Made by a program: the position numbers and the translations under genes
The notes under the pieces: model-generated
What the model was told of the DNA's origin: nothing
The model's input: the letters and a program-made list of their open reading frames with translations, nothing else
The model's database searches: none
Shown here: positions 1 through 64,000 of the stretch, piece by piece
Numbering within the stretch: position 1 is the stretch's first letter
Layout: the number at the start of each line of letters is the position of its first letter
Assembly: GCF_004310335.1 (NCBI RefSeq)
Contig: NZ_SIRS01000003.1
Coordinates: forward strand, 496,001 to 560,000
DNA from: Hyunsoonleella pacifica
Lineage (GTDB): Bacteria; Bacteroidota; Bacteroidia; Flavobacteriales; Flavobacteriaceae
DNA: 64,000 nucleotides
Direction: 5' to 3'

Positions 1-119
1 TTTCACGTAAACGTAAACTTTTAGAGAAACAGAAAAAAGGTAAAAAACGTATGCGACAAGTAGGTAATGTAGAAATACCTCAGCAGGCATTTATGGCGGT
101 ATTGAAGTTGAATGATTAG
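1..119 (+). CDS. lepA: Elongation factor 4 (LepA), C-terminal end, partial
   Basis: The frame starting at base 3 gives 38 residues before a TAG stop: [21 protein letters not shown], then [17 protein letters not shown]. The basic KKGKKRMRQ segment followed by VEIPQQAF and a short tail is the characteristic C-terminus of the translational GTPase LepA/EF4, a ribosome-bound factor that promotes back-translocation. The GTPase domain lies upstream of the window. Nothing odd is visible in the portion seen. Confidence 0.93.
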
Positions 120-164
120 CCACAGAATTTAACTGATACGTTCGTTAGAGATTGAGACATTTGT

Positions 165-212
165 TGAAGCTCTCCGACTTAGGAGGTAGTGCCTTCCGGC
201 GGGCAGGCATCC
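165..212. repeat. GC-rich double-hairpin block, candidate interspersed repeat
   Basis: This block is much richer in GC than its surroundings. It holds two small dyads: CTCC-GACTTA-GGAG, then GCCTTCC-GGC-GGGCAGGC (imperfect). It sits between the convergent ends of lepA and the LytTR regulator. It could act as a terminator for either gene or be a copy of a REP-like repeat. GC-rich blocks of this look occur between genes in other Flavobacteriaceae; that is from memory and unchecked. Confidence 0.4.
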
Positions 213-219
213 AAAAAAA

Positions 220-984
220 CTATTGTTCTAACCACTTTCTAAAATCAGAAGTTGTAGAAGAACTTGTCATTACTTTCTCTTTTACATGAGTCATTTTTAT
301 AAGTAACCTATTTTTGAAATGGCTTTCTATATTGTCAATATAATCGATATTTATAATTTCGCTACGATTGATTTTAAAAAATTTTGTGGGCTGCAATTGT
401 TGATGTATTGCTCCTAAATTTTGAGAAATAGTGTGCCTCTTACCTTTGTTATCTGTTGCAATACAAAAATCTCCTGAGGCTTCGATTAGGTTAATTTCTG
501 AAACGTTTAGCAACTGAATGCCTTTTGCTTTTTTGATAACAAAACGCTTTTTATAATTAGTGCTTTCTTCTTTTAAAGCTGATTTTAATTCTGTGATGGT
601 TTGTTGATTTAGTGTATTGTAATCGCCTTGTTTAAATAATGCTTGGTATTTTTCTATGGCCTTTTTAAAGTCTAATTTGGTATAGGGTTTTAAAATATAA
701 GCTATACCGTTAGTATTAAAGGCTTGGAATAAATACTCATCATGGGCTGAACAAAATATAATTGGAGAGGTTATGTTTGTTTCGTTATACAAATCGAACG
801 AAATACCATCTAAAAGTTGAATATCAGATAATATAAAATCGTATTTGTTTTTTTGAAGAAAGGCTTTCCCATCTTTATTAGAGCGTGCCCAATCGTGCGC
901 CACATCAGTTTCAAAATATTCGTTTACAAAGGCTTGTAATTTTTTGTATGCTGGTATTTCGTCTTCTAAAATTAAAATTTTCAT
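220..984 (-). CDS. LytTR-family response regulator
   Basis: A 254-residue cytoplasmic transcription regulator. Residues 1-120 form a CheY-like receiver: acidic pocket EDE at 7-9, phospho-acceptor Asp54 in FILSDIQLLDG, and the conserved Lys in YILKPY. Residues about 145-250 form a LytTR DNA-binding domain (GIQLLNVSEINLIEASGDF, then KFFKINRSEIINIDYI). It lies 12 bp downstream of its cognate kinase gene, and an outer-membrane receptor gene precedes both on the same strand, so the three probably form one operon. LytTR regulators typically bind direct repeats upstream of their targets; I could not assign a site here. Confidence 0.95.
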   Translation of the reverse strand: MKILILEDEIPAYKKLQAFVNEYFETDVAHDWARSNKDGKAFLQKNKYDFILSDIQLLDGISFDLYNETNITSPIIFCSAHDEYLFQAFNTNGIAYILKPYTKLDFKKAIEKYQALFKQGDYNTLNQQTITELKSALKEESTNYKKRFVIKKAKGIQLLNVSEINLIEASGDFCIATDNKGKRHTISQNLGAIHQQLQPTKFFKINRSEIINIDYIDNIESHFKNRLLIKMTHVKEKVMTSSSTTSDFRKWLEQ

Positions 985-996
985 CTGTTTAAAAAA

Positions 997-2004
997 TTAG
1001 GCAATAAGCTTAATAATAGGAATAGAAATAGTGTATTCTTTATCTGTGTTTATGATGATAACTTCTTTATCAGATAGTAATAAATAACGCGTTTTTAAAT
1101 TCTCTAAACCTGTACCGAAAGATTCGTTTTTTGGTTTTGCATTCGTTTTTGTATTGGTTACTTTTAAAACATCATCTTCAATACTAATATGCGTTTTAAT
1201 GCTTTTTTCGTTTTGGGGCTTGTTATGTTTAACAACATTTTCAAGAAGTGTTTGTATAGCTCCTGTTGGGATAAATTTATCCTCAATTGGTGTTTTAATA
1301 TCTAAACGAAAATCATAGTCATTTTCAAAACGCGTTTTTATTAAAAACATATAGTTTTCAGCCAGTTCTATTTCTTTAGAAAGTTCCATGACCTCTGCAT
1401 CCTTGGTTTGAATAAGGTATCGGTATATTAAGGATAATCTATTTATGTATTCTTTAGCTTTTTCTGTATTACTATCTATTAAAGAATCTAGTGTGTTTAG
1501 GTTATTAAATAGAAAATGAGGGTCTATTTGCGAGCGCAATAATTTCAACTCGTTTTCTTTTTGTTGCTTTTCTATTTTCAAATATTGGTTTTGCCCTTCA
1601 TAAAACTTTTTGGTAAGGAATAGCGCAAAAGGAAAGGCTGTTTGTTCAGATCCTATATTTATCATACGAATTATAAAATTTAACCCTTTAGGGTATTTAT
1701 TCCAGTCGTTATTACCAGACCAAAATCCCACGGTGTACTCAAACGCAGTGAAAATTATAAGTGTTAATACGCCTAGTATCGCAAAAAGTAAGTACTTCTT
1801 TTTATTATTTACAAACCTTGGAATTAACCAAAAAACAAATATGAAAATAGTACAGAAAATAGCGATAAACTGTGCTGGAAAATCAACCAAATATTCTATT
1901 AGAAAAGCATCTCTGTTATAATATTCTATGCCTTGAATGGTAAAAGACACAAAGAAATATACTGCCAGAACTATAAAATCAGAGCTGTTTAATTTTGTAT
2001 TCAT
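997..2004 (-). CDS. LytS-type sensor histidine kinase (His_kinase family)
   Basis: A 335-residue membrane kinase. Residues 1-135 hold about four hydrophobic segments (roughly 10-28, 43-62, 70-88, 112-131) with no large extracellular sensor domain. A short coiled coil (about 135-160) leads to the phospho-acceptor motif SQIDPHFLFNNLN with His163. The C-terminal part is an ATPase with the N-box LLENVVKHN and a short G-box GTGLENLKTRY. This is the family of 4-6 TM kinases that partner LytTR regulators in Bacteroidota. Its stop is 12 bp from the regulator start, implying co-transcription. The stimulus cannot be read from the sequence. Confidence 0.93.
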   Translation of the reverse strand: MNTKLNSSDFIVLAVYFFVSFTIQGIEYYNRDAFLIEYLVDFPAQFIAIFCTIFIFVFWLIPRFVNNKKKYLLFAILGVLTLIIFTAFEYTVGFWSGNNDWNKYPKGLNFIIRMINIGSEQTAFPFALFLTKKFYEGQNQYLKIEKQQKENELKLLRSQIDPHFLFNNLNTLDSLIDSNTEKAKEYINRLSLIYRYLIQTKDAEVMELSKEIELAENYMFLIKTRFENDYDFRLDIKTPIEDKFIPTGAIQTLLENVVKHNKPQNEKSIKTHISIEDDVLKVTNTKTNAKPKNESFGTGLENLKTRYLLLSDKEVIIINTDKEYTISIPIIKLIA

Positions 2005-2019
2005 AAAACAACTAAGGTA

Positions 2020-4404
2020 TTAATTATTATCCTCAATTCTATCTTGTTCTTCTCTAGATGAGTTTCTTCTACTTTTCTTTTTCCCAAATTTAGAACCAAA
2101 ACTGTAGGCTACTCTTAACTGCACATTTTGCCTGGAACCATTAGCCTCAATATCAGCATCAATATTATCATAATTAACAGTGCCCACAAAACCTCTGTTC
2201 AATACCTTATTGATACCTAAATTTACTTTTAATCTATCGTCCATAAACTTTTTACCAAAGGAGAAGCTTAAATCGCCAATCCACCCTACATCTATTTGCC
2301 CTTCTAAAGCACCTGAACCAAAGTAGCTAGACATTTCTGCGTTTATTTCCCAAGGCAATTTGTAGCTTGCTTGCGTGTACCAACCAATATTCCATTTAGA
2401 GAGTTCTAATTGCGGATCTAAATCAAAAGACATAAACTCATTGTAGTCTACTATAAAACCACTAAAACCTTCTATGCCCTTTATGAAATCTAGCGGACCA
2501 AACAGTCTAAAATTCCAATTTCTTCGTTCTGATAAATTAATTGTAGTACGATTTACTTGTGCGGTTGCATCATCCTGCGAAATAAACAAAAATAAATCGT
2601 CTTTGGTTTCGCTATAAGCTATGGTAAAAAACGGTTGACTATCGAACGTTAAATTAAACTGATAATTATTAGTAAACGATGGTTTTAAATTTGGATTTCC
2701 TACCTCTGATGTTAGGGGATCGTAAAATTGTATAAATGAATTTAAACTGTTATATGAAGGTCTTCTTATGCGGTTACTGTAAGCTATGTTAGCTCCTAAA
2801 TTGTCATTTATATTTCTACTTATAGATGCACTTGGGAAAAATCTTGTGATTTTTCGTGTTCTACTATCGTTAGCGTTTGTTGAAATACCCTCTGTATTAC
2901 TGTCTTCAAAGCGGACACCTCCCGAGAAAGACCACTTTCCAAATTCTACGTTTAACTTAGTGTAAAGCGCAAAAATAGTTTCATTTATTAAAAAACGGTT
3001 ACTATTAGTTTCTTGGAACTCAAACACACCAGTAGCATTGTTTTCGGTAAACGCTTGCAAATCACTATCTGTGTCTACATCTGCTAGTTTACTTCCAAAA
3101 CTTAATTTTAAATTATCTGAAAATGTTCTGATATAATCTATTTTATATGTGTTAATTGTAAACTTACCATCTTGTAAATAACGCTGGTTGACAAAAGGTA
3201 CTGTATTGCCTGTACCTGCTAAAACCTCATCAGTATTCTTGTTTGTAAAGCTTACATAGTTAAAGTCTGCTATTAACTTATGCCCCTCTGTTTTAAATTC
3301 GTAGTAAGGATTGATGTTTAATGTGCGTCGTTCTCTATCAAAAGTGTTTCGAGACACTAACATTTCATTAAAACTTGGGGAAGATATTGCAGTGTTACTT
3401 CTAGATACTCTCTCTGAATTAGTACTGATATAGCGTGTGCTAAAACCTATAGAATGTTTGTCGTTTAAATAGTAATCTAAACCTCCACCAAATCTTAGGG
3501 TTTTAGGATCGTAAGGCTCTATAGTAGCTTGATCGTATACGGTTAATTCTTGCGTGTTTGGATCTTCAATACGCCGTGTTATAAATAAGTCTTCTCGCCA
3601 TGTTGGACTGGACTGACCAACGCTTGCCTGCCAATTTAATTTGTTTTTATAACTGGCAATAGAAAAACTTGTACCATGTTCAATACCTTCATCTTCTCCA
3701 ATCCATGCATTTACACTTCCATGGGTTCCTAAACGTACATTTCTCTTTAATATAATATTGATAATGGGACCAGAGCCTTCTGCATCAAATTCTGCTCCTG
3801 GTTGTTCTATGAGTTCTACTTTGGCAATGTTGTCGGCTGGTAAATCTCGTAGCAAGGTTCTCATATCCATATAATCGGTTGTTTTACCATTTATTAAAAT
3901 CCTCACATCACTACGTCCAGCAAAGTTAATCCCATTATTGGTAACTAATAGCCCAGGAACACGTTTAATAACGTCTTCTAGATTGGAATTAATCATTTCA
4001 GACTTTTCTAGATCTACCACAAGTTTTTCTGCGGTTTGCCTAATTACAGGGCGTTTGCTTTTAACAACCACTTCATTTAAAACTTGTGTTTCTTCTTCTA
4101 AAACAAAATCTAGAGTTTTATCACTTTGCAATTCAAAAACTTCTGATTTATTGGTTTTAAAACCTAATGTGGATACTTCTATGTAGTATTTACCATTTGC
4201 AACGTCTTCAAAAAGATAAATACCTTTTTCATTAGATATTACCCCTGTAACCACATCATTTGTTTTTGTATTGTATAGTATAACATTGGCAAATTCTAAA
4301 ACACGATTATCTGGCTCTTTAATTGTGCCGGAAATCGTGTTTTGAGCATTACCAACATAAATGCTTACTAAAAGCATTAAAATAAAATGGATAGTTGTTT
4401 TCAT
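2020..4404 (-). CDS. Outer-membrane beta-barrel receptor (TonB-dependent type with CarboxypepD-like N-terminus)
   Basis: A 794-residue outer-membrane protein. It has a signal peptide (1-20), then a CarboxypepD_reg-like domain (about 24-110: ISGTIKEPDNRVLEFANVIL). A plug-like domain follows (about 115-225, with VEDVIKRVPGLLVTNNGINF-like text and DVRILINGK), then a long barrel of alternating amphipathic strands. A charged tail, GKKKSRRNSSREEQDRIEDNN, extends past the last strand. The barrel resembles the OMP_b-brl_3 family, which often accompanies LytTR systems. It is encoded 15 bp upstream of the kinase gene and probably co-transcribed with it. The cargo is unknown. Confidence 0.88.
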   Translation of the reverse strand: MKTTIHFILMLLVSIYVGNAQNTISGTIKEPDNRVLEFANVILYNTKTNDVVTGVISNEKGIYLFEDVANGKYYIEVSTLGFKTNKSEVFELQSDKTLDFVLEEETQVLNEVVVKSKRPVIRQTAEKLVVDLEKSEMINSNLEDVIKRVPGLLVTNNGINFAGRSDVRILINGKTTDYMDMRTLLRDLPADNIAKVELIEQPGAEFDAEGSGPIINIILKRNVRLGTHGSVNAWIGEDEGIEHGTSFSIASYKNKLNWQASVGQSSPTWREDLFITRRIEDPNTQELTVYDQATIEPYDPKTLRFGGGLDYYLNDKHSIGFSTRYISTNSERVSRSNTAISSPSFNEMLVSRNTFDRERRTLNINPYYEFKTEGHKLIADFNYVSFTNKNTDEVLAGTGNTVPFVNQRYLQDGKFTINTYKIDYIRTFSDNLKLSFGSKLADVDTDSDLQAFTENNATGVFEFQETNSNRFLINETIFALYTKLNVEFGKWSFSGGVRFEDSNTEGISTNANDSRTRKITRFFPSASISRNINDNLGANIAYSNRIRRPSYNSLNSFIQFYDPLTSEVGNPNLKPSFTNNYQFNLTFDSQPFFTIAYSETKDDLFLFISQDDATAQVNRTTINLSERRNWNFRLFGPLDFIKGIEGFSGFIVDYNEFMSFDLDPQLELSKWNIGWYTQASYKLPWEINAEMSSYFGSGALEGQIDVGWIGDLSFSFGKKFMDDRLKVNLGINKVLNRGFVGTVNYDNIDADIEANGSRQNVQLRVAYSFGSKFGKKKSRRNSSREEQDRIEDNN

Positions 4405-4456
4405 AATTGTTCGTTTTTTGATAATGTAAAACTCCTTAAAAAGACAGTATTAAAGA

Positions 4457-4490
4457 ATCCCTTTTTTTTAAAATGGGCGAAAAAAGGGAT
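4457..4490. promoter_or_regulatory. Inverted repeat upstream of the receptor gene
   Basis: The arms ATCCCTTTTTT (4457-4467) and AAAAAAGGGAT (4480-4490) are perfect complements around a 12-nt loop. The element lies 53 bp upstream of the receptor start in the 262-bp gap between divergent transcription units. It could be an operator, a leader hairpin or an attenuator of the minus-strand operon. Confidence 0.4.
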
Positions 4491-4666
4491 GAATTGGTTG
4501 TTTTTTACTTTAATGAAATTTATAATTACGTATCTGTTGGTATCTAAATCATTAGATTACTGATGGGAAAATTCTAATGAGAAATTCAAGAAATAGGTGT
4601 TTTGATAAGCCTGCTATGATTAATATCATTAACTTTTTTGTATATTTCTTGGTGTAGATTGCTTAC

Positions 4667-5302
4667 ATGGAAAGCCAGCCAAAAAAAATCCTAATCTGCG
4701 AAGACCATCAAATTGTTATTGATGGGCTACTTTCTATATTTAAAAATCAACCTGATTATCATGTAATAGGTTATATTAATGATGGTAATACAGTAATTTC
4801 AACTATTGAAAAATATGTACCTGATGCTATTTTATTAGACCTTAACCTTCCTAATAAAAATGGGGTTGATATTTTGAAAGATATAAAACTAACACACCCA
4901 AAAATTAAGGTAATTATACTTACTATGTATAATACCGAAAGTATTATCAAAAAAGTAAAACAGCTAAATGCAAACGGGTTTTTACTTAAAAATTGCTCTT
5001 CTGAAGATTTATTTAATGCATTAGACGCTGTTTTTGAAAATAATACGTTTTACAAAGGTAAAGGTGTAAAAAATGAGGTAACAGAGACAGATGGGTTTCT
5101 TCAAAAAATTAATATTACCAGAAGGGAGAAAGAAATAATAGCCGAATTGATGGAAGGGCTTAATGTTCCTGAAATTGCTGAAAAGCTTTTTATCAGTTCC
5201 CATACCGTTGAAACTCACAAGAAGAATATTTTCAAGAAACTAAATATTCATAATTCTATAGATCTTGTAAAACTTGTAAATGAGAAAAAGTTATTATCAT
5301 AA
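4667..5302 (+). CDS. NarL/FixJ-type response regulator (REC + LuxR HTH)
   Basis: A 211-residue regulator. The receiver spans 1-125, with acidic pair ED at 12-13, phospho-acceptor Asp58 in AILLDLNLPNKNG, and a Lys in GFLLKN. The LuxR-type helix-turn-helix is at about 145-205 (ITRREKEIIAELMEGLNVPEIAEKL, HTVETHKKNIFKKL). Its end overlaps the start of the sensor kinase gene by 23 bp, so the pair is translationally coupled. The gene is divergent from the LytTR operon. Four promoters just downstream carry a 16-bp 7-2-7 dyad of the kind NarL-type proteins bind, so this regulator is the obvious candidate to control them; that link is inferred. Confidence 0.95.
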   Translation: MESQPKKILICEDHQIVIDGLLSIFKNQPDYHVIGYINDGNTVISTIEKYVPDAILLDLNLPNKNGVDILKDIKLTHPKIKVIILTMYNTESIIKKVKQLNANGFLLKNCSSEDLFNALDAVFENNTFYKGKGVKNEVTETDGFLQKINITRREKEIIAELMEGLNVPEIAEKLFISSHTVETHKKNIFKKLNIHNSIDLVKLVNEKKLLS

Positions 5303-7097
5303 CTGTGTTACTCTTTTTTTTATTTTAGGCTTAAGCTTATGCTTGAATTTAAAAGCGCAGGTAGATACTTTGTTTATTGACTCTAACTTTTCTTCAATTA
5401 ACCTTAAACCTTTCTCAAAAATTAGCAAAAATAACCTTGAGAGAAATGATGAGAGAGATTATTATTACTTCAGCTTTAACAACATCTTTAATACTATTGA
5501 TTTTACTTTAAAAAATGAGCTAAGCTCCCCTAAAACTATCCTGTTACAACTTTCTTATGTGTATATACAAGAAATTGTGCTCTGCAAATATGAACACAAT
5601 ATGCTTGTTCCTAAAGCAACCACAGGGATTGATTATAAACTAGCTACAAAACCCATTAAACATAGGCTATTTACATTACCTATTAAGTTAAACCCAAAGG
5701 AAACCGCATCGTATCAACTCAAGTTAAAAAAAGAAAAGGGCAAGCCTTTAGTTACGTCTGTATATTTAAAAAGTGAACAAACATTTGCAAAAGACAACAC
5801 TATTCAACAGATTATTGTTGGTGCTTATTTTGGGGTTAGCCTCCTTTCTGTTATTTTTAGTTTATTCATTTTTTCTTTTTTAAGAAAGAGTACTTACTTA
5901 ATCTATGCCGCCTATATTATTTTCTTAGGCTTATTTATTAGTGCGTACATTGGTGTGTTTTCTCAAATTTTTCTCAGCGAAAATACTACTGTAAACAAAT
6001 ACACCAACTATGTGGTTTTTAGTGAAATTTCATTAATTCTTTTTGCGCTATTCTCTCAAAAAATACTTGAAGCTAAAACTTATACGCCTAAGCTTAAAAA
6101 AAGTATTGAAGTCCTTTTAGGCATTGTTATCATTATAAGATTAGCCATACATTTTGTATTTACACATGTTTTTGAGAATGCTGTTGCCTTGTTTATGAAG
6201 ATATGGTATGCATTTTTTATCTTTTTAATTTGCATTATAATAGTGCAAATAGCCATTTACTACAGAAAAAACAATAAGCGTACCTCTCTTTTTGCTTTAG
6301 CTTATATTTTTATGATTTTGGGAACAATGGCCAGTATTTTATACCATAGTTATGGCATAGTAAATACTTATTTTTACGATTTACCGCTTTTATTTTATAC
6401 TTCGTTTTTAGAAATTTTATTCTTAACTTTTACCGTAGTATTTATGGTTAAGGATATTTATGACGAACGTAATACACTCTCTGAAAAAATAGTGTTACAA
6501 GAGAAAGAAAGCCTAACAGCATTTATAAAAGGCGAAGATCAAGAACGCAAACGTATTGGTAAAGAACTTCATGACAATATAGGTAGTCAATTAAGTTATT
6601 TAAAGCGGTTTGTTTCAGATACATTTAAAGATGAAAAAGTTACCGAAACCATTGATACTATATGTAACGACGTTAGAGATTTATCTCATGAAATTTCTCC
6701 TTCAGATTTAACAATGGTGGGGTTTAAAGATAGTGTAGAAGATTTAGCAAAAACACTATCTAGCCAAACGTCACTGAAGATAAATTTTAATAGTTATCAA
6801 TTCCCTAAAACATTAGATGACAGTATTGTAACACCTTTATATCGAGTAGTTCAAGAAACATTTAATAACATCATAAAGCACGCTAATGCAACACATGTAG
6901 ACGTACAACTTATGGGGCTTGAAGATGGATTTACCATTTCAATTGAAGATGACGGTAATGGGTTTGATGTTTTAAACACTAAAAATGGGCTTGGCATTAA
7001 AAATATGCAATCTAGGGTTCATCAGATAGGAGGCACATTCGCTCTAGATAGTATTCCAAATAAAGGCACATCTATTCTTATTTCAATACCAAAATAA
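5280..7097 (+). CDS. 7TMR-DISM sensor histidine kinase (HisKA_3 type)
   Basis: A 605-residue membrane kinase. It has a signal peptide (about 1-26), an extracytoplasmic sensor of about 150 residues like 7TMR-DISM ectodomains, about seven membrane segments between 175 and 395, and a short coiled coil. The dimerisation/phosphotransfer motif is ERKRIGKELHDNIGSQLSYL, with His in ELHDN. The HATPase has DDGNGFD and NGLGIKNMQSRV. HisKA_3 kinases pair with LuxR-HTH regulators, matching the overlapping upstream gene. The ATG lies inside the last codons of the regulator (VNEKKLLS). Carbohydrate-like ligands are common for 7TMR-DISM ectodomains, but the ligand here is unknown. Confidence 0.93.
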   Translation: MRKSYYHNCVTLFFILGLSLCLNLKAQVDTLFIDSNFSSINLKPFSKISKNNLERNDERDYYYFSFNNIFNTIDFTLKNELSSPKTILLQLSYVYIQEIVLCKYEHNMLVPKATTGIDYKLATKPIKHRLFTLPIKLNPKETASYQLKLKKEKGKPLVTSVYLKSEQTFAKDNTIQQIIVGAYFGVSLLSVIFSLFIFSFLRKSTYLIYAAYIIFLGLFISAYIGVFSQIFLSENTTVNKYTNYVVFSEISLILFALFSQKILEAKTYTPKLKKSIEVLLGIVIIIRLAIHFVFTHVFENAVALFMKIWYAFFIFLICIIIVQIAIYYRKNNKRTSLFALAYIFMILGTMASILYHSYGIVNTYFYDLPLLFYTSFLEILFLTFTVVFMVKDIYDERNTLSEKIVLQEKESLTAFIKGEDQERKRIGKELHDNIGSQLSYLKRFVSDTFKDEKVTETIDTICNDVRDLSHEISPSDLTMVGFKDSVEDLAKTLSSQTSLKINFNSYQFPKTLDDSIVTPLYRVVQETFNNIIKHANATHVDVQLMGLEDGFTISIEDDGNGFDVLNTKNGLGIKNMQSRVHQIGGTFALDSIPNKGTSILISIPK

Positions 7098-7106
7098 TTT
7101 AAAATC

Positions 7107-7154
7107 TACCAGAATTCTGGTATTGTATTCTACCCCTTAATTAATCTACTTTTA
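7107..7154 (+). promoter_or_regulatory. Dyad operator plus promoter of the candidate small RNA
   Basis: TACCAGAATTCTGGTA (7107-7122) is a perfect 16-bp palindrome that reads as two heptamers, TACCAGA and TCTGGTA, around AT. It directly abuts TTG (7123-7125). After 21 bp comes TACTTTTA (7147-7154). TTG/TAnnTTTG is the primary-sigma promoter pattern of Bacteroidota. The element starts 10 bp after the kinase stop codon. It is the most symmetric of four copies in the region. The predicted start of transcription is near 7160. Confidence 0.7.
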
Positions 7155-7159
7155 AAAAT

Positions 7160-7303
7160 ATCTTTTTAAATGCTTATATCTCAAAAGAATAATGCTATTA
7201 ATCGATGTTCTCGTAACCAACCACCGAGATGTATGTTTTAAATTGATTAGGCACATATCTTGTGTTTAGAGGTTTCAGCTTTAGGTTGAAACCTCTTTTG
7301 TTT
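7160..7303 (+). ncRNA. Candidate regulatory small RNA (about 140 nt)
   Basis: The stretch between the promoter at 7107-7154 and a strong terminator (7268-7303) contains no convincing reading frame, so the predicted transcript is non-coding. Bases 7234-7249 (TGTTTTAAATTGATTA) are perfectly complementary to the leader of the 7398 gene (7376-7391, 16 nt). They also match the leader of the 11554 gene (15 nt) and of the 8906 gene (13 nt), each ending 7-8 nt before the ATG. Its 3' half is similar to the 3' untranslated region after 11326. Alternatives are a decayed transcription unit that lost its protein gene by recombination, or a very small unrecognised ORF. No transcript data were available. 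Confidence 0.5.
7268..7303 (+). terminator. Rho-independent terminator of the candidate small RNA
   Basis: The stem AGAGGTTTCA (7268-7277) pairs perfectly with TGAAACCTCT (7287-7296) around a 9-nt loop, followed by TTTGTTT. A near-identical stem occurs at 11408-11435. Confidence 0.85.
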
Positions 7304-7323
7304 AAAAGCATAGCATGAAAATC

Positions 7324-7397
7324 TACCTGAACTCTGGTATTGTGCTCTAACAGCCTTTCAAGGTAATTTTACCCATAATCAATTTAAAACAATCATT
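7324..7397 (+). promoter_or_regulatory. Dyad operator, promoter and short leader of the 7398 gene
   Basis: Dyad TACCTGAACTCTGGTA (7324-7339; 6 of 8 positions symmetric) abuts TTG (7340-7342). A 21-bp spacer follows, then TAATTTTA (7364-7371). The predicted start is near 7377, giving a leader of only about 20 nt. That leader consists mostly of TAATCAATTTAAAACA (7376-7391), the complement of the candidate small RNA at 7234-7249. Confidence 0.7.
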
Positions 7398-8771
7398 ATG
7401 AAAACAAAACACACTTTAACCCTACTCGCGTGTATTATTTTGTATTCCTGTTATTTTGTTGGTTTTTCTCAGCAAAATTCAAATTATAGGTACACTAAAA
7501 ACCAAGAGGCAGCAGCAAACTTAATTAGTGCATTCAATACCATGCACAAAACACAGAATATAGTTAACTGGAAAGACACAAAACCTTGTAAAGTAAAAGA
7601 CTTAATGGGTAAAGCCCCCACCTCAATTATAGCCATAGATACCAGTAATATTGCTTTTGCCATAAATGGCATATACAGCACCATACAACCTCCTATTACT
7701 TCGGAAACTTTTGATAAAGGCATGTTTAACACTTTAGAAGATAAAGCGCTAAACGCCATTAACAATAGTAAAAACTTCGCCGATTTCGTACATGGTTTTA
7801 CGGGCAAAGATATAGGAGGCATTAAAGGGGAACGTACATCAAGTAGCGGTATGGTTTACAAGGATATCGATGAAATAAGATCCTATTATAAATCCTTAAA
7901 AAAATTCTTAAATGGTTTAGAGTTTACACCCAAACATGACAATAATTTGAATGGTAATTGCAGAACTGAAGCTACTTCTGACGTAAAAATTATAAAATTT
8001 AACTACCCAAAAATCACATGGGAAATTAGCACCTACGTAACGGTAAATTGTATTTGTAACAATGGTTTAGACCCTACAGAAATAAAAAGCGGTAGTTATG
8101 AATATACCGCAACACTAAACGGTATTTTTACACACGCAAAAATGACGTTTGACCAACCTAAAGACTCTAAAATTACCATTCATTCACTGGAATGTTGTGC
8201 TATAAAAGAAGAGTCTATTTCATCTGAACCATTAACAGATAATATTGATGACTTAATGCCAGAACAATATATAGGTGGAGGCGTAGGTATTGGTGCCCAA
8301 CAAGATTTTGAAGAAATATCATACTGCGTATCTGCTGAATATTTAAAAAAATTAACCAACGGTAGTAATGAAAGTGCTTGGTACGTAGGTGCTGAAGCTG
8401 GTTATTCTGGTTGGTCTTTTAACGATTCTAAATCTAATAGAATTAAAATTGGACCCAAACTACAATATCATACTGCAGTTACCCCAAGCAAACAAACCCA
8501 ACTCGTAGTAGGTCTAATGGGGAACTATAATTTTGGAACAAACGACAATGGTTTTTCCAAAGACGATGTTACAGGAATAGTAGGCTGCGCTTATGGTGGA
8601 GTAAACATCAGAGTATGTGAAAATTGGTCTTTGTTTGGTCAGTTTCCAGTTTTCATTTACGAAAGCACCACGTTTAAATCAGAAGCTGGAGGCGAGTTTA
8701 AAACCGACGGAACAAGTTTACTACTCAACAAGGATAATCCTCTTAAATTAGGTGTGAGATATAAGTTTTAG
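7398..8771 (+). CDS. Exported beta-barrel protein of unknown function, putative TCS target
   Basis: A 457-residue protein I do not recognise as a named family. It has an N-terminal signal peptide (about 1-24, ending GFSQQ) and a soluble, cysteine-containing region to about 285. From GGGVGIGAQQDF to the end there are alternating strands and a terminal aromatic (GVRYKF), typical of a small outer-membrane barrel. Its C-terminus (TTFKSEAGGEFKTDGTSLLL) matches that of the 11554 product (NTFKPESGGEFKDNSTWGLV), so the two are paralogues. It has its own dyad promoter and a terminator at 8792-8825. Regulation by the upstream two-component pair is inferred from the shared dyad. Confidence 0.8.
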   Translation: MKTKHTLTLLACIILYSCYFVGFSQQNSNYRYTKNQEAAANLISAFNTMHKTQNIVNWKDTKPCKVKDLMGKAPTSIIAIDTSNIAFAINGIYSTIQPPITSETFDKGMFNTLEDKALNAINNSKNFADFVHGFTGKDIGGIKGERTSSSGMVYKDIDEIRSYYKSLKKFLNGLEFTPKHDNNLNGNCRTEATSDVKIIKFNYPKITWEISTYVTVNCICNNGLDPTEIKSGSYEYTATLNGIFTHAKMTFDQPKDSKITIHSLECCAIKEESISSEPLTDNIDDLMPEQYIGGGVGIGAQQDFEEISYCVSAEYLKKLTNGSNESAWYVGAEAGYSGWSFNDSKSNRIKIGPKLQYHTAVTPSKQTQLVVGLMGNYNFGTNDNGFSKDDVTGIVGCAYGGVNIRVCENWSLFGQFPVFIYESTTFKSEAGGEFKTDGTSLLLNKDNPLKLGVRYKF

Positions 8772-8791
8772 TTTAATTTTTATTCTTAAGC

Positions 8792-8825
8792 AAAAAGGTT
8801 TCTCTGTTTTAGAGAAGCCTTTTTC
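8792..8825 (+). terminator. Terminator after the 7398 gene
   Basis: The stem AAAAGGTTTCTCT pairs with AGAGAAGCCTTTT (one mismatch) around GTTTT and ends in a T run. It directly precedes the next dyad promoter. Confidence 0.8.
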
Positions 8826-8833
8826 GTTAAATC

Positions 8834-8905
8834 TACCTGAGCTCTGGTATTGTGCTCCGATAGTACTTAAGTTAGTTTTATTCCATCAATTTAAAACTAC
8901 ATGTT
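8834..8905 (+). promoter_or_regulatory. Dyad operator, promoter and short leader of the 8906 gene
   Basis: TACCTGAGCTCTGGTA (8834-8849; 7 of 8 positions symmetric) abuts TTG (8850-8852). A 20-bp spacer follows, then TAGTTTTA (8873-8880). The predicted start is near 8886. The leader begins with ATCAATTTAAAAC (8885-8897), 13 nt complementary to the candidate small RNA, and ends 8 nt before the ATG. Confidence 0.7.
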
Positions 8906-11326
8906 ATGATTACTAAATTATTTTTAGGAACCTTTCTATTTCTTTGTTTTCAAATAAACGCACAAAATAATAACTGGTACCAATATGCAAGACCACTATC
9001 AATAAACCAAATGGTAAAAGGGCCTAACGGAAATTATCATTATGCTACTAATATTGGTTACCAAAAGCTCGACAATAACTTTAACACTATTGAAGTAAAG
9101 AATTTAACTACTCAAAAAACAGCTATTGGGAACTGTTTTTCTATTGCCGTAAATCCGAATAATGGAAATAGTTTTGCTTTAGGTGAAAATGATCGTGTTA
9201 TTATTTTTACCAATGGCGTAGAAACTAATCAAGTTAGTGTAAATGCTGTAAACCCCTTTACAGGACCCAATCTATATTACAATAACAATAATGTGTTATA
9301 TATTTTTAATGAAAATGATTCTAACAATGAGTCTTATTCAATTTTTGAAAACGGTACACTTACTGAAGTGGCTACTCCCGGTATAAGACCCAAGGATATG
9401 ATAGAAAACAACGCAGGCACAAAACTTTTTATTGCAGATACAAATAATGGACTATGGGAATATACAAAAGCGACTGATACATGGGTAAATTATACAAAGG
9501 ATAACTCTAACCTATTAAGTAATTTTATAAATGATTTGTTTGTTGATACTAATGACAATCTTCTTGTAGGCTCATACGAAGGCATCAATAAAATAGAACC
9601 TAATGGTACTATTACATCATGTACACCACCTAGCTTTTCTCCTGTTTTTGAGCTTGATGTCCATCCTAACTCAGGAGAAATTGTAGCAAGAACTTCACAA
9701 CCAAATAGTGCCAATACTTTTGGATTCTATACCGTAAACTTTAACACCTGCACATGGCAAAATTTTACAAATGATGGCAACAGCTGTATACAAGAAAATA
9801 TGTTTAAAACGGTTCAGTTTTCATCCACACCTTCCGATAGTAAAATTGTAGCAAGCGGTGCTCAGTTATCTGCTGAGAATACATATGTTTTTGATCCTTC
9901 AAACCCAACGAACTCTTGTGACTATATTGATTTTAACTATATGGGAGCACCTCTGCGAGTGGATATAAACTATGTAACAGATATGAATGTACGTAAAACA
10001 TCAGATGGTAAATATGATATTGGTGCTTGTAATGGAAGCGATACACTGTTCTATTTTTCTATAACACCAGAAACATTTGATGGAACTTTCTCTCCTGCTA
10101 CATCAGTAACATTACCACAACCAGCATTCTCAATATTAAGTGATAATGGTTTTTTTATTGTTGATTCAAATGAAAGCTTCTCATTTATTGATGAGAATGA
10201 TAATAACACATCTTTTAACCATAATTTATCAAATCATTTAGTTATTAGTTCTAAAAAAACAGCTTTGGAGGATTCAGATGATGGCATCATTAATATCCTT
10301 ACCAAGGCCTTTGATGCTGCTTTTAATTATCGTGTGTATAAAACGCAGTGCGATACTAATACTGGAAACTGCTCTGTCTTAGAAGAAATTTTTACTAACG
10401 ATAGAGATCTTACTAAAAATATAATTTTTGGCGCAAATGAAGACCCTGCAACAAACAAAATAGATGTAGTTGCAGTAAAAACAGATGCCTCTGGAGCATT
10501 AAAACGAACTAATGAAAGTTGGGAATCTAACCAACCAGCCGTAAGTAACTGGGATAGAATACATGATGTCTTTCCCCGTTTTGATCCTGTAGTTTTTAGT
10601 TTTGTCTTAGATGATTTAATAAATATTGCTTCATTTTTTGCACCAGCCCAAGAAGATGTTGTAAACCTAGTTGAAGATGCTAATGATGGCAATACCAAAA
10701 CTACAAGTATAACAACAGATACTAATAACGATAATACCAACGAAGATGTAAAGGTAGTAACAGAATTGATCCTTACAGATGATGAAGCAACAAAATTTAT
10801 TGGAGCAATTCTAATAGGTTTAGAACAATTTAATACTTCTGCACCACATACTTTTTACAGTAAATATGTTTATCTTAAAAATATTGATCCAGTAACAAAA
10901 AACTTATTACCGGAAGAAAGAGATATAACAGATGTGTCTTGGGATACGAAAGACCAACCTAAAGATTTAATCATCAAAAAAGCTAAAGCTATACAGTATG
11001 ATGCCAATCATGCTTTAATGGTTTTCCTTACCAACTATGGAATCTTATTAAAAACTGATTTAAACATATCAAATTTAACTCTAAATGTAAATGACGTTTC
11101 ATTTAACGAAAAACATATTACTCTTTATCCTAATCCATCAAAAGGGTTTGTTTCATTTTCGGATAAAACAGTACAAAAAATAAGTGTTTATGACACAAAC
11201 GGGAGACAAGTTTTAGAATCTAAAAGCAACTCAATCTCAGTAAAAAACATATCAAAAGGTATGTATATAGTTAAGGGTACAACATCAGAAAATGTAACTA
11301 TTACAAGAAAATTGATAAAAAATTAA
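8906..11326 (+). CDS. T9SS-exported protein with propeller-like repeats, putative TCS target
   Basis: An 806-residue secreted protein. It has a signal peptide (1-20, MITKLFLGTFLFLCFQINAQ). Repeats resemble a Reg_prop-like beta-propeller (for example GLWEYTKATDTWVNYTKDNS, FINDLFVDTNDNLLVGSYEG) over about 30-450. A mixed region follows, and the last 75 residues form a type A T9SS sorting domain (ITLYPNPSKGFVSFSD, ISVYDTNGRQVLES, ISKGMYIVKGT, ending RKLIKN). It would be carried across the outer membrane by T9SS and anchored or released. The dyad promoter links it to the 7398 and 11554 genes. The binding partner is unknown. Its 3' untranslated region resembles the candidate small RNA. Confidence 0.85.
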   Translation: MITKLFLGTFLFLCFQINAQNNNWYQYARPLSINQMVKGPNGNYHYATNIGYQKLDNNFNTIEVKNLTTQKTAIGNCFSIAVNPNNGNSFALGENDRVIIFTNGVETNQVSVNAVNPFTGPNLYYNNNNVLYIFNENDSNNESYSIFENGTLTEVATPGIRPKDMIENNAGTKLFIADTNNGLWEYTKATDTWVNYTKDNSNLLSNFINDLFVDTNDNLLVGSYEGINKIEPNGTITSCTPPSFSPVFELDVHPNSGEIVARTSQPNSANTFGFYTVNFNTCTWQNFTNDGNSCIQENMFKTVQFSSTPSDSKIVASGAQLSAENTYVFDPSNPTNSCDYIDFNYMGAPLRVDINYVTDMNVRKTSDGKYDIGACNGSDTLFYFSITPETFDGTFSPATSVTLPQPAFSILSDNGFFIVDSNESFSFIDENDNNTSFNHNLSNHLVISSKKTALEDSDDGIINILTKAFDAAFNYRVYKTQCDTNTGNCSVLEEIFTNDRDLTKNIIFGANEDPATNKIDVVAVKTDASGALKRTNESWESNQPAVSNWDRIHDVFPRFDPVVFSFVLDDLINIASFFAPAQEDVVNLVEDANDGNTKTTSITTDTNNDNTNEDVKVVTELILTDDEATKFIGAILIGLEQFNTSAPHTFYSKYVYLKNIDPVTKNLLPEERDITDVSWDTKDQPKDLIIKKAKAIQYDANHALMVFLTNYGILLKTDLNISNLTLNVNDVSFNEKHITLYPNPSKGFVSFSDKTVQKISVYDTNGRQVLESKSNSISVKNISKGMYIVKGTTSENVTITRKLIKN

Positions 11327-11330
11327 AAGA

Positions 11331-11446
11331 AGCTATTAATCAATGTTTTTCAAGCTACCATTCAAGATGTATGTTTTAAATTGATGAAATATCTAATCTT
11401 GATAAAGAGAGGTTTCAATTTTTATTGAGACCTCTTTGTTTTTTTA
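11331..11446 (+). other. 3' untranslated region with small-RNA-like element and terminator
   Basis: This region aligns with 7190-7303: GCTATTAATC(A/G)ATGTT, then AAGATGTATG, then GTTTTAAATTGAT (11373-11385). It ends in terminator stem AGAGGTTTCAA (11408-11418) / TTGAGACCTCT (11425-11435) with a long T tail. GTTTTAAATTGAT is complementary to the leaders of all three dyad-controlled protein genes. It may be the 3' end of the 8906 mRNA only, or a 3'-derived regulatory RNA; the sequence does not decide. Confidence 0.5.
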
Positions 11447-11478
11447 ATACCTACTATCATCCATTTCCATTTAAAATC

Positions 11479-11553
11479 TACCTGAACTCTGGTATTGCTT
11501 CTAAATACAGTTTCAAGCTAATTTTAGCCATAATCAATTTAAAACCATTCATT
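11479..11553 (+). promoter_or_regulatory. Dyad operator, promoter and short leader of the 11554 gene
   Basis: TACCTGAACTCTGGTA (11479-11494) is identical to the copy at 7324. It abuts TTG (11495-11497); a 21-bp spacer and TAATTTTA (11519-11526) follow. The predicted start is near 11532. The leader contains ATCAATTTAAAAC (11533-11545), ending 8 nt before the ATG. Confidence 0.7.
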
Positions 11554-12315
11554 ATGAAAACCAAACACCCTAATTTCGTTTGTGCTGTATTGCTTTTACT
11601 CTTTACCAGCACCATGTTTTCGCAAGAAAATATTTTTAAAGCAATTCTAGATAATACACAGGATACATTTTCTGTTGCATCTTATGAAGAAACAAATTTA
11701 GAAACCCAATCCAATGAACTCTTTGGCATTACAGACGAGTTTAGAGACTCCTATGCCATAGAAGACCAAAAACCAGAAGAGGTAGTTGCTATTTTTGCTA
11801 GAACTTTATTAGCTCTTGGTGCTGGCTTTGGGTTTGGAAGTGATGACACACTATGGTGTCTTCATGCAGCTTATTATCTAAGGGCAGCAATGTTTGCGAA
11901 TTCAGCACTCTATGTTTCCATAGGTGCATTATATAGTGGGCTAAGTGGAAATACTTTTAATAGGTCTTTATTAGAAATACAATTTAGAGCACTTATGTTT
12001 ACACCCATTACGCGTTATAAACAAGTTAACTTTATGTATGGGCTTATGCTTGCCTATGCTTTTGGAGCAGATAAATTTGATTCAGGAGGCCAAACAGACT
12101 TCACAAGATTAACCCTAGCTTTAGTTGTAGGATTCCAAATTATTTTAACCTCCCAACTTTCATTAATGTTACAAACCAACATGTTAGCACATATAAGAAA
12201 TACATTTAAACCAGAAAGTGGTGGAGAGTTTAAAGATAATAGTACTTGGGGACTTGTTAATAAGAATAATATTTTCGGAATTTCTCTAGTATGGGCATTA
12301 GCCAACAGAAGGTAA
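11554..12315 (+). CDS. Exported small beta-barrel protein, paralogue of the 7398 product
   Basis: A 253-residue protein starting MKTKHPNFVCAVLLLLF, a signal peptide ending near FSQ. A longer frame opens at 11425, but it would start inside the preceding terminator and read through the promoter, so the ATG at 11554 is chosen. After an acidic linker (about 25-85), the rest looks like six to eight amphipathic strands with glycine-rich turns. The C-terminal NTFKPESGGEFKDN matches the 7398 product, whose soluble N-terminal domain it lacks. It is the last member of the apparent regulon and is closed by the terminator at 12336-12376. Function unknown. Confidence 0.78.
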   Translation: MKTKHPNFVCAVLLLLFTSTMFSQENIFKAILDNTQDTFSVASYEETNLETQSNELFGITDEFRDSYAIEDQKPEEVVAIFARTLLALGAGFGFGSDDTLWCLHAAYYLRAAMFANSALYVSIGALYSGLSGNTFNRSLLEIQFRALMFTPITRYKQVNFMYGLMLAYAFGADKFDSGGQTDFTRLTLALVVGFQIILTSQLSLMLQTNMLAHIRNTFKPESGGEFKDNSTWGLVNKNNIFGISLVWALANRR

Positions 12316-12335
12316 ATTGCAATTAAAAACGTCTC

Positions 12336-12376
12336 AAAGGCTATACTTTGTTTAAGCAAAGTGTAGCCTTTTTATT
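12336..12376 (+). terminator. Terminator after the 11554 gene
   Basis: AAAGGCTATACTTTG pairs with CAAAGTGTAGCCTTT (one G-T wobble) around TTTAAG, followed by a T-rich tail. Confidence 0.85.
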
Positions 12377-12809
12377 TTTTTCATTCTTTTTGAATAAATT
12401 CTTAATATTCTTCAACGGTATTTAGCATTACCACAAAATTTTTATTGATAATTTCTTGTTAATTGCAAAACACCTTTTTTTTGGCAAAAATTTTTAGCTT
12501 CAAAAATGTTAATAAATTATTTTGTACATTACCTCTCTAGCTTAGTCTATTAAAAGATAAATGGCTAAAAACCGCAAAAACACTATATTTTAATCATTTG
12601 ATATTGATGTGCCTAAATTTAAAAAAGCCAAAGATTGTTATTAACAATTTCGCATTTTTAGAGGCGCAGTTTGTTATATCTCAAATGATTACAAGGTTCT
12701 AAAATCGATTTAATAATTTTTAAAATAATAACCTTAAAGACAAGTAAGGTGTTTACTAAAGTCGTTTTTTTGAAGTAAATTTTTACTAAAAATTGACAAT
12801 TATATTTAT
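12377..12809. other. AT-rich intergenic region upstream of the glucan operon
   Basis: No gene is supported in these 433 bp. The direct repeat TTTACTAAA occurs at 12752-12760 and 12782-12790, 30 bp apart and close to the start codon of the next gene, so it may be an operator. No convincing spaced TTG/TAnnTTTG promoter could be fixed. Confidence 0.4.
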
Positions 12810-14012
12810 ATGAAAGCACTTTTTTATACCAGAGAATTTCCACCTTATGTTTATGGTGGTGCCGGAGTACATGTTGAATATTTAGCCGATGAGTTATCAA
12901 AACTCATGGATTTAGATGTAAGGTGCTTTGGTGATCAAAATTCCAAAGAAGGTAATTTAAGTGTAAAAGGTTTTCCTTTTGAAGATGGGGTTTTTAAAAG
13001 TTCTGATGACAAATTAAAATCTGTTTTTAAAACATTAGCAACAGGATTACACATGAATGCTGATGCCATAGATGCCGATGTTGTACATTGTCATACTTGG
13101 TATGCACATTTTGCAGGTATTGTTTCAAAATTGTGTTACGGTACACCATTAGTGATAACAACGCATTCTCTAGAACCTTTACGCCCTTGGAAACGTGAAC
13201 AATTAGGTAGAGGTTACGATGCTTCTTCTTGGGTTGAAAAAACAGCTATTGAAATGGCTGATGCTTTAATTGCCGTTTCCGAAGAAACTAAAGAAGATGT
13301 CATAAAACATTTTAACGTTGATGAAAATAAAGTTAAAGTGATTTATAATGGGATTAACCTACAGCAGTATGTGCAAACATCAAAAACCTCAACACTAGAT
13401 GAGTATGGAATAGATAAAACAAAACCTTATGTTCTTTTTGTTGGTAGAATTACGAGGCAAAAAGGTATTATTCACTTAGTTAATGCCATTAAATATATTG
13501 ATCCTAATACGCAAATAGTACTATGTGCAGGTGCTCCTGATACAAAAGAGATTGGTAAAGAAATGGAGGATGCTGTTAATGCCGTTAAAAAAAATAGAAG
13601 CAATGTAATTTGGATTGATAAAATGGTTACCAAACCAGAAATAATTCAGTTGTATTCCCATGCTGATGTGTTTTGTTGTCCATCAATTTATGAACCTTTT
13701 GGCATTATAAATATAGAGGCTATGGCATGTAATACAGCCGTAGTTGCTAGTGCCGTTGGTGGTATTAAAGAAGTTGTTGTAGATGGCGAAACTGGTATTT
13801 TAGTGCCTTTAGAACAGCAAACAGAAGCTCCTTTTGAGCCTATTAATCCTGATAAATTTGCCAGAGACTTAGCAAATGGTATTAATAAAGTTATTGACGA
13901 TAAAGACTTGAGAGAAGCTATGGCAAAAAAAGGAAGAAAGCGTGTAGAAGATTATTTCGATTGGGTAGCTATAGCAAAACAGGTAGAAGATTTATATAAA
14001 TCTTTAATTTAA
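12810..14012 (+). CDS. glgM: GT4 glycogen synthase / maltose-1-phosphate synthase
   Basis: A 400-residue cytoplasmic glycosyltransferase with a GT-B fold. The N-terminus MKALFYTREFPPYVYGGAGVHVEYL has the GGAGVH loop. VLFVGRITRQKG opens the second domain, and EPFGIINIEAMA is the retaining GT4 E-x7-E motif. It belongs to the Corynebacterium/Mycobacterium-type synthase family (GT4, about 400 residues), not the 480-residue GT5 GlgA. In mycobacteria this family makes maltose-1-phosphate from ADP-glucose and glucose-1-phosphate. The neighbours glgC (23 bp downstream) and glgE support that role here; alternatively it elongates glucan directly. Confidence 0.88.
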   Translation: MKALFYTREFPPYVYGGAGVHVEYLADELSKLMDLDVRCFGDQNSKEGNLSVKGFPFEDGVFKSSDDKLKSVFKTLATGLHMNADAIDADVVHCHTWYAHFAGIVSKLCYGTPLVITTHSLEPLRPWKREQLGRGYDASSWVEKTAIEMADALIAVSEETKEDVIKHFNVDENKVKVIYNGINLQQYVQTSKTSTLDEYGIDKTKPYVLFVGRITRQKGIIHLVNAIKYIDPNTQIVLCAGAPDTKEIGKEMEDAVNAVKKNRSNVIWIDKMVTKPEIIQLYSHADVFCCPSIYEPFGIINIEAMACNTAVVASAVGGIKEVVVDGETGILVPLEQQTEAPFEPINPDKFARDLANGINKVIDDKDLREAMAKKGRKRVEDYFDWVAIAKQVEDLYKSLI

Positions 14013-14035
14013 CAACAAAACTAAAATAACTAGAT

Positions 14036-15301
14036 ATGATAAATAACAAAGTATTATCCATCATTTTAGGGGGCGGACAAGGGTCAAGACTATACCCTTT
14101 AACTAAAGATAGATCTAAACCCGCAGTACCTATCGCTGGAAAGTATCGCTTAGTAGATATTCCTATTTCAAACTGTATTAATGCGGATATTAAACGCATG
14201 TATGTATTAACGCAGTTTAACTCTGCCTCATTAAACCGCCATATCAAAAATACATACCATTTTAGTTTTTTTAGTAGTGCTTTTGTTGATGTTTTAGCAG
14301 CAGAACAAACCCCACAAAATAAAACGTGGTTTCAAGGTACAGCCGATGCGGTTAGACAAAGTATGCATCACTTTTTAAGACATGACTTTGAGTATTTTTT
14401 AATACTATCAGGCGACCAACTATACCAGATGGATTATGAAGAGATGATTAATGCACATGAAGAAAGCGGTGCTGAAATATCTATCGCTACTATCCCTGTA
14501 ACAGCAAAAGATGCTACAGAATTTGGTATTTTAAAGTCAGATGATCAAAACATAATTACTTCATTCATAGAAAAACCAGCATCTGATTTACTACCAGACT
14601 GGACTTCTGAAGTTAGTAAAGACATGAAAAGTCAAGGACGTAATTATTTAGCTTCAATGGGCATCTATATTTTTAACAGAGACTTATTAACTAAGTTAAT
14701 GGAGAATCCTGATACCAACGATTTTGGGAAAGAAATTATTCCTAATGCAATTGAAAAGCACAAAACATTAAGTTATCAATATGAAGGATATTGGACAGAT
14801 ATTGGAAATATAGATTCTTTCTTTGAAGCTAATATTGGACTTACAAAAGACTTACCTGAATTTGATTTATACGATAGAAAGAAGAGAATTTACACCAGAG
14901 CAAGAATGCTACCTACAACAAAGTTGGCAGGAACTATGGTAGAAAAATCTGTAATAGCCGAAGGATGTATTATTAGTGCTGCAAAAATTGAGAACTCTGT
15001 AATTGGTATAAGGTCTAGAATAGGAGACGAATCTACCGTAATAAACACCTATATGATGGGTTGTGATACTTATGAAAACCTAATTGAAATAGATCGAGAT
15101 AAAATTGAAATTTTAATGGGTATTGGCGAGCGCTGTTTTATAAAAAATACCATAATTGATAAAAATTGCCGTATCGGAGATGATGTTAGAATTAATGGAG
15201 GTTCTCACTTAGAGGAGATTGAAACCGACACTTATATGGTAAAACAAGGCATTGTAGTCATTAAAAAAGGTGCTGTTATACCTAAAGGAACCGTTATATA
15301 A
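14036..15301 (+). CDS. glgC: Glucose-1-phosphate adenylyltransferase
   Basis: A 421-residue ADP-glucose pyrophosphorylase that makes ADP-glucose from ATP and glucose-1-phosphate, normally the committed step of bacterial glucan synthesis. Nucleotide-binding signature ILGGGQGSRLYPLTKDRSKP is at 10-29. GKYRLVDIPISNCINA follows, then substrate motif FIEKP, YWTDIGN, and a C-terminal left-handed beta-helix (about 300-421). Length is normal for the family. It lies 23 bp after the synthase and 34 bp before glgE on the same strand, so it should be in one operon. Regulation by glycolytic metabolites is known for the family but cannot be judged here. Confidence 0.96.
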   Translation: MINNKVLSIILGGGQGSRLYPLTKDRSKPAVPIAGKYRLVDIPISNCINADIKRMYVLTQFNSASLNRHIKNTYHFSFFSSAFVDVLAAEQTPQNKTWFQGTADAVRQSMHHFLRHDFEYFLILSGDQLYQMDYEEMINAHEESGAEISIATIPVTAKDATEFGILKSDDQNIITSFIEKPASDLLPDWTSEVSKDMKSQGRNYLASMGIYIFNRDLLTKLMENPDTNDFGKEIIPNAIEKHKTLSYQYEGYWTDIGNIDSFFEANIGLTKDLPEFDLYDRKKRIYTRARMLPTTKLAGTMVEKSVIAEGCIISAAKIENSVIGIRSRIGDESTVINTYMMGCDTYENLIEIDRDKIEILMGIGERCFIKNTIIDKNCRIGDDVRINGGSHLEEIETDTYMVKQGIVVIKKGAVIPKGTVI

Positions 15302-15335
15302 ATCTTAACTTTTATTTTTTCTTATTAAAAAACAC

Positions 15336-17276
15336 ATGAAAAATCAAAGACGTGTAGTTGTTGATTATGTTTCTCCAAGTGTAAATGGCGGAGAATTTTA
15401 TATAAAACGAATTGTTAATGAAGTTGTAAATGTAAGAGCACATATTCTTGCAGATGGTCATGATGTTTTGGGAGCATCAGTATGCTATAAACATGAAAAT
15501 GGAAAAAAATGGAATGAAGCCCGTATGTCTCTCGATTTTAACAATGAGTGGCAAGCATCATTTTTTGTTGAAAAGCAAGGATATTACACTTATAAAGTTG
15601 AAGCTTGGGTAGATTATACTTTAAACTGGAGGCATGGTATTATTAGAAAAATTGATGATGGTCAATATGTGATTTCAGAACTTTTAGAAGGCGCAGATTA
15701 TATTGAAGCCGTTATAAAAAAAGTGTCATCAAAAGTAGATAAAGCTTATCTCGAACATTTACAAAACCTATTTAAAGATGAAAGTAAATATGATGAAGCC
15801 GTAAAAGAAGCAACCTCAGAAAGGCTTTATCAAATATTCTATAATAACCCCATCAAACTTTTGGAAAACACCTCTACAGATTTCCAAATTTATGTTGATC
15901 GAAAAAAAGCAAGGTTCAGTACATGGTATGAGTTCTTTCCAAGATCTGCTTCAGAAAAAGAAGGAGTACATGGAACCTTTAAGGATTGTGAACGCCTTTT
16001 ACCTCGTATTAAAAATATGGGATTCGATGTAGTATACCTGCCTCCTATACATCCCATTGGAGAAGTAAACAGAAAAGGCAAAAACAATACTACTGAAGCT
16101 AAAGAAGGAGATGTAGGCTCTACTTGGGGCGTTGGTTCCAAGTATGGTGGACATAAAGCCATACATCCGCAATTAGGAAACTTAGAAGACTTTAAAGCTT
16201 TAGTAAAAAAGGCAAAAGAGCAAGGTTTAGAAATTGCCATGGACTATGCTTTACAAGCAGCTCCAGATCACCCATGGGTAAAAGCACACCCAAAATGGTT
16301 TAAATGGCGTCCTGACGGAACGGTGCAATATGCCGAAAACCCGCCGAAAAAATACCAAGATATTTTACCTATTTATTGGGAAAGTGAAGAATATGAAGCG
16401 CTATGGCAAGAGTGTTTAGATATTCTACTACATTGGATAGATTGCGGTATAGAAATTTTTAGAGTAGATAACCCACACACCAAACCCTTTTATTTCTGGA
16501 ATTGGATAATTACCAAAGTAAAAGAAAAACACCCTAATGTTATTTTCTTAGCAGAAGCCTTTACTGCGCCTAAAGTGATGCAACAATTAGCTAAACAGGG
16601 TTACACGCAATCTTATACATACTTTACATGGCGAAATAATAAACATGAACTCATTGATTATGTTGAAGAGTTAACAAAAACAGAACTTAAAGAATATATG
16701 CAACCTAATTTCTGGCCTAACACACCAGATATTAATCCATTTCATCTACAAGGTACCGGAGACTCTAAACACATGCAACGCTATGCCCTAGCGGCCACAC
16801 TAAGTTCTTGCATTGGTATTTATGGACCTGTATTCGAATATATGTTATCAGACTCCTTACTTGGAAAAGAAGAGTATTTAAACTCTGAAAAATTTCAAAT
16901 AACACATTACGATTGGACAATTCAAAATAAATTAACCACTGTTATTGCAAAAATAAATTTCGTAAGGCATCATAATGAAGCACTTCAACAAACCAATAAT
17001 ATCAAATTCTGTTATGTTGAAAATGATAATTTAATAGCCTTTTACAAGTGGAATGAAGCTAAAACAAATCATATCCTAGTTGTTATAAGTTTAGATCATC
17101 ATAATTCTCAACAAGGCACTATACAAATGCCTCTATATGAACTTGGCGTTCATGAAGGACATCTTATGGAAATGCATGATTTAATTACAGATAATCGTTA
17201 CAATTGGCATAACGAATGGAATTTTGTGGAACTGCATCCGGCATTACCTTTTCACATATTTCAAATTAATAAATAG
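15336..17276 (+). CDS. glgE: Alpha-1,4-glucan:maltose-1-phosphate maltosyltransferase
   Basis: A 646-residue GH13_3 enzyme that transfers maltose from maltose-1-phosphate to the end of an alpha-1,4-glucan. It has an N-terminal beta-sandwich (about 8-115), a helical insert (120-185), a TIM barrel from 190 and a C-terminal beta domain. Diagnostic stretches are STWYEFFPRS, VVYLPPIHPIGEVNRKGKNN and YALQAAPDHPWV. Catalytic Asp378 is in GIEIFRVDNPHTKP and Glu407 in FLAEAFT. The spacing of these residues fits characterised GlgE proteins. It sits between glgC and glgB. No treS or maltokinase gene is visible, so its donor would have to come from the upstream GT4 enzyme. Confidence 0.95.
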   Translation: MKNQRRVVVDYVSPSVNGGEFYIKRIVNEVVNVRAHILADGHDVLGASVCYKHENGKKWNEARMSLDFNNEWQASFFVEKQGYYTYKVEAWVDYTLNWRHGIIRKIDDGQYVISELLEGADYIEAVIKKVSSKVDKAYLEHLQNLFKDESKYDEAVKEATSERLYQIFYNNPIKLLENTSTDFQIYVDRKKARFSTWYEFFPRSASEKEGVHGTFKDCERLLPRIKNMGFDVVYLPPIHPIGEVNRKGKNNTTEAKEGDVGSTWGVGSKYGGHKAIHPQLGNLEDFKALVKKAKEQGLEIAMDYALQAAPDHPWVKAHPKWFKWRPDGTVQYAENPPKKYQDILPIYWESEEYEALWQECLDILLHWIDCGIEIFRVDNPHTKPFYFWNWIITKVKEKHPNVIFLAEAFTAPKVMQQLAKQGYTQSYTYFTWRNNKHELIDYVEELTKTELKEYMQPNFWPNTPDINPFHLQGTGDSKHMQRYALAATLSSCIGIYGPVFEYMLSDSLLGKEEYLNSEKFQITHYDWTIQNKLTTVIAKINFVRHHNEALQQTNNIKFCYVENDNLIAFYKWNEAKTNHILVVISLDHHNSQQGTIQMPLYELGVHEGHLMEMHDLITDNRYNWHNEWNFVELHPALPFHIFQINK

Positions 17277-17323
17277 CGTAAATAGAAACACCTATAAAAC
17301 TATTATAAACAACCAATCAAAAC

Positions 17324-19234
17324 ATGGCACACGTTAAACCGCATAGTTTATTTACAGAATTCGATATCAACTTATTTAAAGCAGGAAAACATTTCAGGCT
17401 TTATGAAAAATTTGGTTCGCATATTGTTACCGTTGATGGAATTGAAGGAACATACTTTGCTGTTTGGGCTCCAAGCGCAAAACAAGTTTCTGTAATTGGA
17501 GATTTTAACTATTGGATGGAAGGCGAACATCAACTAAATGTGCGTTGGGATTCTAGTGGTATTTGGGAAGGGTTTATACCAATGGTAGGTAAAGGTGCTA
17601 TTTACAAATATAAAATTCAGAGCCATCATAATGATGTAAAGACTGAAAAGGCAGATCCTTATGCAAGACGCAGTGAACACCCTCCTAAAACAGCATCCAT
17701 TGTTTGGGATGATACCTATAAGTGGAAGGATAATAAATGGATGAAAAAGCGTAAAAAAAACAATGCTACAGATGCGCCTTACTCTGTTTATGAAGTGCAC
17801 TTAGGCTCTTGGAAAAAGAATGTGGAAGAAAACAGATTCATGTCTTATTTTGAACTTGCCGATGAGCTGGTAAGCTATGTTAAAGAAATGAATTTTACAC
17901 ATGTAGAATTAATGCCTATAATGGAGTACCCTTACGATCCGTCTTGGGGGTATCAAATAACAGGATATTTTGCTCCCACATCACGCTATGGTTATCCAGA
18001 AGAATTTAAATATTTAGTGGATAAACTACACCAAAACGATATAGGGATAATACTCGATTGGGTACCATCGCACTTCCCAGAAGATGCTCATGGCTTAGGC
18101 TTTTTTGATGGCACCCACTTATATGAACATCCTGATAGACGAAAAGGATATCATCAAGATTGGAAAAGCTTAATTTTTAATTACGAACGTAATGAAGTGC
18201 GTTCATTTTTGATAAGTAATGCCATTTTTTGGTTAGACCAATACCATGCTGACGGATTGCGTGTTGATGCAGTAGCTTCAATGCTGTTTTTAGACTATTC
18301 CAGAGAAGATGGTGAATGGGAACCTAATATTTATGGCGGACGTGAAAACCTAGCTGTTATAGACTTCTTAAAACAATTAAATGAAGAAGTATACGCATCT
18401 TTCCCAGGTGTGCAAACCATTGCAGAAGAATCTACTGCATTTCCAATGGTGTCTAAACCAACATTTTCAGGAGGCTTAGGTTTTGGGATGAAGTGGATGA
18501 TGGGGTGGATGCACGATACTTTAGAATATTTTAAGAAAGACCCTGTATACAGAAAATACCATCATAACGAGATAACCTTCAGTTTAGCTTACGCATTTAC
18601 AGAGAACTTTATGTTGCCCTTATCTCATGATGAAGTGGTTTACGGCAAAAATTCTATTTTAGGTAGAATGCCAGGAGATGAGTGGCAGCGTTTTGCAAAC
18701 TTAAGATTGCTATACGGTTATATGTTTACCCACCCAGGAACCAAATTACTATTTATGGGTGGAGAGTTTGGACAGTACAACGAATGGGATTTTCAAGGTA
18801 GCTTAGATTGGAATTTATTAGAGTTTAAACCCCATCAAGATTTACAAAACTATTTTAAACATTTAAACGGGTTGTATAAATCTACACCTGCACTATATGA
18901 AAAAGGGTTTGATCATGAAGGTTTTGAATGGATAAGCTATGACGATCACGAAAATTGTGTGATATCTTATATCCGAAAGGGTTATAATAACGATGAAAAT
19001 GTAGCTGTAGTCTGTAACTTAACGCCATCGGTTCATAAAAACTATAAGATTGGTGTTAACTCTAAAGGAAAGCTTAAGGAAATTTTTAACAGTGATGCCA
19101 AAGCATTTGGAGGTAGTGGTGTTGTTAATACAAAACAAATTACTATTAAAAAAACGGAGTGGAATGGTAAGCCTTATTCTGCAGAAATTACTTTACCGCC
19201 ACTAGCAATAACTGTTTTTAAATTTAAAGTTTAA
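17324..19234 (+). CDS. glgB: 1,4-alpha-glucan branching enzyme
   Basis: A 636-residue GH13_9 enzyme that creates alpha-1,6 branches in the glucan. It has an N-terminal CBM48 (about 25-130, FAVWAPSAKQVSVIGDFNYW), a catalytic barrel with HVELMPIMEYPYDPSWGYQ, nucleophile Asp315 in DGLRVDAVASM, acid/base Glu368 in TIAEEST and transition-state Asp in LSHDEVVYGK, then a C-terminal beta domain. It lacks the extra N-terminal module of the longer enterobacterial enzyme, which is common. It is last in the operon and is followed by a strong terminator. Confidence 0.97.
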   Translation: MAHVKPHSLFTEFDINLFKAGKHFRLYEKFGSHIVTVDGIEGTYFAVWAPSAKQVSVIGDFNYWMEGEHQLNVRWDSSGIWEGFIPMVGKGAIYKYKIQSHHNDVKTEKADPYARRSEHPPKTASIVWDDTYKWKDNKWMKKRKKNNATDAPYSVYEVHLGSWKKNVEENRFMSYFELADELVSYVKEMNFTHVELMPIMEYPYDPSWGYQITGYFAPTSRYGYPEEFKYLVDKLHQNDIGIILDWVPSHFPEDAHGLGFFDGTHLYEHPDRRKGYHQDWKSLIFNYERNEVRSFLISNAIFWLDQYHADGLRVDAVASMLFLDYSREDGEWEPNIYGGRENLAVIDFLKQLNEEVYASFPGVQTIAEESTAFPMVSKPTFSGGLGFGMKWMMGWMHDTLEYFKKDPVYRKYHHNEITFSLAYAFTENFMLPLSHDEVVYGKNSILGRMPGDEWQRFANLRLLYGYMFTHPGTKLLFMGGEFGQYNEWDFQGSLDWNLLEFKPHQDLQNYFKHLNGLYKSTPALYEKGFDHEGFEWISYDDHENCVISYIRKGYNNDENVAVVCNLTPSVHKNYKIGVNSKGKLKEIFNSDAKAFGGSGVVNTKQITIKKTEWNGKPYSAEITLPPLAITVFKFKV

Positions 19235-19243
19235 TATTTTTAA

Positions 19244-19291
19244 AACAAAACTTAGTTATACCATAAACAGAAATTATAACTAAGTTTTGTT
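19244..19291 (+). terminator. Terminator after glgB
   Basis: The 17-bp arms AACAAAACTTAGTTATA (19244-19260) and TATAACTAAGTTTTGTT (19275-19291) are perfectly complementary around a 14-nt loop. The element ends the glucan operon and separates it from the GH31 gene; it could act in both directions. Confidence 0.75.
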
Positions 19292-19519
19292 GATTATTCT
19301 CACAAAAAGGCGGTTACGCTTTTAATTTTCTTTTTTTTCTAAAAAACTTCTATCTATTTAGTCTCTTGTTTACCTAATTTATCGCATAAAAATATATGCG
19401 TTTCACCCACAATTAATAATTCTCTAAATTTTTATCTATTTATTTAGGTTTTGTTGCCTTTTTTAATGATTTTTTTACTGAAAAGAAACTTCGTAAACAC
19501 CTAAAATTTAGTACTTTCG

Positions 19520-21946
19520 TTGATTAATTTTAATACCAATCACATGATATTAAATACTGAATTAGAATATAAAGGAAACTTGTTTCCTTCCAAAATAGTC
19601 AAATACGAAAAAAACCTTAATGTTCTCTCATTTACTGCTGATAATGGTGTTGTTTTAGAAGTTACTGTACGACGTGACAGTATTTTACGATTTCGATTTA
19701 CTACTACTGGAATCTTCGAAAATGATTTCTCTTACGCTATTACAAAATACGCGAGTAGAGGTTATAACCATCTAGAGGTTACAGAAGATGACGATAGTTA
19801 TATCATTACAACTTCAAAATTAATTTGTAAAATTTCAAAAACAGACCTTAGAGCCTCAATTTTTGATGCAAAAGACAATACTTTAATTTGTGAAGACGAG
19901 CTTGGTTTCCATTGGGAAGAAAGTTATGAGTTTGGTGGCGATGTAGTAAAAATGTCTAAAACATCACAACCAGGAGAAAGCTTTTATGGTTTAGGAGATA
20001 AACCCGTAGATAACAACCTTAAAGGAAAACGGTTTGAAAACTGGGTAACAGATTCTTATGCTTACGGTAGAGAAACAGACCCTATATACAAAGCAATTCC
20101 TTTTTACACGGCGTTACATCACACAAAAGCTTACGGCATATTTTTCGATAATACGTTTAGAACATTTTTTGATTTCTGTCATGAACGCAGGAATATTACA
20201 AGTTTTTGGGCTCATGGAGGAGAAATGAATTACTATTTCATTTACGGTCCAGAAATGTCTGAAGTTGTTGCTAACTATACAGATTTAACAGGAAAACCCC
20301 ATGAAATGCCTGCTTTATGGGCTTTGGGTTATCATCAATGTAAATGGAGTTACTATCCAGAATCTAATGTAAAAGAAATTACTGCAAAGTTTAGGGAATT
20401 ACAAATTCCATGTGATGCCATATACTTAGACATCGATTACATGGAAGGCTTTAGATGTTTTACTTGGAGTAAGGAATATTTTCCAGATCCTAAACGCATG
20501 GTAAAAGAACTGGCTGACGATGGTTTTAAAACTATTGTGATTATAGATCCTGGGATTAAAATAGATATGGATTACTCAGTGTTTAAAGAAGGGTTAGAAA
20601 ACGATTATTTCTGTAAGCGTGCTGATGGTCCTTACATGAAAGGAAAAGTATGGCCTGGTGAGTGTTATTTCCCTGATTTCACAAAACCAGAAGTAAGAGA
20701 ATGGTGGTCAGATTTGTTTAAGGAACTTATCGAAGATATAGGCGTAAAAGGTGTATGGAATGACATGAATGAGCCTGCTGTAATGGATGTTCCTGGAAAA
20801 ACATTTCCTAACGATGTAAGACATGATTATGACGGCAACCCCTGTAGCCATAGAAAAGCACACAATGTTTACGGTATGCAAATGGCACGTGCTACGTATC
20901 AGGGTTTGAAAAAGTTCTCATATCCTAAACGCCCATTTGTAATTACTAGAGCTGCGTATTCAGGAACACAACGTTATACCTCAAGCTGGACAGGAGACAA
21001 TATAGCCACTTGGGATCATTTAAATATAGCAAACTTACAAGCACAACGCATGGCAATGTCTGGATTCTCATTCGTAGGATCTGATATTGGTGGATTTGCT
21101 GAACAACCTAATGGAGAGCTGTATGCGCGTTGGATTCAATTAGGTATTTTCCATCCATTCTGTAGAACACATTCCTCTGGAGACCATGGAGATCAAGAAC
21201 CTTGGGCTTTTGGAGATACTATTACCAATGTGGTTAGGAAGTTTATTGAAATACGTTATCAATTATTACCTTATCTATATACTGCGTTCTGGCGATATGC
21301 TGAAGAAGGTATACCTATTTTAAAATCGCTAGTACTTTACGATCAAGAAGACCCACAAACACATTACAGGAATGATGAGTTTGTATTTGGAGAAAAGATT
21401 TTAGTATGTCCAGTTAACGGTCCTAACCAAAAAGGAAGACGTATGTATATACCAAGAGGTAAATGGTATAATTTCTGGACTGATGAGGTAGTTTCTGGAG
21501 GTCAAGAAGTTTGGGTAGATGCAGACTTAGATAGTATGCCAATTTTTGTAAAAGAAGGAGCTATTATTCCAAAATACCCGATACAACAATATGTTGGAGA
21601 AAAAACTATTGATGAACTTTTATTAGATGTTTACTACACAGAAGGTAAAGAAGAATCTATGGTTTATGAGGATGCTAACGATGGTTACGATTACATAAAA
21701 GGCAGATATAGCTTACGTAGCTTCAGGTTACTTGGAAAAAAGAAAGAACTGATTATCCAACAACATAAAACTGGTAAATTCATGACCACCTACAAAACCT
21801 TTAAATTGAACTTACACGGTGTACCATTTAAGATTAAAAAAGTTCAAGTGGATAATGAAGATATTCCATTAAAGGATTTAAAAATAAATGGAGACAATAC
21901 ATTAACACTTAAAAAGGAGTTTACCGAGTTACATATTGTTGGGTAA
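19520..21946 (+). CDS. GH31 alpha-glucosidase
   Basis: An 808-residue retaining alpha-glucosidase without an evident signal peptide, so probably cytoplasmic. It has an N-terminal galactose-mutarotase-like domain (about 10-240) and a catalytic barrel with IYLDIDYMEGFRCFTW. Nucleophile Asp is in GVWNDMNEPAVMD and acid/base Asp in WTGDNIATWDHL; GSDIGGF and a FHPFCRTHS segment follow. The proximal and distal beta domains follow these. An alternative ATG eight codons in (19544) is equally possible. Its position behind the glucan operon suggests a role in alpha-glucan or maltodextrin turnover. A 285-bp gap with a terminator argues for separate transcription. Confidence 0.93.
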   Translation: MINFNTNHMILNTELEYKGNLFPSKIVKYEKNLNVLSFTADNGVVLEVTVRRDSILRFRFTTTGIFENDFSYAITKYASRGYNHLEVTEDDDSYIITTSKLICKISKTDLRASIFDAKDNTLICEDELGFHWEESYEFGGDVVKMSKTSQPGESFYGLGDKPVDNNLKGKRFENWVTDSYAYGRETDPIYKAIPFYTALHHTKAYGIFFDNTFRTFFDFCHERRNITSFWAHGGEMNYYFIYGPEMSEVVANYTDLTGKPHEMPALWALGYHQCKWSYYPESNVKEITAKFRELQIPCDAIYLDIDYMEGFRCFTWSKEYFPDPKRMVKELADDGFKTIVIIDPGIKIDMDYSVFKEGLENDYFCKRADGPYMKGKVWPGECYFPDFTKPEVREWWSDLFKELIEDIGVKGVWNDMNEPAVMDVPGKTFPNDVRHDYDGNPCSHRKAHNVYGMQMARATYQGLKKFSYPKRPFVITRAAYSGTQRYTSSWTGDNIATWDHLNIANLQAQRMAMSGFSFVGSDIGGFAEQPNGELYARWIQLGIFHPFCRTHSSGDHGDQEPWAFGDTITNVVRKFIEIRYQLLPYLYTAFWRYAEEGIPILKSLVLYDQEDPQTHYRNDEFVFGEKILVCPVNGPNQKGRRMYIPRGKWYNFWTDEVVSGGQEVWVDADLDSMPIFVKEGAIIPKYPIQQYVGEKTIDELLLDVYYTEGKEESMVYEDANDGYDYIKGRYSLRSFRLLGKKKELIIQQHKTGKFMTTYKTFKLNLHGVPFKIKKVQVDNEDIPLKDLKINGDNTLTLKKEFTELHIVG

Positions 21947-21969
21947 ACAATAATCTTGAACTAAAAAAC

Positions 21970-21996
21970 AAAAGCCTCCCAATTGGAGGCTTTTTT
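21970..21996. terminator. Bidirectional terminator between convergent genes
   Basis: AAAAGCCTCC (21970-21979) pairs perfectly with GGAGGCTTTT (21985-21994) around CAATT, with a T run on the plus strand and an A-rich flank that gives a T run on the minus strand. It serves the GH31 gene and the convergent antiporter gene. Confidence 0.9.
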
Positions 21997-22015
21997 ATTA
22001 AAAAATGTATTTTGT

Positions 22016-23869
22016 TTATTTTTTAGCCTTAGCAGCAACAGTTTTACTATCAATTGATTTGCCCAAATACACAAATTTGTAACCCTCACCAACGTTCTCA
22101 ATCGCTTTATTATGTGAGGATATTACTTCAAGTATACCTTTTTTATCTTTTACAAGAAGAGGTATCATATCTTCCTGTGCTTTAGTTATCTCTATGAGTT
22201 CTTCATAATGCGCTCTGCTGTTAATATCTGTTTCATGTATTTCTGGGAATTTTCGGGACACCTCGGTTAAAGAGCTAAAATCATCTGTTGGAGAAAATAA
22301 GGCTTCTTTTGGTATACTGTCTGGATCATCAATTTCATCACTAGTAATCAATCTAAAGTAACCACTCTCCCCAAACTGGTCTCTAAAACGGTTTATGGCG
22401 TAATTGTTTATGTCTTTACTACCTGTTAGTGCCATTAAAAACCCTACATCACTAAGCTCTATATTGTTGTTTAATTCTTCAGAATAAATATCAGTATTAA
22501 TGGCGTCTAAGCCTTGTTCTTGTGCTATTTGTATATTGGTTTGGTTACTGTCTATAAGCACTACATGCCTACCATTATTTTCTAAATAGTCACCAATAAG
22601 TCTGGCAAACGGAGATGCTCCAACTATTAAAATACCTTCAGAGCGCTTAAGGAACACACCAACTATTTTAGCAAAAAAACGTGCTGTGGTTGCATTAAGT
22701 AATACCGTTCCAAGAACAATCATAAATACTAAAGGGGTAATATATTCAGCCCCATTAACGCCCTGCTTTATAAGCTTACTTCCAAATAAAGAAGCAATAC
22801 CTGCCGCAACAATACCGCGGGGTCCTACCCAACTTATAAATAGTTTTTCATTAAATTTTAGCTTAGAGCCTTGAGTACTTGCAAAAACAGCTAATGGCCT
22901 TATTAAAAACACCACTAAGCCAAATAAAGCTGCTGTTTTCCATGTGTAAAGCAAGCGCATATCTTCTATATTGATATTGGCTGCTAGAAGGATAAATAAA
23001 ATTGAAATAAGCAGTACACTTAATGATTCTTTAAAATATAAAAGCTCTTTAATGCTTTCTAATTTTCCGTTACCTAACACCATACCCATTACTACCACTG
23101 CTAGTAGGCCAGATTCGTGTGCAAATATTTCAGATTCTACAAAAACCAAAAGCACTGTAGATAACGATACAACATTTAATAAATAATGTGGAATTAATTT
23201 TTTATTTACTGCAAAGGCCAAAGCATGGGCAAACGTAAAACCAAACGTTGTACCAAAAAGCAAAATTTTTCCAAACTCTATAAGTGCTGTTTTAGTAAAA
23301 CCACTATCTCCTCCTACGCTAATAAACTCAAAAACTAAAACCGCTACTAAAGCACCAATAGGATCTATTAAAATACCTTCCCATTTTAAAACAGTAGAAA
23401 TGTCTTTTTTAAGAGGAATATTTCTAAGAATAGGTGTAATTACTGTTGGTCCAGTAACTATAATTAGAGCAGAAAATAATAAGGATAGCTCCCAACTTAA
23501 GTTAAAAATAAAGTAGGCTAAAGCACCTGCACCAAAAAACGTTATTGCAGAACCAAGAGTAATTAATTTTGTGATTACAGGTCCAACATTTCGTATTTCA
23601 GATCGTTTAAGTGTTAACCCACCTTCAAAAAGGATAATACTAATAGCCAAAGACACAAAATAATATAGTCCTTCTCCTGGAAATAAGCCCTTTTCTCCGT
23701 TCCAAACAGGTTCTATCCATTTGCTCCCATCTTCACTTAAAAACTCAGAGGCTATAGGTCCTACCAAAAGACCAATTAAAATTAAGGGTAAAATTGCTGG
23801 AATTTTTAGCTTCCATGCTACCCATTGCGCCAAAATTCCAAGAATAATAATACCAGCTAGTTCTAGCAT
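22016..23869 (-). CDS. Cation/proton antiporter (CPA1/NhaP-like) with TrkA-N domain
   Basis: A 617-residue inner-membrane transporter. Residues 1-400 contain about 12 hydrophobic segments of a Na+/H+ or K+/H+ exchanger, with ILFEGGLTLK, TGPTVITPILR, LKWEGILIDPIGA and SWVGPRGIVAAGI; the acidic residues in the EGILIDP segment are the usual ion-binding position. A Rossmann-type TrkA-N domain follows (about 405-520, GILIVGASPFARLIGDYL), then a C-terminal extension to 617. The nucleotide-binding domain suggests gating by NAD(H) or similar ligands. It is monocistronic on the minus strand. Ion specificity cannot be read. Confidence 0.9.
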   Translation of the reverse strand: MLELAGIIILGILAQWVAWKLKIPAILPLILIGLLVGPIASEFLSEDGSKWIEPVWNGEKGLFPGEGLYYFVSLAISIILFEGGLTLKRSEIRNVGPVITKLITLGSAITFFGAGALAYFIFNLSWELSLLFSALIIVTGPTVITPILRNIPLKKDISTVLKWEGILIDPIGALVAVLVFEFISVGGDSGFTKTALIEFGKILLFGTTFGFTFAHALAFAVNKKLIPHYLLNVVSLSTVLLVFVESEIFAHESGLLAVVVMGMVLGNGKLESIKELLYFKESLSVLLISILFILLAANINIEDMRLLYTWKTAALFGLVVFLIRPLAVFASTQGSKLKFNEKLFISWVGPRGIVAAGIASLFGSKLIKQGVNGAEYITPLVFMIVLGTVLLNATTARFFAKIVGVFLKRSEGILIVGASPFARLIGDYLENNGRHVVLIDSNQTNIQIAQEQGLDAINTDIYSEELNNNIELSDVGFLMALTGSKDINNYAINRFRDQFGESGYFRLITSDEIDDPDSIPKEALFSPTDDFSSLTEVSRKFPEIHETDINSRAHYEELIEITKAQEDMIPLLVKDKKGILEVISSHNKAIENVGEGYKFVYLGKSIDSKTVAAKAKK

Positions 23870-23982
23870 ATATGCATTTTTAATTTAAAAACACTAATTT
23901 AAGTAAAATGAACAGATTTTAATGGTATTTATATTTTGGGCTCAAAATTAATTTTGACTATATATTTTAAAAAGGCTAAAAT

Positions 23983-25224
23983 TTATATTCGTTTTAGTTT
24001 ATTCTTTTTTATAAAAAACTCAATTAGAGTAATAAGTAAAACGCTTAATCCAAAAAGAGGAAATATAATACCAAGTAATATTATGATTATAATCACACCA
24101 TAACCCACTTTAAATTTAGCAGGAACTTTTGGAGTGCCCCACTTTCCAGTAGGCTTTCTCTTTAAGTATGAAATCAAAGCTGCTATAGCAACAAAGGCCA
24201 ACAAAATAGCCACAAATAGCATAACAACAAAATTCCATATTCCAAACTGTCCTTGGTGGAATGCCATAAACCACATGCGGCCTCGCATTAATATACCAAC
24301 ATCTTTCCATTCGTGTTTAAATATTTGTTTACCCGAATATTGATCAAAATAAAAACGCTTTTGAGTGTCTAAATCAAACGATTCGTTGTAAACAATGTAT
24401 ACGCCTTTTGGGCTTACAGGCAAGCCTATGTTAAGCTTACCGCTTAAACCCATCTTTTTTGCTTGAGCTACTATTTCATCTAAAGGAATTGCTTCTCCGT
24501 TTATTTCAGATTCTAAGCCTCGCCCACTCCATGTTTTTGGAAATCCTGTATTTGTAACTTTTTGTACCCATTTAAAACCATCGCCAAATACATCTGTCCA
24601 TGGCATTCCCCCTGCAAGAGTCATCAATAATAAAACAGAAACCCAAAACCCTAAAATAGTATGTAAATCTCTAAAAAGAATACGTTTTCCTTGTTTGTAT
24701 CTAATTGAAAAAAAGGCTTTTAAACCTTGTTTTTTATTAGGCCAAAACACATAAATACCTGTAATAATTAATACAAACATCCAGCTGGCTACTAACTCAA
24801 CTATTTTAGTGCCAAATCCACCTAATAGTAATTCTCCATGCAACTTTCTTACAACATACATGTTTGAATCTTTCGGGCTGATTTTTCCAGAAATTTGAGC
24901 TGTATTAGGGTTTATAAAAACGCTTTTTTTATGGCTAAATCTCCCAGATACAAATTCTGTTGCTTGGTTTCTTTCTACTGGAATTACCATTGCATTTAAT
25001 GGTTTAGATGAAGAAGATTTAGCAATTTCCCATTGCTTTTGATATGATATGGGGTTGCCATTATCATTTATATACTTAATGTGCTCTTGTTTTGGTGCTT
25101 CGTAATTATCTTTAAAGAGGTAGACTCCTCCTGTAATTGCTAGTAAAATAACAAATGGCAATGATACAAGCCCTGCAATAAAATGCCATTTCCACAACCA
25201 CTGATTCAATTTTTTATGCTTCAT
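23983..25224 (-). CDS. PepSY-associated membrane protein
   Basis: A 413-residue inner-membrane protein with four to five membrane segments (about 12-34, 135-160, 190-212, 335-362, 373-402). It has the N-terminal signature KLNQWLWKWHFIAGLVSLPF and PepSY-like soluble parts between membrane segments. HGELLLGGFGTKIVELVASW and RDLHTILGFWVSVLLLMT supply conserved histidines of the family. Members often lie beside TonB siderophore receptors and are proposed ferric-siderophore reductases. Here the receptor gene is 71 bp upstream on the same strand, so iron (or another metal) uptake is a reasonable inference. Confidence 0.9.
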   Translation of the reverse strand: MKHKKLNQWLWKWHFIAGLVSLPFVILLAITGGVYLFKDNYEAPKQEHIKYINDNGNPISYQKQWEIAKSSSSKPLNAMVIPVERNQATEFVSGRFSHKKSVFINPNTAQISGKISPKDSNMYVVRKLHGELLLGGFGTKIVELVASWMFVLIITGIYVFWPNKKQGLKAFFSIRYKQGKRILFRDLHTILGFWVSVLLLMTLAGGMPWTDVFGDGFKWVQKVTNTGFPKTWSGRGLESEINGEAIPLDEIVAQAKKMGLSGKLNIGLPVSPKGVYIVYNESFDLDTQKRFYFDQYSGKQIFKHEWKDVGILMRGRMWFMAFHQGQFGIWNFVVMLFVAILLAFVAIAALISYLKRKPTGKWGTPKVPAKFKVGYGVIIIIILLGIIFPLFGLSVLLITLIEFFIKKNKLKRI

Positions 25225-25295
25225 TTTCTTCAGTAAATGAAATTGTTTATGTTAACGATCAGAGAAAAGCCAAAAGGCTTTCCTCTGATTTATAG

Positions 25296-27635
25296 TTAAA
25301 AATTATATTTTAACCCTAAATGAAAAGCTCTAGGGTTACCAATAGTATAGCTATTCTCTCCCCTAAACCTATTATAACTCGCTCTAGCTGCATACAAATC
25401 ATTAAAAATATTAAGTGCATGTGCCCAAATTTCAAAATGACTAAACTTATAAGAGACAAGCGCGTTAAAAATATTATGACCATCATAAGTTGACGTGCTA
25501 AAAGTGCCGTCATCATTATCAACTTGCCCCTCAAAACTGGTGTTGTATTTTCCAATTAATTCATGGGTTGCACTTAATGTTAAGCCTTTAATTTTATTTG
25601 GTTTGTATATAATTCTTGATGTGCCTAAAAGCTTTGGAGCCGTTTCTCTATCAGTATCAGAGTAATCTACCCCTCTATCAAAAAACTCAATGTACCTATG
25701 TTTAGCAAAACTTCCGTTATGACTAATTGTAAGTTCTTTTAACGGTGTGTATGTAATACCATATTCTATTCCGTAAGACCTCGTTTTTCCTGCATTAGCG
25801 TTAAAAAACTCATCATTTTCATCTCTTAAGGTAATGAGTGTGTCTTTACCTTCTAATACATAAATAGCGGCATCAACTTTCAATTTATTTTGAATATTAA
25901 AATATGTACCAACCTCGAAATTATCATAATTACTTGGTTTTAAATCAAAAACTTCTTCTCCCACACCAACAAAGCTATTTCTATATAGTGTTGATGTTTG
26001 TGGAGGAGTAAATCCGTTAGAATAGTTAGCATAAAACCCAAGGTTTCTATTCATATTAAAGTTAGCTCCAAATTTTGGAGAAATATTATCATACGTGTTT
26101 TTAGAATCGCTTGGTCCTGCAATACCATCAACTAGATTGTTGTAATCGTATTTAAAACCATCGTAACGTAACGCCACTGTTAACTTTAGCTTTTTAATTG
26201 GATTTATTTCATATTGAAAATAACCTGCGTAATTAAAAATATCAGCATCATAGTTTAATATAAAATCACCAGAATTTATTGTAAAATCTGTATTTCTACC
26301 ACTATCAGTATCAACAATAACAGACAACCTTTCTGCGATATAACGCTGTGGAGAGAAATCGGCTGAAGCACCTACTATTAGAGATGAATTCGCAAAATCA
26401 AAATCTATTTTGTGTTGAATTAATCCCACATAACTTGTAAATGTATTACTGTTTATTTCACCACTACCAAAGCCTGTTAATTGACCTTGATTTCTAAACT
26501 GCCTAATTCGATATGATGGGTTTTGTGCCATCTCATTCTTTCTAAAAATAAAATTGAATGTTGTTTTATTTTTAACATTCCAGCGCTTTTCCAAACTACT
26601 TCTAAAACGAAAAGCCAAGGCTTCTCGTTCTGTAAAAGTTTGATCGCTTTCATAATTTCCTCCTGAATAATCAGATTCACTTAAAGACCCTGACATATCA
26701 GACCTATAATCGATTATATCAAAAACATTAGTCCAATCTGTAGTTGAAGATAAATGACTCACTGTCTTAAATGTTACAGCAAACTTTTCATAATCACTAT
26801 GCTCTACTGGTCCATCTGCTCGTTGAATATACTGTGCGCCAAGATATAAACCTGTATTTTCTCCAGCATATTGAGATAGTTCAATATCATAACGCGTTAA
26901 CCCCATATCATTTGTTTGATATCCAAAACCTCCTGTGAAATTTCTAGTTGGGTTTTTAGTTAAAAAATTGAAGCTTCCACCTATGGCTTCACTTCCGTAA
27001 ATACTTGATGCAGGTCCTTTTAACACTTCTACACGATCAAAAGCTACATCGTTCATTTCTAAAAGTGCATTATGGTTAAATACAGCTGTTGGGCGAATAG
27101 GTAAACCATCTTCTACATACAAAAACAAAGATCTTGTTGATATAGGAGAACGTACCGCCATAAAATGTTGCTCGTTACCTGCTGCCCTAGAAGTAGACAT
27201 AATTACCCCAGGAACATCATTTACCAATTGATCGATACCCAATGCCTTAGTGTCCTCAATGTCCTTTGATGTTATTACAGAAATAGATGCAGGAACTTCT
27301 TTTCTTTTTTGTAATTCCCTACTAGCAGAAATAACTACTTCGTCTAAAACCTCATCGCTTTCTCTTAAAACTATAATATTCAAGCCTTCTGAAAGTGATT
27401 TTTCTACTGTTTTATGACCAATGAACTGAACTATCACAGTAGTGTTTTCTTTAAGTAAAATTGAAAAGTTTCCATTGTCATCAGAAACTACAGCATTGTT
27501 TAAATTATATTTTGATTGTATGGTTGCTTGGGCCAGGGGGATGCTGTCTTGATCTACAACTTTTCCCATATATTTTTTTTGCGCAAACGCACAAAAACTT
27601 GCTAACAATAAAGCAAGCATTATTATTTGTTTCAT
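25296..27635 (-). CDS. TonB-dependent receptor, probable siderophore/metal uptake
   Basis: A 779-residue outer-membrane receptor. It has a signal peptide (1-18), a CarboxypepD_reg-like domain (about 20-100, YMGKVVDQDSIPLAQATIQS), and a plug (about 108-225) with KRKEVPASISVITSKDIEDT and RVEVLKGPASSIYGSEAIGG. A 22-strand-type barrel ends in HLGLKYNF. VLKGPASSIYG is the standard plug motif of iron-siderophore receptors. It is flanked by the PepSY protein and a small Cys-containing protein on the same strand. The substrate is unknown; iron chelates are most likely by context. Confidence 0.92.
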   Translation of the reverse strand: MKQIIMLALLLASFCAFAQKKYMGKVVDQDSIPLAQATIQSKYNLNNAVVSDDNGNFSILLKENTTVIVQFIGHKTVEKSLSEGLNIIVLRESDEVLDEVVISASRELQKRKEVPASISVITSKDIEDTKALGIDQLVNDVPGVIMSTSRAAGNEQHFMAVRSPISTRSLFLYVEDGLPIRPTAVFNHNALLEMNDVAFDRVEVLKGPASSIYGSEAIGGSFNFLTKNPTRNFTGGFGYQTNDMGLTRYDIELSQYAGENTGLYLGAQYIQRADGPVEHSDYEKFAVTFKTVSHLSSTTDWTNVFDIIDYRSDMSGSLSESDYSGGNYESDQTFTEREALAFRFRSSLEKRWNVKNKTTFNFIFRKNEMAQNPSYRIRQFRNQGQLTGFGSGEINSNTFTSYVGLIQHKIDFDFANSSLIVGASADFSPQRYIAERLSVIVDTDSGRNTDFTINSGDFILNYDADIFNYAGYFQYEINPIKKLKLTVALRYDGFKYDYNNLVDGIAGPSDSKNTYDNISPKFGANFNMNRNLGFYANYSNGFTPPQTSTLYRNSFVGVGEEVFDLKPSNYDNFEVGTYFNIQNKLKVDAAIYVLEGKDTLITLRDENDEFFNANAGKTRSYGIEYGITYTPLKELTISHNGSFAKHRYIEFFDRGVDYSDTDRETAPKLLGTSRIIYKPNKIKGLTLSATHELIGKYNTSFEGQVDNDDGTFSTSTYDGHNIFNALVSYKFSHFEIWAHALNIFNDLYAARASYNRFRGENSYTIGNPRAFHLGLKYNF

Positions 27636-27715
27636 TTAATAAATTTTAATGTAATGTATTATAGGTTGCTTATAGAAAACCTCTAAAAGAACCATATATG
27701 TAATCTTAAAATGTA

Positions 27716-28099
27716 TTAAACTACTTTTGGAGGAGGGTCTAAATTATCCTTATATAAGGAGTTAAATGCTTTTGTATAATTCCAATTATTTAAAATAAAA
27801 TAATTGTTGTTGTAAGTAGTACAATTAAGTTCCAACTTTTGAAAGTAAACAGGTATAAAAGCTTCATAAAACGAGTTAAAACTTAATGCATCTTCTTTAG
27901 TATCTACATTTGATACTAAAGAAAGTTGATTAGCTAAATGACACTTACCATTACATTGCAAACTAGGTTTTTCTTTATTTACACAATACGTTTCAATAAT
28001 ATAGTCAATATTAAGCTCAAAATAAGCCACATAACTTATATTATACAATGGTCTAAAAGCTAAAGTAAATAGTAATATGTAAGAGAAAAGAGTTTTCAA
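27716..28099 (-). CDS. Small membrane-associated Cys protein upstream of a TonB receptor
   Basis: A 127-residue protein I cannot name. Its N-terminus (MKTLFSYILLFTLAFRPLYN) is a signal peptide or membrane anchor. The central motif YCVNKEKPSLQCNGKCHLANQL has three cysteines and a histidine, suggesting metal or haem binding. A fourth Cys lies near 95, and the tail ends DPPPKVV. It is first in the minus-strand set with the TonB receptor and PepSY gene (80-bp gap), so it may share their regulation. A role in metal uptake is inferred from context and motif only. Confidence 0.75.
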   Translation of the reverse strand: MKTLFSYILLFTLAFRPLYNISYVAYFELNIDYIIETYCVNKEKPSLQCNGKCHLANQLSLVSNVDTKEDALSFNSFYEAFIPVYFQKLELNCTTYNNNYFILNNWNYTKAFNSLYKDNLDPPPKVV

Positions 28100-28152
28100 C
28101 TAAAACCTCACTAATTTTATTATGCACGCAAAGGTATAATTAATCGATTTTA

Positions 28153-28198
28153 TTTTAGTCTTAATTTACTCTTAATATCATGTAAGATTTTAGTCTTA
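28153..28198. promoter_or_regulatory. Iteron-like repeats in a divergent promoter region
   Basis: TTTTAGTCTTA occurs at 28153-28163 and 28188-28198, with a variant TTTACTCTTA at 28165-28174. They lie in the 118-bp gap between the divergent Cys-protein/TonB set and the MBL gene. Position and repetition suggest binding sites for a regulator, possibly metal-responsive, of the minus-strand uptake genes. Confidence 0.45.
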
Positions 28199-28217
28199 TT
28201 TTGTAAATTCGTTCGCT

Positions 28218-29078
28218 ATGACTTTATACCCCATAAATTCAGGAAATTTTAAGTTAGACGGAGGTGCCATGTTTGGTGTGGTGCCAAAATCGTTATGGAG
28301 CAGAACCAATCCTGCTGATGAAAAAAACATGATTGATCTTTGCGCAAGATGTTTGTTAATTGAAGATGGTAATAAGCTCATTTTAATTGACACGGGTATG
28401 GGAAACAAACAATCAGAGAAGTTTTTTGGATACTATTACATGTGGGGTAATGATAGCATTGACACCTCTTTAAAGAAGCATGGCTTCCATAGAGACGATA
28501 TAACCGATGTGTTTTTAACACATTTACATTTTGATCATTGTGGTGGTGCAATTCAATGGAATAAGGATAGAACTGGTTATGAATCTGCATTTAAAAACGC
28601 TTACTTTTGGAGTAATAAGAATCATTGGGAATGGGCAACGAATCCAAACGCCCGAGAAAAAGCCTCTTTTTTAAAGGAAAATATTTTACCTATTGAACAA
28701 AGCGGCAGATTAAAATTTATTGATGTACCAGATAGTGATTTACTTCAAAACTCTGATTTAGGTTTTGATGTTTTTTTTGCAGATGGACATACAGATAAAC
28801 AAATGATACCTATAATACATTATAAAGGCAAAACTATTTGTTTTATGGCAGACTTACTACCAACCGCTGGCCATACACCTTTACCTTATGTTATGGGTTA
28901 CGATATGCGCCCTTTACAAACTTTAAATGAAAAAGAGAAGTTTTTAAATATGGCAGCAGATAATAGTTTTTATTTGTTTTTAGAACATGATGCGCATAAC
29001 GAAATTGTAACTGTTAAGCATTCTGATAAGGGTGTGCGATTAGAAAATATTTTATCTGCCACAGAAGTTTTTAATTAA
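28218..29078 (+). CDS. MBL-fold metallo-hydrolase
   Basis: A 286-residue soluble protein of the metallo-beta-lactamase superfamily. The metal-binding motif THLHFDHCGG gives His102, His104, Asp106 and His107. LILIDTGMG precedes it, FADGHTDKQM supplies the next His, and LFLEHDAHNE the last. The length and layout resemble lactonase-like or YtnP-like hydrolases rather than true beta-lactamases. No signal peptide is seen. It starts the plus-strand run with the protease genes; the substrate is not predictable. Confidence 0.9.
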   Translation: MTLYPINSGNFKLDGGAMFGVVPKSLWSRTNPADEKNMIDLCARCLLIEDGNKLILIDTGMGNKQSEKFFGYYYMWGNDSIDTSLKKHGFHRDDITDVFLTHLHFDHCGGAIQWNKDRTGYESAFKNAYFWSNKNHWEWATNPNAREKASFLKENILPIEQSGRLKFIDVPDSDLLQNSDLGFDVFFADGHTDKQMIPIIHYKGKTICFMADLLPTAGHTPLPYVMGYDMRPLQTLNEKEKFLNMAADNSFYLFLEHDAHNEIVTVKHSDKGVRLENILSATEVFN

Positions 29079-29102
29079 AAATAAAGTAATTCAAATTATA
29101 TA

Positions 29103-30713
29103 ATGAAAGTAATTAAACAATTAACGCTTGCCGTAATATTTTCCACACTAGTGTACGGGTGTGGAAGTACAGGAACAATTCTATTAACTCCGGAAGAAAA
29201 TATTGATACAATACCGTTAAAGGTTTCTGATTTAACTGAAGCAGAAAAACAAAACTGGGGGCATTTGGATTTATTAGTGGATACGATTCCTGGGATGAGT
29301 GTTGATAAAGCTTATACTGAAATCATCAAACACAAAAAGGGTAAAAAAGTAATTGTTGCTGTAATAGATTCTGGGATTGATATTGACCATGAAGATTTAG
29401 ATGCAAATATTTGGACCAATAAAGATGAAAAGCCAGGAAATGGTAAAGATGATGATAACAATGGCTACATTGATGACGTTCATGGATGGAACTTTCTAGG
29501 AGAAGGTTATAATGAGCAATTAGAATATGTTAGAATTTTAGCAAGTGGAAATACAAGCCATCCCGACTACGCATCAGCAAAAGCTGAATACGAAAAGGAA
29601 TATGCTAAATGGACAGAGCGTAAAACACAATATGAGCAAATATACCAGCAAGTTAAAAATGCTGATGAAGCGTTAACAAAGCATCTTGGTAAAAAAGACT
29701 ATACCCAAAAAGAAGTTGCTGGAATAAAAACAGAAGATCAAGCATTAATGCAAGCAAAACAGGTTGCTCAATTTATGTATAGCAATGATGTTGATTCTAT
29801 GGCTGATGCTGTAAGCGAAATTGCAGAAGCTCTAGAAAGCATTAATGAGCGCCTAAATTATAACTTAAATAAAAATTTTAAAGGTAGAGTTAATGGAGAT
29901 GACCCTGAAAATATGTCTAATAAATTCTATGGAAATGGCAACGTAAAACCAGTTAAAAAATCAGAGAGTCATGGGACACACGTAGCAGGTATTATAGCTG
30001 CAGAGCGCAACAATGGTAAAGGCGCAAATGGTGTAGCTAATAATGTTGAGATTATGAGTATTAGAACTGTACCAAACGGAGATGAATACGATAAAGATGT
30101 TGCGCTAGCTATTCGTTACGCTGTTGACAATGGGGCTTCTATAATAAACGGTAGTTTTGGAAAAAGCTTTTCCCCACATAGTGATTGGGTAAGAGACGCT
30201 ATTGCTTACGCTTCTAAAAATGATGTGGTTTTTGTACACGCTGCTGGAAATGATAGTAAAAATGTTGATGTAGAACCTAACTTTCCAGATGATAATGTAA
30301 ACGGACAAGAAATTTCAGATACTTATATAAGAGTTGGTGCTTTAGCTCCTAAATATGGCTCTGGACTATTAGCTGGTTTTTCCAACTATGGTATAAAAAA
30401 TGTTGATGTTTTTGCACCAGGCGCAGAAGTATATTCTACTACGCCAGAAAATGAATATGATACAAAAGGAGGTACTTCTATGGCTGCTCCTGCAGTTGCT
30501 GGTGTAGCTGCCTTAATACGCTCTTATTACCCTAGTTTATCTGCTGCACAGGTAAAGAAAATCATTATGGATTCTGGTTTGGATATAAAAACAAAAGTTA
30601 TTGTTGGTGGTGACTCTGGAAATATTAAACCTTTTGTTGATGTTGTTAAGTCTGGTAAAATTGTGAACGCTTATAATGCTTTAATTATGGCATCAAAAGT
30701 AGCTAATAACTAA
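29103..30713 (+). CDS. Subtilisin-family (S8) serine protease lipoprotein
   Basis: A 536-residue exported protease. The lipobox VYGC places the lipidated Cys at 20. The catalytic triad is Asp89 (VIDSGIDIDHEDL), His290 (ESHGTHVAGII) and Ser459 (GGTSMAAPAVAG). About 200 residues separate Asp and His, far more than in subtilisin (about 32); the insert includes a charged helical stretch (about 157-255). A calcium-site-like acidic loop, DEKPGNGKDDDNN, follows the Asp. The gene lies 24 bp after the MBL gene and is followed by a terminator-like hairpin. The target is unknown; periplasmic or surface protein processing is likely. Confidence 0.93.
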   Translation: MKVIKQLTLAVIFSTLVYGCGSTGTILLTPEENIDTIPLKVSDLTEAEKQNWGHLDLLVDTIPGMSVDKAYTEIIKHKKGKKVIVAVIDSGIDIDHEDLDANIWTNKDEKPGNGKDDDNNGYIDDVHGWNFLGEGYNEQLEYVRILASGNTSHPDYASAKAEYEKEYAKWTERKTQYEQIYQQVKNADEALTKHLGKKDYTQKEVAGIKTEDQALMQAKQVAQFMYSNDVDSMADAVSEIAEALESINERLNYNLNKNFKGRVNGDDPENMSNKFYGNGNVKPVKKSESHGTHVAGIIAAERNNGKGANGVANNVEIMSIRTVPNGDEYDKDVALAIRYAVDNGASIINGSFGKSFSPHSDWVRDAIAYASKNDVVFVHAAGNDSKNVDVEPNFPDDNVNGQEISDTYIRVGALAPKYGSGLLAGFSNYGIKNVDVFAPGAEVYSTTPENEYDTKGGTSMAAPAVAGVAALIRSYYPSLSAAQVKKIIMDSGLDIKTKVIVGGDSGNIKPFVDVVKSGKIVNAYNALIMASKVANN

Positions 30714-30729
30714 ATTTATAAAACCATTT

Positions 30730-30765
30730 AAGTTGCTTTTAAACATGTTTTAAAGCAACTTTTTT
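30730..30765 (+). terminator. Terminator between the subtilase and M1 peptidase genes
   Basis: AAGTTGCTTTTAAA pairs with TTTTAAAGCAACTT around CATG, followed by a T run. It ends 12 bp before the next ATG, so the M1 gene probably either needs read-through or has a promoter within the hairpin region. Confidence 0.75.
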
Positions 30766-30777
30766 AATAGATATAAT

Positions 30778-32604
30778 ATGAAAAGAGTTCTTGTTTACAT
30801 ACTTGTTTTTTTAACAATTGTTGCGTGTTCTAGTACTAAAGATGTAATTACAACACCAAACACGCCTGAAGTACCTCAAACTATTTCAATAGCACCATCA
30901 TCTACGTCTGGCTATTGGCAACAGCATGTAGACTATAAAATGGAAATTGATATGGATGTAAACACCTATCAATATAAAGGCAAACAAGAATTAGTTTATA
31001 CAAACAACTCACCAGATGTTTTAGATAAGGTGTTTTATCATTTATATTTCAATGCTTTTCAACCTGGAAGCGAAATGGATGTACGTTCAAGAACAATAGT
31101 AGATCCCGATCCTAGAGTAGGAGATAGAATAAGCAAACTAAAACCAAATGAAATAGGGTATATAAAAGTAAATGCTTTAAAACAAAATGGCAACTCTATT
31201 AATTATAACACAGTAGGAACTGTATTAGAAGTAGATTTAAATACTCCTATTAAACCGGGAGAAAGCGTAACCTTTTCTATGGATTTTGATGCACAAGTGC
31301 CCGTACAAATTCGCCGTTCTGGAAGAAATAACAAAGAAGGTGTTGCGCTTTCGATGACGCAATGGTATCCCAAATTAGCAGAATATGACTTTGAAGGTTG
31401 GCATGCCGATCCATACATAGGAAGAGAGTTTCATGGTGTTTGGGGTAACTTTGAAGTAGAACTAACTATTAACAAAAACTATGTAGTTGGCGGCACAGGA
31501 TATCTTGAAAATGAAAAAGAAAATGGTACTAAAAAAACACTTCTTTTTAAAGCACCGAATGTACATGATTTTACATGGGCAGCAGATCCTGATTACATCC
31601 ATGATACAATGCAAGTACCTAATGGACCGCTTTTAAATTTCTATTACAAAAACACTTTAGAAAACGATAAGCTAGAAAATTGGAAAAAAATGCAACCCAA
31701 AGCTGTTGAATTAATGCAATATTTTAGTGCGCATATTGGCCAATATCCTTATAAACAATATTCTATAATTCAAGGTGGAGATGGAGGCATGGAATACGCC
31801 ATGTCTACTCTAATTACAGGAAATCGAAATTTTGGTAGTCTAGTTGGAGTAACCGCACACGAAATGGCACATACTTGGTTTCAGTTTTTGTTAGCTACAA
31901 ATGAAGCAAAACACGAATGGATGGATGAAGGGTTCACAAGCTACATTAGCCACTGGGCTATGAACGATATATTTAATAAAAAGAACCCTAATCCTTCAGA
32001 AAACGCATATAAAGGCTATCTTTTCTTAGCCAACTCTGGCAAAGAGCAACCACTAACTACACATGCAGATAGGTATGAGTATAATCAATCTTATGGTATT
32101 TCTGCTTACAGTAAAGGAGAAGTGTTTATGGCGCAACTAGGTTACATTATTGGTAATGAAAACCTTAAAAAAACCATTAAACAATTTTTTAAAGATTGGG
32201 CATTTAAACACCCAACACCAAATGATTTTATACGCGTAGCTGAAAAGGTGTCTGGTTTAGAATTAGATTGGTATTTAACTGATTTTGCAAAAACTACAAA
32301 CACAATTGATTACGCTATTAAGGCTGTTGAAAACAATAGCATTACTTTAGAGCGTAAGGGGTTAATACCAATGCCTATAGATCTTAAAGTGGTATATACC
32401 GATGGTTCTACCGAAGATTTCTATATTCCTTTACAAATGATGCGTGGCAAAAAACCAACATCTGCCACAACAATAAAAGATTGGGCTTGGGCATATCCTA
32501 CTTACGAATTTACAACCTCAAAAATTATAAAGTCAGTGCAAATTGACCCTAGTGGGTTTATGGCTGATGTAAATAAAACTGATAATACTTTAGACAAAAA
32601 ATAA
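30778..32604 (+). CDS. M1-family zinc metallopeptidase lipoprotein
   Basis: A 608-residue exported aminopeptidase-like protein. The lipobox IVAC gives Cys17. An N-terminal beta-saddle domain (about 48-260) precedes the gluzincin core. The exopeptidase-type GGMEYAMSTL motif is at 336-345, zinc ligands His361 and His365 are in TAHEMAHTW, and Glu384 is in WMDEGFTSY. The C-terminal part is short compared with full-length M1 enzymes. It neighbours the subtilase on the same strand, suggesting joint use of extracytoplasmic peptides. Confidence 0.93.
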   Translation: MKRVLVYILVFLTIVACSSTKDVITTPNTPEVPQTISIAPSSTSGYWQQHVDYKMEIDMDVNTYQYKGKQELVYTNNSPDVLDKVFYHLYFNAFQPGSEMDVRSRTIVDPDPRVGDRISKLKPNEIGYIKVNALKQNGNSINYNTVGTVLEVDLNTPIKPGESVTFSMDFDAQVPVQIRRSGRNNKEGVALSMTQWYPKLAEYDFEGWHADPYIGREFHGVWGNFEVELTINKNYVVGGTGYLENEKENGTKKTLLFKAPNVHDFTWAADPDYIHDTMQVPNGPLLNFYYKNTLENDKLENWKKMQPKAVELMQYFSAHIGQYPYKQYSIIQGGDGGMEYAMSTLITGNRNFGSLVGVTAHEMAHTWFQFLLATNEAKHEWMDEGFTSYISHWAMNDIFNKKNPNPSENAYKGYLFLANSGKEQPLTTHADRYEYNQSYGISAYSKGEVFMAQLGYIIGNENLKKTIKQFFKDWAFKHPTPNDFIRVAEKVSGLELDWYLTDFAKTTNTIDYAIKAVENNSITLERKGLIPMPIDLKVVYTDGSTEDFYIPLQMMRGKKPTSATTIKDWAWAYPTYEFTTSKIIKSVQIDPSGFMADVNKTDNTLDKK

Positions 32605-32775
32605 ATCGCTATTTTGGTGGTTTGGCTTCTTAATAATACTATTTTTCTGTCTCCTTATACGATTATAATCACACTAAAAAAATCAATTGAAATTTTAAAT
32701 GATTCGTTTTAATTATTGGAAATAAAGACTCTTATTTTTTGATTTCACTACCTTTAACTCCAAAATAAAGGGCTC

Positions 32776-33153
32776 TTGAAATTAACCTATTCAAAAAAAG
32801 AAAAACTAAAAAGCAAAAAGCTCATCGAACAATTATTTGCCGAGGGGGAATCCGTTTCTGCTTTTCCGTTACGCTTAGTGTATTTAGGCACTACTTTTGA
32901 AGATAATGTAATAGCTAAAACAGGTGTTTCGGTGTCCAAACGACATTTTAAAACGGCAGTAGACAGAAACCGTATAAAACGTTTGTTAAGAGAGGCTTAC
33001 CGACTTAATAAAGCCTCTTTTTTTAACAATTTATCAACGCAATATGCGTTTATGATTCTGTATATTGGTAAAGAGAAACCTACTTATGTACAAGTTGAAA
33101 ACAGCATGAAACGTTTATTTGAAAAATTTTTAAGTAAAATACATCCAGATTAA
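32776..33153 (+). CDS. rnpA: Ribonuclease P protein component
   Basis: A 125-residue basic protein that assists the RNase P RNA in maturing tRNA 5' ends. The family signature KTGVSVSKRHFKTAVDRNRIKRLLREAYR is present (Val-Ser-Lys-Arg and the RNR motif). The start is TTG at 32776: an in-frame TAA lies at 32755-32757, and the next Met is far inside the domain, so no ATG can give the conserved N-terminus KLTYSKKEKLKSKKLIEQLF. The S41 peptidase gene starts 7 bp downstream, probably in the same transcript. Confidence 0.95.
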   Translation: MKLTYSKKEKLKSKKLIEQLFAEGESVSAFPLRLVYLGTTFEDNVIAKTGVSVSKRHFKTAVDRNRIKRLLREAYRLNKASFFNNLSTQYAFMILYIGKEKPTYVQVENSMKRLFEKFLSKIHPD

Positions 33154-33159
33154 ATAATT

Positions 33160-34794
33160 ATGAGACAATTACTCAAAAAGAAAATAATCATACCAGCATT
33201 TTTATGCATCGTTTTTATAAGCACAACAGCATTTAAAAACGATTTTTTTGAAATAGCTAAGCAAATTGAAATTTTTACTACGCTATACAAAGAAATCAAT
33301 ATGAATTATGTCGACGAGACCAATCCTGCCGACTTGATGGATACCGCCATAAAAAGTATGCTGGATGACCTAGATCCTTACACACGTTTTATGAACGAAC
33401 AAGACGTGGAAGCCGCCAGAATAAATAATACAGGAGACTATACAGGTATTGGTGCGCGCGTAAAAACACTAAAAGATAAACTTGTAATAGTAGAGCCTTA
33501 TAAAGATTATCCCGCAGATAAAGCTGGTTTAAAAGCTGGAGATGAAATTATTAAGGTTGGAAACATAATGGTTTCAGATTACAAAGAAGATTCAGGTAAC
33601 TTATTACAAGGCGCATCTGGAAGCACAGTGGCAGTAACATTTAAACGTAACAATCAAACTAAAACAGCAACTATTGAACGTGCTGAAGTAGAAATAAAAG
33701 CAGTGCCACATTATTCTATGGTAGATAGTAAAACAGGCTATGTGGTTTTAACTAAGTTTAATAGAAAAGCATCCGCAGAAACCAGTTATGCTGTTAGAGA
33801 TTTAAAAGTCCAAGGCGCAGAACGTATTATTCTAGACTTAAGAGGTAATCCTGGTGGACTGTTAAATGAAGCCGTAAATATTGTAAACTTATTTGTACCT
33901 AAGGGACAATTAGTTGTTACCACAAAGTCTAAAGTAAAAAAATACAATAAGCAGTTTTTTACAAGTAGAGCGCCCTTGGATACAGAAATTCCTTTAGTCG
34001 TATTAATTGATGGTTCAAGTGCATCTGCAAGTGAAATAGTATCTGGAACGTTACAAGATTTAGACCGTGCTGTTATTGTTGGAAACCGAAGTTTTGGTAA
34101 AGGCTTAGTGCAACGGCCTAAGCGACTTACTTATGGCACTCAAGTAAAAATTACTATTTCTAGATATTATACCCCTTCTGGAAGGTGTATTCAATCTTTA
34201 GATTATTGGAACAGAAATGAAAATGGAGAGGCGGTAAGAGTAAAGCAAGAAAACTATAACGAATTTAAAACAAAAAACGGACGTAAAGTATTTGATGGCG
34301 GTGGTGTTTTTCCTGATGTTACCGTCAATAAAATTAAAAATACTACCATTACTAAAGCTATTCTAAAAAGCGGTTTAATTTTTGATTTTGCTACAGCTTA
34401 CTATTATAAACACCCGTCTTTAAGTATGGCTAACTTTAAATTAACTGATACCGATTTTAATGATTTTAAAAGTTATTTAAAGAAAAATAATTTTTCATTT
34501 ACTACTGATACGGAAAAAGCACTTTATAAAGCCTACGAAACGTCTATTAACGAAAATTTAAATGATGCTATTAAAGACGATTATGAAGTGCTTGTTTCTG
34601 CATTAAAAACATCAAAAAATGAGGCTATAAATGAACATAAAAATTTTATTTTAAAATCTCTTACAGAAGAAATTGTAAAACGTTATGCCTACCGTGAAGG
34701 TTTGTATGAATACTATAAGAATAATGACGCCCATATTCAAAAAAGTACGCAAATCCTCGGAAATACTATGACGTACATGGATTATTTAAGGTAA
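33160..34794 (+). CDS. S41-family C-terminal processing peptidase with PDZ domain
   Basis: A 544-residue periplasmic protease. It has an N-terminal signal or anchor (about 8-26), a helical region (30-85), a PDZ domain (about 90-175, GIGARVKTLKDKLVIVEPYK, PADKAGLKAGDEII), and the S41 core with RIILDLRGNPGGLL. The catalytic dyad is Ser289 in SSASASEIV and Lys314 in SFGKGLVQ. A C-terminal helical domain follows. CtpA-like enzymes trim or degrade exported proteins. A position directly behind rnpA is, as I recall, common in Bacteroidota. Confidence 0.95.
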   Translation: MRQLLKKKIIIPAFLCIVFISTTAFKNDFFEIAKQIEIFTTLYKEINMNYVDETNPADLMDTAIKSMLDDLDPYTRFMNEQDVEAARINNTGDYTGIGARVKTLKDKLVIVEPYKDYPADKAGLKAGDEIIKVGNIMVSDYKEDSGNLLQGASGSTVAVTFKRNNQTKTATIERAEVEIKAVPHYSMVDSKTGYVVLTKFNRKASAETSYAVRDLKVQGAERIILDLRGNPGGLLNEAVNIVNLFVPKGQLVVTTKSKVKKYNKQFFTSRAPLDTEIPLVVLIDGSSASASEIVSGTLQDLDRAVIVGNRSFGKGLVQRPKRLTYGTQVKITISRYYTPSGRCIQSLDYWNRNENGEAVRVKQENYNEFKTKNGRKVFDGGGVFPDVTVNKIKNTTITKAILKSGLIFDFATAYYYKHPSLSMANFKLTDTDFNDFKSYLKKNNFSFTTDTEKALYKAYETSINENLNDAIKDDYEVLVSALKTSKNEAINEHKNFILKSLTEEIVKRYAYREGLYEYYKNNDAHIQKSTQILGNTMTYMDYLR

Positions 34795-34837
34795 ATTTTT
34801 AAAAAATACTATCTTTATCAATCAATAGCTCCCCAGA

Positions 34838-35692
34838 ATGCATAGACCACTTGTAATCATATTGTTATGCTTTCAAATGAGTGTTGTGTTTTCTCAAACA
34901 CAATACACTCATGACGTGTATTTTAATACAGATGAATTTGTAGTACCCAAAACCGAAGAAAATCGGTTATTACTTTTTATTTCTAAACTTCAGGATATTG
35001 AAATAGAAACTATTACTATTTATGGTTTTTGTGATGATGTAGGAGCTAATTCCTATAATATGGTATTATCTCAACAACGTGCTGATGCCATTAAAACCAT
35101 TTTTGCTAATAATGAAATAAGCGAATCCCTTATTAGAAATGTTGATGGGAAGGGAGAAATATTATTAAAAATTGTCAATGAAAAAGACATTTTAAAAATA
35201 AGAGGGCTTAATAGAAAAGTAGAAATAATTGTTACAGAAAAAGTAAAAGAACCTGAGGTTAAAGTAGAAGAAATAATTGTTGAAGATCCTACGGTAACAG
35301 AGCAAATAAAAGGTAATTTAGAAATAGGCGATAAAATAATTTTTAAAGATATCCTCTTTAAGACAGGTTATAGTACTGTTGTTTCAAAATCTAAGAAAAC
35401 TTTAGAGGATATCGCTAAAGCTCTTGTGGAACGCGACGATATTTACTTTACTATTCAAGGTCATGTTTGTTGTACACAATATACAAGAGACGCCGTTGAT
35501 AAAAGAACTAAAAAACGCAATTTATCAGTAGCTAGAGCAAAATATGTTTACGACTATTTTGTTAAAAAAGGCGTAGATAAGAGACGTATGCGCTATATAG
35601 GTATGCGTAGAAAATTCCCGTTAGGTGGCGATCCAGAATTTGATAGACGCGTTGAAATTGTAATTACCTATGTAGGTAATAACGCAAAGTAA
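34838..35692 (+). CDS. OmpA-like peptidoglycan-associated protein
   Basis: A 284-residue exported protein. It has a signal peptide (1-19, ending VVFSQ) and two OmpA-like segments: a shorter one at about 25-130 (ETITIYGFCDDVGANSYNMVLSQQRADAI) and a full one at about 165-282 (YFTIQGHVCC, LSVARAKYVYDYFVKKGVDKRRMRYIG). A linker rich in Glu/Val joins them. The second domain should bind peptidoglycan; an N-terminal barrel is absent. It overlaps in context with the LRR gene, which starts at the very next base, so the two are translationally coupled. Confidence 0.88.
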   Translation: MHRPLVIILLCFQMSVVFSQTQYTHDVYFNTDEFVVPKTEENRLLLFISKLQDIEIETITIYGFCDDVGANSYNMVLSQQRADAIKTIFANNEISESLIRNVDGKGEILLKIVNEKDILKIRGLNRKVEIIVTEKVKEPEVKVEEIIVEDPTVTEQIKGNLEIGDKIIFKDILFKTGYSTVVSKSKKTLEDIAKALVERDDIYFTIQGHVCCTQYTRDAVDKRTKKRNLSVARAKYVYDYFVKKGVDKRRMRYIGMRRKFPLGGDPEFDRRVEIVITYVGNNAK

Positions 35693-37042
35693 ATGAGAAT
35701 GTCTCTCAAATTATATTCACTATTATGTTGTATTACACTTCTCTTTTTTAAAACAGGGTTTACGCAAACTTTTGTTCCAGACGATAATTTCGAACAAGCA
35801 TTGATTGATTTAGGTTTAGATACAGCACCATTGGATGACTTTGTACCTACCGCTAATATTACTAGTGTTACAAGTTTAACCATTGATAATAGAGGTATCC
35901 AAGATTTAACGGGAATAGAGGGTTTTACTGCTTTAAATCAACTGTTTGTTGAAAACAATTTACTTACAACTATTGATATTAGTACTAATACAAATCTTCA
36001 AATTTTATGGTGTTTTAATAATGCATTACCTAATCTAAACGTAAGTAATAATCAAAATTTAATATCGCTGCGATGTGACGGGAATAGTTTAACAACACTA
36101 AACCTATCTAACAATCCAGAATTAAATGTACTAACATGTGAAAACAATACAATTCCTAATTTAGATCTATCTTCAAATACAGAATTAAACCGCTTGGTTT
36201 GTGGTAATAACCTATTAACAAGTTTAGATATATCAAATAATCCAGAAATATCAGAACTAAATTGTAGTAATAACCAAATAGTTGATCTAGACATTTCTAA
36301 TAATACCTCGATAAGTATTCTAAATTGTTCTAATAATAGTATAGGCGAACTTGACGCTTCACTACAATCAGAACTTATAGAGCTAGATTGCAATAACAAT
36401 CAATTGTGTTATTTAAATATAAGCAATGGTAATAACCTTAATGTTACTGCAATGAATTTTGATGGAAATACAAGTTTAACTTGTGTAATAGTTGATAATA
36501 TAATGAATAATCATTCCACATGGATACCAACAAATTATCAACATTACGTAGAATCAATAAATGCGTGTAATGAAAAAGTGCCTGTAGATGTTTTAGATAA
36601 TTTTATAGGAGCTTCTTTTATATTACCGCCTTTAAATAATGGCGATTATTATACCGGAATTTTAGCAAGTGGTAACCTGCTTAACGAAGGAGATACCATT
36701 ACTAAAACACAAACTATTTACATATATAATGAAGATAACTGTTTTAATAACCAAAGTAGTTTTAACATTATCATATCAAACAAACCCTATCTAATTCCAA
36801 AGTATTTTACCCCTAATAATGATGGTATTAATGATGTTTGGAAAATTACAGATCCTAATAACTTAATTAATAGTATTACTATTTATAATAGACATGGAAA
36901 ACTTCTAAAATTTTTACCATCAAAAACTCAAAGTTGGAATGGTATATTTAATGGAAAGCTTTTACCTAACGACAGTTATTGGTACGAAATTGTTCTTAAC
37001 AGTAGAGAAATCGTAAGAGGGTATTTTGCCTTAAAACGTTAA
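35693..37042 (+). CDS. Leucine-rich-repeat protein with T9SS gliding-type C-terminal domain
   Basis: A 449-residue secreted protein. It has a signal peptide (about 1-25, ending GFTQ) and about ten 21-residue repeats (about 60-275) of the pattern LDISNNxxLxxLxCxxN, the short LRR type common in Bacteroidota surface proteins. A small linker domain follows, and then a type B (gliding-motility-associated) T9SS sorting domain: YFTPNNDGINDVWKI, SITIYNRHGKLL, WNGIFNGKLLPNDSYWYEI, GYFALKR. It should be exported by T9SS and kept at the surface or released. It starts one base after the OmpA gene stop. Partners are unknown; adhesion is plausible. Confidence 0.9.
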   Translation: MRMSLKLYSLLCCITLLFFKTGFTQTFVPDDNFEQALIDLGLDTAPLDDFVPTANITSVTSLTIDNRGIQDLTGIEGFTALNQLFVENNLLTTIDISTNTNLQILWCFNNALPNLNVSNNQNLISLRCDGNSLTTLNLSNNPELNVLTCENNTIPNLDLSSNTELNRLVCGNNLLTSLDISNNPEISELNCSNNQIVDLDISNNTSISILNCSNNSIGELDASLQSELIELDCNNNQLCYLNISNGNNLNVTAMNFDGNTSLTCVIVDNIMNNHSTWIPTNYQHYVESINACNEKVPVDVLDNFIGASFILPPLNNGDYYTGILASGNLLNEGDTITKTQTIYIYNEDNCFNNQSSFNIIISNKPYLIPKYFTPNNDGINDVWKITDPNNLINSITIYNRHGKLLKFLPSKTQSWNGIFNGKLLPNDSYWYEIVLNSREIVRGYFALKR

Positions 37043-37482
37043 TTATCCTTAACCATAGCAATATGCGGAATACCATCTTCCATATACTCCTCTCCTTTTT
37101 GCTTAAATCCTAAATTATTATAAAAATGTCTTAAATGCGATTGCGCAGAAATTTTTAGTTTAGTTTCCTTAAAGTGTGTTTTTATAGCCTCAATAGATGC
37201 TTCCATAATTATATATCCATATTTATGAGCTCTTTCACTATGTGTAACCACCACTCTACCAATACTAGCTTTATCAAAATAATCACCAGGTTTAAATACT
37301 CTAGTATAAGCAGCTAAAATATTGGTTTTATAACCTAAAACATGCAGTGCTTTTTGATCTTTTCCATCAATATCTTGGTAAACACAATCTTGCTCCACAA
37401 CAAAAACTGCACTACGTAATTGCAAAACATCATACAATTCTTGGGTAGTTAACTCATCAAATGTTTTTACAATAACTTTCAT
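37039..37482 (-). CDS. ElaA-like GNAT acetyltransferase
   Basis: A 147-residue cytoplasmic protein of the GNAT fold. ELYDVLQLRSAVFVVEQDCVYQDIDGKDQ is the ElaA signature. IGRVVVTHSERAHKYGYIIM covers the acetyl-CoA loop region, and LSAQSHLRHFYNNLGFKQKG the C-terminal part. ElaA proteins are assigned as N-acetyltransferases of unknown substrate. The gene converges with the LRR gene, and the two stop regions overlap by 4 bp. Confidence 0.9.
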   Translation of the reverse strand: MKVIVKTFDELTTQELYDVLQLRSAVFVVEQDCVYQDIDGKDQKALHVLGYKTNILAAYTRVFKPGDYFDKASIGRVVVTHSERAHKYGYIIMEASIEAIKTHFKETKLKISAQSHLRHFYNNLGFKQKGEEYMEDGIPHIAMVKDN

Positions 37483-37497
37483 ATAAAGAAATTTCTA

Positions 37498-37585
37498 TTT
37501 GGGCGCTACCACAAGGGTCGGGCTTTCCACTATATCTTTTTATCATACTTCAAAAAAGGATGCCGCTGCAATCCCTAGCGCAACT
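37498..37585. repeat. Candidate intergenic interspersed repeat (about 88 bp)
   Basis: The gap between the acetyltransferase and CDF genes carries a GC-richer block starting GGGCGCTACCACAAGGGTCG and ending GCAATCCCTAGCGCAAC. Its ends form inverted repeats (GCGCTA at 37503-37508 and TAGCGC at 37576-37581). Blocks with this beginning and end recur between genes in other Flavobacteriaceae as far as I recall; only one copy is present in this window, so repetition cannot be shown here. Confidence 0.5.
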
Positions 37586-37603
37586 ATCAGCTAAAATTAT
37601 AGT

Positions 37604-38524
37604 TTAATCCTGTACAATCACTTCTTTTGCATCATCCTTACCATATTCTGGTTGAATATTTACATGGTTAATATCATATTTATCTAAAACCAATGTTTCA
37701 ATATCTTTTAAAATAGCATCAAATTTTGATAACGTAATATCCTCATAAAAATCAATATGAGCTTCCAAATGAATTTCATCTTCATTAAGCTGCCACACAT
37801 GTACGTGATGCGTATTTTTTACTGAATCAAATGTATTTATTTCATCTACAATCTTTTGAATAGGAATACTATCAGGAGTAAACAACATTAAAACCTTAGT
37901 AGAGTTTTTTAATAAATCCCACCCCATCCAAATTAAATATAAAGCAATAGCAAAAGTTAATACACTATCTACCCAAAACAAATCAAAATATTTCATTAAC
38001 AAACCACCTATTAACACAGCTACACTAGCCATCATATCTGTTAATAAATGTAAGTAAGCACTTTTCATATTCATGTTAGCCTTAGCATCTTTTTTTAATA
38101 ATAATACGCTAAAACCATTACCTAAAATAGCAATAAAAGATAGCCAAATAACTAAGTTAGATGCTATTTTTTGTGGATTTTGAAAACGCTCAACAGCTTC
38201 AATTATTAATAAAATAGCAACAATTATTAAAGTTGCAGCATTAATAAAAGCAGCTAAAATTTCAGCACGTTTATAACCAAATGTTTTTTTATTAGATGCT
38301 TTTCGTTTTGCAAGCCGGTTAGCTATATAACTAACTATTAGAGATAAAACATCACTAAAATTATGAAGTGCATCACTTAATAAAGATAAACTTCCAGATA
38401 TAATACCACCAATAACCTGAGCTACAGTAATAACTATATTAAGTAAAATAGAAATAAAAAGATTACGCCCTTTTAAGTCGTTATGATGATGGTGTATGTG
38501 ATTATGATCATGAGAATGACCCAT
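37604..38524 (-). CDS. Cation diffusion facilitator (zinc-type exporter)
   Basis: A 306-residue inner-membrane antiporter. The His-rich N-terminus (GHSHDHNHIHHHHND) probably binds zinc. Six membrane segments span about 22-205. The metal site shows as DALHNFSDVLSL in TM2 and HLLTDMMASVAVL in TM5 (HxxxD). A cytoplasmic domain (about 215-300) has THHVHVWQLNEDEIHLEAHI. This is the ZitB/CzcD type that exports Zn2+, possibly Cd2+ or Co2+, in exchange for protons. It lies 20 bp after rpiB on the same strand. Confidence 0.94.
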   Translation of the reverse strand: MGHSHDHNHIHHHHNDLKGRNLFISILLNIVITVAQVIGGIISGSLSLLSDALHNFSDVLSLIVSYIANRLAKRKASNKKTFGYKRAEILAAFINAATLIIVAILLIIEAVERFQNPQKIASNLVIWLSFIAILGNGFSVLLLKKDAKANMNMKSAYLHLLTDMMASVAVLIGGLLMKYFDLFWVDSVLTFAIALYLIWMGWDLLKNSTKVLMLFTPDSIPIQKIVDEINTFDSVKNTHHVHVWQLNEDEIHLEAHIDFYEDITLSKFDAILKDIETLVLDKYDINHVNIQPEYGKDDAKEVIVQD

Positions 38525-38544
38525 CTATGTTTAATAAAAATAAA

Positions 38545-38979
38545 TTAACAAGATAACGGAATTTTATCTATTCGATTTTGATGTCTTCCACCTTCAAAAT
38601 TAGTATCTAAAAACGTTTCTACCATTTGTATAGCTTGTGGTATAGCAGTAAAACGCGCAGGAATACAAAGCATATTAGCATTATTATGTTGGCGAATAAG
38701 TTCTACAATTTCTTTTGTCCAACATAAACCAGCTCTAATCTCTTGGTATTTATTTGCTGTCATTGCTACACCATTAGCACTACCACAAATAAGTATGCCA
38801 AAATCAGCAGATTTATCTACAATAGTTTTGGCAACAGGATGCACAAAATCTGGATAATCTACACTATCATGCACATCGGTACCAAAATTATTAACAGTAT
38901 GTCCCTTACTTTCTAAATAGTCTTTAATAGCGAACTTATAATCTGTACCTGCGTGATCATTTCCTATTGATATTGTCAT
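38545..38979 (-). CDS. rpiB: Ribose 5-phosphate isomerase B
   Basis: A 144-residue enzyme interconverting ribose 5-phosphate and ribulose 5-phosphate in the pentose phosphate pathway. The N-terminus ISIGNDHAGTDYKFAIKDYL has the Asp-His pair. VDYPDFVHPVAKTI and GILICGSANGVAMTANKY, with the catalytic Cys, follow. The C-terminal NRIDKI is typical. Full length. It is first in a minus-strand set with the CDF and acetyltransferase genes and faces the large AT-rich gap before rnr. Confidence 0.95.
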   Translation of the reverse strand: MTISIGNDHAGTDYKFAIKDYLESKGHTVNNFGTDVHDSVDYPDFVHPVAKTIVDKSADFGILICGSANGVAMTANKYQEIRAGLCWTKEIVELIRQHNNANMLCIPARFTAIPQAIQMVETFLDTNFEGGRHQNRIDKIPLSC

Positions 38980-39597
38980 GATAGTATTAAATAAGTAATT
39001 TTACAATGCAAAGTTACTAAATACTAATACTGTTAACTAGCCTTTTAATGACTTGTTAATATCTCTTGATGAAATTTGATAAAAATAATTAGGAAAATCA
39101 TTTAAAAATTTCAATCCATAACCTTTAGTTAACATCCAAATTAGTTAATGTAAATTTTTGGTTAAGTTATCAGCAATACAACGTATAGTTTTAAGTTATG
39201 TTAATAGCCTTAAATAATAAACAATTATTGTTAGTAATGGTTTTCCACAATTGTTAATAGAAAATTGAAATCAACTAGATTTTAAGATATTACAATTATT
39301 AAAGCTGTTAATTACCTATCAACAATATTCAATAAAATATATTTCAAAATAATACCTAAAAAAGTTATACCGTTATTAACACACTATTATAATCATCATT
39401 TATTTTTTTAAATTTTAAAAAGAAAATATTTATATAATATATAATGTGGATAATTTTGAATTTAACATAAAAACTACAGTTTAATATTAAAACCGTAGTT
39501 TTGTAAAAACTTGATATCTTCACTATGCTTAATTATCAAGTTTTATAGAATGAATTCCTAACACTTTTTAGGAAATGAAATGATTACAACTATTTAA
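38980..39597. other. AT-rich divergent intergenic region with DnaA-box-like sites
   Basis: No gene is supported in these 618 bp. A perfect DnaA-box sequence, TGTGGATAA (39445-39453, complement of TTATCCACA), and a one-mismatch variant, TTTTCCACA (39241-39249), are present. The surroundings are very AT-rich with many TTAAC/GTTAA words. The part nearest rnr holds three successive hairpins. It could be a replication-related region or simply a long regulatory gap. Confidence 0.45.
39470..39574 (+). promoter_or_regulatory. Three consecutive hairpins upstream of rnr
   Basis: Hairpin 1 (39470-39502): AAAACTAC at its left end pairs with GTAGTTTT at its right end, with further partial pairing inside. 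Hairpin 2 (39506-39544): AAAACTTGATA with TATCAAGTTTT. Hairpin 3 (39555-39574): TTCCTAA with TTAGGAA around a 6-nt loop, ending 23 bp before the rnr start. If transcribed, they would form a structured leader for rnr. Confidence 0.5.
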
Positions 39598-41838
39598 ATG
39601 GCAAGAAAGAAAAAACGAAAAAGATCAAATAATAAAATATCGAATCTTACAAATACAATTTTAAGTATACTAAAAAAGGACAGAAACCAAGCCTTTAACT
39701 ACAAACAAATAGCTGCTAAACTTGGTGTAAATGACGCCAGTAGCCGCAACCAAATTATAAAAACTTTAGCTAAACTTGCTGCAAAACAAGAGATAGAACA
39801 AGTAGATAGAGGTAAGTTTAAAGCAATTATTAATGCAAAATATCATACAGGGATTTTAGATATGTCTGGTAAAGGAACAGGTTATATTATCTGTGATGAT
39901 TTTGATGAAGATGTATTTATAGCATCTAATAATATTAATAAGGCGTTAGATGGTGATGAAGTAGAATTCTATGCCTACAAAAGGCGTAAACGAGGAAAAA
40001 TAGAAGGAGAGATTACCAACATTATAAAACGTGCTAAATCAGAGTATGTAGGGGTAATTCAAATTCAAAAGAATAGTAATTATGCGTTTGTAATACCAGA
40101 TAATAATAAGATGTACAAAGATATTTTTGTACCTATCAATAAAACTTTAAAAGCAGAAGATGGCGATAAAGTATTAGTAACACTAGAAGACTGGCCAGAA
40201 AATGCAGATTCTCCTTACGGTAAAGTGAAACAAATTTTAGGTAAACCAGGAGAACATAGCACAGAAATACATGCCATTTTAGCAGAATATGGTTTACCTC
40301 AAGAATTTCCTCATGAAGTTGAAGTATTTGCAAACGAATTAGATACATCTATTACCCAGTCTGAAATAGCCAAACGTAGAGATATGCGTAAAGATTTAAC
40401 CTTTACCATAGACCCTAAAGATGCTAAAGATTTTGATGATGCCTTATCTTTTGAAGTATTAGATAACGGTTTATATGAGATAGGTATTCATATTGCTGAT
40501 GTATCACATTATTTACAAGAAGGTACCATTTTAGATGACGAAGCTTACGAGCGAGCAACCTCTATTTATTTGGTAGATCGCGTAGTACCAATGTTACCAG
40601 AAGTATTATCAAATAACGCCTGTTCGTTGAGACCACATGAAGAGAAGTATACCTTTTCTGCAGTGTTTCAAATAAATGATAAAGCTGAAATTAAAAACGA
40701 ATGGTTTGGTAGAACAGTTACGTATAGTGATGCGCGCTATGCTTACGAAGAAGCGCAGGCAGTTATCGAACAGAATCACGATTTTGTCATTCCTGCGAAG
40801 GCAGGAATCTCATCAATTAAAACACTTATACCAAAAGAAGTTTCACTCACAGAAAAAACATATAATACTACACCAGAACTAGCAAAAGCAATTTTAACCT
40901 TAGATAGACTAGCTAAAATTATGCGCCAAAAACGTATGAGCTCAGGTGCTATCTCTTTTGATAAAGTTGAAGTGAAATTCAATTTAGATGAGGATAATAA
41001 CCCTGCTGGTGTATTTTTTAAAACCAGTAAAGATGCTAATAAATTGATAGAAGAATTTATGTTGTTAGCAAACCGTAAAGTATCGGAATTTATTGGTAAA
41101 CAATCTCCGAAAAAAATATTTGTATATCGTGTGCATGACGAACCAGATGAAAGTAAATTAGCATCGTTACAAAATGTAGTTAGCCGCTTCGGGTATAAAC
41201 TCAATTTTAAAGACAGAAAATCTACAACGGCTTCTTTAAACAACCTTTTAAAAGAAGTAGTAGGTAAAAAGGAGCAAAATTTGGTAGATACCTTGGCGAT
41301 ACGCAGTATGAGTAAGGCAGAATACACTACGCATAACATTGGACATTATGGGTTGGCCTTTGATTATTACAGCCATTTTACCTCGCCTATTCGTCGTTAT
41401 CCTGATGTGATGGCACATCGCTTATTACAACATTATTTAGATGGTGGAAAATCTGCTAATGAAGCTGATTATGAAGAGAAATGTCAACATTCCAGTAACA
41501 TGGAAATGTTAGCCACAAAAGCAGAACGCGATTCTATAAAGTACATGCAAATTCGCTTTATGGAAGATCATAAAGACGAAGAGTTTATAGGTGTTATTTC
41601 TGGAGTAACCGATTGGGGTATTTACGTAGAAATTATTTCTAATAAGTGTGAAGGTATGGTAAGTGTGCGTGATATGACAGATGACCATTATGCTTTTGAT
41701 CAAGATTTATACGCTATGGTGGGGAGAAGTACAGGAATGAGTTACCAACTAGGGGAAGAAGTGATTGTAAAAGTTAAAAACACCGATTTAGTTAAGAAAC
41801 ATTTGGATTTTAATTTGGTGGGGAAGGTTACTGAGTAA
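39598..41838 (+). CDS. rnr: Ribonuclease R
   Basis: A 746-residue 3'-5' exoribonuclease. It has an N-terminal basic tail and winged helix (about 1-75) and cold-shock domains (to about 225). The RNB catalytic domain has FTIDPKDAKDFDDALSFEV, the acidic cluster that binds magnesium, plus IGIHIADVSHYL and HYGLAFDYYSHFTSPIRRYP. The S1 domain is at about 655-740. Residues about 394-404 (HDFVIPAKAGIS) are not part of the family: the DNA there is a palindromic repeat translated in frame. The gene converges with the Fic gene, 3 bp between stops. Function is probably kept because the insert falls in a loop before the ILTLDRLAKIMR helix. Confidence 0.95.
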   Translation: MARKKKRKRSNNKISNLTNTILSILKKDRNQAFNYKQIAAKLGVNDASSRNQIIKTLAKLAAKQEIEQVDRGKFKAIINAKYHTGILDMSGKGTGYIICDDFDEDVFIASNNINKALDGDEVEFYAYKRRKRGKIEGEITNIIKRAKSEYVGVIQIQKNSNYAFVIPDNNKMYKDIFVPINKTLKAEDGDKVLVTLEDWPENADSPYGKVKQILGKPGEHSTEIHAILAEYGLPQEFPHEVEVFANELDTSITQSEIAKRRDMRKDLTFTIDPKDAKDFDDALSFEVLDNGLYEIGIHIADVSHYLQEGTILDDEAYERATSIYLVDRVVPMLPEVLSNNACSLRPHEEKYTFSAVFQINDKAEIKNEWFGRTVTYSDARYAYEEAQAVIEQNHDFVIPAKAGISSIKTLIPKEVSLTEKTYNTTPELAKAILTLDRLAKIMRQKRMSSGAISFDKVEVKFNLDEDNNPAGVFFKTSKDANKLIEEFMLLANRKVSEFIGKQSPKKIFVYRVHDEPDESKLASLQNVVSRFGYKLNFKDRKSTTASLNNLLKEVVGKKEQNLVDTLAIRSMSKAEYTTHNIGHYGLAFDYYSHFTSPIRRYPDVMAHRLLQHYLDGGKSANEADYEEKCQHSSNMEMLATKAERDSIKYMQIRFMEDHKDEEFIGVISGVTDWGIYVEIISNKCEGMVSVRDMTDDHYAFDQDLYAMVGRSTGMSYQLGEEVIVKVKNTDLVKKHLDFNLVGKVTE
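40789..40808. repeat. Palindromic repeat inserted in the rnr reading frame
   Basis: ATTCCTGC-GAAG-GCAGGAAT is a perfect 8-bp stem with a 4-nt loop. The surrounding text (GTCATTCCTGCGAAGG onward) is GC-richer than the gene and translates as FVIPAKAGI, a phrase typical of small mobile palindromic repeats in many bacterial genomes. It lies between conserved RNB segments. Confidence 0.7.
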
Positions 41839-41841
41839 TAC

Positions 41842-43023
41842 TTATTCAGGTAGCGGTAGAAAATCTTTTTCTTTTAGAACCTGCATTATACCTCGCAAAA
41901 GATAATTATTATCAAACCTTAAAAAATATTTTCTTGGAGAATGTTCGAAAGGCATTAACATTTTTCTTTCGATAAGACCCTTTAGAATATTAGAAATTTG
42001 CTGAGTACTTTTATTTTTTAAAACATTTTTTCTAATATCACTATTAACGATTGTTTGACTTTTATTACTAATAGTCCATTTTAAAATACTTTCTTCTACA
42101 TTAGTAATTAATTTTCTATCTAAAGATATTTTTAATGCAGGTATGACGATTTCCTCTCTAAAAAATTTATAATCAAGTAATTTATCAATTTTTTCAATTT
42201 CATTTTTTAAACCTTTAAGAACAAATTCACACCATTCAGTTAACCCTATTTCCCGTCCACTGTCGGCAATGGATAACTTTTCGTTATATAAATCTCTATC
42301 AAGGCAGAAAATAGCTGTCGGATTAATTAATTTACCTTTCTTTATATTGAAGCCTTGTTTTACTAACATAGCATAAGTTAAGAGTCTTCCTGTTCTACCG
42401 TTCCCGTTTCCGAAAGGGTGGATCCACATAAATCTGTGATGTGCAAGAGCTGTTTTAATTAAATCGTACTTTGGTGAATCATTCGTTTGTATAAAGTCTA
42501 CTAGTTCATCCATGTATGATTGAATTTGACTTTCTAATTCTGGTGGTTGATGAAAAGATTTTTTAATTTGAACACTGTAATTTCTGTACTTACCAGGTGT
42601 TTTATCTCCCTCTCCTTCAGGAGGCAATGGTAAATCTTTTACTACTATTTTATGAAGCTCTCTTATGAATGAATTATTTATTGGATGGTCATCAATATTT
42701 TCATCAATAAATTCCATTGCATTTTGAAGGTTGTCTATTTCAATTTTACTTGGAGTCTTTCGTGTATTTTCTTCTTCTATTCTAGTTTCAATAATTTCAG
42801 CAATTGTGGTGTTATTTCCTTCTATTCTTGCTGAGCCCAAACTTTCTAAAAGATGAAATATTTCTTTAATTTGGAAAAACATAAAGGGTCTAGTAGTTCC
42901 TCTTAAAACTTTATTCCGTAAACCTTCTAATTCCACAACCAGATTTGTAAGTTCACTATCGAAACTTGGTTGAATTAAATTTAAATCATAATGATTGAAA
43001 GACGAAATTATTTCCATATTCAA
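41842..43023 (-). CDS. Fic-domain protein with C-terminal winged helix
   Basis: A 393-residue protein, probably an AMPylating enzyme. The Fic motif HPFGNGNGRTGR has catalytic His202. An N-terminal inhibitory motif of the form (S/T)xxxE(G/N) is present as SARIEGN (Ser64-Glu68-Gly69), so activity should be self-restrained (class II). A Fic_N-like segment precedes it, and residues about 300-385 look like a winged helix (LDRKLITNVEESILKWTI, QQISNILKGLIERKM). The upstream region carries repeated ATGAAATGTT words, suggesting autoregulation. The target is unknown. Confidence 0.92.
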   Translation of the reverse strand: MNMEIISSFNHYDLNLIQPSFDSELTNLVVELEGLRNKVLRGTTRPFMFFQIKEIFHLLESLGSARIEGNNTTIAEIIETRIEEENTRKTPSKIEIDNLQNAMEFIDENIDDHPINNSFIRELHKIVVKDLPLPPEGEGDKTPGKYRNYSVQIKKSFHQPPELESQIQSYMDELVDFIQTNDSPKYDLIKTALAHHRFMWIHPFGNGNGRTGRLLTYAMLVKQGFNIKKGKLINPTAIFCLDRDLYNEKLSIADSGREIGLTEWCEFVLKGLKNEIEKIDKLLDYKFFREEIVIPALKISLDRKLITNVEESILKWTISNKSQTIVNSDIRKNVLKNKSTQQISNILKGLIERKMLMPFEHSPRKYFLRFDNNYLLRGIMQVLKEKDFLPLPE

Positions 43024-43027
43024 ATGT

Positions 43028-43147
43028 AACTATTTCATTTTAATGTTAATAACATTTCATATTAAATTATGTAATGTATTGATAGTTAAGTTTTTAAAAA
43101 GTAAAAAATGTTAAAAACATTTCATTTTTAGAGTAGAAACATTTCAT
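43028..43147 (-). promoter_or_regulatory. Operator-like repeat cluster upstream of the Fic gene
   Basis: AACATTTCAT occurs at 43051-43060, 43116-43125 and 43138-43147, with a variant at 43028-43038. Two copies form inverted repeats with neighbours: ATGTTA-A-TAACAT (43043-43055) and AAATGTT-AAA-AACATTT (43106-43122). The cluster begins 5 bp upstream of the start codon. Confidence 0.55.
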
Positions 43148-43222
43148 TTTTTAGATTACAATAATTACATTTATTAACTTCAACTTCAAGGGTGTTTCCT
43201 CTTTTAATATTTGTATTACGAA

Positions 43223-44878
43223 TTACCCCTTCAACTTCCCTTTCAAATACCCAAAAGCAGCATCAATATCTTCAAAAACATCTTCTTGTGGCACTAAATC
43301 TGGAATAATATCTACAGCTACCAACATGTCTTTAGGTTGCTCTTTGAGTCCAACAAGAAGCACTTCAATACCTTCATTTCGTAAATCGAAAATAGTATCT
43401 TCTAAAGCATATAAGCCAGATTGGTCCATATAAGGCACACGATCCATTCTTAAAATAACTGCTTTTACTTCATCTGGTAGCCCTTTTATTTGGTCTTTAA
43501 AGTATGAAGTAAATCCAAAAAATAAAGCGCCATACAAGTGTTTTATAATCACTTTATCTTTATAGGCTTCGTAGAATTCTATTTCATCTTGCCAAGGTTT
43601 ATCGCCATCAATATCTGCCACAGCTCCTACTTCTAAACCTTGTTCGCTAATATCTCCCGATTTTTTCATGAATAGTAAACACGCTAAAGCTACACCAATA
43701 CCAACAGCTTGAATTAAACTACCAAAAGTGGTAATTAATAATACCAAAATTAAAACTACAGCATCTGCTCGTGGTACTTTTAATAAGTGCTTTAGTCCTT
43801 TAAAATCCACAATTTTAAATCCTATAGGAATTAATAAACCAGCCAAAACACAAAGCGGTATATGAGCCGCTAATTGCCCTAAACCTAATAATACAGCCAA
43901 AAGAAATAGACCGTGTAAAATACCAGATAAGCGTGTTCTACCGCCAGCATTAATATTAACCACAGTACCTTTTGTAGCTCCAGCACCAGGAATACCACCA
44001 ATGGCAGCAGCGAGCATGTTACCAATACCCTGTCCTATTAATTCACGATTACTGTTGTGTTTAGTCTTAGTCATATTATCTGCAATAACAGATGTTAATA
44101 AAGAATCTATACTACCTAAAACAGCTAAAACAACTGCATACTCTAAAATGGTACTGTAAGCACTAGAGTCAATATCCAAAATACCACCCAATTGAAAGGA
44201 TGGTAAGCCAGAAGGAATTTCTCCAATTAGAGGCACATCCATTTTAGCAAAATAAGCGATTAGTGTTGCTACTATTAATGCAACTAAAGCACTAGGTATA
44301 GCCTTAGTAACTTTAGGAAACACAAAGTAAATTAAAATAGTAATGGCACCTAGTAGGAGTGCATTTATATTAACTTCAGTAAAAAGCCTTGGTAAATCTT
44401 GGATAACGGCTATAGTAGATTTAGCAGAACCTAACCCCACAAAAGGGAAGAGTTGCAAAATAACAATAATGAGTCCTACCCCACTCATAAAACCTGAAAC
44501 TACAGGGTACGGAAAGTATTTTACATAACCAGCAATATTTAAAAACCCGAAAATAACTTGGAATAAACCACCCAATAGAAAAGCAGCAAGAATGATACCC
44601 ATAGCATTTTCAAGGCTTCCTGTCATCTCAATTGCAGCTGCAACAAGAGTTGCAGAAACCACCGTCATAGGTCCTGTGGGACCACTAGCCTGGGTTTCGG
44701 TACCACCAAACATTGCAGCAAAAATACCAACAGCAATAGCACCGTATAACCCTGCAGTAGCACCCATACCAGATTGCACACCAAAAGCTAAAGCAAGCGG
44801 AAGCGCAACAACGCCGGCAACTAAACCACCTGTAAAATCTCCTTTTAAATTTTTAACATTATAGAATTTTGAAAGCAT
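43223..44878 (-). CDS. SulP-family anion transporter with STAS domain
   Basis: A 551-residue inner-membrane transporter. The N-terminus KGDFTGGLVAGVVALPLALAFGVQSGM and GGTETQASGPTGPMTVVSATLVA are SulP core signatures. About 12-14 membrane segments extend to about 405. The cytoplasmic STAS domain (about 430-545) has VIIKHLYGALFFGFTSYF and VILRMDRVPYMDQSGLYALE. Transported anions in this family include sulfate, bicarbonate and dicarboxylates; no accessory carbonic anhydrase gene is adjacent to help decide. Apparently monocistronic. Confidence 0.93.
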   Translation of the reverse strand: MLSKFYNVKNLKGDFTGGLVAGVVALPLALAFGVQSGMGATAGLYGAIAVGIFAAMFGGTETQASGPTGPMTVVSATLVAAAIEMTGSLENAMGIILAAFLLGGLFQVIFGFLNIAGYVKYFPYPVVSGFMSGVGLIIVILQLFPFVGLGSAKSTIAVIQDLPRLFTEVNINALLLGAITILIYFVFPKVTKAIPSALVALIVATLIAYFAKMDVPLIGEIPSGLPSFQLGGILDIDSSAYSTILEYAVVLAVLGSIDSLLTSVIADNMTKTKHNSNRELIGQGIGNMLAAAIGGIPGAGATKGTVVNINAGGRTRLSGILHGLFLLAVLLGLGQLAAHIPLCVLAGLLIPIGFKIVDFKGLKHLLKVPRADAVVLILVLLITTFGSLIQAVGIGVALACLLFMKKSGDISEQGLEVGAVADIDGDKPWQDEIEFYEAYKDKVIIKHLYGALFFGFTSYFKDQIKGLPDEVKAVILRMDRVPYMDQSGLYALEDTIFDLRNEGIEVLLVGLKEQPKDMLVAVDIIPDLVPQEDVFEDIDAAFGYLKGKLKG

Positions 44879-44995
44879 GTGTTATAATTAATTATAATGG
44901 ATATCGACGAAGTTAATTCAAAATTTTTTTAAAATCAATCAATTCAAAACTGTTAATGATTATTTATATCTTAGTAACTCAACACAAAAAGTAAT

Positions 44996-45292
44996 ATGGT
45001 TTTAACAACAACAGATACAATAGAAGGTTATAAAATTCAAGATTACCTTGGAATTGTTACAGGTGTTTCTAGTAATTTAAAGAAAAAGTATTCCTTTAAA
45101 ACAGAGAAAAATTTAGAAATAACCTCTTCCTTAATTAACGAAGCTAAAGAAGAAGCATTTCAAAATTTAAAATCTAATGCTTCTAAGTTAGGTGCAAATG
45201 CAATTGTAGGCATAACAGTAGATTTTGAAACATCCTCAGCAATGTATTTTTTTGTTTCTGTTGTAGGAACAGCTGTAAAAATTGCTACATAA
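44996..45292 (+). CDS. YbjQ/UPF0145-type small protein
   Basis: A 98-residue cytoplasmic protein. It fits the YbjQ-like (heavy-metal-binding domain) family: VLTTTDTIEGYKIQDYLGIVTG at the start, then NEAKEEAFQNLKSNASKLGANAIVGITVDFET. These proteins form pentameric rings of unknown role. It is divergent from the SulP gene and precedes a separate adhesin-like gene. The name implies metal binding, but no clear metal ligands are conserved in this copy. Confidence 0.85.
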   Translation: MVLTTTDTIEGYKIQDYLGIVTGVSSNLKKKYSFKTEKNLEITSSLINEAKEEAFQNLKSNASKLGANAIVGITVDFETSSAMYFFVSVVGTAVKIAT

Positions 45293-45371
45293 ATGTTTAT
45301 GTTTTCTTAAATTAAAGCTATGATGGAATAATTATTGATAATTTTACCTTCAGAAATAAAAATATAAAACA

Positions 45372-46046
45372 ATGAAAATAATAATGTCCCTCCTAGTTTT
45401 TATGACTTCTTTTGTAACACTAGCTCAAGATAATATTGAAAAAACAGTTGGAGAATTTACCGAATTAAAAGTATACGATTTAATTGAAGTAGAATTAATT
45501 AAGTCTGATATAGATAAAGTAGTTATTACAGGTAAAAACAAAAAAGATGTTTTAGTAAATAATAAGAATGGCACATTAAAAATAAAAATGAAACTTGAAG
45601 AAGCTTTTGATGGTAGTAATACAAAAGTAAAATTGTTTTACACTAATATTGATGTAATTGATGCTAATGAAGGTGCAAAAGTTTATTCTAAAGATACTAT
45701 TGAACAATTTGAAATTGACTTAAACGCTCAGGAAGGTGCTGAAATAAAAGTTGATGTAGATGTGAAATATATAAATGTAAGAGCAGTAACAGGAGGAGAT
45801 ATACACACTTCAGGCAAAGCTAAACATCAAGATATATCCATTTACACAGGAGGAGATTATCATGGAGAGGATTTAAAAACTGAGCGCACAGAAGTTTCAA
45901 TAAGAGCTGCTGGCGAGGCTTACATACATGCCACAAAAAAAGTCACAGCAAAAGTTCGTGCAGGAGGAGACATATATATTTATGGCAATCCTGAAGAGGT
46001 AAATGAAAGTAGAGTATTAGGAGGAAGAATTAAAAGAATGGAATAG
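45372..46046 (+). CDS. DUF2807 (GIN-domain) exported protein
   Basis: A 224-residue secreted protein. A signal peptide (1-18, ending TLAQ) is followed by a single beta-helix-like domain of the head GIN/DUF2807 type: FTELKVYDLIEVELIKSD, VVITGKNKKDVLV, NEGAKVYSKDTI, and repeats of GGD (GGDIHTSG, GGDYHGED, GGDIYIYG). Such domains are common in Bacteroidota envelopes, and their function is unknown. It is not evidently linked to the glucan locus 110 bp downstream. Confidence 0.85.
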   Translation: MKIIMSLLVFMTSFVTLAQDNIEKTVGEFTELKVYDLIEVELIKSDIDKVVITGKNKKDVLVNNKNGTLKIKMKLEEAFDGSNTKVKLFYTNIDVIDANEGAKVYSKDTIEQFEIDLNAQEGAEIKVDVDVKYINVRAVTGGDIHTSGKAKHQDISIYTGGDYHGEDLKTERTEVSIRAAGEAYIHATKKVTAKVRAGGDIYIYGNPEEVNESRVLGGRIKRME

Positions 46047-46157
46047 CTTAGTTGTATAGGTTATTGTTTTATATAACAATTCTTACCATCATAAACTATA
46101 CATAGTTGTTTATAACCCCTGTTTTTACTACCTTGGGAACTAAACAACCCTGTATTT

Positions 46158-48968
46158 GTGACAAACTCCAACTATTTTTATCTATTTCTAATATTTGGTT
46201 TCTTTTTAAAACTTGCCGCGCAAGAAAGACCTCCTATAAGTGTTTTTACTCATAAAGATTACAATGCTGCATCTCAAAATTGGTCTATTTCACAGGCGGA
46301 AAATCGTCATATTTTTGTAGCAAACAACAAAGGCTTATTGGAATATAATGGTTCCAAATGGCGCTTATACGAATCTCCAAATGAAACAATCCTTCGTACA
46401 GTTCTTGCTTTAGATGATTTAATATATACAGGAAGTTATCATGATTTTGGATATTGGAAAAGAGATAACTTTGGAAAGTTAAATTATACATCCCTCTCAA
46501 AAGAGCTTAATACAAAATTCTTTGAAGATGAAGAATTCTGGAATATTAAAGCATTAAATAATTCAATAATCTTTCAGTCATTAGATCGCATTCATATTTA
46601 TAATGAAAAGACAACATCTTACAGAATAATAGATTTTGATGAAGAAATAACAAGTTTATTTCAAGAAGGTTCAAATTTCTATTTCCAAAGCTTAAATAAA
46701 GGATTATTCAAAATAGAAAGTGGAAGAGCTATTTTGGTTTCTGACGACATAACTCTTAAAGACAATGTTATTGTTAATGTTTACAATCATAAAGGCGATA
46801 TACTAATATTAACCCAAGATAGCGGTTTTTTCAAACTAACAAACAATCAATTAGTACCATGGGTTATTCCAGCAAATGATTTTTTACTTGATGTAAGTGT
46901 TTTTAGCAGTGTTAAACTAAAAGACGAAAGCTATGCATTAGGCACAATATCCAATGGGATTATTATACTTTCTCCAGAAGGAGATTTAAAACTTAAAATA
47001 GATCAAACCAATGGATTAAGCAATAATACCATACTATCAATCCATGAGGATAAAGGAAGTAATCTTTGGTTAGGGCTGGATAATGGCATAAACTGTATAC
47101 ATTTAAATTCTCCATACAGTATTTATTTTGATAAAACAGGAACGATAGGCAGTGTTTATGCATCTGAAGTATACAACGGAAAGTTATATTTAGGCACAAA
47201 TCAAGGCCTATTTTATAAGGATTTAAGTAAAAACGATAGCTTTAAATTTATTAAGGGAACCCAAGGACAAGTGTGGTTTTTAGGAATAATTGAAGGCACT
47301 TTATTTTGTGGCCATAATAACGGAACATTTACAATTAGCGATACTATAGCAACAAAAGTTGCTGAAATAAAAGGGACATGGCAATTAAAACCTTTAACTA
47401 AAGACCCTTTGGAATTAATACAAGGAAACTACGAGGGATTATGTGTTTTGCATGAGAAAAATGGACAATGGCAACTAAAACATAAAATAAAAAACTACGA
47501 CCTTTCAACTAGGTATTTTGAGTTTATAGGAAAAAATGATATTTACATGAGCCATGAATACAAAGGCTTATATAAATTAAAATTAAATGATGATTTTACA
47601 GAGGTAACTTCATTTTCTCTCGATACTGAATTTGAAAAAGGCATGCATTCTAGCCTTATTAGGCACAATACAAATGTATTATATTCTACACGACATGGGG
47701 TTTTTAAGTATAATAAAGATATAAAAGGATTTGAAAGAGATAGTCTTTTAAGTGTATTAATAGATAAAGATAATTTCACTTCAGCCAAGTTGGTATCAGA
47801 TTCAAAAACAAATAAGCTTTGGAGTTTTTCAACTAAAGGGCTACATTATTTAACCTCATCAAAGTTAAGTGGAGAACAAAAGATATATACATTATCCTTT
47901 CCTGAGGATGTTCGTAATGATGTAGTAGGATATGAGAGTGTTACACAAATAGATAATCAACAATTTTTATTAGGGTCTACAACAGGTTATGCTATAATAG
48001 ATTTAAACAGACTTACTATTAAAGAGCCAGAAGTTAAAATTGACCAAGTAGAAGTTAGTCGATTAGGTAATAATAGTAAAGCACAATTTGTAGACACATC
48101 TAATAAATTAGAACTAGAGAATAAGGATAATAATATTCAGTTTTCATATAGCATCTCTGAATACCTTAAAACACAAAAACCAGAATACCGTTACAAACTA
48201 GAAGGGATGTATGATAGTTGGAGTAATTGGTCAACCAATGGAAGTGTACTGTTTAAAAACTTACCATACGGAAGTTATACATTTTTATTAAGTGGAAGAG
48301 TTGGAAACCAGACTACACTAAATAATGCAAGTTTTACTTTCAGAATTGAAAGACCCTGGTTTTTATCAAACCTAGCAATATCAGCTTATGTTTTAGGTGT
48401 GCTTTTATTTTCGTTATTTATGCATAACGTTTACAAACGCTACTACAGGAAACAAAGGGAACGTTTAATGCAAAAAACTACTAGGGAGTTTGAGTTAAGA
48501 GAGTTAGAAAACAAACAGCAATTAATGCGTTTTAGAAATGATAAGCTAAAAGAAGATATAGAAAATAAAAATAGAGAATTAGGCATTTCTACAATGAATC
48601 TAATTAAGAAGAACGAATTTTTAAGCAGTCTAAAACAAGAATTAGAAAGTGTTGATGATAGTAAATTAAATAAGGTTATTAAAATAATTGATAAAAACTT
48701 AAACAATACAGACGATTGGAATTTGTTTCAAGAAGCTTTTAATAATGCTGACAAAGACTTTTTAAAGAAAATAAAAAGCATCCATTCTAACCTAACATCT
48801 AATGACCTACGATTATGTGCTTATTTACGTTTAAACTTATCTTCAAAAGAGATAGCACCACTGTTAAATATCTCACCAAGAAGTGTTGAAGTTAAGCGTT
48901 ATAGACTTAGAAAAAAGATGAATTTACCACATGAAGCCAGTTTATCTGACTATATACTGGAGATTTAA
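46158..48968 (+). CDS. One-component sensor-regulator (Reg_prop propeller, Y_Y_Y, LuxR HTH)
   Basis: A 936-residue membrane regulator with a GTG start. It has a signal peptide (about 1-21) and a periplasmic two-domain beta-propeller of Reg_prop repeats (about 30-620; for example LSNNTILSIHEDKGSNLWLG). A Y_Y_Y domain is at about 660-745 (EYRYKLEGMYDSWSNW), one membrane segment near 750-775, and a coiled coil at 780-860. A LuxR-type helix-turn-helix is at about 875-930 (LTSNDLRLCAYLRLNLSSKEI, SPRSVEVKRYRLRKKM). It resembles hybrid two-component PUL sensors without kinase and receiver. Its position before SusC implies that it senses glucan oligosaccharides and controls the locus. Confidence 0.92.
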   Translation: MTNSNYFYLFLIFGFFLKLAAQERPPISVFTHKDYNAASQNWSISQAENRHIFVANNKGLLEYNGSKWRLYESPNETILRTVLALDDLIYTGSYHDFGYWKRDNFGKLNYTSLSKELNTKFFEDEEFWNIKALNNSIIFQSLDRIHIYNEKTTSYRIIDFDEEITSLFQEGSNFYFQSLNKGLFKIESGRAILVSDDITLKDNVIVNVYNHKGDILILTQDSGFFKLTNNQLVPWVIPANDFLLDVSVFSSVKLKDESYALGTISNGIIILSPEGDLKLKIDQTNGLSNNTILSIHEDKGSNLWLGLDNGINCIHLNSPYSIYFDKTGTIGSVYASEVYNGKLYLGTNQGLFYKDLSKNDSFKFIKGTQGQVWFLGIIEGTLFCGHNNGTFTISDTIATKVAEIKGTWQLKPLTKDPLELIQGNYEGLCVLHEKNGQWQLKHKIKNYDLSTRYFEFIGKNDIYMSHEYKGLYKLKLNDDFTEVTSFSLDTEFEKGMHSSLIRHNTNVLYSTRHGVFKYNKDIKGFERDSLLSVLIDKDNFTSAKLVSDSKTNKLWSFSTKGLHYLTSSKLSGEQKIYTLSFPEDVRNDVVGYESVTQIDNQQFLLGSTTGYAIIDLNRLTIKEPEVKIDQVEVSRLGNNSKAQFVDTSNKLELENKDNNIQFSYSISEYLKTQKPEYRYKLEGMYDSWSNWSTNGSVLFKNLPYGSYTFLLSGRVGNQTTLNNASFTFRIERPWFLSNLAISAYVLGVLLFSLFMHNVYKRYYRKQRERLMQKTTREFELRELENKQQLMRFRNDKLKEDIENKNRELGISTMNLIKKNEFLSSLKQELESVDDSKLNKVIKIIDKNLNNTDDWNLFQEAFNNADKDFLKKIKSIHSNLTSNDLRLCAYLRLNLSSKEIAPLLNISPRSVEVKRYRLRKKMNLPHEASLSDYILEI

Positions 48969-49199
48969 TCCACTACACTACGCAATTATACCTATACAAT
49001 ACCACAACATTTTTGCTTTTCGTCTTTTTTGATACCACACAGCAATCGTCTAAAAAGCCTATAAAACCTTAAGTTTTTTAATAATTTGATAAATAATTTA
49101 ACTTTTTTTTGAAGTGTATACTTTTTGTAGAGGGTAAAAATGAGAATTTATCAATCATTACTTATAATTTTATAAGACTAACTCAAAACTAATTAAACT

Positions 49200-52100
49200 A
49201 TGAGACAATCATTAGTTAAAATACTGATGTTATTTATTGTTGGGTACGCAAGTGCCCAAAATATTGACGTCAGTGGAACCGTACTGGATAATACGGGATT
49301 TCCCGTTCCAGGTGTTAACGTGATCGTCAAAAACACAACCAAAGGAACGGTTACTGATTTTGATGGAAATTTTGCGCTCAGCGATGTAGAAAAAGGCGCT
49401 GTACTTACTTTTAGTTACGTAGGATACTTGACTAAGGAAGTAATAGTATCAGATGGAAAGAAACTTACCATTGAACTAGAAGAGGATGTAGCTAAACTTG
49501 ACGAAGTTGTCGTTGTTGGTTACGGAACACAACGGAAAAAGGAAGTTACAGGAGCAGTTTCAGTTGTAGATGCTGAAGCTATTGAAAAACTTAATCCACA
49601 AAGAGTGGAGCAAGCACTGCAAGGACAAATAGCAGGTGTAAATGTAACATCCACATCAGGGTCTCCTGGTGCTGGTGCTAATATCAGGATTCGTGGTATT
49701 ACTACAAATGGCGATAACAGACCATTAATATTAGTAGATGGTAACGTTATAGAAGACCTTTCCGTAATAAACCCTAACGATATTAAAAGTGTAAATGTTC
49801 TTAAAGATGCTACAGCAGGTATTTATGGTGTGCGTGGAGCAAATGGTGTTATCTTAATTACTACCAAAACAGGAAGAAAGAATTCAGAATTAAAATTTCA
49901 AGTAGATGCCTATACAGGTTTTCAAACATCTAGTAGTAAGGTTGATCTTTTAGACCCGCTTAATTTTGCAATTTATGTAAATGATGCTGCAGATGAAACG
50001 CGTTATTTTGTGTATCCTCAAGAAGGTACAGATTGGCAAGACGAAGTATTTAAAACAGCAGCAATTTCAAACATTAATTTTAGTGGTAGTGGTGGTACAG
50101 AGAAATCAGCATATACCTTTGGAGCTTCTTATTTAAATCAAGATGGTATTGTAGGAGCTGGTAAAAACAACTTTGAAAGGTTTACAGCAAGACTAGGATA
50201 CCAATACGACATCTTAGACAATTTAAAGTTATCTACAACAGCATTATATACAAATTCTACCAAAAATAATTTACCAGAAGGAAGTATTGGTTCTGTTTTA
50301 TACAGTGCGGTAAATATTAACCCTGATTTACCTTTAAGAGATGAAAATGGCGATTTTTCACTTGCGAATGATATTTCACAAATTGAAATAATTAATCCTT
50401 TAGCTCAAATAGCAAACACACACAATATTACAAGGGTGGATAAATATAGTGGTACTATTGGATTAGACTACACTTTTTTAGAACATTTTACTGTAAGCTC
50501 TAAATTTCAGATAAATTATTCAAATGTTTTAGATGATGTATTTTTTCCTATAGTAGATTATGGTAATGGTAAATCTTCTAACAGAGAAACTAATGAAGTA
50601 CAAGATTTTAGTGATTTATACACAGATTATACTTGGGATAACTACATAAACTATACAAATACATTTGCTGAAGATCACAATGTAACGGTGCTATTAGGTA
50701 TGTCAACGTTTAGAACCAGAGGTCATTTTTATGGACATAGTGGGCTTCAACTAAGAAACGCTAGTAATTCAGTAAGAGATGCTTTTGTGGATGGATGGAT
50801 TGGCGATAGAGTTGAAGGTGTTATTTCAGATAGAATTAACGATGCCTCTAAAGCTTTGGGAGGAGATCAGTTCGACTCTCGATTATCATCAACATTTGCA
50901 AGAGTGCAATACAGCTACAAAGGGAAATATTTGTTATCTGGTGTGATTCGTAGAGATGTGTCTTCAAGGTTTTCTACAGAGAATAACAATAACGTAGGCT
51001 ATTTCCCGTCCGGTTCGATAGGATGGAATGTCTCAGATGAAGATTTTTTTAATACAGATGGGTGGATTAATTCTTTAAAGTTAAGGGCAAGTTACGGTAT
51101 TATAGGTAATGACAGAATTGATGATTTTGCTTTCTTAACAAGATTAGACGGAGAAGCAACCATAGATTCTGGAGACCCAAATGTTATTGATGAGAATGAT
51201 TTGCTTAACGGTGTTGGTGCAGGAACAATAGGTAATCCTAACTTAAAATGGGAAGAGCAAGAAACAGCAAACGTGGGTTTGGATGCCAGATTATTTAATA
51301 ATGCAATTAGCATTACAGTAGATGTATTTAGAAAACAAACCAAAAACTTATTGATACAACCCCAAGCGCCAGGTATAATTGGTGTGGGAGCACCAGGTGC
51401 TGCATCGCCATTTATCAATGCAGGAACAGTGCAAAACCAAGGTGTGGAGTTTATGATTGGATACAATAAAAACTTCTCAGATGATTTCTCATTCAATACA
51501 AGTTTTAATATGACTTATTTAGAAAATGAGGTAACGTCATTAAACGGAAGAGATGTGCCTCCTGGCGGAGAGTTTGGTGTAGGTATTAGCCAGAACGATA
51601 TCTCTCGTATGGTAGTGGGAGAGCCTCTAGGGTATTTTCATGGATATCAAACTGATGGTATATACCAAACACAGCAAGAAATAGATATTTTAAATGCAGG
51701 ATCGCCAACAGGTACATTTAGTACTGTTGGAGATATAGCTCCAGGAGATTTAAGATTTGTAGATACAAATGGTGATGGACAAATTACAGATGATGATAGA
51801 ACCAATATTGGTGATGCGATACCAGATTTTACATTTGGATTCAACATTGGATTTTCTTACAAGAATCTTGATTTTAGTGCAAATGCTTTTGCTTCGGTAG
51901 GAAATGATATGATAAGAGATTATGAGCGTAAAGACTTATTTGCTAACAGAGGCACTTATGTATTAGAGCGTTGGCAAGGGTCTGGAACAAGCAATTTTGT
52001 TCCAAGAGCCGTTGCAGGAGCAAACATTAATACCGATTTGTTTTCAGATTTTGTAGTTGAAGACGCATCCTTCTTGCGCTTGCAAAATATTCAAATAGGA

Positions 52101-52322
52101 TATACTATAAACAATGATGGTTTCAAAGAAACCGGAATTGATAAAATTAGAATCTATATATCTGGAAACAATGTATTTACATTGACAGATTACAAAGGTT
52201 ATGATCCTTCTGCAACTTCAGATACTGGAATAGATGGAAACGGACCAATTGGAGCAGGAATAGATAAAGGATTCTATCCCGTAGCAGCCACTTATTTATT
52301 AGGAGTTAATTTAAATTTTTAA
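49200..52322 (+). CDS. susC: SusC-like TonB-dependent glycan transporter
   Basis: A 1040-residue outer-membrane transporter. It has a signal peptide (1-19), CarboxypepD-like domain (22-100, IDVSGTVLDNTGFPVPGVNV), TonB-box-like VVVVGYGTQRKKEVTGAVS and a plug with ALQGQIAGVNVTSTSGSPGAGANIRIRG, diagnostic for SusC/RagA. A long barrel ends LLGVNLNF. It imports oligosaccharides with its SusD lid, encoded 3 bp downstream. It opens the structural part of the putative laminarin locus. The symbol denotes the family, not the starch system itself. Confidence 0.97.
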   Translation: MRQSLVKILMLFIVGYASAQNIDVSGTVLDNTGFPVPGVNVIVKNTTKGTVTDFDGNFALSDVEKGAVLTFSYVGYLTKEVIVSDGKKLTIELEEDVAKLDEVVVVGYGTQRKKEVTGAVSVVDAEAIEKLNPQRVEQALQGQIAGVNVTSTSGSPGAGANIRIRGITTNGDNRPLILVDGNVIEDLSVINPNDIKSVNVLKDATAGIYGVRGANGVILITTKTGRKNSELKFQVDAYTGFQTSSSKVDLLDPLNFAIYVNDAADETRYFVYPQEGTDWQDEVFKTAAISNINFSGSGGTEKSAYTFGASYLNQDGIVGAGKNNFERFTARLGYQYDILDNLKLSTTALYTNSTKNNLPEGSIGSVLYSAVNINPDLPLRDENGDFSLANDISQIEIINPLAQIANTHNITRVDKYSGTIGLDYTFLEHFTVSSKFQINYSNVLDDVFFPIVDYGNGKSSNRETNEVQDFSDLYTDYTWDNYINYTNTFAEDHNVTVLLGMSTFRTRGHFYGHSGLQLRNASNSVRDAFVDGWIGDRVEGVISDRINDASKALGGDQFDSRLSSTFARVQYSYKGKYLLSGVIRRDVSSRFSTENNNNVGYFPSGSIGWNVSDEDFFNTDGWINSLKLRASYGIIGNDRIDDFAFLTRLDGEATIDSGDPNVIDENDLLNGVGAGTIGNPNLKWEEQETANVGLDARLFNNAISITVDVFRKQTKNLLIQPQAPGIIGVGAPGAASPFINAGTVQNQGVEFMIGYNKNFSDDFSFNTSFNMTYLENEVTSLNGRDVPPGGEFGVGISQNDISRMVVGEPLGYFHGYQTDGIYQTQQEIDILNAGSPTGTFSTVGDIAPGDLRFVDTNGDGQITDDDRTNIGDAIPDFTFGFNIGFSYKNLDFSANAFASVGNDMIRDYERKDLFANRGTYVLERWQGSGTSNFVPRAVAGANINTDLFSDFVVEDASFLRLQNIQIGYTINNDGFKETGIDKIRIYISGNNVFTLTDYKGYDPSATSDTGIDGNGPIGAGIDKGFYPVAATYLLGVNLNF

Positions 52323-52325
52323 GCA

Positions 52326-53891
52326 ATGAAAAAGATAAAAAAATTAAAGTACATATTTTTCACAGTGCTACTTACTTTGGCAGCATGTGATGAATTTACA
52401 GAAGTTGACCCTATAGGCCCAAATGCGGATAACTTTTTCAATACTGAAGAAGAGTATGAAGACGCATTAATTGGTGCTTATGATTTATTACAAGGAACGT
52501 TTTGGGGTAATTTATTGGCTGTATCTGCCTCTGATGATTATGGCTCTGGAGGTGATGCATTTAACTACGACCAGCCTGTTATTCAAAACATAAATTATAT
52601 GATTCAAACTCCTGCAGACCAAGAGCAATTGAGAAGTGTTTGGCAGTTGATGTATGCAGGAATGAATCGGGCTAACTACTTATTAGAAAATAAAGATAAA
52701 CTTGATTTTTCAGGTAAAGATGAAATTTTAGCACAAGGTTATTTTTTAAGAGCTTATTATGCATTTCAACTGGTTAAATTTTTTGGGAATATACCCTTAA
52801 AAGTTGAGGAAAGAAATGGTGTAAATAGAATTGCTGAGGCTCAAGTTTTAGCAGGAGATGAACTATCTATGGAAAGAGTAGCCAGTAAATCAGTCGCATT
52901 TGCATTAATTCAAGAAGATTTAAAAGAAGCCATCCCTAATTTACCGCCTGGGCAAGACCAACCCTATAAAGTTACAAAAGGTGCTGCCCAGGCACTTTTA
53001 GGCAAGGTATACTTGTTTGATGGCAAATATGCAGATGCAGCAACGGTGCTAAATCAAGTAATTTCAAGTAATCAATACACGCTTACAACAGGAGACGATT
53101 ATGTAAATATGTTTACTACTGGTGGCGAAAATGGGCCAGAATCTGTTTTTGAAATTCAATACACTAACGTTGAAGGAGCTGATTGGGATTGTATACATTG
53201 TAGTGAAGGGTCTTACTTTGTTCAATTTAATGGTCCAAGATCCCCGTTTGACGATTCTGTTTATGCATCAGGTTGGGGCTTTTTATTACCATCACAAATG
53301 TTATATGACTTGTATGATGAGAATGATGCAAGAAGAAACGTAACAATTTTTGATTTAAGAGAGTTAAGAGATTCAGGAGGAAATTATTCAGCTCCTAGAG
53401 AAGATACAGGATTTTACAATCATAAATATATGCCTAGAAAAGCTGATAAATCAGGAAATGCCAATACTGCTGAATTAGTGCATAAAAACAATTATAGGGC
53501 AATTAGGTACGCAGATGTATTATTAATGGCAGCAGAAGCAGAAGCTCAAAGTGGAGGCTCAAATGCTGAAACATATTTGAATTTGGTAAGAGCTAGAGCT
53601 TATGGTAATAATAATATGGATTATAATTCAAGTGAAGGAGCACTATTAGACGCTATTTACCTAGAACGTAGAAAAGAATTAGCAGGAGAAGGTCATAGAT
53701 TTTTTGATTTAGTAAGAACAGGTACAGCAAAAACTGCATTTGATGATTACAATGCTAATAAACCAGAGGATTTTGATGTAATCAACTTCACAGTAAATAA
53801 AAATGAAGTATTTCCTATTCCTTTGATTGAGTTAAAATTGGCTCTAGCCGAAGAAACATGGGGACAAAACCCAGGATATACAAACAACTAA
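52326..53891 (+). CDS. susD: SusD-like surface glycan-binding lipoprotein
   Basis: A 521-residue lipoprotein with lipobox LAAC (Cys21). The N-terminal region has the conserved YEDALIGAYDLLQG segment and TPR-like helices. RAYYAFQLVKFFGNIPL and KGAAQALLGKVYLFDGKYADA are RagB/SusD hallmarks. LDAIYLERRKELAGEGHRFFDLVR and NEVFPIPLIEL close the protein. It forms the lid on SusC and delivers glycan; the two genes are 3 bp apart. Confidence 0.97.
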   Translation: MKKIKKLKYIFFTVLLTLAACDEFTEVDPIGPNADNFFNTEEEYEDALIGAYDLLQGTFWGNLLAVSASDDYGSGGDAFNYDQPVIQNINYMIQTPADQEQLRSVWQLMYAGMNRANYLLENKDKLDFSGKDEILAQGYFLRAYYAFQLVKFFGNIPLKVEERNGVNRIAEAQVLAGDELSMERVASKSVAFALIQEDLKEAIPNLPPGQDQPYKVTKGAAQALLGKVYLFDGKYADAATVLNQVISSNQYTLTTGDDYVNMFTTGGENGPESVFEIQYTNVEGADWDCIHCSEGSYFVQFNGPRSPFDDSVYASGWGFLLPSQMLYDLYDENDARRNVTIFDLRELRDSGGNYSAPREDTGFYNHKYMPRKADKSGNANTAELVHKNNYRAIRYADVLLMAAEAEAQSGGSNAETYLNLVRARAYGNNNMDYNSSEGALLDAIYLERRKELAGEGHRFFDLVRTGTAKTAFDDYNANKPEDFDVINFTVNKNEVFPIPLIELKLALAEETWGQNPGYTNN

Positions 53892-53920
53892 ACTAAACAT
53901 TAAGATAAAAAATTAAAAAG

Positions 53921-55762
53921 ATGGATTTATTAAAAAAAGGAATTTATGCTCTATCAATTTTATTGGTAGGTTTTATTACATCTTGTGAGCAAGAAGAAGA
54001 TTTAAACATAATAGCAGGCTTAGATTTTGTAGTGGCCACGCTAAATGTAGAAGGTACTGAAACAGGAGTTTTACCGTCAACTGTTCCACCAGATGGAAGA
54101 ATTGTATATACTGTAGATTTTGGAGATCCAAATTCTGGAGATGATGTGTTTATGACTAGTGGACCTATGGTAACCTACACCTATCCTGAAGAGTCGGCGA
54201 CATATACAATAACAGTAACAGCTTCTTTATCAGGAAGAGAAGATGTAACAATAACAAAAGAACACACAGTAGTGTTTACGGTTGAGGTAGACCCTGAAGA
54301 TGCGCCTCCTATTGTTGGAAGATGGAAGTTAGCTCCAGAGGCAGCAGCGTTGGGTGTTGGTCCAGCTTTAAATGATATTTCATGGTGGTCTAATTCTACA
54401 GAAGATGTAACCACAAGAGCCTGTTTATTTGATGATGAATATGTATTTAACCAAGATGGCACATTTCAAAATATTATGGGAGATCAAACATGGGTAGAGC
54501 CATGGCAAGGAGCAGCTGCAGAAGAATGTGGTGTACCTGTATTTCCTCATGATGGTTCTGCTTCAGCTACATATACTTTTGCAAGTGGTATGATTACCAT
54601 AAACGGTAGAGGTGCTTTCTTAGGTTTGTCAAAAGTCGTTAATGGTGCAGAGTTGGCATCTCCTGGAGATGCTCCAGATTCGGTTACCTATATGGCTACA
54701 CTTATAGATGATAATACATTAGAGTTAGATATTGAAGTAGCTGGTGGAGGACATTGGTCTTTCAAAATGATTAAGCAAGCGCCTCCTACAGAATCCCCAG
54801 TAGTAGGAACATGGAAATTAGCACCAGAAGCAGCAGCATTAGGGGTTGGTCCGGGGTTGAATGATATTTCTTGGTGGTCTAATTCCTCTGAAGATGTAAC
54901 CACAAGAGCCTGTTTATTTGATGATGAGTATGTATTTAATGCTGACGGAACGTTCCAAAATGTTATGGGAGATCAAACATGGATAGAACCTTGGCAAGGT
55001 GCATCCGCTGAGGAGTGTGGAGCTCCTGTATTTCCACATGACGGTACAGCTTCAGCTACATATACCTATGATGAAAGTGCAGGTACATTAACCATTAATG
55101 GTAGAGGCGCATTTATGGGCTTAGCGAAAGTTGTAAACGGTGCTGAATTAGGAAGTCCTGCTGATGCTCCAGACTCTGTGACTTACATAGCAAGCATTGA
55201 TGGAAATACAATGGAATTAGATATTGAAGTAGCTGGCGGAGGACATTGGTCTTTTAAACTAACAAAAGAAGCCCCTCCAGCAAATCCACTAGTAGGTACA
55301 TGGAAAATAGCACCAGAAGCAGCAGCATTAGGAGTTGGTCCGGGATTGAATGATATTTCATGGTGGTCTAATTCTTCAGAGGATGTAACTACAAGATCGT
55401 GTTTATTTGATGACGAATACGTTTTTAATAGCGATGGTTCGTTCCAAAATGTGCTTGGAGATCAAACATGGTTAGAAGGTTGGCAAGGCAATAGTGGAGA
55501 AAGTTGTGGAAGCCCGGTATTTCCTCATGATGGTTCAGCATCAGCTACATACACTTATGATGAAGGGGCTGGAACTATAACAATAGACGGCAGAGGTGCA
55601 TTTTTAGGTTTGGCAAAAGTAGTAAATGGCGCTGAATTAGGAAGTCCTGCTGATGCTCCAGACTCGGTTACTTACATCGCAAATTTAGATGGCGACACTT
55701 TGGAAATAGACATTGAAGTAGCAGGAGGAGGACATTGGTCTTTCAAATTGATACGACAATAG
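53921..55762 (+). CDS. Surface lipoprotein with PKD-like domain and three 163-residue repeats
   Basis: A 613-residue protein with lipobox ITSC (Cys22). A PKD-like domain follows (about 30-125). Three tandem modules begin near 133, 296 and 459. The DNA period is exactly 489 bp between the WK(L/I)APEAAALGVGP motifs (Trp codons at 54323, 54812 and 55301). Each has LNDISWWSNSxEDVTTR(A/S)C, FDDEYVFN, FPHDG(S/T)ASATYT, NGRGAF or DGRGAF, and VAGGGHWSFK. The last motif suggests a beta-sandwich or lipocalin-like fold with exposed aromatics for glycan binding. The position after SusD is that of a SusE/SGBP. The fold and ligand are not identified. Confidence 0.85.
   Translation: MDLLKKGIYALSILLVGFITSCEQEEDLNIIAGLDFVVATLNVEGTETGVLPSTVPPDGRIVYTVDFGDPNSGDDVFMTSGPMVTYTYPEESATYTITVTASLSGREDVTITKEHTVVFTVEVDPEDAPPIVGRWKLAPEAAALGVGPALNDISWWSNSTEDVTTRACLFDDEYVFNQDGTFQNIMGDQTWVEPWQGAAAEECGVPVFPHDGSASATYTFASGMITINGRGAFLGLSKVVNGAELASPGDAPDSVTYMATLIDDNTLELDIEVAGGGHWSFKMIKQAPPTESPVVGTWKLAPEAAALGVGPGLNDISWWSNSSEDVTTRACLFDDEYVFNADGTFQNVMGDQTWIEPWQGASAEECGAPVFPHDGTASATYTYDESAGTLTINGRGAFMGLAKVVNGAELGSPADAPDSVTYIASIDGNTMELDIEVAGGGHWSFKLTKEAPPANPLVGTWKIAPEAAALGVGPGLNDISWWSNSSEDVTTRSCLFDDEYVFNSDGSFQNVLGDQTWLEGWQGNSGESCGSPVFPHDGSASATYTYDEGAGTITIDGRGAFLGLAKVVNGAELGSPADAPDSVTYIANLDGDTLEIDIEVAGGGHWSFKLIRQ
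54323..55762 (+). repeat. Three tandem 489-bp coding repeats
   Basis: The modules begin near 54320, 54809 and 55298 with a constant 489-bp offset and long nearly identical blocks, for example around GATGTAAC(C/T)AC(A/T)AGA and GGACATTGGTCTTT(C/T)AAA. Copies 2 and 3 are closer to each other than to copy 1 in several blocks. Confidence 0.9.
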
Positions 55763-55791
55763 AAGATTACTGATAAAACAAATAAGATACA

Positions 55792-55818
55792 AAGTGGTAT
55801 CTGGTATTGATACCACTT
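55792..55818 (+). terminator. Intercistronic hairpin before the glycosidase gene
   Basis: AAGTGGTATC (55792-55801) pairs perfectly with GATACCACTT (55809-55818) around TGGTATT. No long T run follows, so it may be a partial terminator or an RNA-processing/stability element within the operon rather than a full stop. Confidence 0.55.
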
Positions 55819-55870
55819 CTTGAATCTTAGAATATAATAATCAACCGATATCAACATAACTAGATAAAAT

Positions 55871-58800
55871 ATGAAGAACAATTTATTAAAATTAATGTTT
55901 CTCTTATTTACTTCAGCAATTTTTGCTCAAGCAAACAAAGTTGAGATAGTAAAGAATGATCAAGGAACCAAATTAGTCGTAGATGGTAAAGATTTTATGA
56001 TTAATGGTATGAATTGGGATTATGTTCCAATAGGTACAGACGTAACAAATGCAAATTTTTATAAGCAATCAGACGATGTTATTAAAGCAGGTCTTGATAC
56101 AGAAATGGGGCTTCTAAAAAACATGAATGTTAATGTTATTAGACAGTATACAGGTGTGCCCAAAAAATGGGTAACCTATATCTATGAAAAATATGGTGTA
56201 TATACCCTGTTAAATCACACATTTGGACGCTACGGATTAACAATAAATGGTGTTTGGACACCGGTCACTATTTATTCAGACGAAAAAACACAAGCGCTAT
56301 TGGTTTCTGAAATGATGCAATTGGTAGAAGATTATAAAGACGTTCCTGGGATTTTAATGTATATGATGGGAAATGAAAACAACTATGGGTTGTTTTGGCA
56401 AGGCGCAGAAACTGAAGATTTTCCCGAAGGAGAAGAACAAAAACGAGCTGTAGGAGAGAAAAGAGGAAGACCTATGTATCGCTTGATGAATGAGGTTTCC
56501 AAAAAAATGAAAGAAATGGATCCTAATCACCCTGTAGCAATTTGTAATGGGGATGTGTTATTCATAGATATCATAGCAGAGGAATGTAAAGATGTTGACG
56601 TGTATGGAACCAATACATACAGAGGAGAGTCTTTTGGAGATTTTTTCCAAGTAGTAAAAGACAAACTGGATAAACCTGTAATGTTTACTGAATTTGGAGC
56701 AGATGCATACAACGCATTAGCTCAAAAAGAAGATCAATATTGGCAAGCACATTTTAATTTATCAAACTGGAAGGAAATTTATGAAAATGCAGCAGGATTA
56801 GGAAAAGTAGGAAACTCAATAGGGGGTTTTACATTTCAGTTTAGTGATGGATGGTGGAAATTAGGATTTGATGACAGAAAAGATGCTGATACACACCAAA
56901 CTGGTGCTTCATGGAGTAACGGAGGGTATTATCATGACACAAAAGATGGTTCCAATAACATGAATGAAGAATGGTTTGGTATTTGTGCCAAAGGACCAAC
57001 AGATTCTCGAGGATTATACGATTTATACCCTAGAGCATCGTATTACACCTTAAAAGATGCACACGCATTAAACCCTTATGGAGAAGGTGTAGACTTAGAA
57101 TTTATTGATAATTATTTTGATAATATCAATATCATGGATGCTGTCTTAAGAGCGCGTGGCGATAAAGCAGCACTATCAGGAGGCGATTCAGATAAACTAA
57201 GCATAAGCAGATTATCGGCACAGTTTACAACCTTTAATACAGGAGGAAGTTTAATCACAACCCCTGAAACAGCAGATCCCGACGATGCACAAACCTTCCC
57301 GAATCAATTAGGATTCGATCACATGCAATCTTATTTTGTTGGTATCCAAGGAAAACCATCGTCAAATATGACTGCTAATGTGGATTTCAATATTTTAGGT
57401 AATGTTGCAGCAAATCCTATAAATGAAATATTTTATGAGAATGTAGGTCGCCCAGTTAATATTATCAATGCAGAAGGAGATCCGGTAACCATTACAGATA
57501 ATAACCGTGTGCGTGTGTACCAAGCAGAATTTGAATGGAAAGCAAAAGATTTTGATTTAAAAGGGTTTTACAGAACAGGGCATTACCATTGGGCTTATGA
57601 AGGTGATTTCTTTAACCTCTATCCAGAGGCCAATTACGGACCTAATTTAGATATCTATAACGGAGAAATTTTAGGAGTTGAAGTTGATGGTAAAGGAGAC
57701 TTAAAAGGACTTAAAGCCGCATTTGGACCTCAATTATGGTGGGGAGCAAATCCAGGTTTTTTAATTAAATATGGCACTCAATTTAAGCATTGGGATATTA
57801 CAGGTATTTACCATAGAGATTTAAATACTTCACTACGTTTTGATGAGAATGGACGCCGTGTCTTGGATTCCAATCAGATAACCAGTGGTATAATTGCGCC
57901 ATGGCCAACCGAGAGAGCAACACTTGCTTTGGAGAGAGAGTTTGGACATTTTGGTGTAACATTAGGTGGAATTTGGGGAGGAAATCCATTAAACGGAAGT
58001 TCTTTTCAGATATACTCGCCAAATAATGATGCCGTAGTTATTGATAAAATACAAAGCAGTGACAACTGGGGAGCTAAAGCAAAACTTACGTATCAGAAAG
58101 GTAGTTTTAATTGGTATGCGCAAGGTTCTTACATGGGCTTGGTAGCTAATGGAGGTGTAGATCAAACAAGAACATTTACTGGTTGGAGACTTAAAGATTC
58201 CGGAAGTGGGAATATGACGAATTTCCTAACAGGTTTTGCGCTTTCAGCAGGTAATTTTCAAATCGCACCTAATTTTATGTACCAACAACCATTGGTAGAT
58301 CCTATCCCAAATGGAGTGACTGGTCCAGGGAGATTAAGAAATGTTATTGATGATCCATTTGCTGTAAGAAATGGAAACAGAGAGACTACCGCGGGAGAAT
58401 TATTACTAACCTTCGATCCTACTCCTGGAACATGGATGTATGAGTGGGATAATGATAGATCTGAGGATGCAAAGTTTGCTATGAATTTAGGGTTTACCTA
58501 CCGCCATTTACCTACGCAAATGGATGGTCACATAGGGTTCTTAGCAGATCGTACATTCTTCGCTTTTGGAGAATCTGCACCAGCTGAAGATTTATGGGAA
58601 CTGCATTCGCGTATGGTATCAAAAGTTAATTCAGATTTTGGTATTATTGGTAACTTCTACTATGGAAATGGTCAAGCCAATGGTGATTCGCAAAGAACAA
58701 TTACACGTTTTGGTGGAGATGTAAGGATGATGTATAAAAACATGAAGTTAATGTCTCATGTTAAAATAAATGATTGGGGACCTTTTGACTACCATCGTGA

Positions 58801-59053
58801 TTTCAACTTAACATACCCATTACAGTTAATGCTAGATGTATCTACAACTTTAGGTAAACCAGATTGGTTTATACTACCAAGTACACAAATTGGAATTAGA
58901 GGGATGTGGCGTTCTATGGACCAAAACTCCCCACGCTTCTTACCAAATCAAACAGCAGAGTTTCAAACGGAACCAACTGTAAGTCCTGTAGGTTTCCCTA
59001 ATGGAACAGAATGGGAAATAAGAACGTATATACATATCAACATTGGTAAATAA
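55871..59053 (+). CDS. Clan-A glycosidase fused to a predicted outer-membrane barrel
   Basis: A 1060-residue protein with signal peptide (1-20, ending IFAQ). Residues about 22-400 form a TIM-barrel glycoside hydrolase of the GH2/GH5 kind. It has MINGMNWDYVPIG near the start, likely acid/base Glu169 in MYMMGNENNYG, and likely nucleophile Glu274 in PVMFTEFGAD. From about 440 to 1060 the sequence changes to alternating amphipathic strands with Gly/Asn-rich turns (for example FDLKGFYRTGHYHW, GFLIKYGTQFKHWDITGIY, EIRTYIHINIGK), typical of an outer-membrane barrel. By context it acts on beta-glucan. The exact GH family is not assigned, and the barrel call is from pattern only. Confidence 0.78.
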   Translation: MKNNLLKLMFLLFTSAIFAQANKVEIVKNDQGTKLVVDGKDFMINGMNWDYVPIGTDVTNANFYKQSDDVIKAGLDTEMGLLKNMNVNVIRQYTGVPKKWVTYIYEKYGVYTLLNHTFGRYGLTINGVWTPVTIYSDEKTQALLVSEMMQLVEDYKDVPGILMYMMGNENNYGLFWQGAETEDFPEGEEQKRAVGEKRGRPMYRLMNEVSKKMKEMDPNHPVAICNGDVLFIDIIAEECKDVDVYGTNTYRGESFGDFFQVVKDKLDKPVMFTEFGADAYNALAQKEDQYWQAHFNLSNWKEIYENAAGLGKVGNSIGGFTFQFSDGWWKLGFDDRKDADTHQTGASWSNGGYYHDTKDGSNNMNEEWFGICAKGPTDSRGLYDLYPRASYYTLKDAHALNPYGEGVDLEFIDNYFDNINIMDAVLRARGDKAALSGGDSDKLSISRLSAQFTTFNTGGSLITTPETADPDDAQTFPNQLGFDHMQSYFVGIQGKPSSNMTANVDFNILGNVAANPINEIFYENVGRPVNIINAEGDPVTITDNNRVRVYQAEFEWKAKDFDLKGFYRTGHYHWAYEGDFFNLYPEANYGPNLDIYNGEILGVEVDGKGDLKGLKAAFGPQLWWGANPGFLIKYGTQFKHWDITGIYHRDLNTSLRFDENGRRVLDSNQITSGIIAPWPTERATLALEREFGHFGVTLGGIWGGNPLNGSSFQIYSPNNDAVVIDKIQSSDNWGAKAKLTYQKGSFNWYAQGSYMGLVANGGVDQTRTFTGWRLKDSGSGNMTNFLTGFALSAGNFQIAPNFMYQQPLVDPIPNGVTGPGRLRNVIDDPFAVRNGNRETTAGELLLTFDPTPGTWMYEWDNDRSEDAKFAMNLGFTYRHLPTQMDGHIGFLADRTFFAFGESAPAEDLWELHSRMVSKVNSDFGIIGNFYYGNGQANGDSQRTITRFGGDVRMMYKNMKLMSHVKINDWGPFDYHRDFNLTYPLQLMLDVSTTLGKPDWFILPSTQIGIRGMWRSMDQNSPRFLPNQTAEFQTEPTVSPVGFPNGTEWEIRTYIHINIGK

Positions 59054-59066
59054 TACAGATTATATT

Positions 59067-60491
59067 ATGAATAAAATAAAATTTAAATATTACACCACTC
59101 TCGCTTTGATGTGTGCTGTGATAATAAGTTGTGATAGAGAAATATCAGAAGATTTTGAACTAGCTACATTTCCTTCAAATGCAGATATATACACTGATGC
59201 TCCAGTAGGGCTTACAGATGAGTTTTTTGAGTCTTTTGATCCAGCTACAGGAGCCAATACTGAAGGTTTTGGTACCGACCAAAATGAAGCTTATGAAGGA
59301 AACTCTTCTATAAGAATAGATGTGCCAAGTCCAACAGATCCTAATGGAGGCTACATAGGAGGTATTTTTAGAGATAGAGGAGAAGGGAGAAATCTAACAG
59401 ACTTTGATGCTCTAACATTTTGGGCAAAAGGGTCTACTACTACTACAATTGATAATGTAGGCTTTGGTACCGACTTTGGCTTAAATAGGTATGCAGTGAA
59501 TTTGAAAGACATAGAGCTTTCTACCAAATGGAAAAAGTATATTATTCCAATACCAGACCCTTCAAAATTAGTTCAGGAACGTGGTATGTTTATATTCTCT
59601 GCAGGTACACAAAACACTAATGGAATTGGTTACACCTTTTGGATTGATGAACTACGTTTTGAAAAACTTGGGACTGTTGCACAACCTAGACCTTCAATTC
59701 TTGGAGGTCAAGACCAAACAGCACAAGGAAACGTTGGGATCTCTCTTCCGGTAACTGGTTTGACTCAAACTATGAATCTACCTGATGGACGAGATGTTAC
59801 TGTAGAGGCAGCACCAGCATATTTTGATTTTGAAACGTCTAATCCTTTTGTTGCTTCTGTTAGTGAAGAAGGTCTTGTTTCTATTGATGGATTAGGTGAA
59901 GTTGATCCACAAACAGGTTTGGTAGATAATAAGGCTACAATTACTGCAAGTATTGCTGGAGTTGAAGCAGCAGGTTCTATGACTATTGAGGCAGTTAATA
60001 TTGAAGTGATCTCTATTTTCAGTGATTTATATGCTAACATAGCTGTGGATAACTACAATGGTTTTTATGAACCATTTCAAACAACCCTTGGAGGGTTTGT
60101 AGAAGAAGATGGAAATAATATTATAGACTATACAATGCTAAATTTTGTAGCTATAGAGTTTTATGGTAGAGATGGTAGCGGAGTACCGCCTGTTGATGCA
60201 ACAGACATGACACATTTACATATAGATATAAGAGTAAATGAAGCTGTAGAAGCAACAGATTATATCAATATTTCCTTGCATAATGATTTTACACAAGCCA
60301 CAGAGGTTTCAGGAACATTCGCTATATCTGGTTCAGATTTAATTGCAAATGAATGGGTACAATTTGATATTCCTTTATCTAGTTTTAGTGGACTTACAGA
60401 AAGAGATGCAGTTGGTATGATGCTTTTTGTCTCTGATGCTACAATTGCTAATGCTTCTTTAGACAACATATTTTTCTATGCTGAACAATAA
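59067..60491 (+). CDS. Surface lipoprotein with two jelly-roll-like modules and an Ig-like domain
   Basis: A 474-residue lipoprotein starting MNKIKFKYYTTLALM with lipobox IISC. A TTG eight codons upstream overlaps the previous gene and is less likely. Residues about 40-205 resemble a carbohydrate-binding jelly roll (YEGNSSIRIDVPSPTD, FDALTFWAKGS, YTFWIDELRFEKLG). About 215-320 resembles a bacterial Ig-like domain (SVSEEGLVSIDGLGEVD, ATITASIAGVEAAGS). The third part (about 325-474) again has a binding-module look (HLHIDIRVNE, WVQFDIPLSSFSG, LDNIFFYAEQ). It lies between the glycosidase and GH16 genes; a glucan-binding role is inferred. Confidence 0.85.
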   Translation: MNKIKFKYYTTLALMCAVIISCDREISEDFELATFPSNADIYTDAPVGLTDEFFESFDPATGANTEGFGTDQNEAYEGNSSIRIDVPSPTDPNGGYIGGIFRDRGEGRNLTDFDALTFWAKGSTTTTIDNVGFGTDFGLNRYAVNLKDIELSTKWKKYIIPIPDPSKLVQERGMFIFSAGTQNTNGIGYTFWIDELRFEKLGTVAQPRPSILGGQDQTAQGNVGISLPVTGLTQTMNLPDGRDVTVEAAPAYFDFETSNPFVASVSEEGLVSIDGLGEVDPQTGLVDNKATITASIAGVEAAGSMTIEAVNIEVISIFSDLYANIAVDNYNGFYEPFQTTLGGFVEEDGNNIIDYTMLNFVAIEFYGRDGSGVPPVDATDMTHLHIDIRVNEAVEATDYINISLHNDFTQATEVSGTFAISGSDLIANEWVQFDIPLSSFSGLTERDAVGMMLFVSDATIANASLDNIFFYAEQ

Positions 60492-60508
60492 TAAAAATTT
60501 GCTTAAAA

Positions 60509-61369
60509 ATGATAAATAAAATTTTAAATAATAGGATGACTACCAGCCTAATAGGCGGTATGTTAAGTGTAGCTTTGGTTTTTTTAATTGCAAGTTGCGA
60601 TCCAGATGAAACACAAACAGTAACTAATTTCAATACTATCGTGTTAGAAGAAGAGTTTGATGTAGATGGCGAACCAAACAGTGCTGTTTGGACTTATGAT
60701 ATTGGAACTGGCGATAACGGGTGGGGAAATAATGAGTTACAATATTATACAGATAGGCCTGAAAACGTAGTTGTAGAAGATGGAATGCTTAAAATTACTG
60801 CTATTAAAGAGAATTTTGAAGGCGCTAGTTTTACTTCAGCTAGGCTTTTAACAAAAGGGCTTTTTGAACAACAGTACGGTAGATTTGAGGCTCGAATGAA
60901 ATTACCATTTGGTAAAGGGATGTGGCCTGCATTTTGGATGCTGGGGTCTAATATTGATGAAATAGGTTGGCCTTTTTGTGGTGAGATTGATATTATGGAA
61001 AATGCAGGATCTAAACCTACAATTGTTAGTGGAGCTGTACATGGTCCTGGCTATTCAGGAGGAAACCCAATACTAAAAAAATATGAGTTTGAAAGCACTC
61101 GTGTTGACACAGAGTTCCATGTCTATGGAATAGAATGGGGCCCACGATATATTAATTATTATGTTGATGACGTGTTATATTTTCAAATTACTCCAGAGAG
61201 TTTAAAGGATGAAGACGTTCCAGAATTCAATTGGGTTTTTGATAATGGTCCGTTTTATATGCTTATCAACTTAGCTGTAGGTGGAAATTTTGATGGAAAC
61301 CCTACTGAAGATACTGTATTTCCTCAAACTATGTACATAGACTACGTAAGAGTGTATGCAGCAGAATAA
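60509..61369 (+). CDS. GH16 endo-beta-1,3-glucanase (laminarinase-like) lipoprotein
   Basis: A 286-residue protein with lipobox IASC (Cys30). One GH16 domain spans about 42-285. The catalytic motif GEIDIMEN gives nucleophile Glu159, Asp161 and acid/base Glu164. NNELQYYTDRPENVVVEDGML and GKGMWPAFWMLG are shared with bacterial laminarinases, as are HGPGYSGGN and MYIDYVRVY. It would cut beta-1,3-glucan (or mixed-linkage glucan) at the cell surface. It begins 17 bp after the preceding lipoprotein gene and is followed by a hairpin. This gene is the best evidence for the substrate of the locus. Confidence 0.94.
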   Translation: MINKILNNRMTTSLIGGMLSVALVFLIASCDPDETQTVTNFNTIVLEEEFDVDGEPNSAVWTYDIGTGDNGWGNNELQYYTDRPENVVVEDGMLKITAIKENFEGASFTSARLLTKGLFEQQYGRFEARMKLPFGKGMWPAFWMLGSNIDEIGWPFCGEIDIMENAGSKPTIVSGAVHGPGYSGGNPILKKYEFESTRVDTEFHVYGIEWGPRYINYYVDDVLYFQITPESLKDEDVPEFNWVFDNGPFYMLINLAVGGNFDGNPTEDTVFPQTMYIDYVRVYAAE

Positions 61370-61385
61370 ATAGCTTTTATAATAT

Positions 61386-61422
61386 AAGGGCTAGCACTAA
61401 AAGACTATAGTTAGCCCTTTAA
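61386..61422 (+). terminator. Hairpin between the GH16 and phosphorylase-like genes
   Basis: AAGGGCTA (61386-61393) pairs with TAGCCCTT (61412-61419) around an 18-nt loop, with a short T stretch. It may attenuate transcription into the downstream gene. Confidence 0.55.
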
Positions 61423-61448
61423 AGTTTATACAGATTATTTTACAAACT

Positions 61449-64000
61449 ATGATTGTTACAGAACCAAACAAAGTTTCAGACGAAACAAGGGATATAAAAG
61501 GAGAATTAATCACTTTTAATAATGAAACCTATTATAAGATTTCTAATAGTGATGAGATGCGTCCGTTTTTTATGAGTATTGTAAGTGATTCCAACCACTG
61601 GATGTTTATATCAAGCAATGGCGGTTTAACTGCTGGACGTAAAAATGCAGAATATTCATTATTTCCTTATTACACAGATGACAAGATTACCGAAATGGCT
61701 GAAACTACAGGTAGTAAAGCTATTTTCCAAATAACTAAAAACGGAAATAGACATCTATGGGAGCCTTTTTCTATTCGTCAAACAGGTATTTATAAAACAC
61801 AAACAAATCTTTATAAAAACAGGTTTGGTAATAAAATAGTTTTTGAGGAAAACAACCTTGATTTAGGATTAACTTTTAGATATGAATGGAATTCTAGTAA
61901 CAAATTTGGTTTTGTAAAAAAATCTACTTTAATCAATAATTCAGATGTAAACATTCAAGTAGCACTGCTAGATGGGTTACAAAATATATTACCAGCAAGT
62001 GTTACCGCTGATTTACAAAACAGTAGAAGTAACCTTGTTGATGCATATAAGAAAAGTGAGCTTCAAGAAGCAGTTGGTTTAGGAGTTTACGCATTAAGTT
62101 CTGTTATCGTTGATAAGGCAGAACCAAGTGAAGCCTTAAAATCAAATATTGTTTGGTCTACAGGTTTAGAGAATCCAACATATTTACTATCATCATTACA
62201 ATTAGATAATTTTAGAAAAGGAAAAACACTTTCCCAAGAGATGGATGTGAAGGCTGAAAAAGGAGCCTATTTTGCATGTACAGAAATTGAATTATTAGCA
62301 GGACAATCCAAAAACTGGATGTTTATAGCTAATGTAAACCAATCTATTTCTGATGTGATTAAAATCTCTGAAATCATTAAAAATGAATCAGATTTAAAAG
62401 AGTTAGTTCAAAAAAATATTGATTTAGGAACAAAGAACTTAATTGGTTTAACAGCTAGTTCTGATGGGTTGCAGCAAACTGATGACCCATTGATAAGTAT
62501 GAGGCATTTCTCAAATACCCTGTTCAACATTATGCGTGGTGGTATTTTTGACGATGGATATACTATTGAAAAATCAGATTTTTCAAAATATATAGCTAAT
62601 GCCAACAAGGACGTTTTCAAAGAAAAAGAATCACTATTAACTAGCTTAAGCGATATATTTTCTTTAGATGAAATTCTAAATATTGCAGAGCATGATAGCA
62701 ATAAAGATTTTCAACGTTTATGTTTTGAATACTTACCCTTAAAGTTTAGTAGAAGACATGGTGATCCGAGTAGACCTTGGAACAAATTTTCCATAAATAC
62801 AAGAAATGAAATAGATGGTTCCAAAGTTTTAGATTATGAAGGAAACTGGCGAGATATTTTCCAAAATTGGGAAGCATTAGCACATTCATACCCCAATTAC
62901 ATAGAAGGTATGATTCATAAGTTTTTAAATGCAACAACTTTTGAAGGGTATAATCCTTACCGTGTAACGAAAGGAGGTTTTGATTGGGAGGTAATCGAAG
63001 AGCACGACCCTTGGTCATACATAGGTTATTGGGGAGATCATCAAATTATATATTTATTAAAATTCTTAGAGTTTATTGAGGATTATTTTCCAGGACGATT
63101 AGAGAAGCGTTTTAACCAAGATGTATTTGTATATGCTAACGTACCTTACATTATAAAAAGCTATCAAGACACTTTAAAAAACTCAAAAGACACAATTGAT
63201 TTCGATCATAAATTAGACCAAACCATTCACAAGCGAAGAGATGTTTTGGGAGCTGATGGTGCTCTATTATTAGATAAAGATTCAAATATTTATAGAGTTA
63301 ACTTTATAGAGAAAATACTAGCAACAGTACTTTCCAAAATTTCAAATTTTATTCCAGAAGGCGGTATTTGGTTAAATACACAACGTCCTGAATGGAATGA
63401 TGCTAATAACGCATTAGTAGGTAATGGCGTGTCAATGGTAACGTTGTATTACATCTACAGATTCTTAAATTTCTTTGAAGGTATTGTTTTAAAGGCAGAA
63501 ACTAAGTCTGTAAAAGTTTCCGAAGAATTAATTCTTTTCTTTAATAAAGTAACCGAAACACTTCAAAATAATGCAAATATTTTATCAGGAACTATTTCAG
63601 ACAGAGATCGTAAAACAGTACTTGATGGACTAGGCAAAGCAGGAAGTAATTATAGAGCAACAATTTATAAAAATGGATTTACCAGTGCTAAAACAGAATT
63701 AAGCTTTGCAGAAATATCCAGTTTTATTGAAGTTACAAAATCTTATTTAGAACATAGTATTGATGCCAATAAGCGTGAAGATAACATGTACCATGCTTAT
63801 AATTTGATGACAGTTGAGAATAACGAAGGCGTATCTATTTCTTATCTATCTGAAATGCTTGAAGGACAAGTAGCAGCTTTAAGTTCTGGTTACCTCTCCC
63901 CTATCCAAGCACTTAATTTATTAGACGGATTAAAGGCTAGTGCATTGTTTAGAGAAGATCAATATAGCTATATTTTGTATCCAGATAAAACATTGCCAAG
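61449..64000 (+). CDS. GH94-like glycan phosphorylase (GH149/GH161 type), 3' end outside the window
   Basis: An ATG at 61449 opens a frame that stays open to the window end (at least 850 residues), with no signal peptide, so it is likely cytoplasmic. The N-terminal part has SSNGGLTAGRKNAEYSLFPY. The middle has RRHGDPSRPWNKFSINTRNE and VLDYEGNWRDIFQNWEALAH, then YWGDHQIIYLLKFLE. WNDANNALVGNGVSMVTLYYIY lies near residue 650. These fit the beta-sandwich plus (alpha/alpha)6-barrel inverting phosphorylases. The size and wording resemble beta-1,3-glucan phosphorylases (GH149 or GH161) more than cellobiose phosphorylase. It would convert imported laminari-oligosaccharides to glucose-1-phosphate. The family call is from memory. 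Confidence 0.68.
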   Translation, partial: MIVTEPNKVSDETRDIKGELITFNNETYYKISNSDEMRPFFMSIVSDSNHWMFISSNGGLTAGRKNAEYSLFPYYTDDKITEMAETTGSKAIFQITKNGNRHLWEPFSIRQTGIYKTQTNLYKNRFGNKIVFEENNLDLGLTFRYEWNSSNKFGFVKKSTLINNSDVNIQVALLDGLQNILPASVTADLQNSRSNLVDAYKKSELQEAVGLGVYALSSVIVDKAEPSEALKSNIVWSTGLENPTYLLSSLQLDNFRKGKTLSQEMDVKAEKGAYFACTEIELLAGQSKNWMFIANVNQSISDVIKISEIIKNESDLKELVQKNIDLGTKNLIGLTASSDGLQQTDDPLISMRHFSNTLFNIMRGGIFDDGYTIEKSDFSKYIANANKDVFKEKESLLTSLSDIFSLDEILNIAEHDSNKDFQRLCFEYLPLKFSRRHGDPSRPWNKFSINTRNEIDGSKVLDYEGNWRDIFQNWEALAHSYPNYIEGMIHKFLNATTFEGYNPYRVTKGGFDWEVIEEHDPWSYIGYWGDHQIIYLLKFLEFIEDYFPGRLEKRFNQDVFVYANVPYIIKSYQDTLKNSKDTIDFDHKLDQTIHKRRDVLGADGALLLDKDSNIYRVNFIEKILATVLSKISNFIPEGGIWLNTQRPEWNDANNALVGNGVSMVTLYYIYRFLNFFEGIVLKAETKSVKVSEELILFFNKVTETLQNNANILSGTISDRDRKTVLDGLGKAGSNYRATIYKNGFTSAKTELSFAEISSFIEVTKSYLEHSIDANKREDNMYHAYNLMTVENNEGVSISYLSEMLEGQVAALSSGYLSPIQALNLLDGLKASALFREDQYSYILYPDKTLP

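Follow-up and report, generated by a model that had tools for sequence, protein, structure and literature searches.

OppZ and CarZ of Vibrio cholerae are autoregulatory small RNAs derived from 3′ untranslated regions (3′ UTRs; PMC7398697). The locus of Hyunsoonleella pacifica described here is like them in that the 3′ end of a transcript holds an RNA predicted to pair with the same transcript; for OppZ and CarZ this is described as inhibiting its translation (PMC7398697). Unlike these RNAs as described, the element in our locus is also present as a separate gene under the promoter of the regulon, matches the leader of several transcripts and belongs to a genome without a match to Hfq (PF17209 gave no match in H. 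pacifica, while the identical search was positive in 5 of 14 controls). With CpxQ of enterobacteria it shares being a 3′ UTR RNA of a two-component-driven gene, with conservation higher in the 3′ UTR than in the remainder of the gene (PMC9438474). The 5′ ends of CpxQ-like RNAs are reported to be often near the stop codon, as is the case for the element here, whereas CpxQ represses several other mRNAs, including inner-membrane protein mRNAs, and the predicted targets here are the regulon's own mRNAs (PMC9438474). Rfp18 of Flavobacterium psychrophilum, which we liken to our RNA by its description, is also flavobacterial and has one stem-loop predicted to pair with several secreted-protein mRNAs; it differs in that its deletion lowers two target mRNAs and in that the account consulted describes no promoter common to Rfp18 and its targets (PMC9723704). 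For the small RNAs of Bacteroides thetaiotaomicron such as GibS, the likeness is that of the same phylum alone, as far as the accounts consulted go (PMC7366714, PMC11697453). Among the matches listed in the openly licensed PMC literature there is no description of our element.

The window, that is, the whole stretch of 64,000 nucleotides that was analysed, contains a gene for a NarL/LuxR-type response regulator (4667–5302, as all features of the system on the forward strand; Pfam Response_reg 3.4e-24, GerE 4.9e-18), which we presume to be the activator acting at the promoters described below. It is followed by the gene for a 7TMR-DISM sensor histidine kinase (5280–7097, identified with Pfam), the ortholog of which marks the system in 10 genomes. 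Downstream of the kinase gene, four promoters containing a dyad start at 7107, 7324, 8834 and 11479. The first precedes about 145 nucleotides closing with a terminator, the others the three target genes. Gene 7398 (7398–8771) encodes a predicted protein with a carboxy-terminal OmpA/OmpW-like beta-barrel, as judged from a structure model (mean pLDDT 73.9, pTM 0.46) and Foldseek (OmpA domain, E 2.9e-4, TMt 0.73); a Pfam scan of this product returned no match. The product of gene 8906 (8906–11326) carries a type 9 secretion sorting tail (Por_Secre_tail 4e-11, TIGR04183 2.8e-11), and gene 11554 (11554–12315) encodes a possible outer-membrane beta-barrel protein (Pfam OMP_b-brl, E 3.2e-4, under the curated cut-off). 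Further downstream (12810–17276) lies a glycogen-synthesis-like cluster, with a glycosyltransferase, a nucleotidyltransferase containing a GLGC helix domain and an open reading frame of 646 amino acids; the start of its first reading frame is within 7 kb in 8 of the 9 loci read, MAG BB23 being the exception. An Rfam Flavo-1 RNA (RF01705, 50.5 bits) is located at 37512–37596 on the minus strand, between the minus-strand reading frames 37039–37482 and 37604–38524.

The dyad of the first promoter (7107–7125), located 9 nt past the kinase stop codon, consists of a perfect palindrome of 16 bases (TACCAGAATTCTGGTA) followed by TTG, and thus has the high symmetry that the sequence-only reading had ascribed to it. 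The -33 element of flavobacterial sigma-A promoters is TTG. The predicted -7 box of the separate RNA, TACTTTTA (7147–7154), is located 21 nt past the TTG of the dyad. Matches to the dyad pattern at 7324–7342, 8834–8852 and 11479–11497 form the promoters of genes 7398, 8906 and 11554, respectively, and the same dyad pattern with a -7 box precedes the separate RNA and all three target genes. A TAnnTTTA-like -7 box is present 20 to 21 nt after the TTG in all 19 dyad promoters of nine genomes, near to the flavobacterial sigma-A consensus, given as TAnnTTTG (PMC9723704). The response regulator presumably binds the dyads, which overlap the -33 region of these near-identical sigma-A-type promoters. 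The complementary stretches of the target mRNAs had been placed at the predicted transcript starts, and indeed, since the -7 box is 20 to 21 nt after the TTG, they begin within a few nucleotides of the start. Exact matches to the dyad pattern number five in the H. pacifica genome, four at the locus and one elsewhere.

The distance between the kinase stop codon and the start of the dyad is 2 to 10 nt in eight loci, while in the locus of genome G003 the two overlap. Between the kinase gene and the element (7097–7303), the only terminator-like site is a weak one, the palindromic dyad itself, so this element may be the end of the kinase mRNA as well. In the G003 locus, the element is a separate gene upstream of a large gene (5304–7730), the end of which resembles, by eye, that of sorting-tail proteins and which has neither a dyad promoter nor a 3′ UTR element of its own.

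The predicted separate small RNA spans 7158–7303, as delimited by the anatomy of promoter and terminator, and is conserved in six genomes. Within it, the conserved element covers 7191–7300 (107.4 bits with model R1, of which this copy is one of the source sequences). The 3′ UTR of gene 8906 contains a second copy, unmentioned in the sequence-only reading (11329–11440, placed at 11325–11441 by the initial search; 101.6 bits with R1); in it, the block GCTATTAAT starts after 5 nt from the stop codon. An alignment of 11 copies from nine genomes (A1) shows the following organisation: the block GCTATTAAT, at 7194–7202 in the separate copy and invariant in all 11; a variable region; a hairpin closed by CAAGAU and AUCUUG, with the seed in its loop; and a terminator. 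The antisense seed, GAUGUAUGUUUUAAAUUGAUUA (7228–7249), is the complement of the target leaders, as supported by duplex and shuffle tests. The terminator stem claimed earlier for the separate RNA is present at 7268–7296, with 13 pairs (G-T allowed) and a loop of three bases; that of the second copy, also found with the terminator scan, is at 11406–11437. Five pairs of the terminator are changed on both sides across species, while in the seed hairpin changes are confined to one side, with no two-sided pair. In minimum-energy folds of the element alone, the seed hairpin is formed in 7 of 9 copies, the separate copy of H. pacifica and that of BB23 folding otherwise. A candidate pseudoknot joining the 5′ block to the seed is paired in 92% of the alignment cells and is not claimed, because no pair is changed on both sides. 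Across the eight loci examined, perfect complements of GCTATTAAT and TAACCAACC in the mRNAs of the locus were not found. Rfam gives no match at gathering score at the locus, with only weak sub-gathering matches.

The separate-gene form, under its own dyad, is found in H. pacifica, H. ulvae, H. flava, MAG BB23 and genomes G005 and G003. In these copies, a promoter-like site and an intrinsic terminator flank a conserved interval without a conserved reading frame. The 3′ UTR form is found in H. pacifica (gene 8906), H. ulvae (gene 13629), H. aquatilis, MAG Co_bin.381 and A. onchidii, in each case in an mRNA whose own leader matches the element; the two forms thus occur together in H. pacifica and H. 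ulvae. All five 3′ UTR copies measured start 4 to 5 nt past the stop codon, and the proteins encoded by their host genes have unaligned lengths ranging from 481 to 817 residues.

The longest perfect complements between the separate copy (7191–7303) and the leaders are of 16 nt for gene 7398 (7376–7391), 13 nt for gene 8906 (8885–8897) and 15 nt for gene 11554 (11531–11545), exactly as claimed; with its own 3′ UTR element, the 8906 leader forms 14 pairs, from 8884. The spacing to the ATG, given earlier as 7 to 8 nt, is 8 nt for genes 8906 and 11554 and is corrected to 6 nt for gene 7398. For 13 leaders of nine genomes, each with one element of its own genome, the duplex energies range from -20.5 to -27.4 kcal/mol; 12 of these leaders exceed all 300 dinucleotide shuffles of the element, and the H. 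aquatilis leader ties with the best shuffle. With both partners fully folded, all 14 combinations tested (one leader-element pair being from H. ulvae) still favour binding, by 7.2 to 18.2 kcal/mol, and each is stronger than with all of 30 shuffled leaders. The leader of gene 8906 prefers its own 3′ UTR copy (-23.5 vs -21.4 kcal/mol with the separate RNA), while those of genes 7398 and 11554 pair best with the separate RNA, which suggests a division of labour between the two copies in H. pacifica.

The leader core is a 14-mer, AATCAATTTAAAAC, with four copies in the H. pacifica genome: three at the locus and the fourth within an unrelated reading frame. A generic leader is ruled out, since in 14 genomes the 14-mer occurs 0 to 2 times per genome away from the locus. 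A looser leader-plus-ATG pattern matches 52 sites in these 14 genomes; 12 are in the locus itself and 40 lie away from it, and the reversed control has 21 matches. Judged from this excess, further targets beyond the locus are possible. One gene start away from the locus, ATCAATTTAAAATTTCATTATGA on the minus strand, is identical in H. pacifica and H. flava and is a possible extra target. Its duplexes with the separate RNA are weaker (-14.3 and -14.5 kcal/mol), none of the dyad matches listed lies there, and it is absent among the looser-pattern matches of H. ulvae.

All 10 non-redundant leaders have the same core sequence, whereas the mean pairwise identity of the promoter spacers is 37% (the core having been located by its motif). 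In this comparison, as in the shuffle test on the bases before the ATG, the self-pairing test and the permutation of cognate pairs, H. ulvae was excluded as a near-duplicate of H. pacifica. Outside the core, the 10 to 11 bases before the ATG pair with the best element better than shuffled bases in 10 of 10 non-redundant leaders (fractions of 0.001 to 0.035 of 1000 shuffles), although a combined value overstates the case, because the leaders share ancestry; for the 11554 leader of H. pacifica with the separate RNA, the fraction is 0.078. The clearest two-sided change is in A. onchidii, where GAUGUAUG of the element has become GAUAUUCG, matched by AUAUC in the leader. Among 13 leaders, its own is the best partner of the A. 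onchidii element. This compensation is only partial, because the A. onchidii leader pairs at -20.5 kcal/mol with its own element and more strongly with all ten others (-23.2 to -26.2 kcal/mol). In G003, leader and element are mutual best partners (-27.4 kcal/mol), and in H. flava and H. aquatilis one mismatch adjoins the core. A permutation of cognate against non-cognate pairs gives values of 0.0044 for the whole element and 0.046 for the seed segment, becoming 0.018 and 0.19 when A. onchidii is left out; all four values ignore relatedness. Some covariation is present, as looked for, but it is weak: with an invariant duplex core, the signal rests on the edges of the duplex and on the segment before the ATG. 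Taken together, the genome comparison strongly supports the earlier proposal of an RNA from the promoter class of the regulon, predicted to pair with the co-regulated leaders.

In four of the five species tested, the 5′ end of the separate RNA, a diverged version of the leader, pairs with the RNA's own seed. The fractions of 1000 shuffles that equal this self-pairing are 0.003 in H. pacifica, 0.001 in H. flava and 0 in both G005 and G003, while the BB23 RNA has no 5′ leader and 0.80 of its shuffles pair equally well with the seed. In G003, GUCUU is paired with AAGAU, in place of the AUCUC/GAGAU pairing of the others, a compensatory difference hinting that the closed form, with the 5′ end on the seed, may itself be maintained. 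Folding leaves most of the seed paired in the RNAs of H. pacifica, H. ulvae, G005 and G003. Binding of targets may be slowed by the closed form, but is energetically permitted.

Our preferred reading, to which we give a probability of about 0.6, is that this locus forms a two-component regulon equipped with its own RNA brake; promoter, element, complementarity, their co-occurrence and some compensatory change are read from the DNA, whereas transcription, regulator binding, repression and action in trans are what the reading predicts. The response regulator would bind the dyad and give rise to mRNAs with a common leader (AAUCAAUUUAAAAC..CAUU-AUG). The same promoter class would yield the structured element, about 110 nt long, which is encoded by a gene of its own or forms the 3′ UTR of one of the target mRNAs, with the seed, complementary to the leader, presented in the loop of the conserved hairpin. 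Pairing is predicted to span about -25 to -4 of each target mRNA and would keep off the 30S subunit. The starts of the mRNAs fold weakly (-3.3 to -10.0 kcal/mol per 72 nt), and translation initiation in this group is described as not based on Shine-Dalgarno sequences (PMC9723704); together with the extent of the pairing, this makes occupancy of the 30S footprint the simplest effect to propose. Acting in trans, the element would form an incoherent feed-forward loop on the regulon; as a 3′ UTR, it would autoregulate its parent mRNA. The sequence-only reading, in which the two-component system makes an RNA tuning its own surface-protein targets, agrees with the shared promoter class and the complementary leaders but is incomplete: the 5′ end of the separate RNA pairs with the seed in four of the five species tested, and the element is a 3′ UTR in five genomes, so action in cis or by a 3′ UTR-derived RNA must be included.

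How far the element acts on its own transcript is the point on which an alternative turns, according to which leader and 3′ element of one transcript form a panhandle for stability or translation, the separate RNA being a gene remnant with the same panhandle. The loci retrieved from A. onchidii, H. aquatilis and MAG Co_bin.381 fit this model, holding only a 3′ UTR copy, on an mRNA with a matching leader, and provide the best evidence for an action on the parent mRNA. The pairing of 5′ end and seed in the separate RNAs of H. pacifica, H. flava, G005 and G003, with the compensatory difference in G003, is likewise expected of it. Against a mainly cis-acting panhandle, genes 7398 and 11554 of H. 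pacifica, 12135 of H. flava, 12112 of G005 and 4405 of G003 retain the leader but have no 3′ element themselves, and the separate RNA of BB23 lacks the 5′ leader, yet the seed and a matching leader on another mRNA are kept. The loci retrieved from H. flava, G005, G003 and BB23 each contain a single element, located off the target mRNA, and since complementarity is kept there, pairing in trans is favoured, with BB23 as the best case for it. We consider the panhandle a rather unlikely main function. The sign of the regulation could also be positive, since in F. psychrophilum two target mRNAs decrease when Rfp18 is deleted (PMC9723704). The RNA would then activate or stabilise its targets, for instance by protecting mRNA 5′ ends, and the pairing does start at the predicted 5′ end of the mRNA. 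The weakly folded mRNA starts offer little structure to open, however, and the pairing extends to about -4, where the 30S subunit must bind, making activation unlikely.

Two further explanations deny the RNA its function. If the complementarity were a relic at the level of the DNA or of duplication, it would be an inverted copy of a protein-binding site without a role as RNA. The element is clearly a copied module in H. pacifica and H. ulvae, as such a relic would be, but over the nine aligned genomes the seed has kept its place, with a conserved hairpin on one side and, on the other, a terminator that shows compensatory pairs, while the promoter spacers have drifted; we regard a relic as very improbable. 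The interval could also encode a small protein. It had been called free of reading frames, which is not strictly so, because ATG frames of 25 and 23 codons start at 7192 and 7170; neither of them is conserved. In H. pacifica, H. ulvae, G005 and G003, ATG frames of 16 to 25 codons start at ATGCTATTAAT, but 5 of the 11 copies lack the ATG, and the frame is shifted by the variable region. A conserved small reading frame was looked for by scanning ATG frames in the 11 aligned copies and none was found, leaving a coding function with hardly any likelihood.

The preferred reading, of an RNA brake on the regulon, can be carried one step further, tentatively and with much less confidence than the brake itself. 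All transcripts of the regulon would bear a common 5′ tag, and an RNA from the same promoters would read this tag, making the regulon self-reading. As the 5′ end of the separate RNA resembles the tag and, in most of the species tested, folds back onto the seed, the reader may act as a governor with two states, which opens onto free leaders and thereby meters the mRNA of the regulon. In evolution, the reader would switch between gene and 3′ UTR, apparently keeping its target.

Both pairing partners were checked for conservation, and dyad, leader motif and element occur together in 10 of 10 genomes with a kinase at least 59% identical. Named Hyunsoonleella records among the relatives are H. ulvae, H. 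flava and H. aquatilis. The ten genomes contain two close pairs, H. pacifica with H. ulvae and MAG Co_bin.381 with G371 (94% over 900 ungapped bases), and at least two of them are metagenome assemblies; the statistical tests ignore phylogeny. G371, the tenth genome, has a kinase of 60% identity, the dyad, the leader 14-mer and an element known as a search match of 96.7 bits. The kinase is found at E 1e-100 or better in 6 of 12 genomes of the genus sample, and at 1e-130 in 4 of 397 family genomes, H. pacifica included. In these 397 genomes, searched with stricter filters at the loss of some weak matches, R1 exceeds 95 bits only in H. pacifica, G178 and G371, all with the kinase ortholog. Matches of 37 to 41 bits in G091 and G307 are probably matches to the terminator, with no seed within two mismatches; dyad-like sites occur there only at two mismatches, in two of three loci.

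In G183, whose kinase is 36% identical, one exact dyad overlaps the kinase gene end, with two others elsewhere, one of which was inspected. In this genome, the dyad is thus located at the end of the kinase gene (L143, 4667) and before an unlinked second gene with a similar carboxy-terminal end (L144, 1264). The leader 14-mer is absent from the G183 genome and no element was seen in the 13.5 kb read, where the longest complement to the one leader tested is 9 nt. The nearest seed-like string, with one mismatch, lies inside a reading frame. As G183 keeps the dyad without the leader, the leader does not appear, from this one genome, to be part of the dyad promoter as such.

Few small RNAs of this phylum, to our knowledge, have worked-out targets. 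The prediction of targets is unusually firm in the present case because the shared leader is strictly conserved. A conserved RNA of some marine flavobacteria, apparently co-induced with genes for surface proteins, would probably brake them through the shared start of their messages. As a candidate RNA circuit, the locus is compact and open to experiment, in a flavobacterium whose genome gave no Hfq match, and the occurrence of one element as gene, as 3′ UTR, or as both bears on how small RNA genes and 3′ UTR regulators interconvert.
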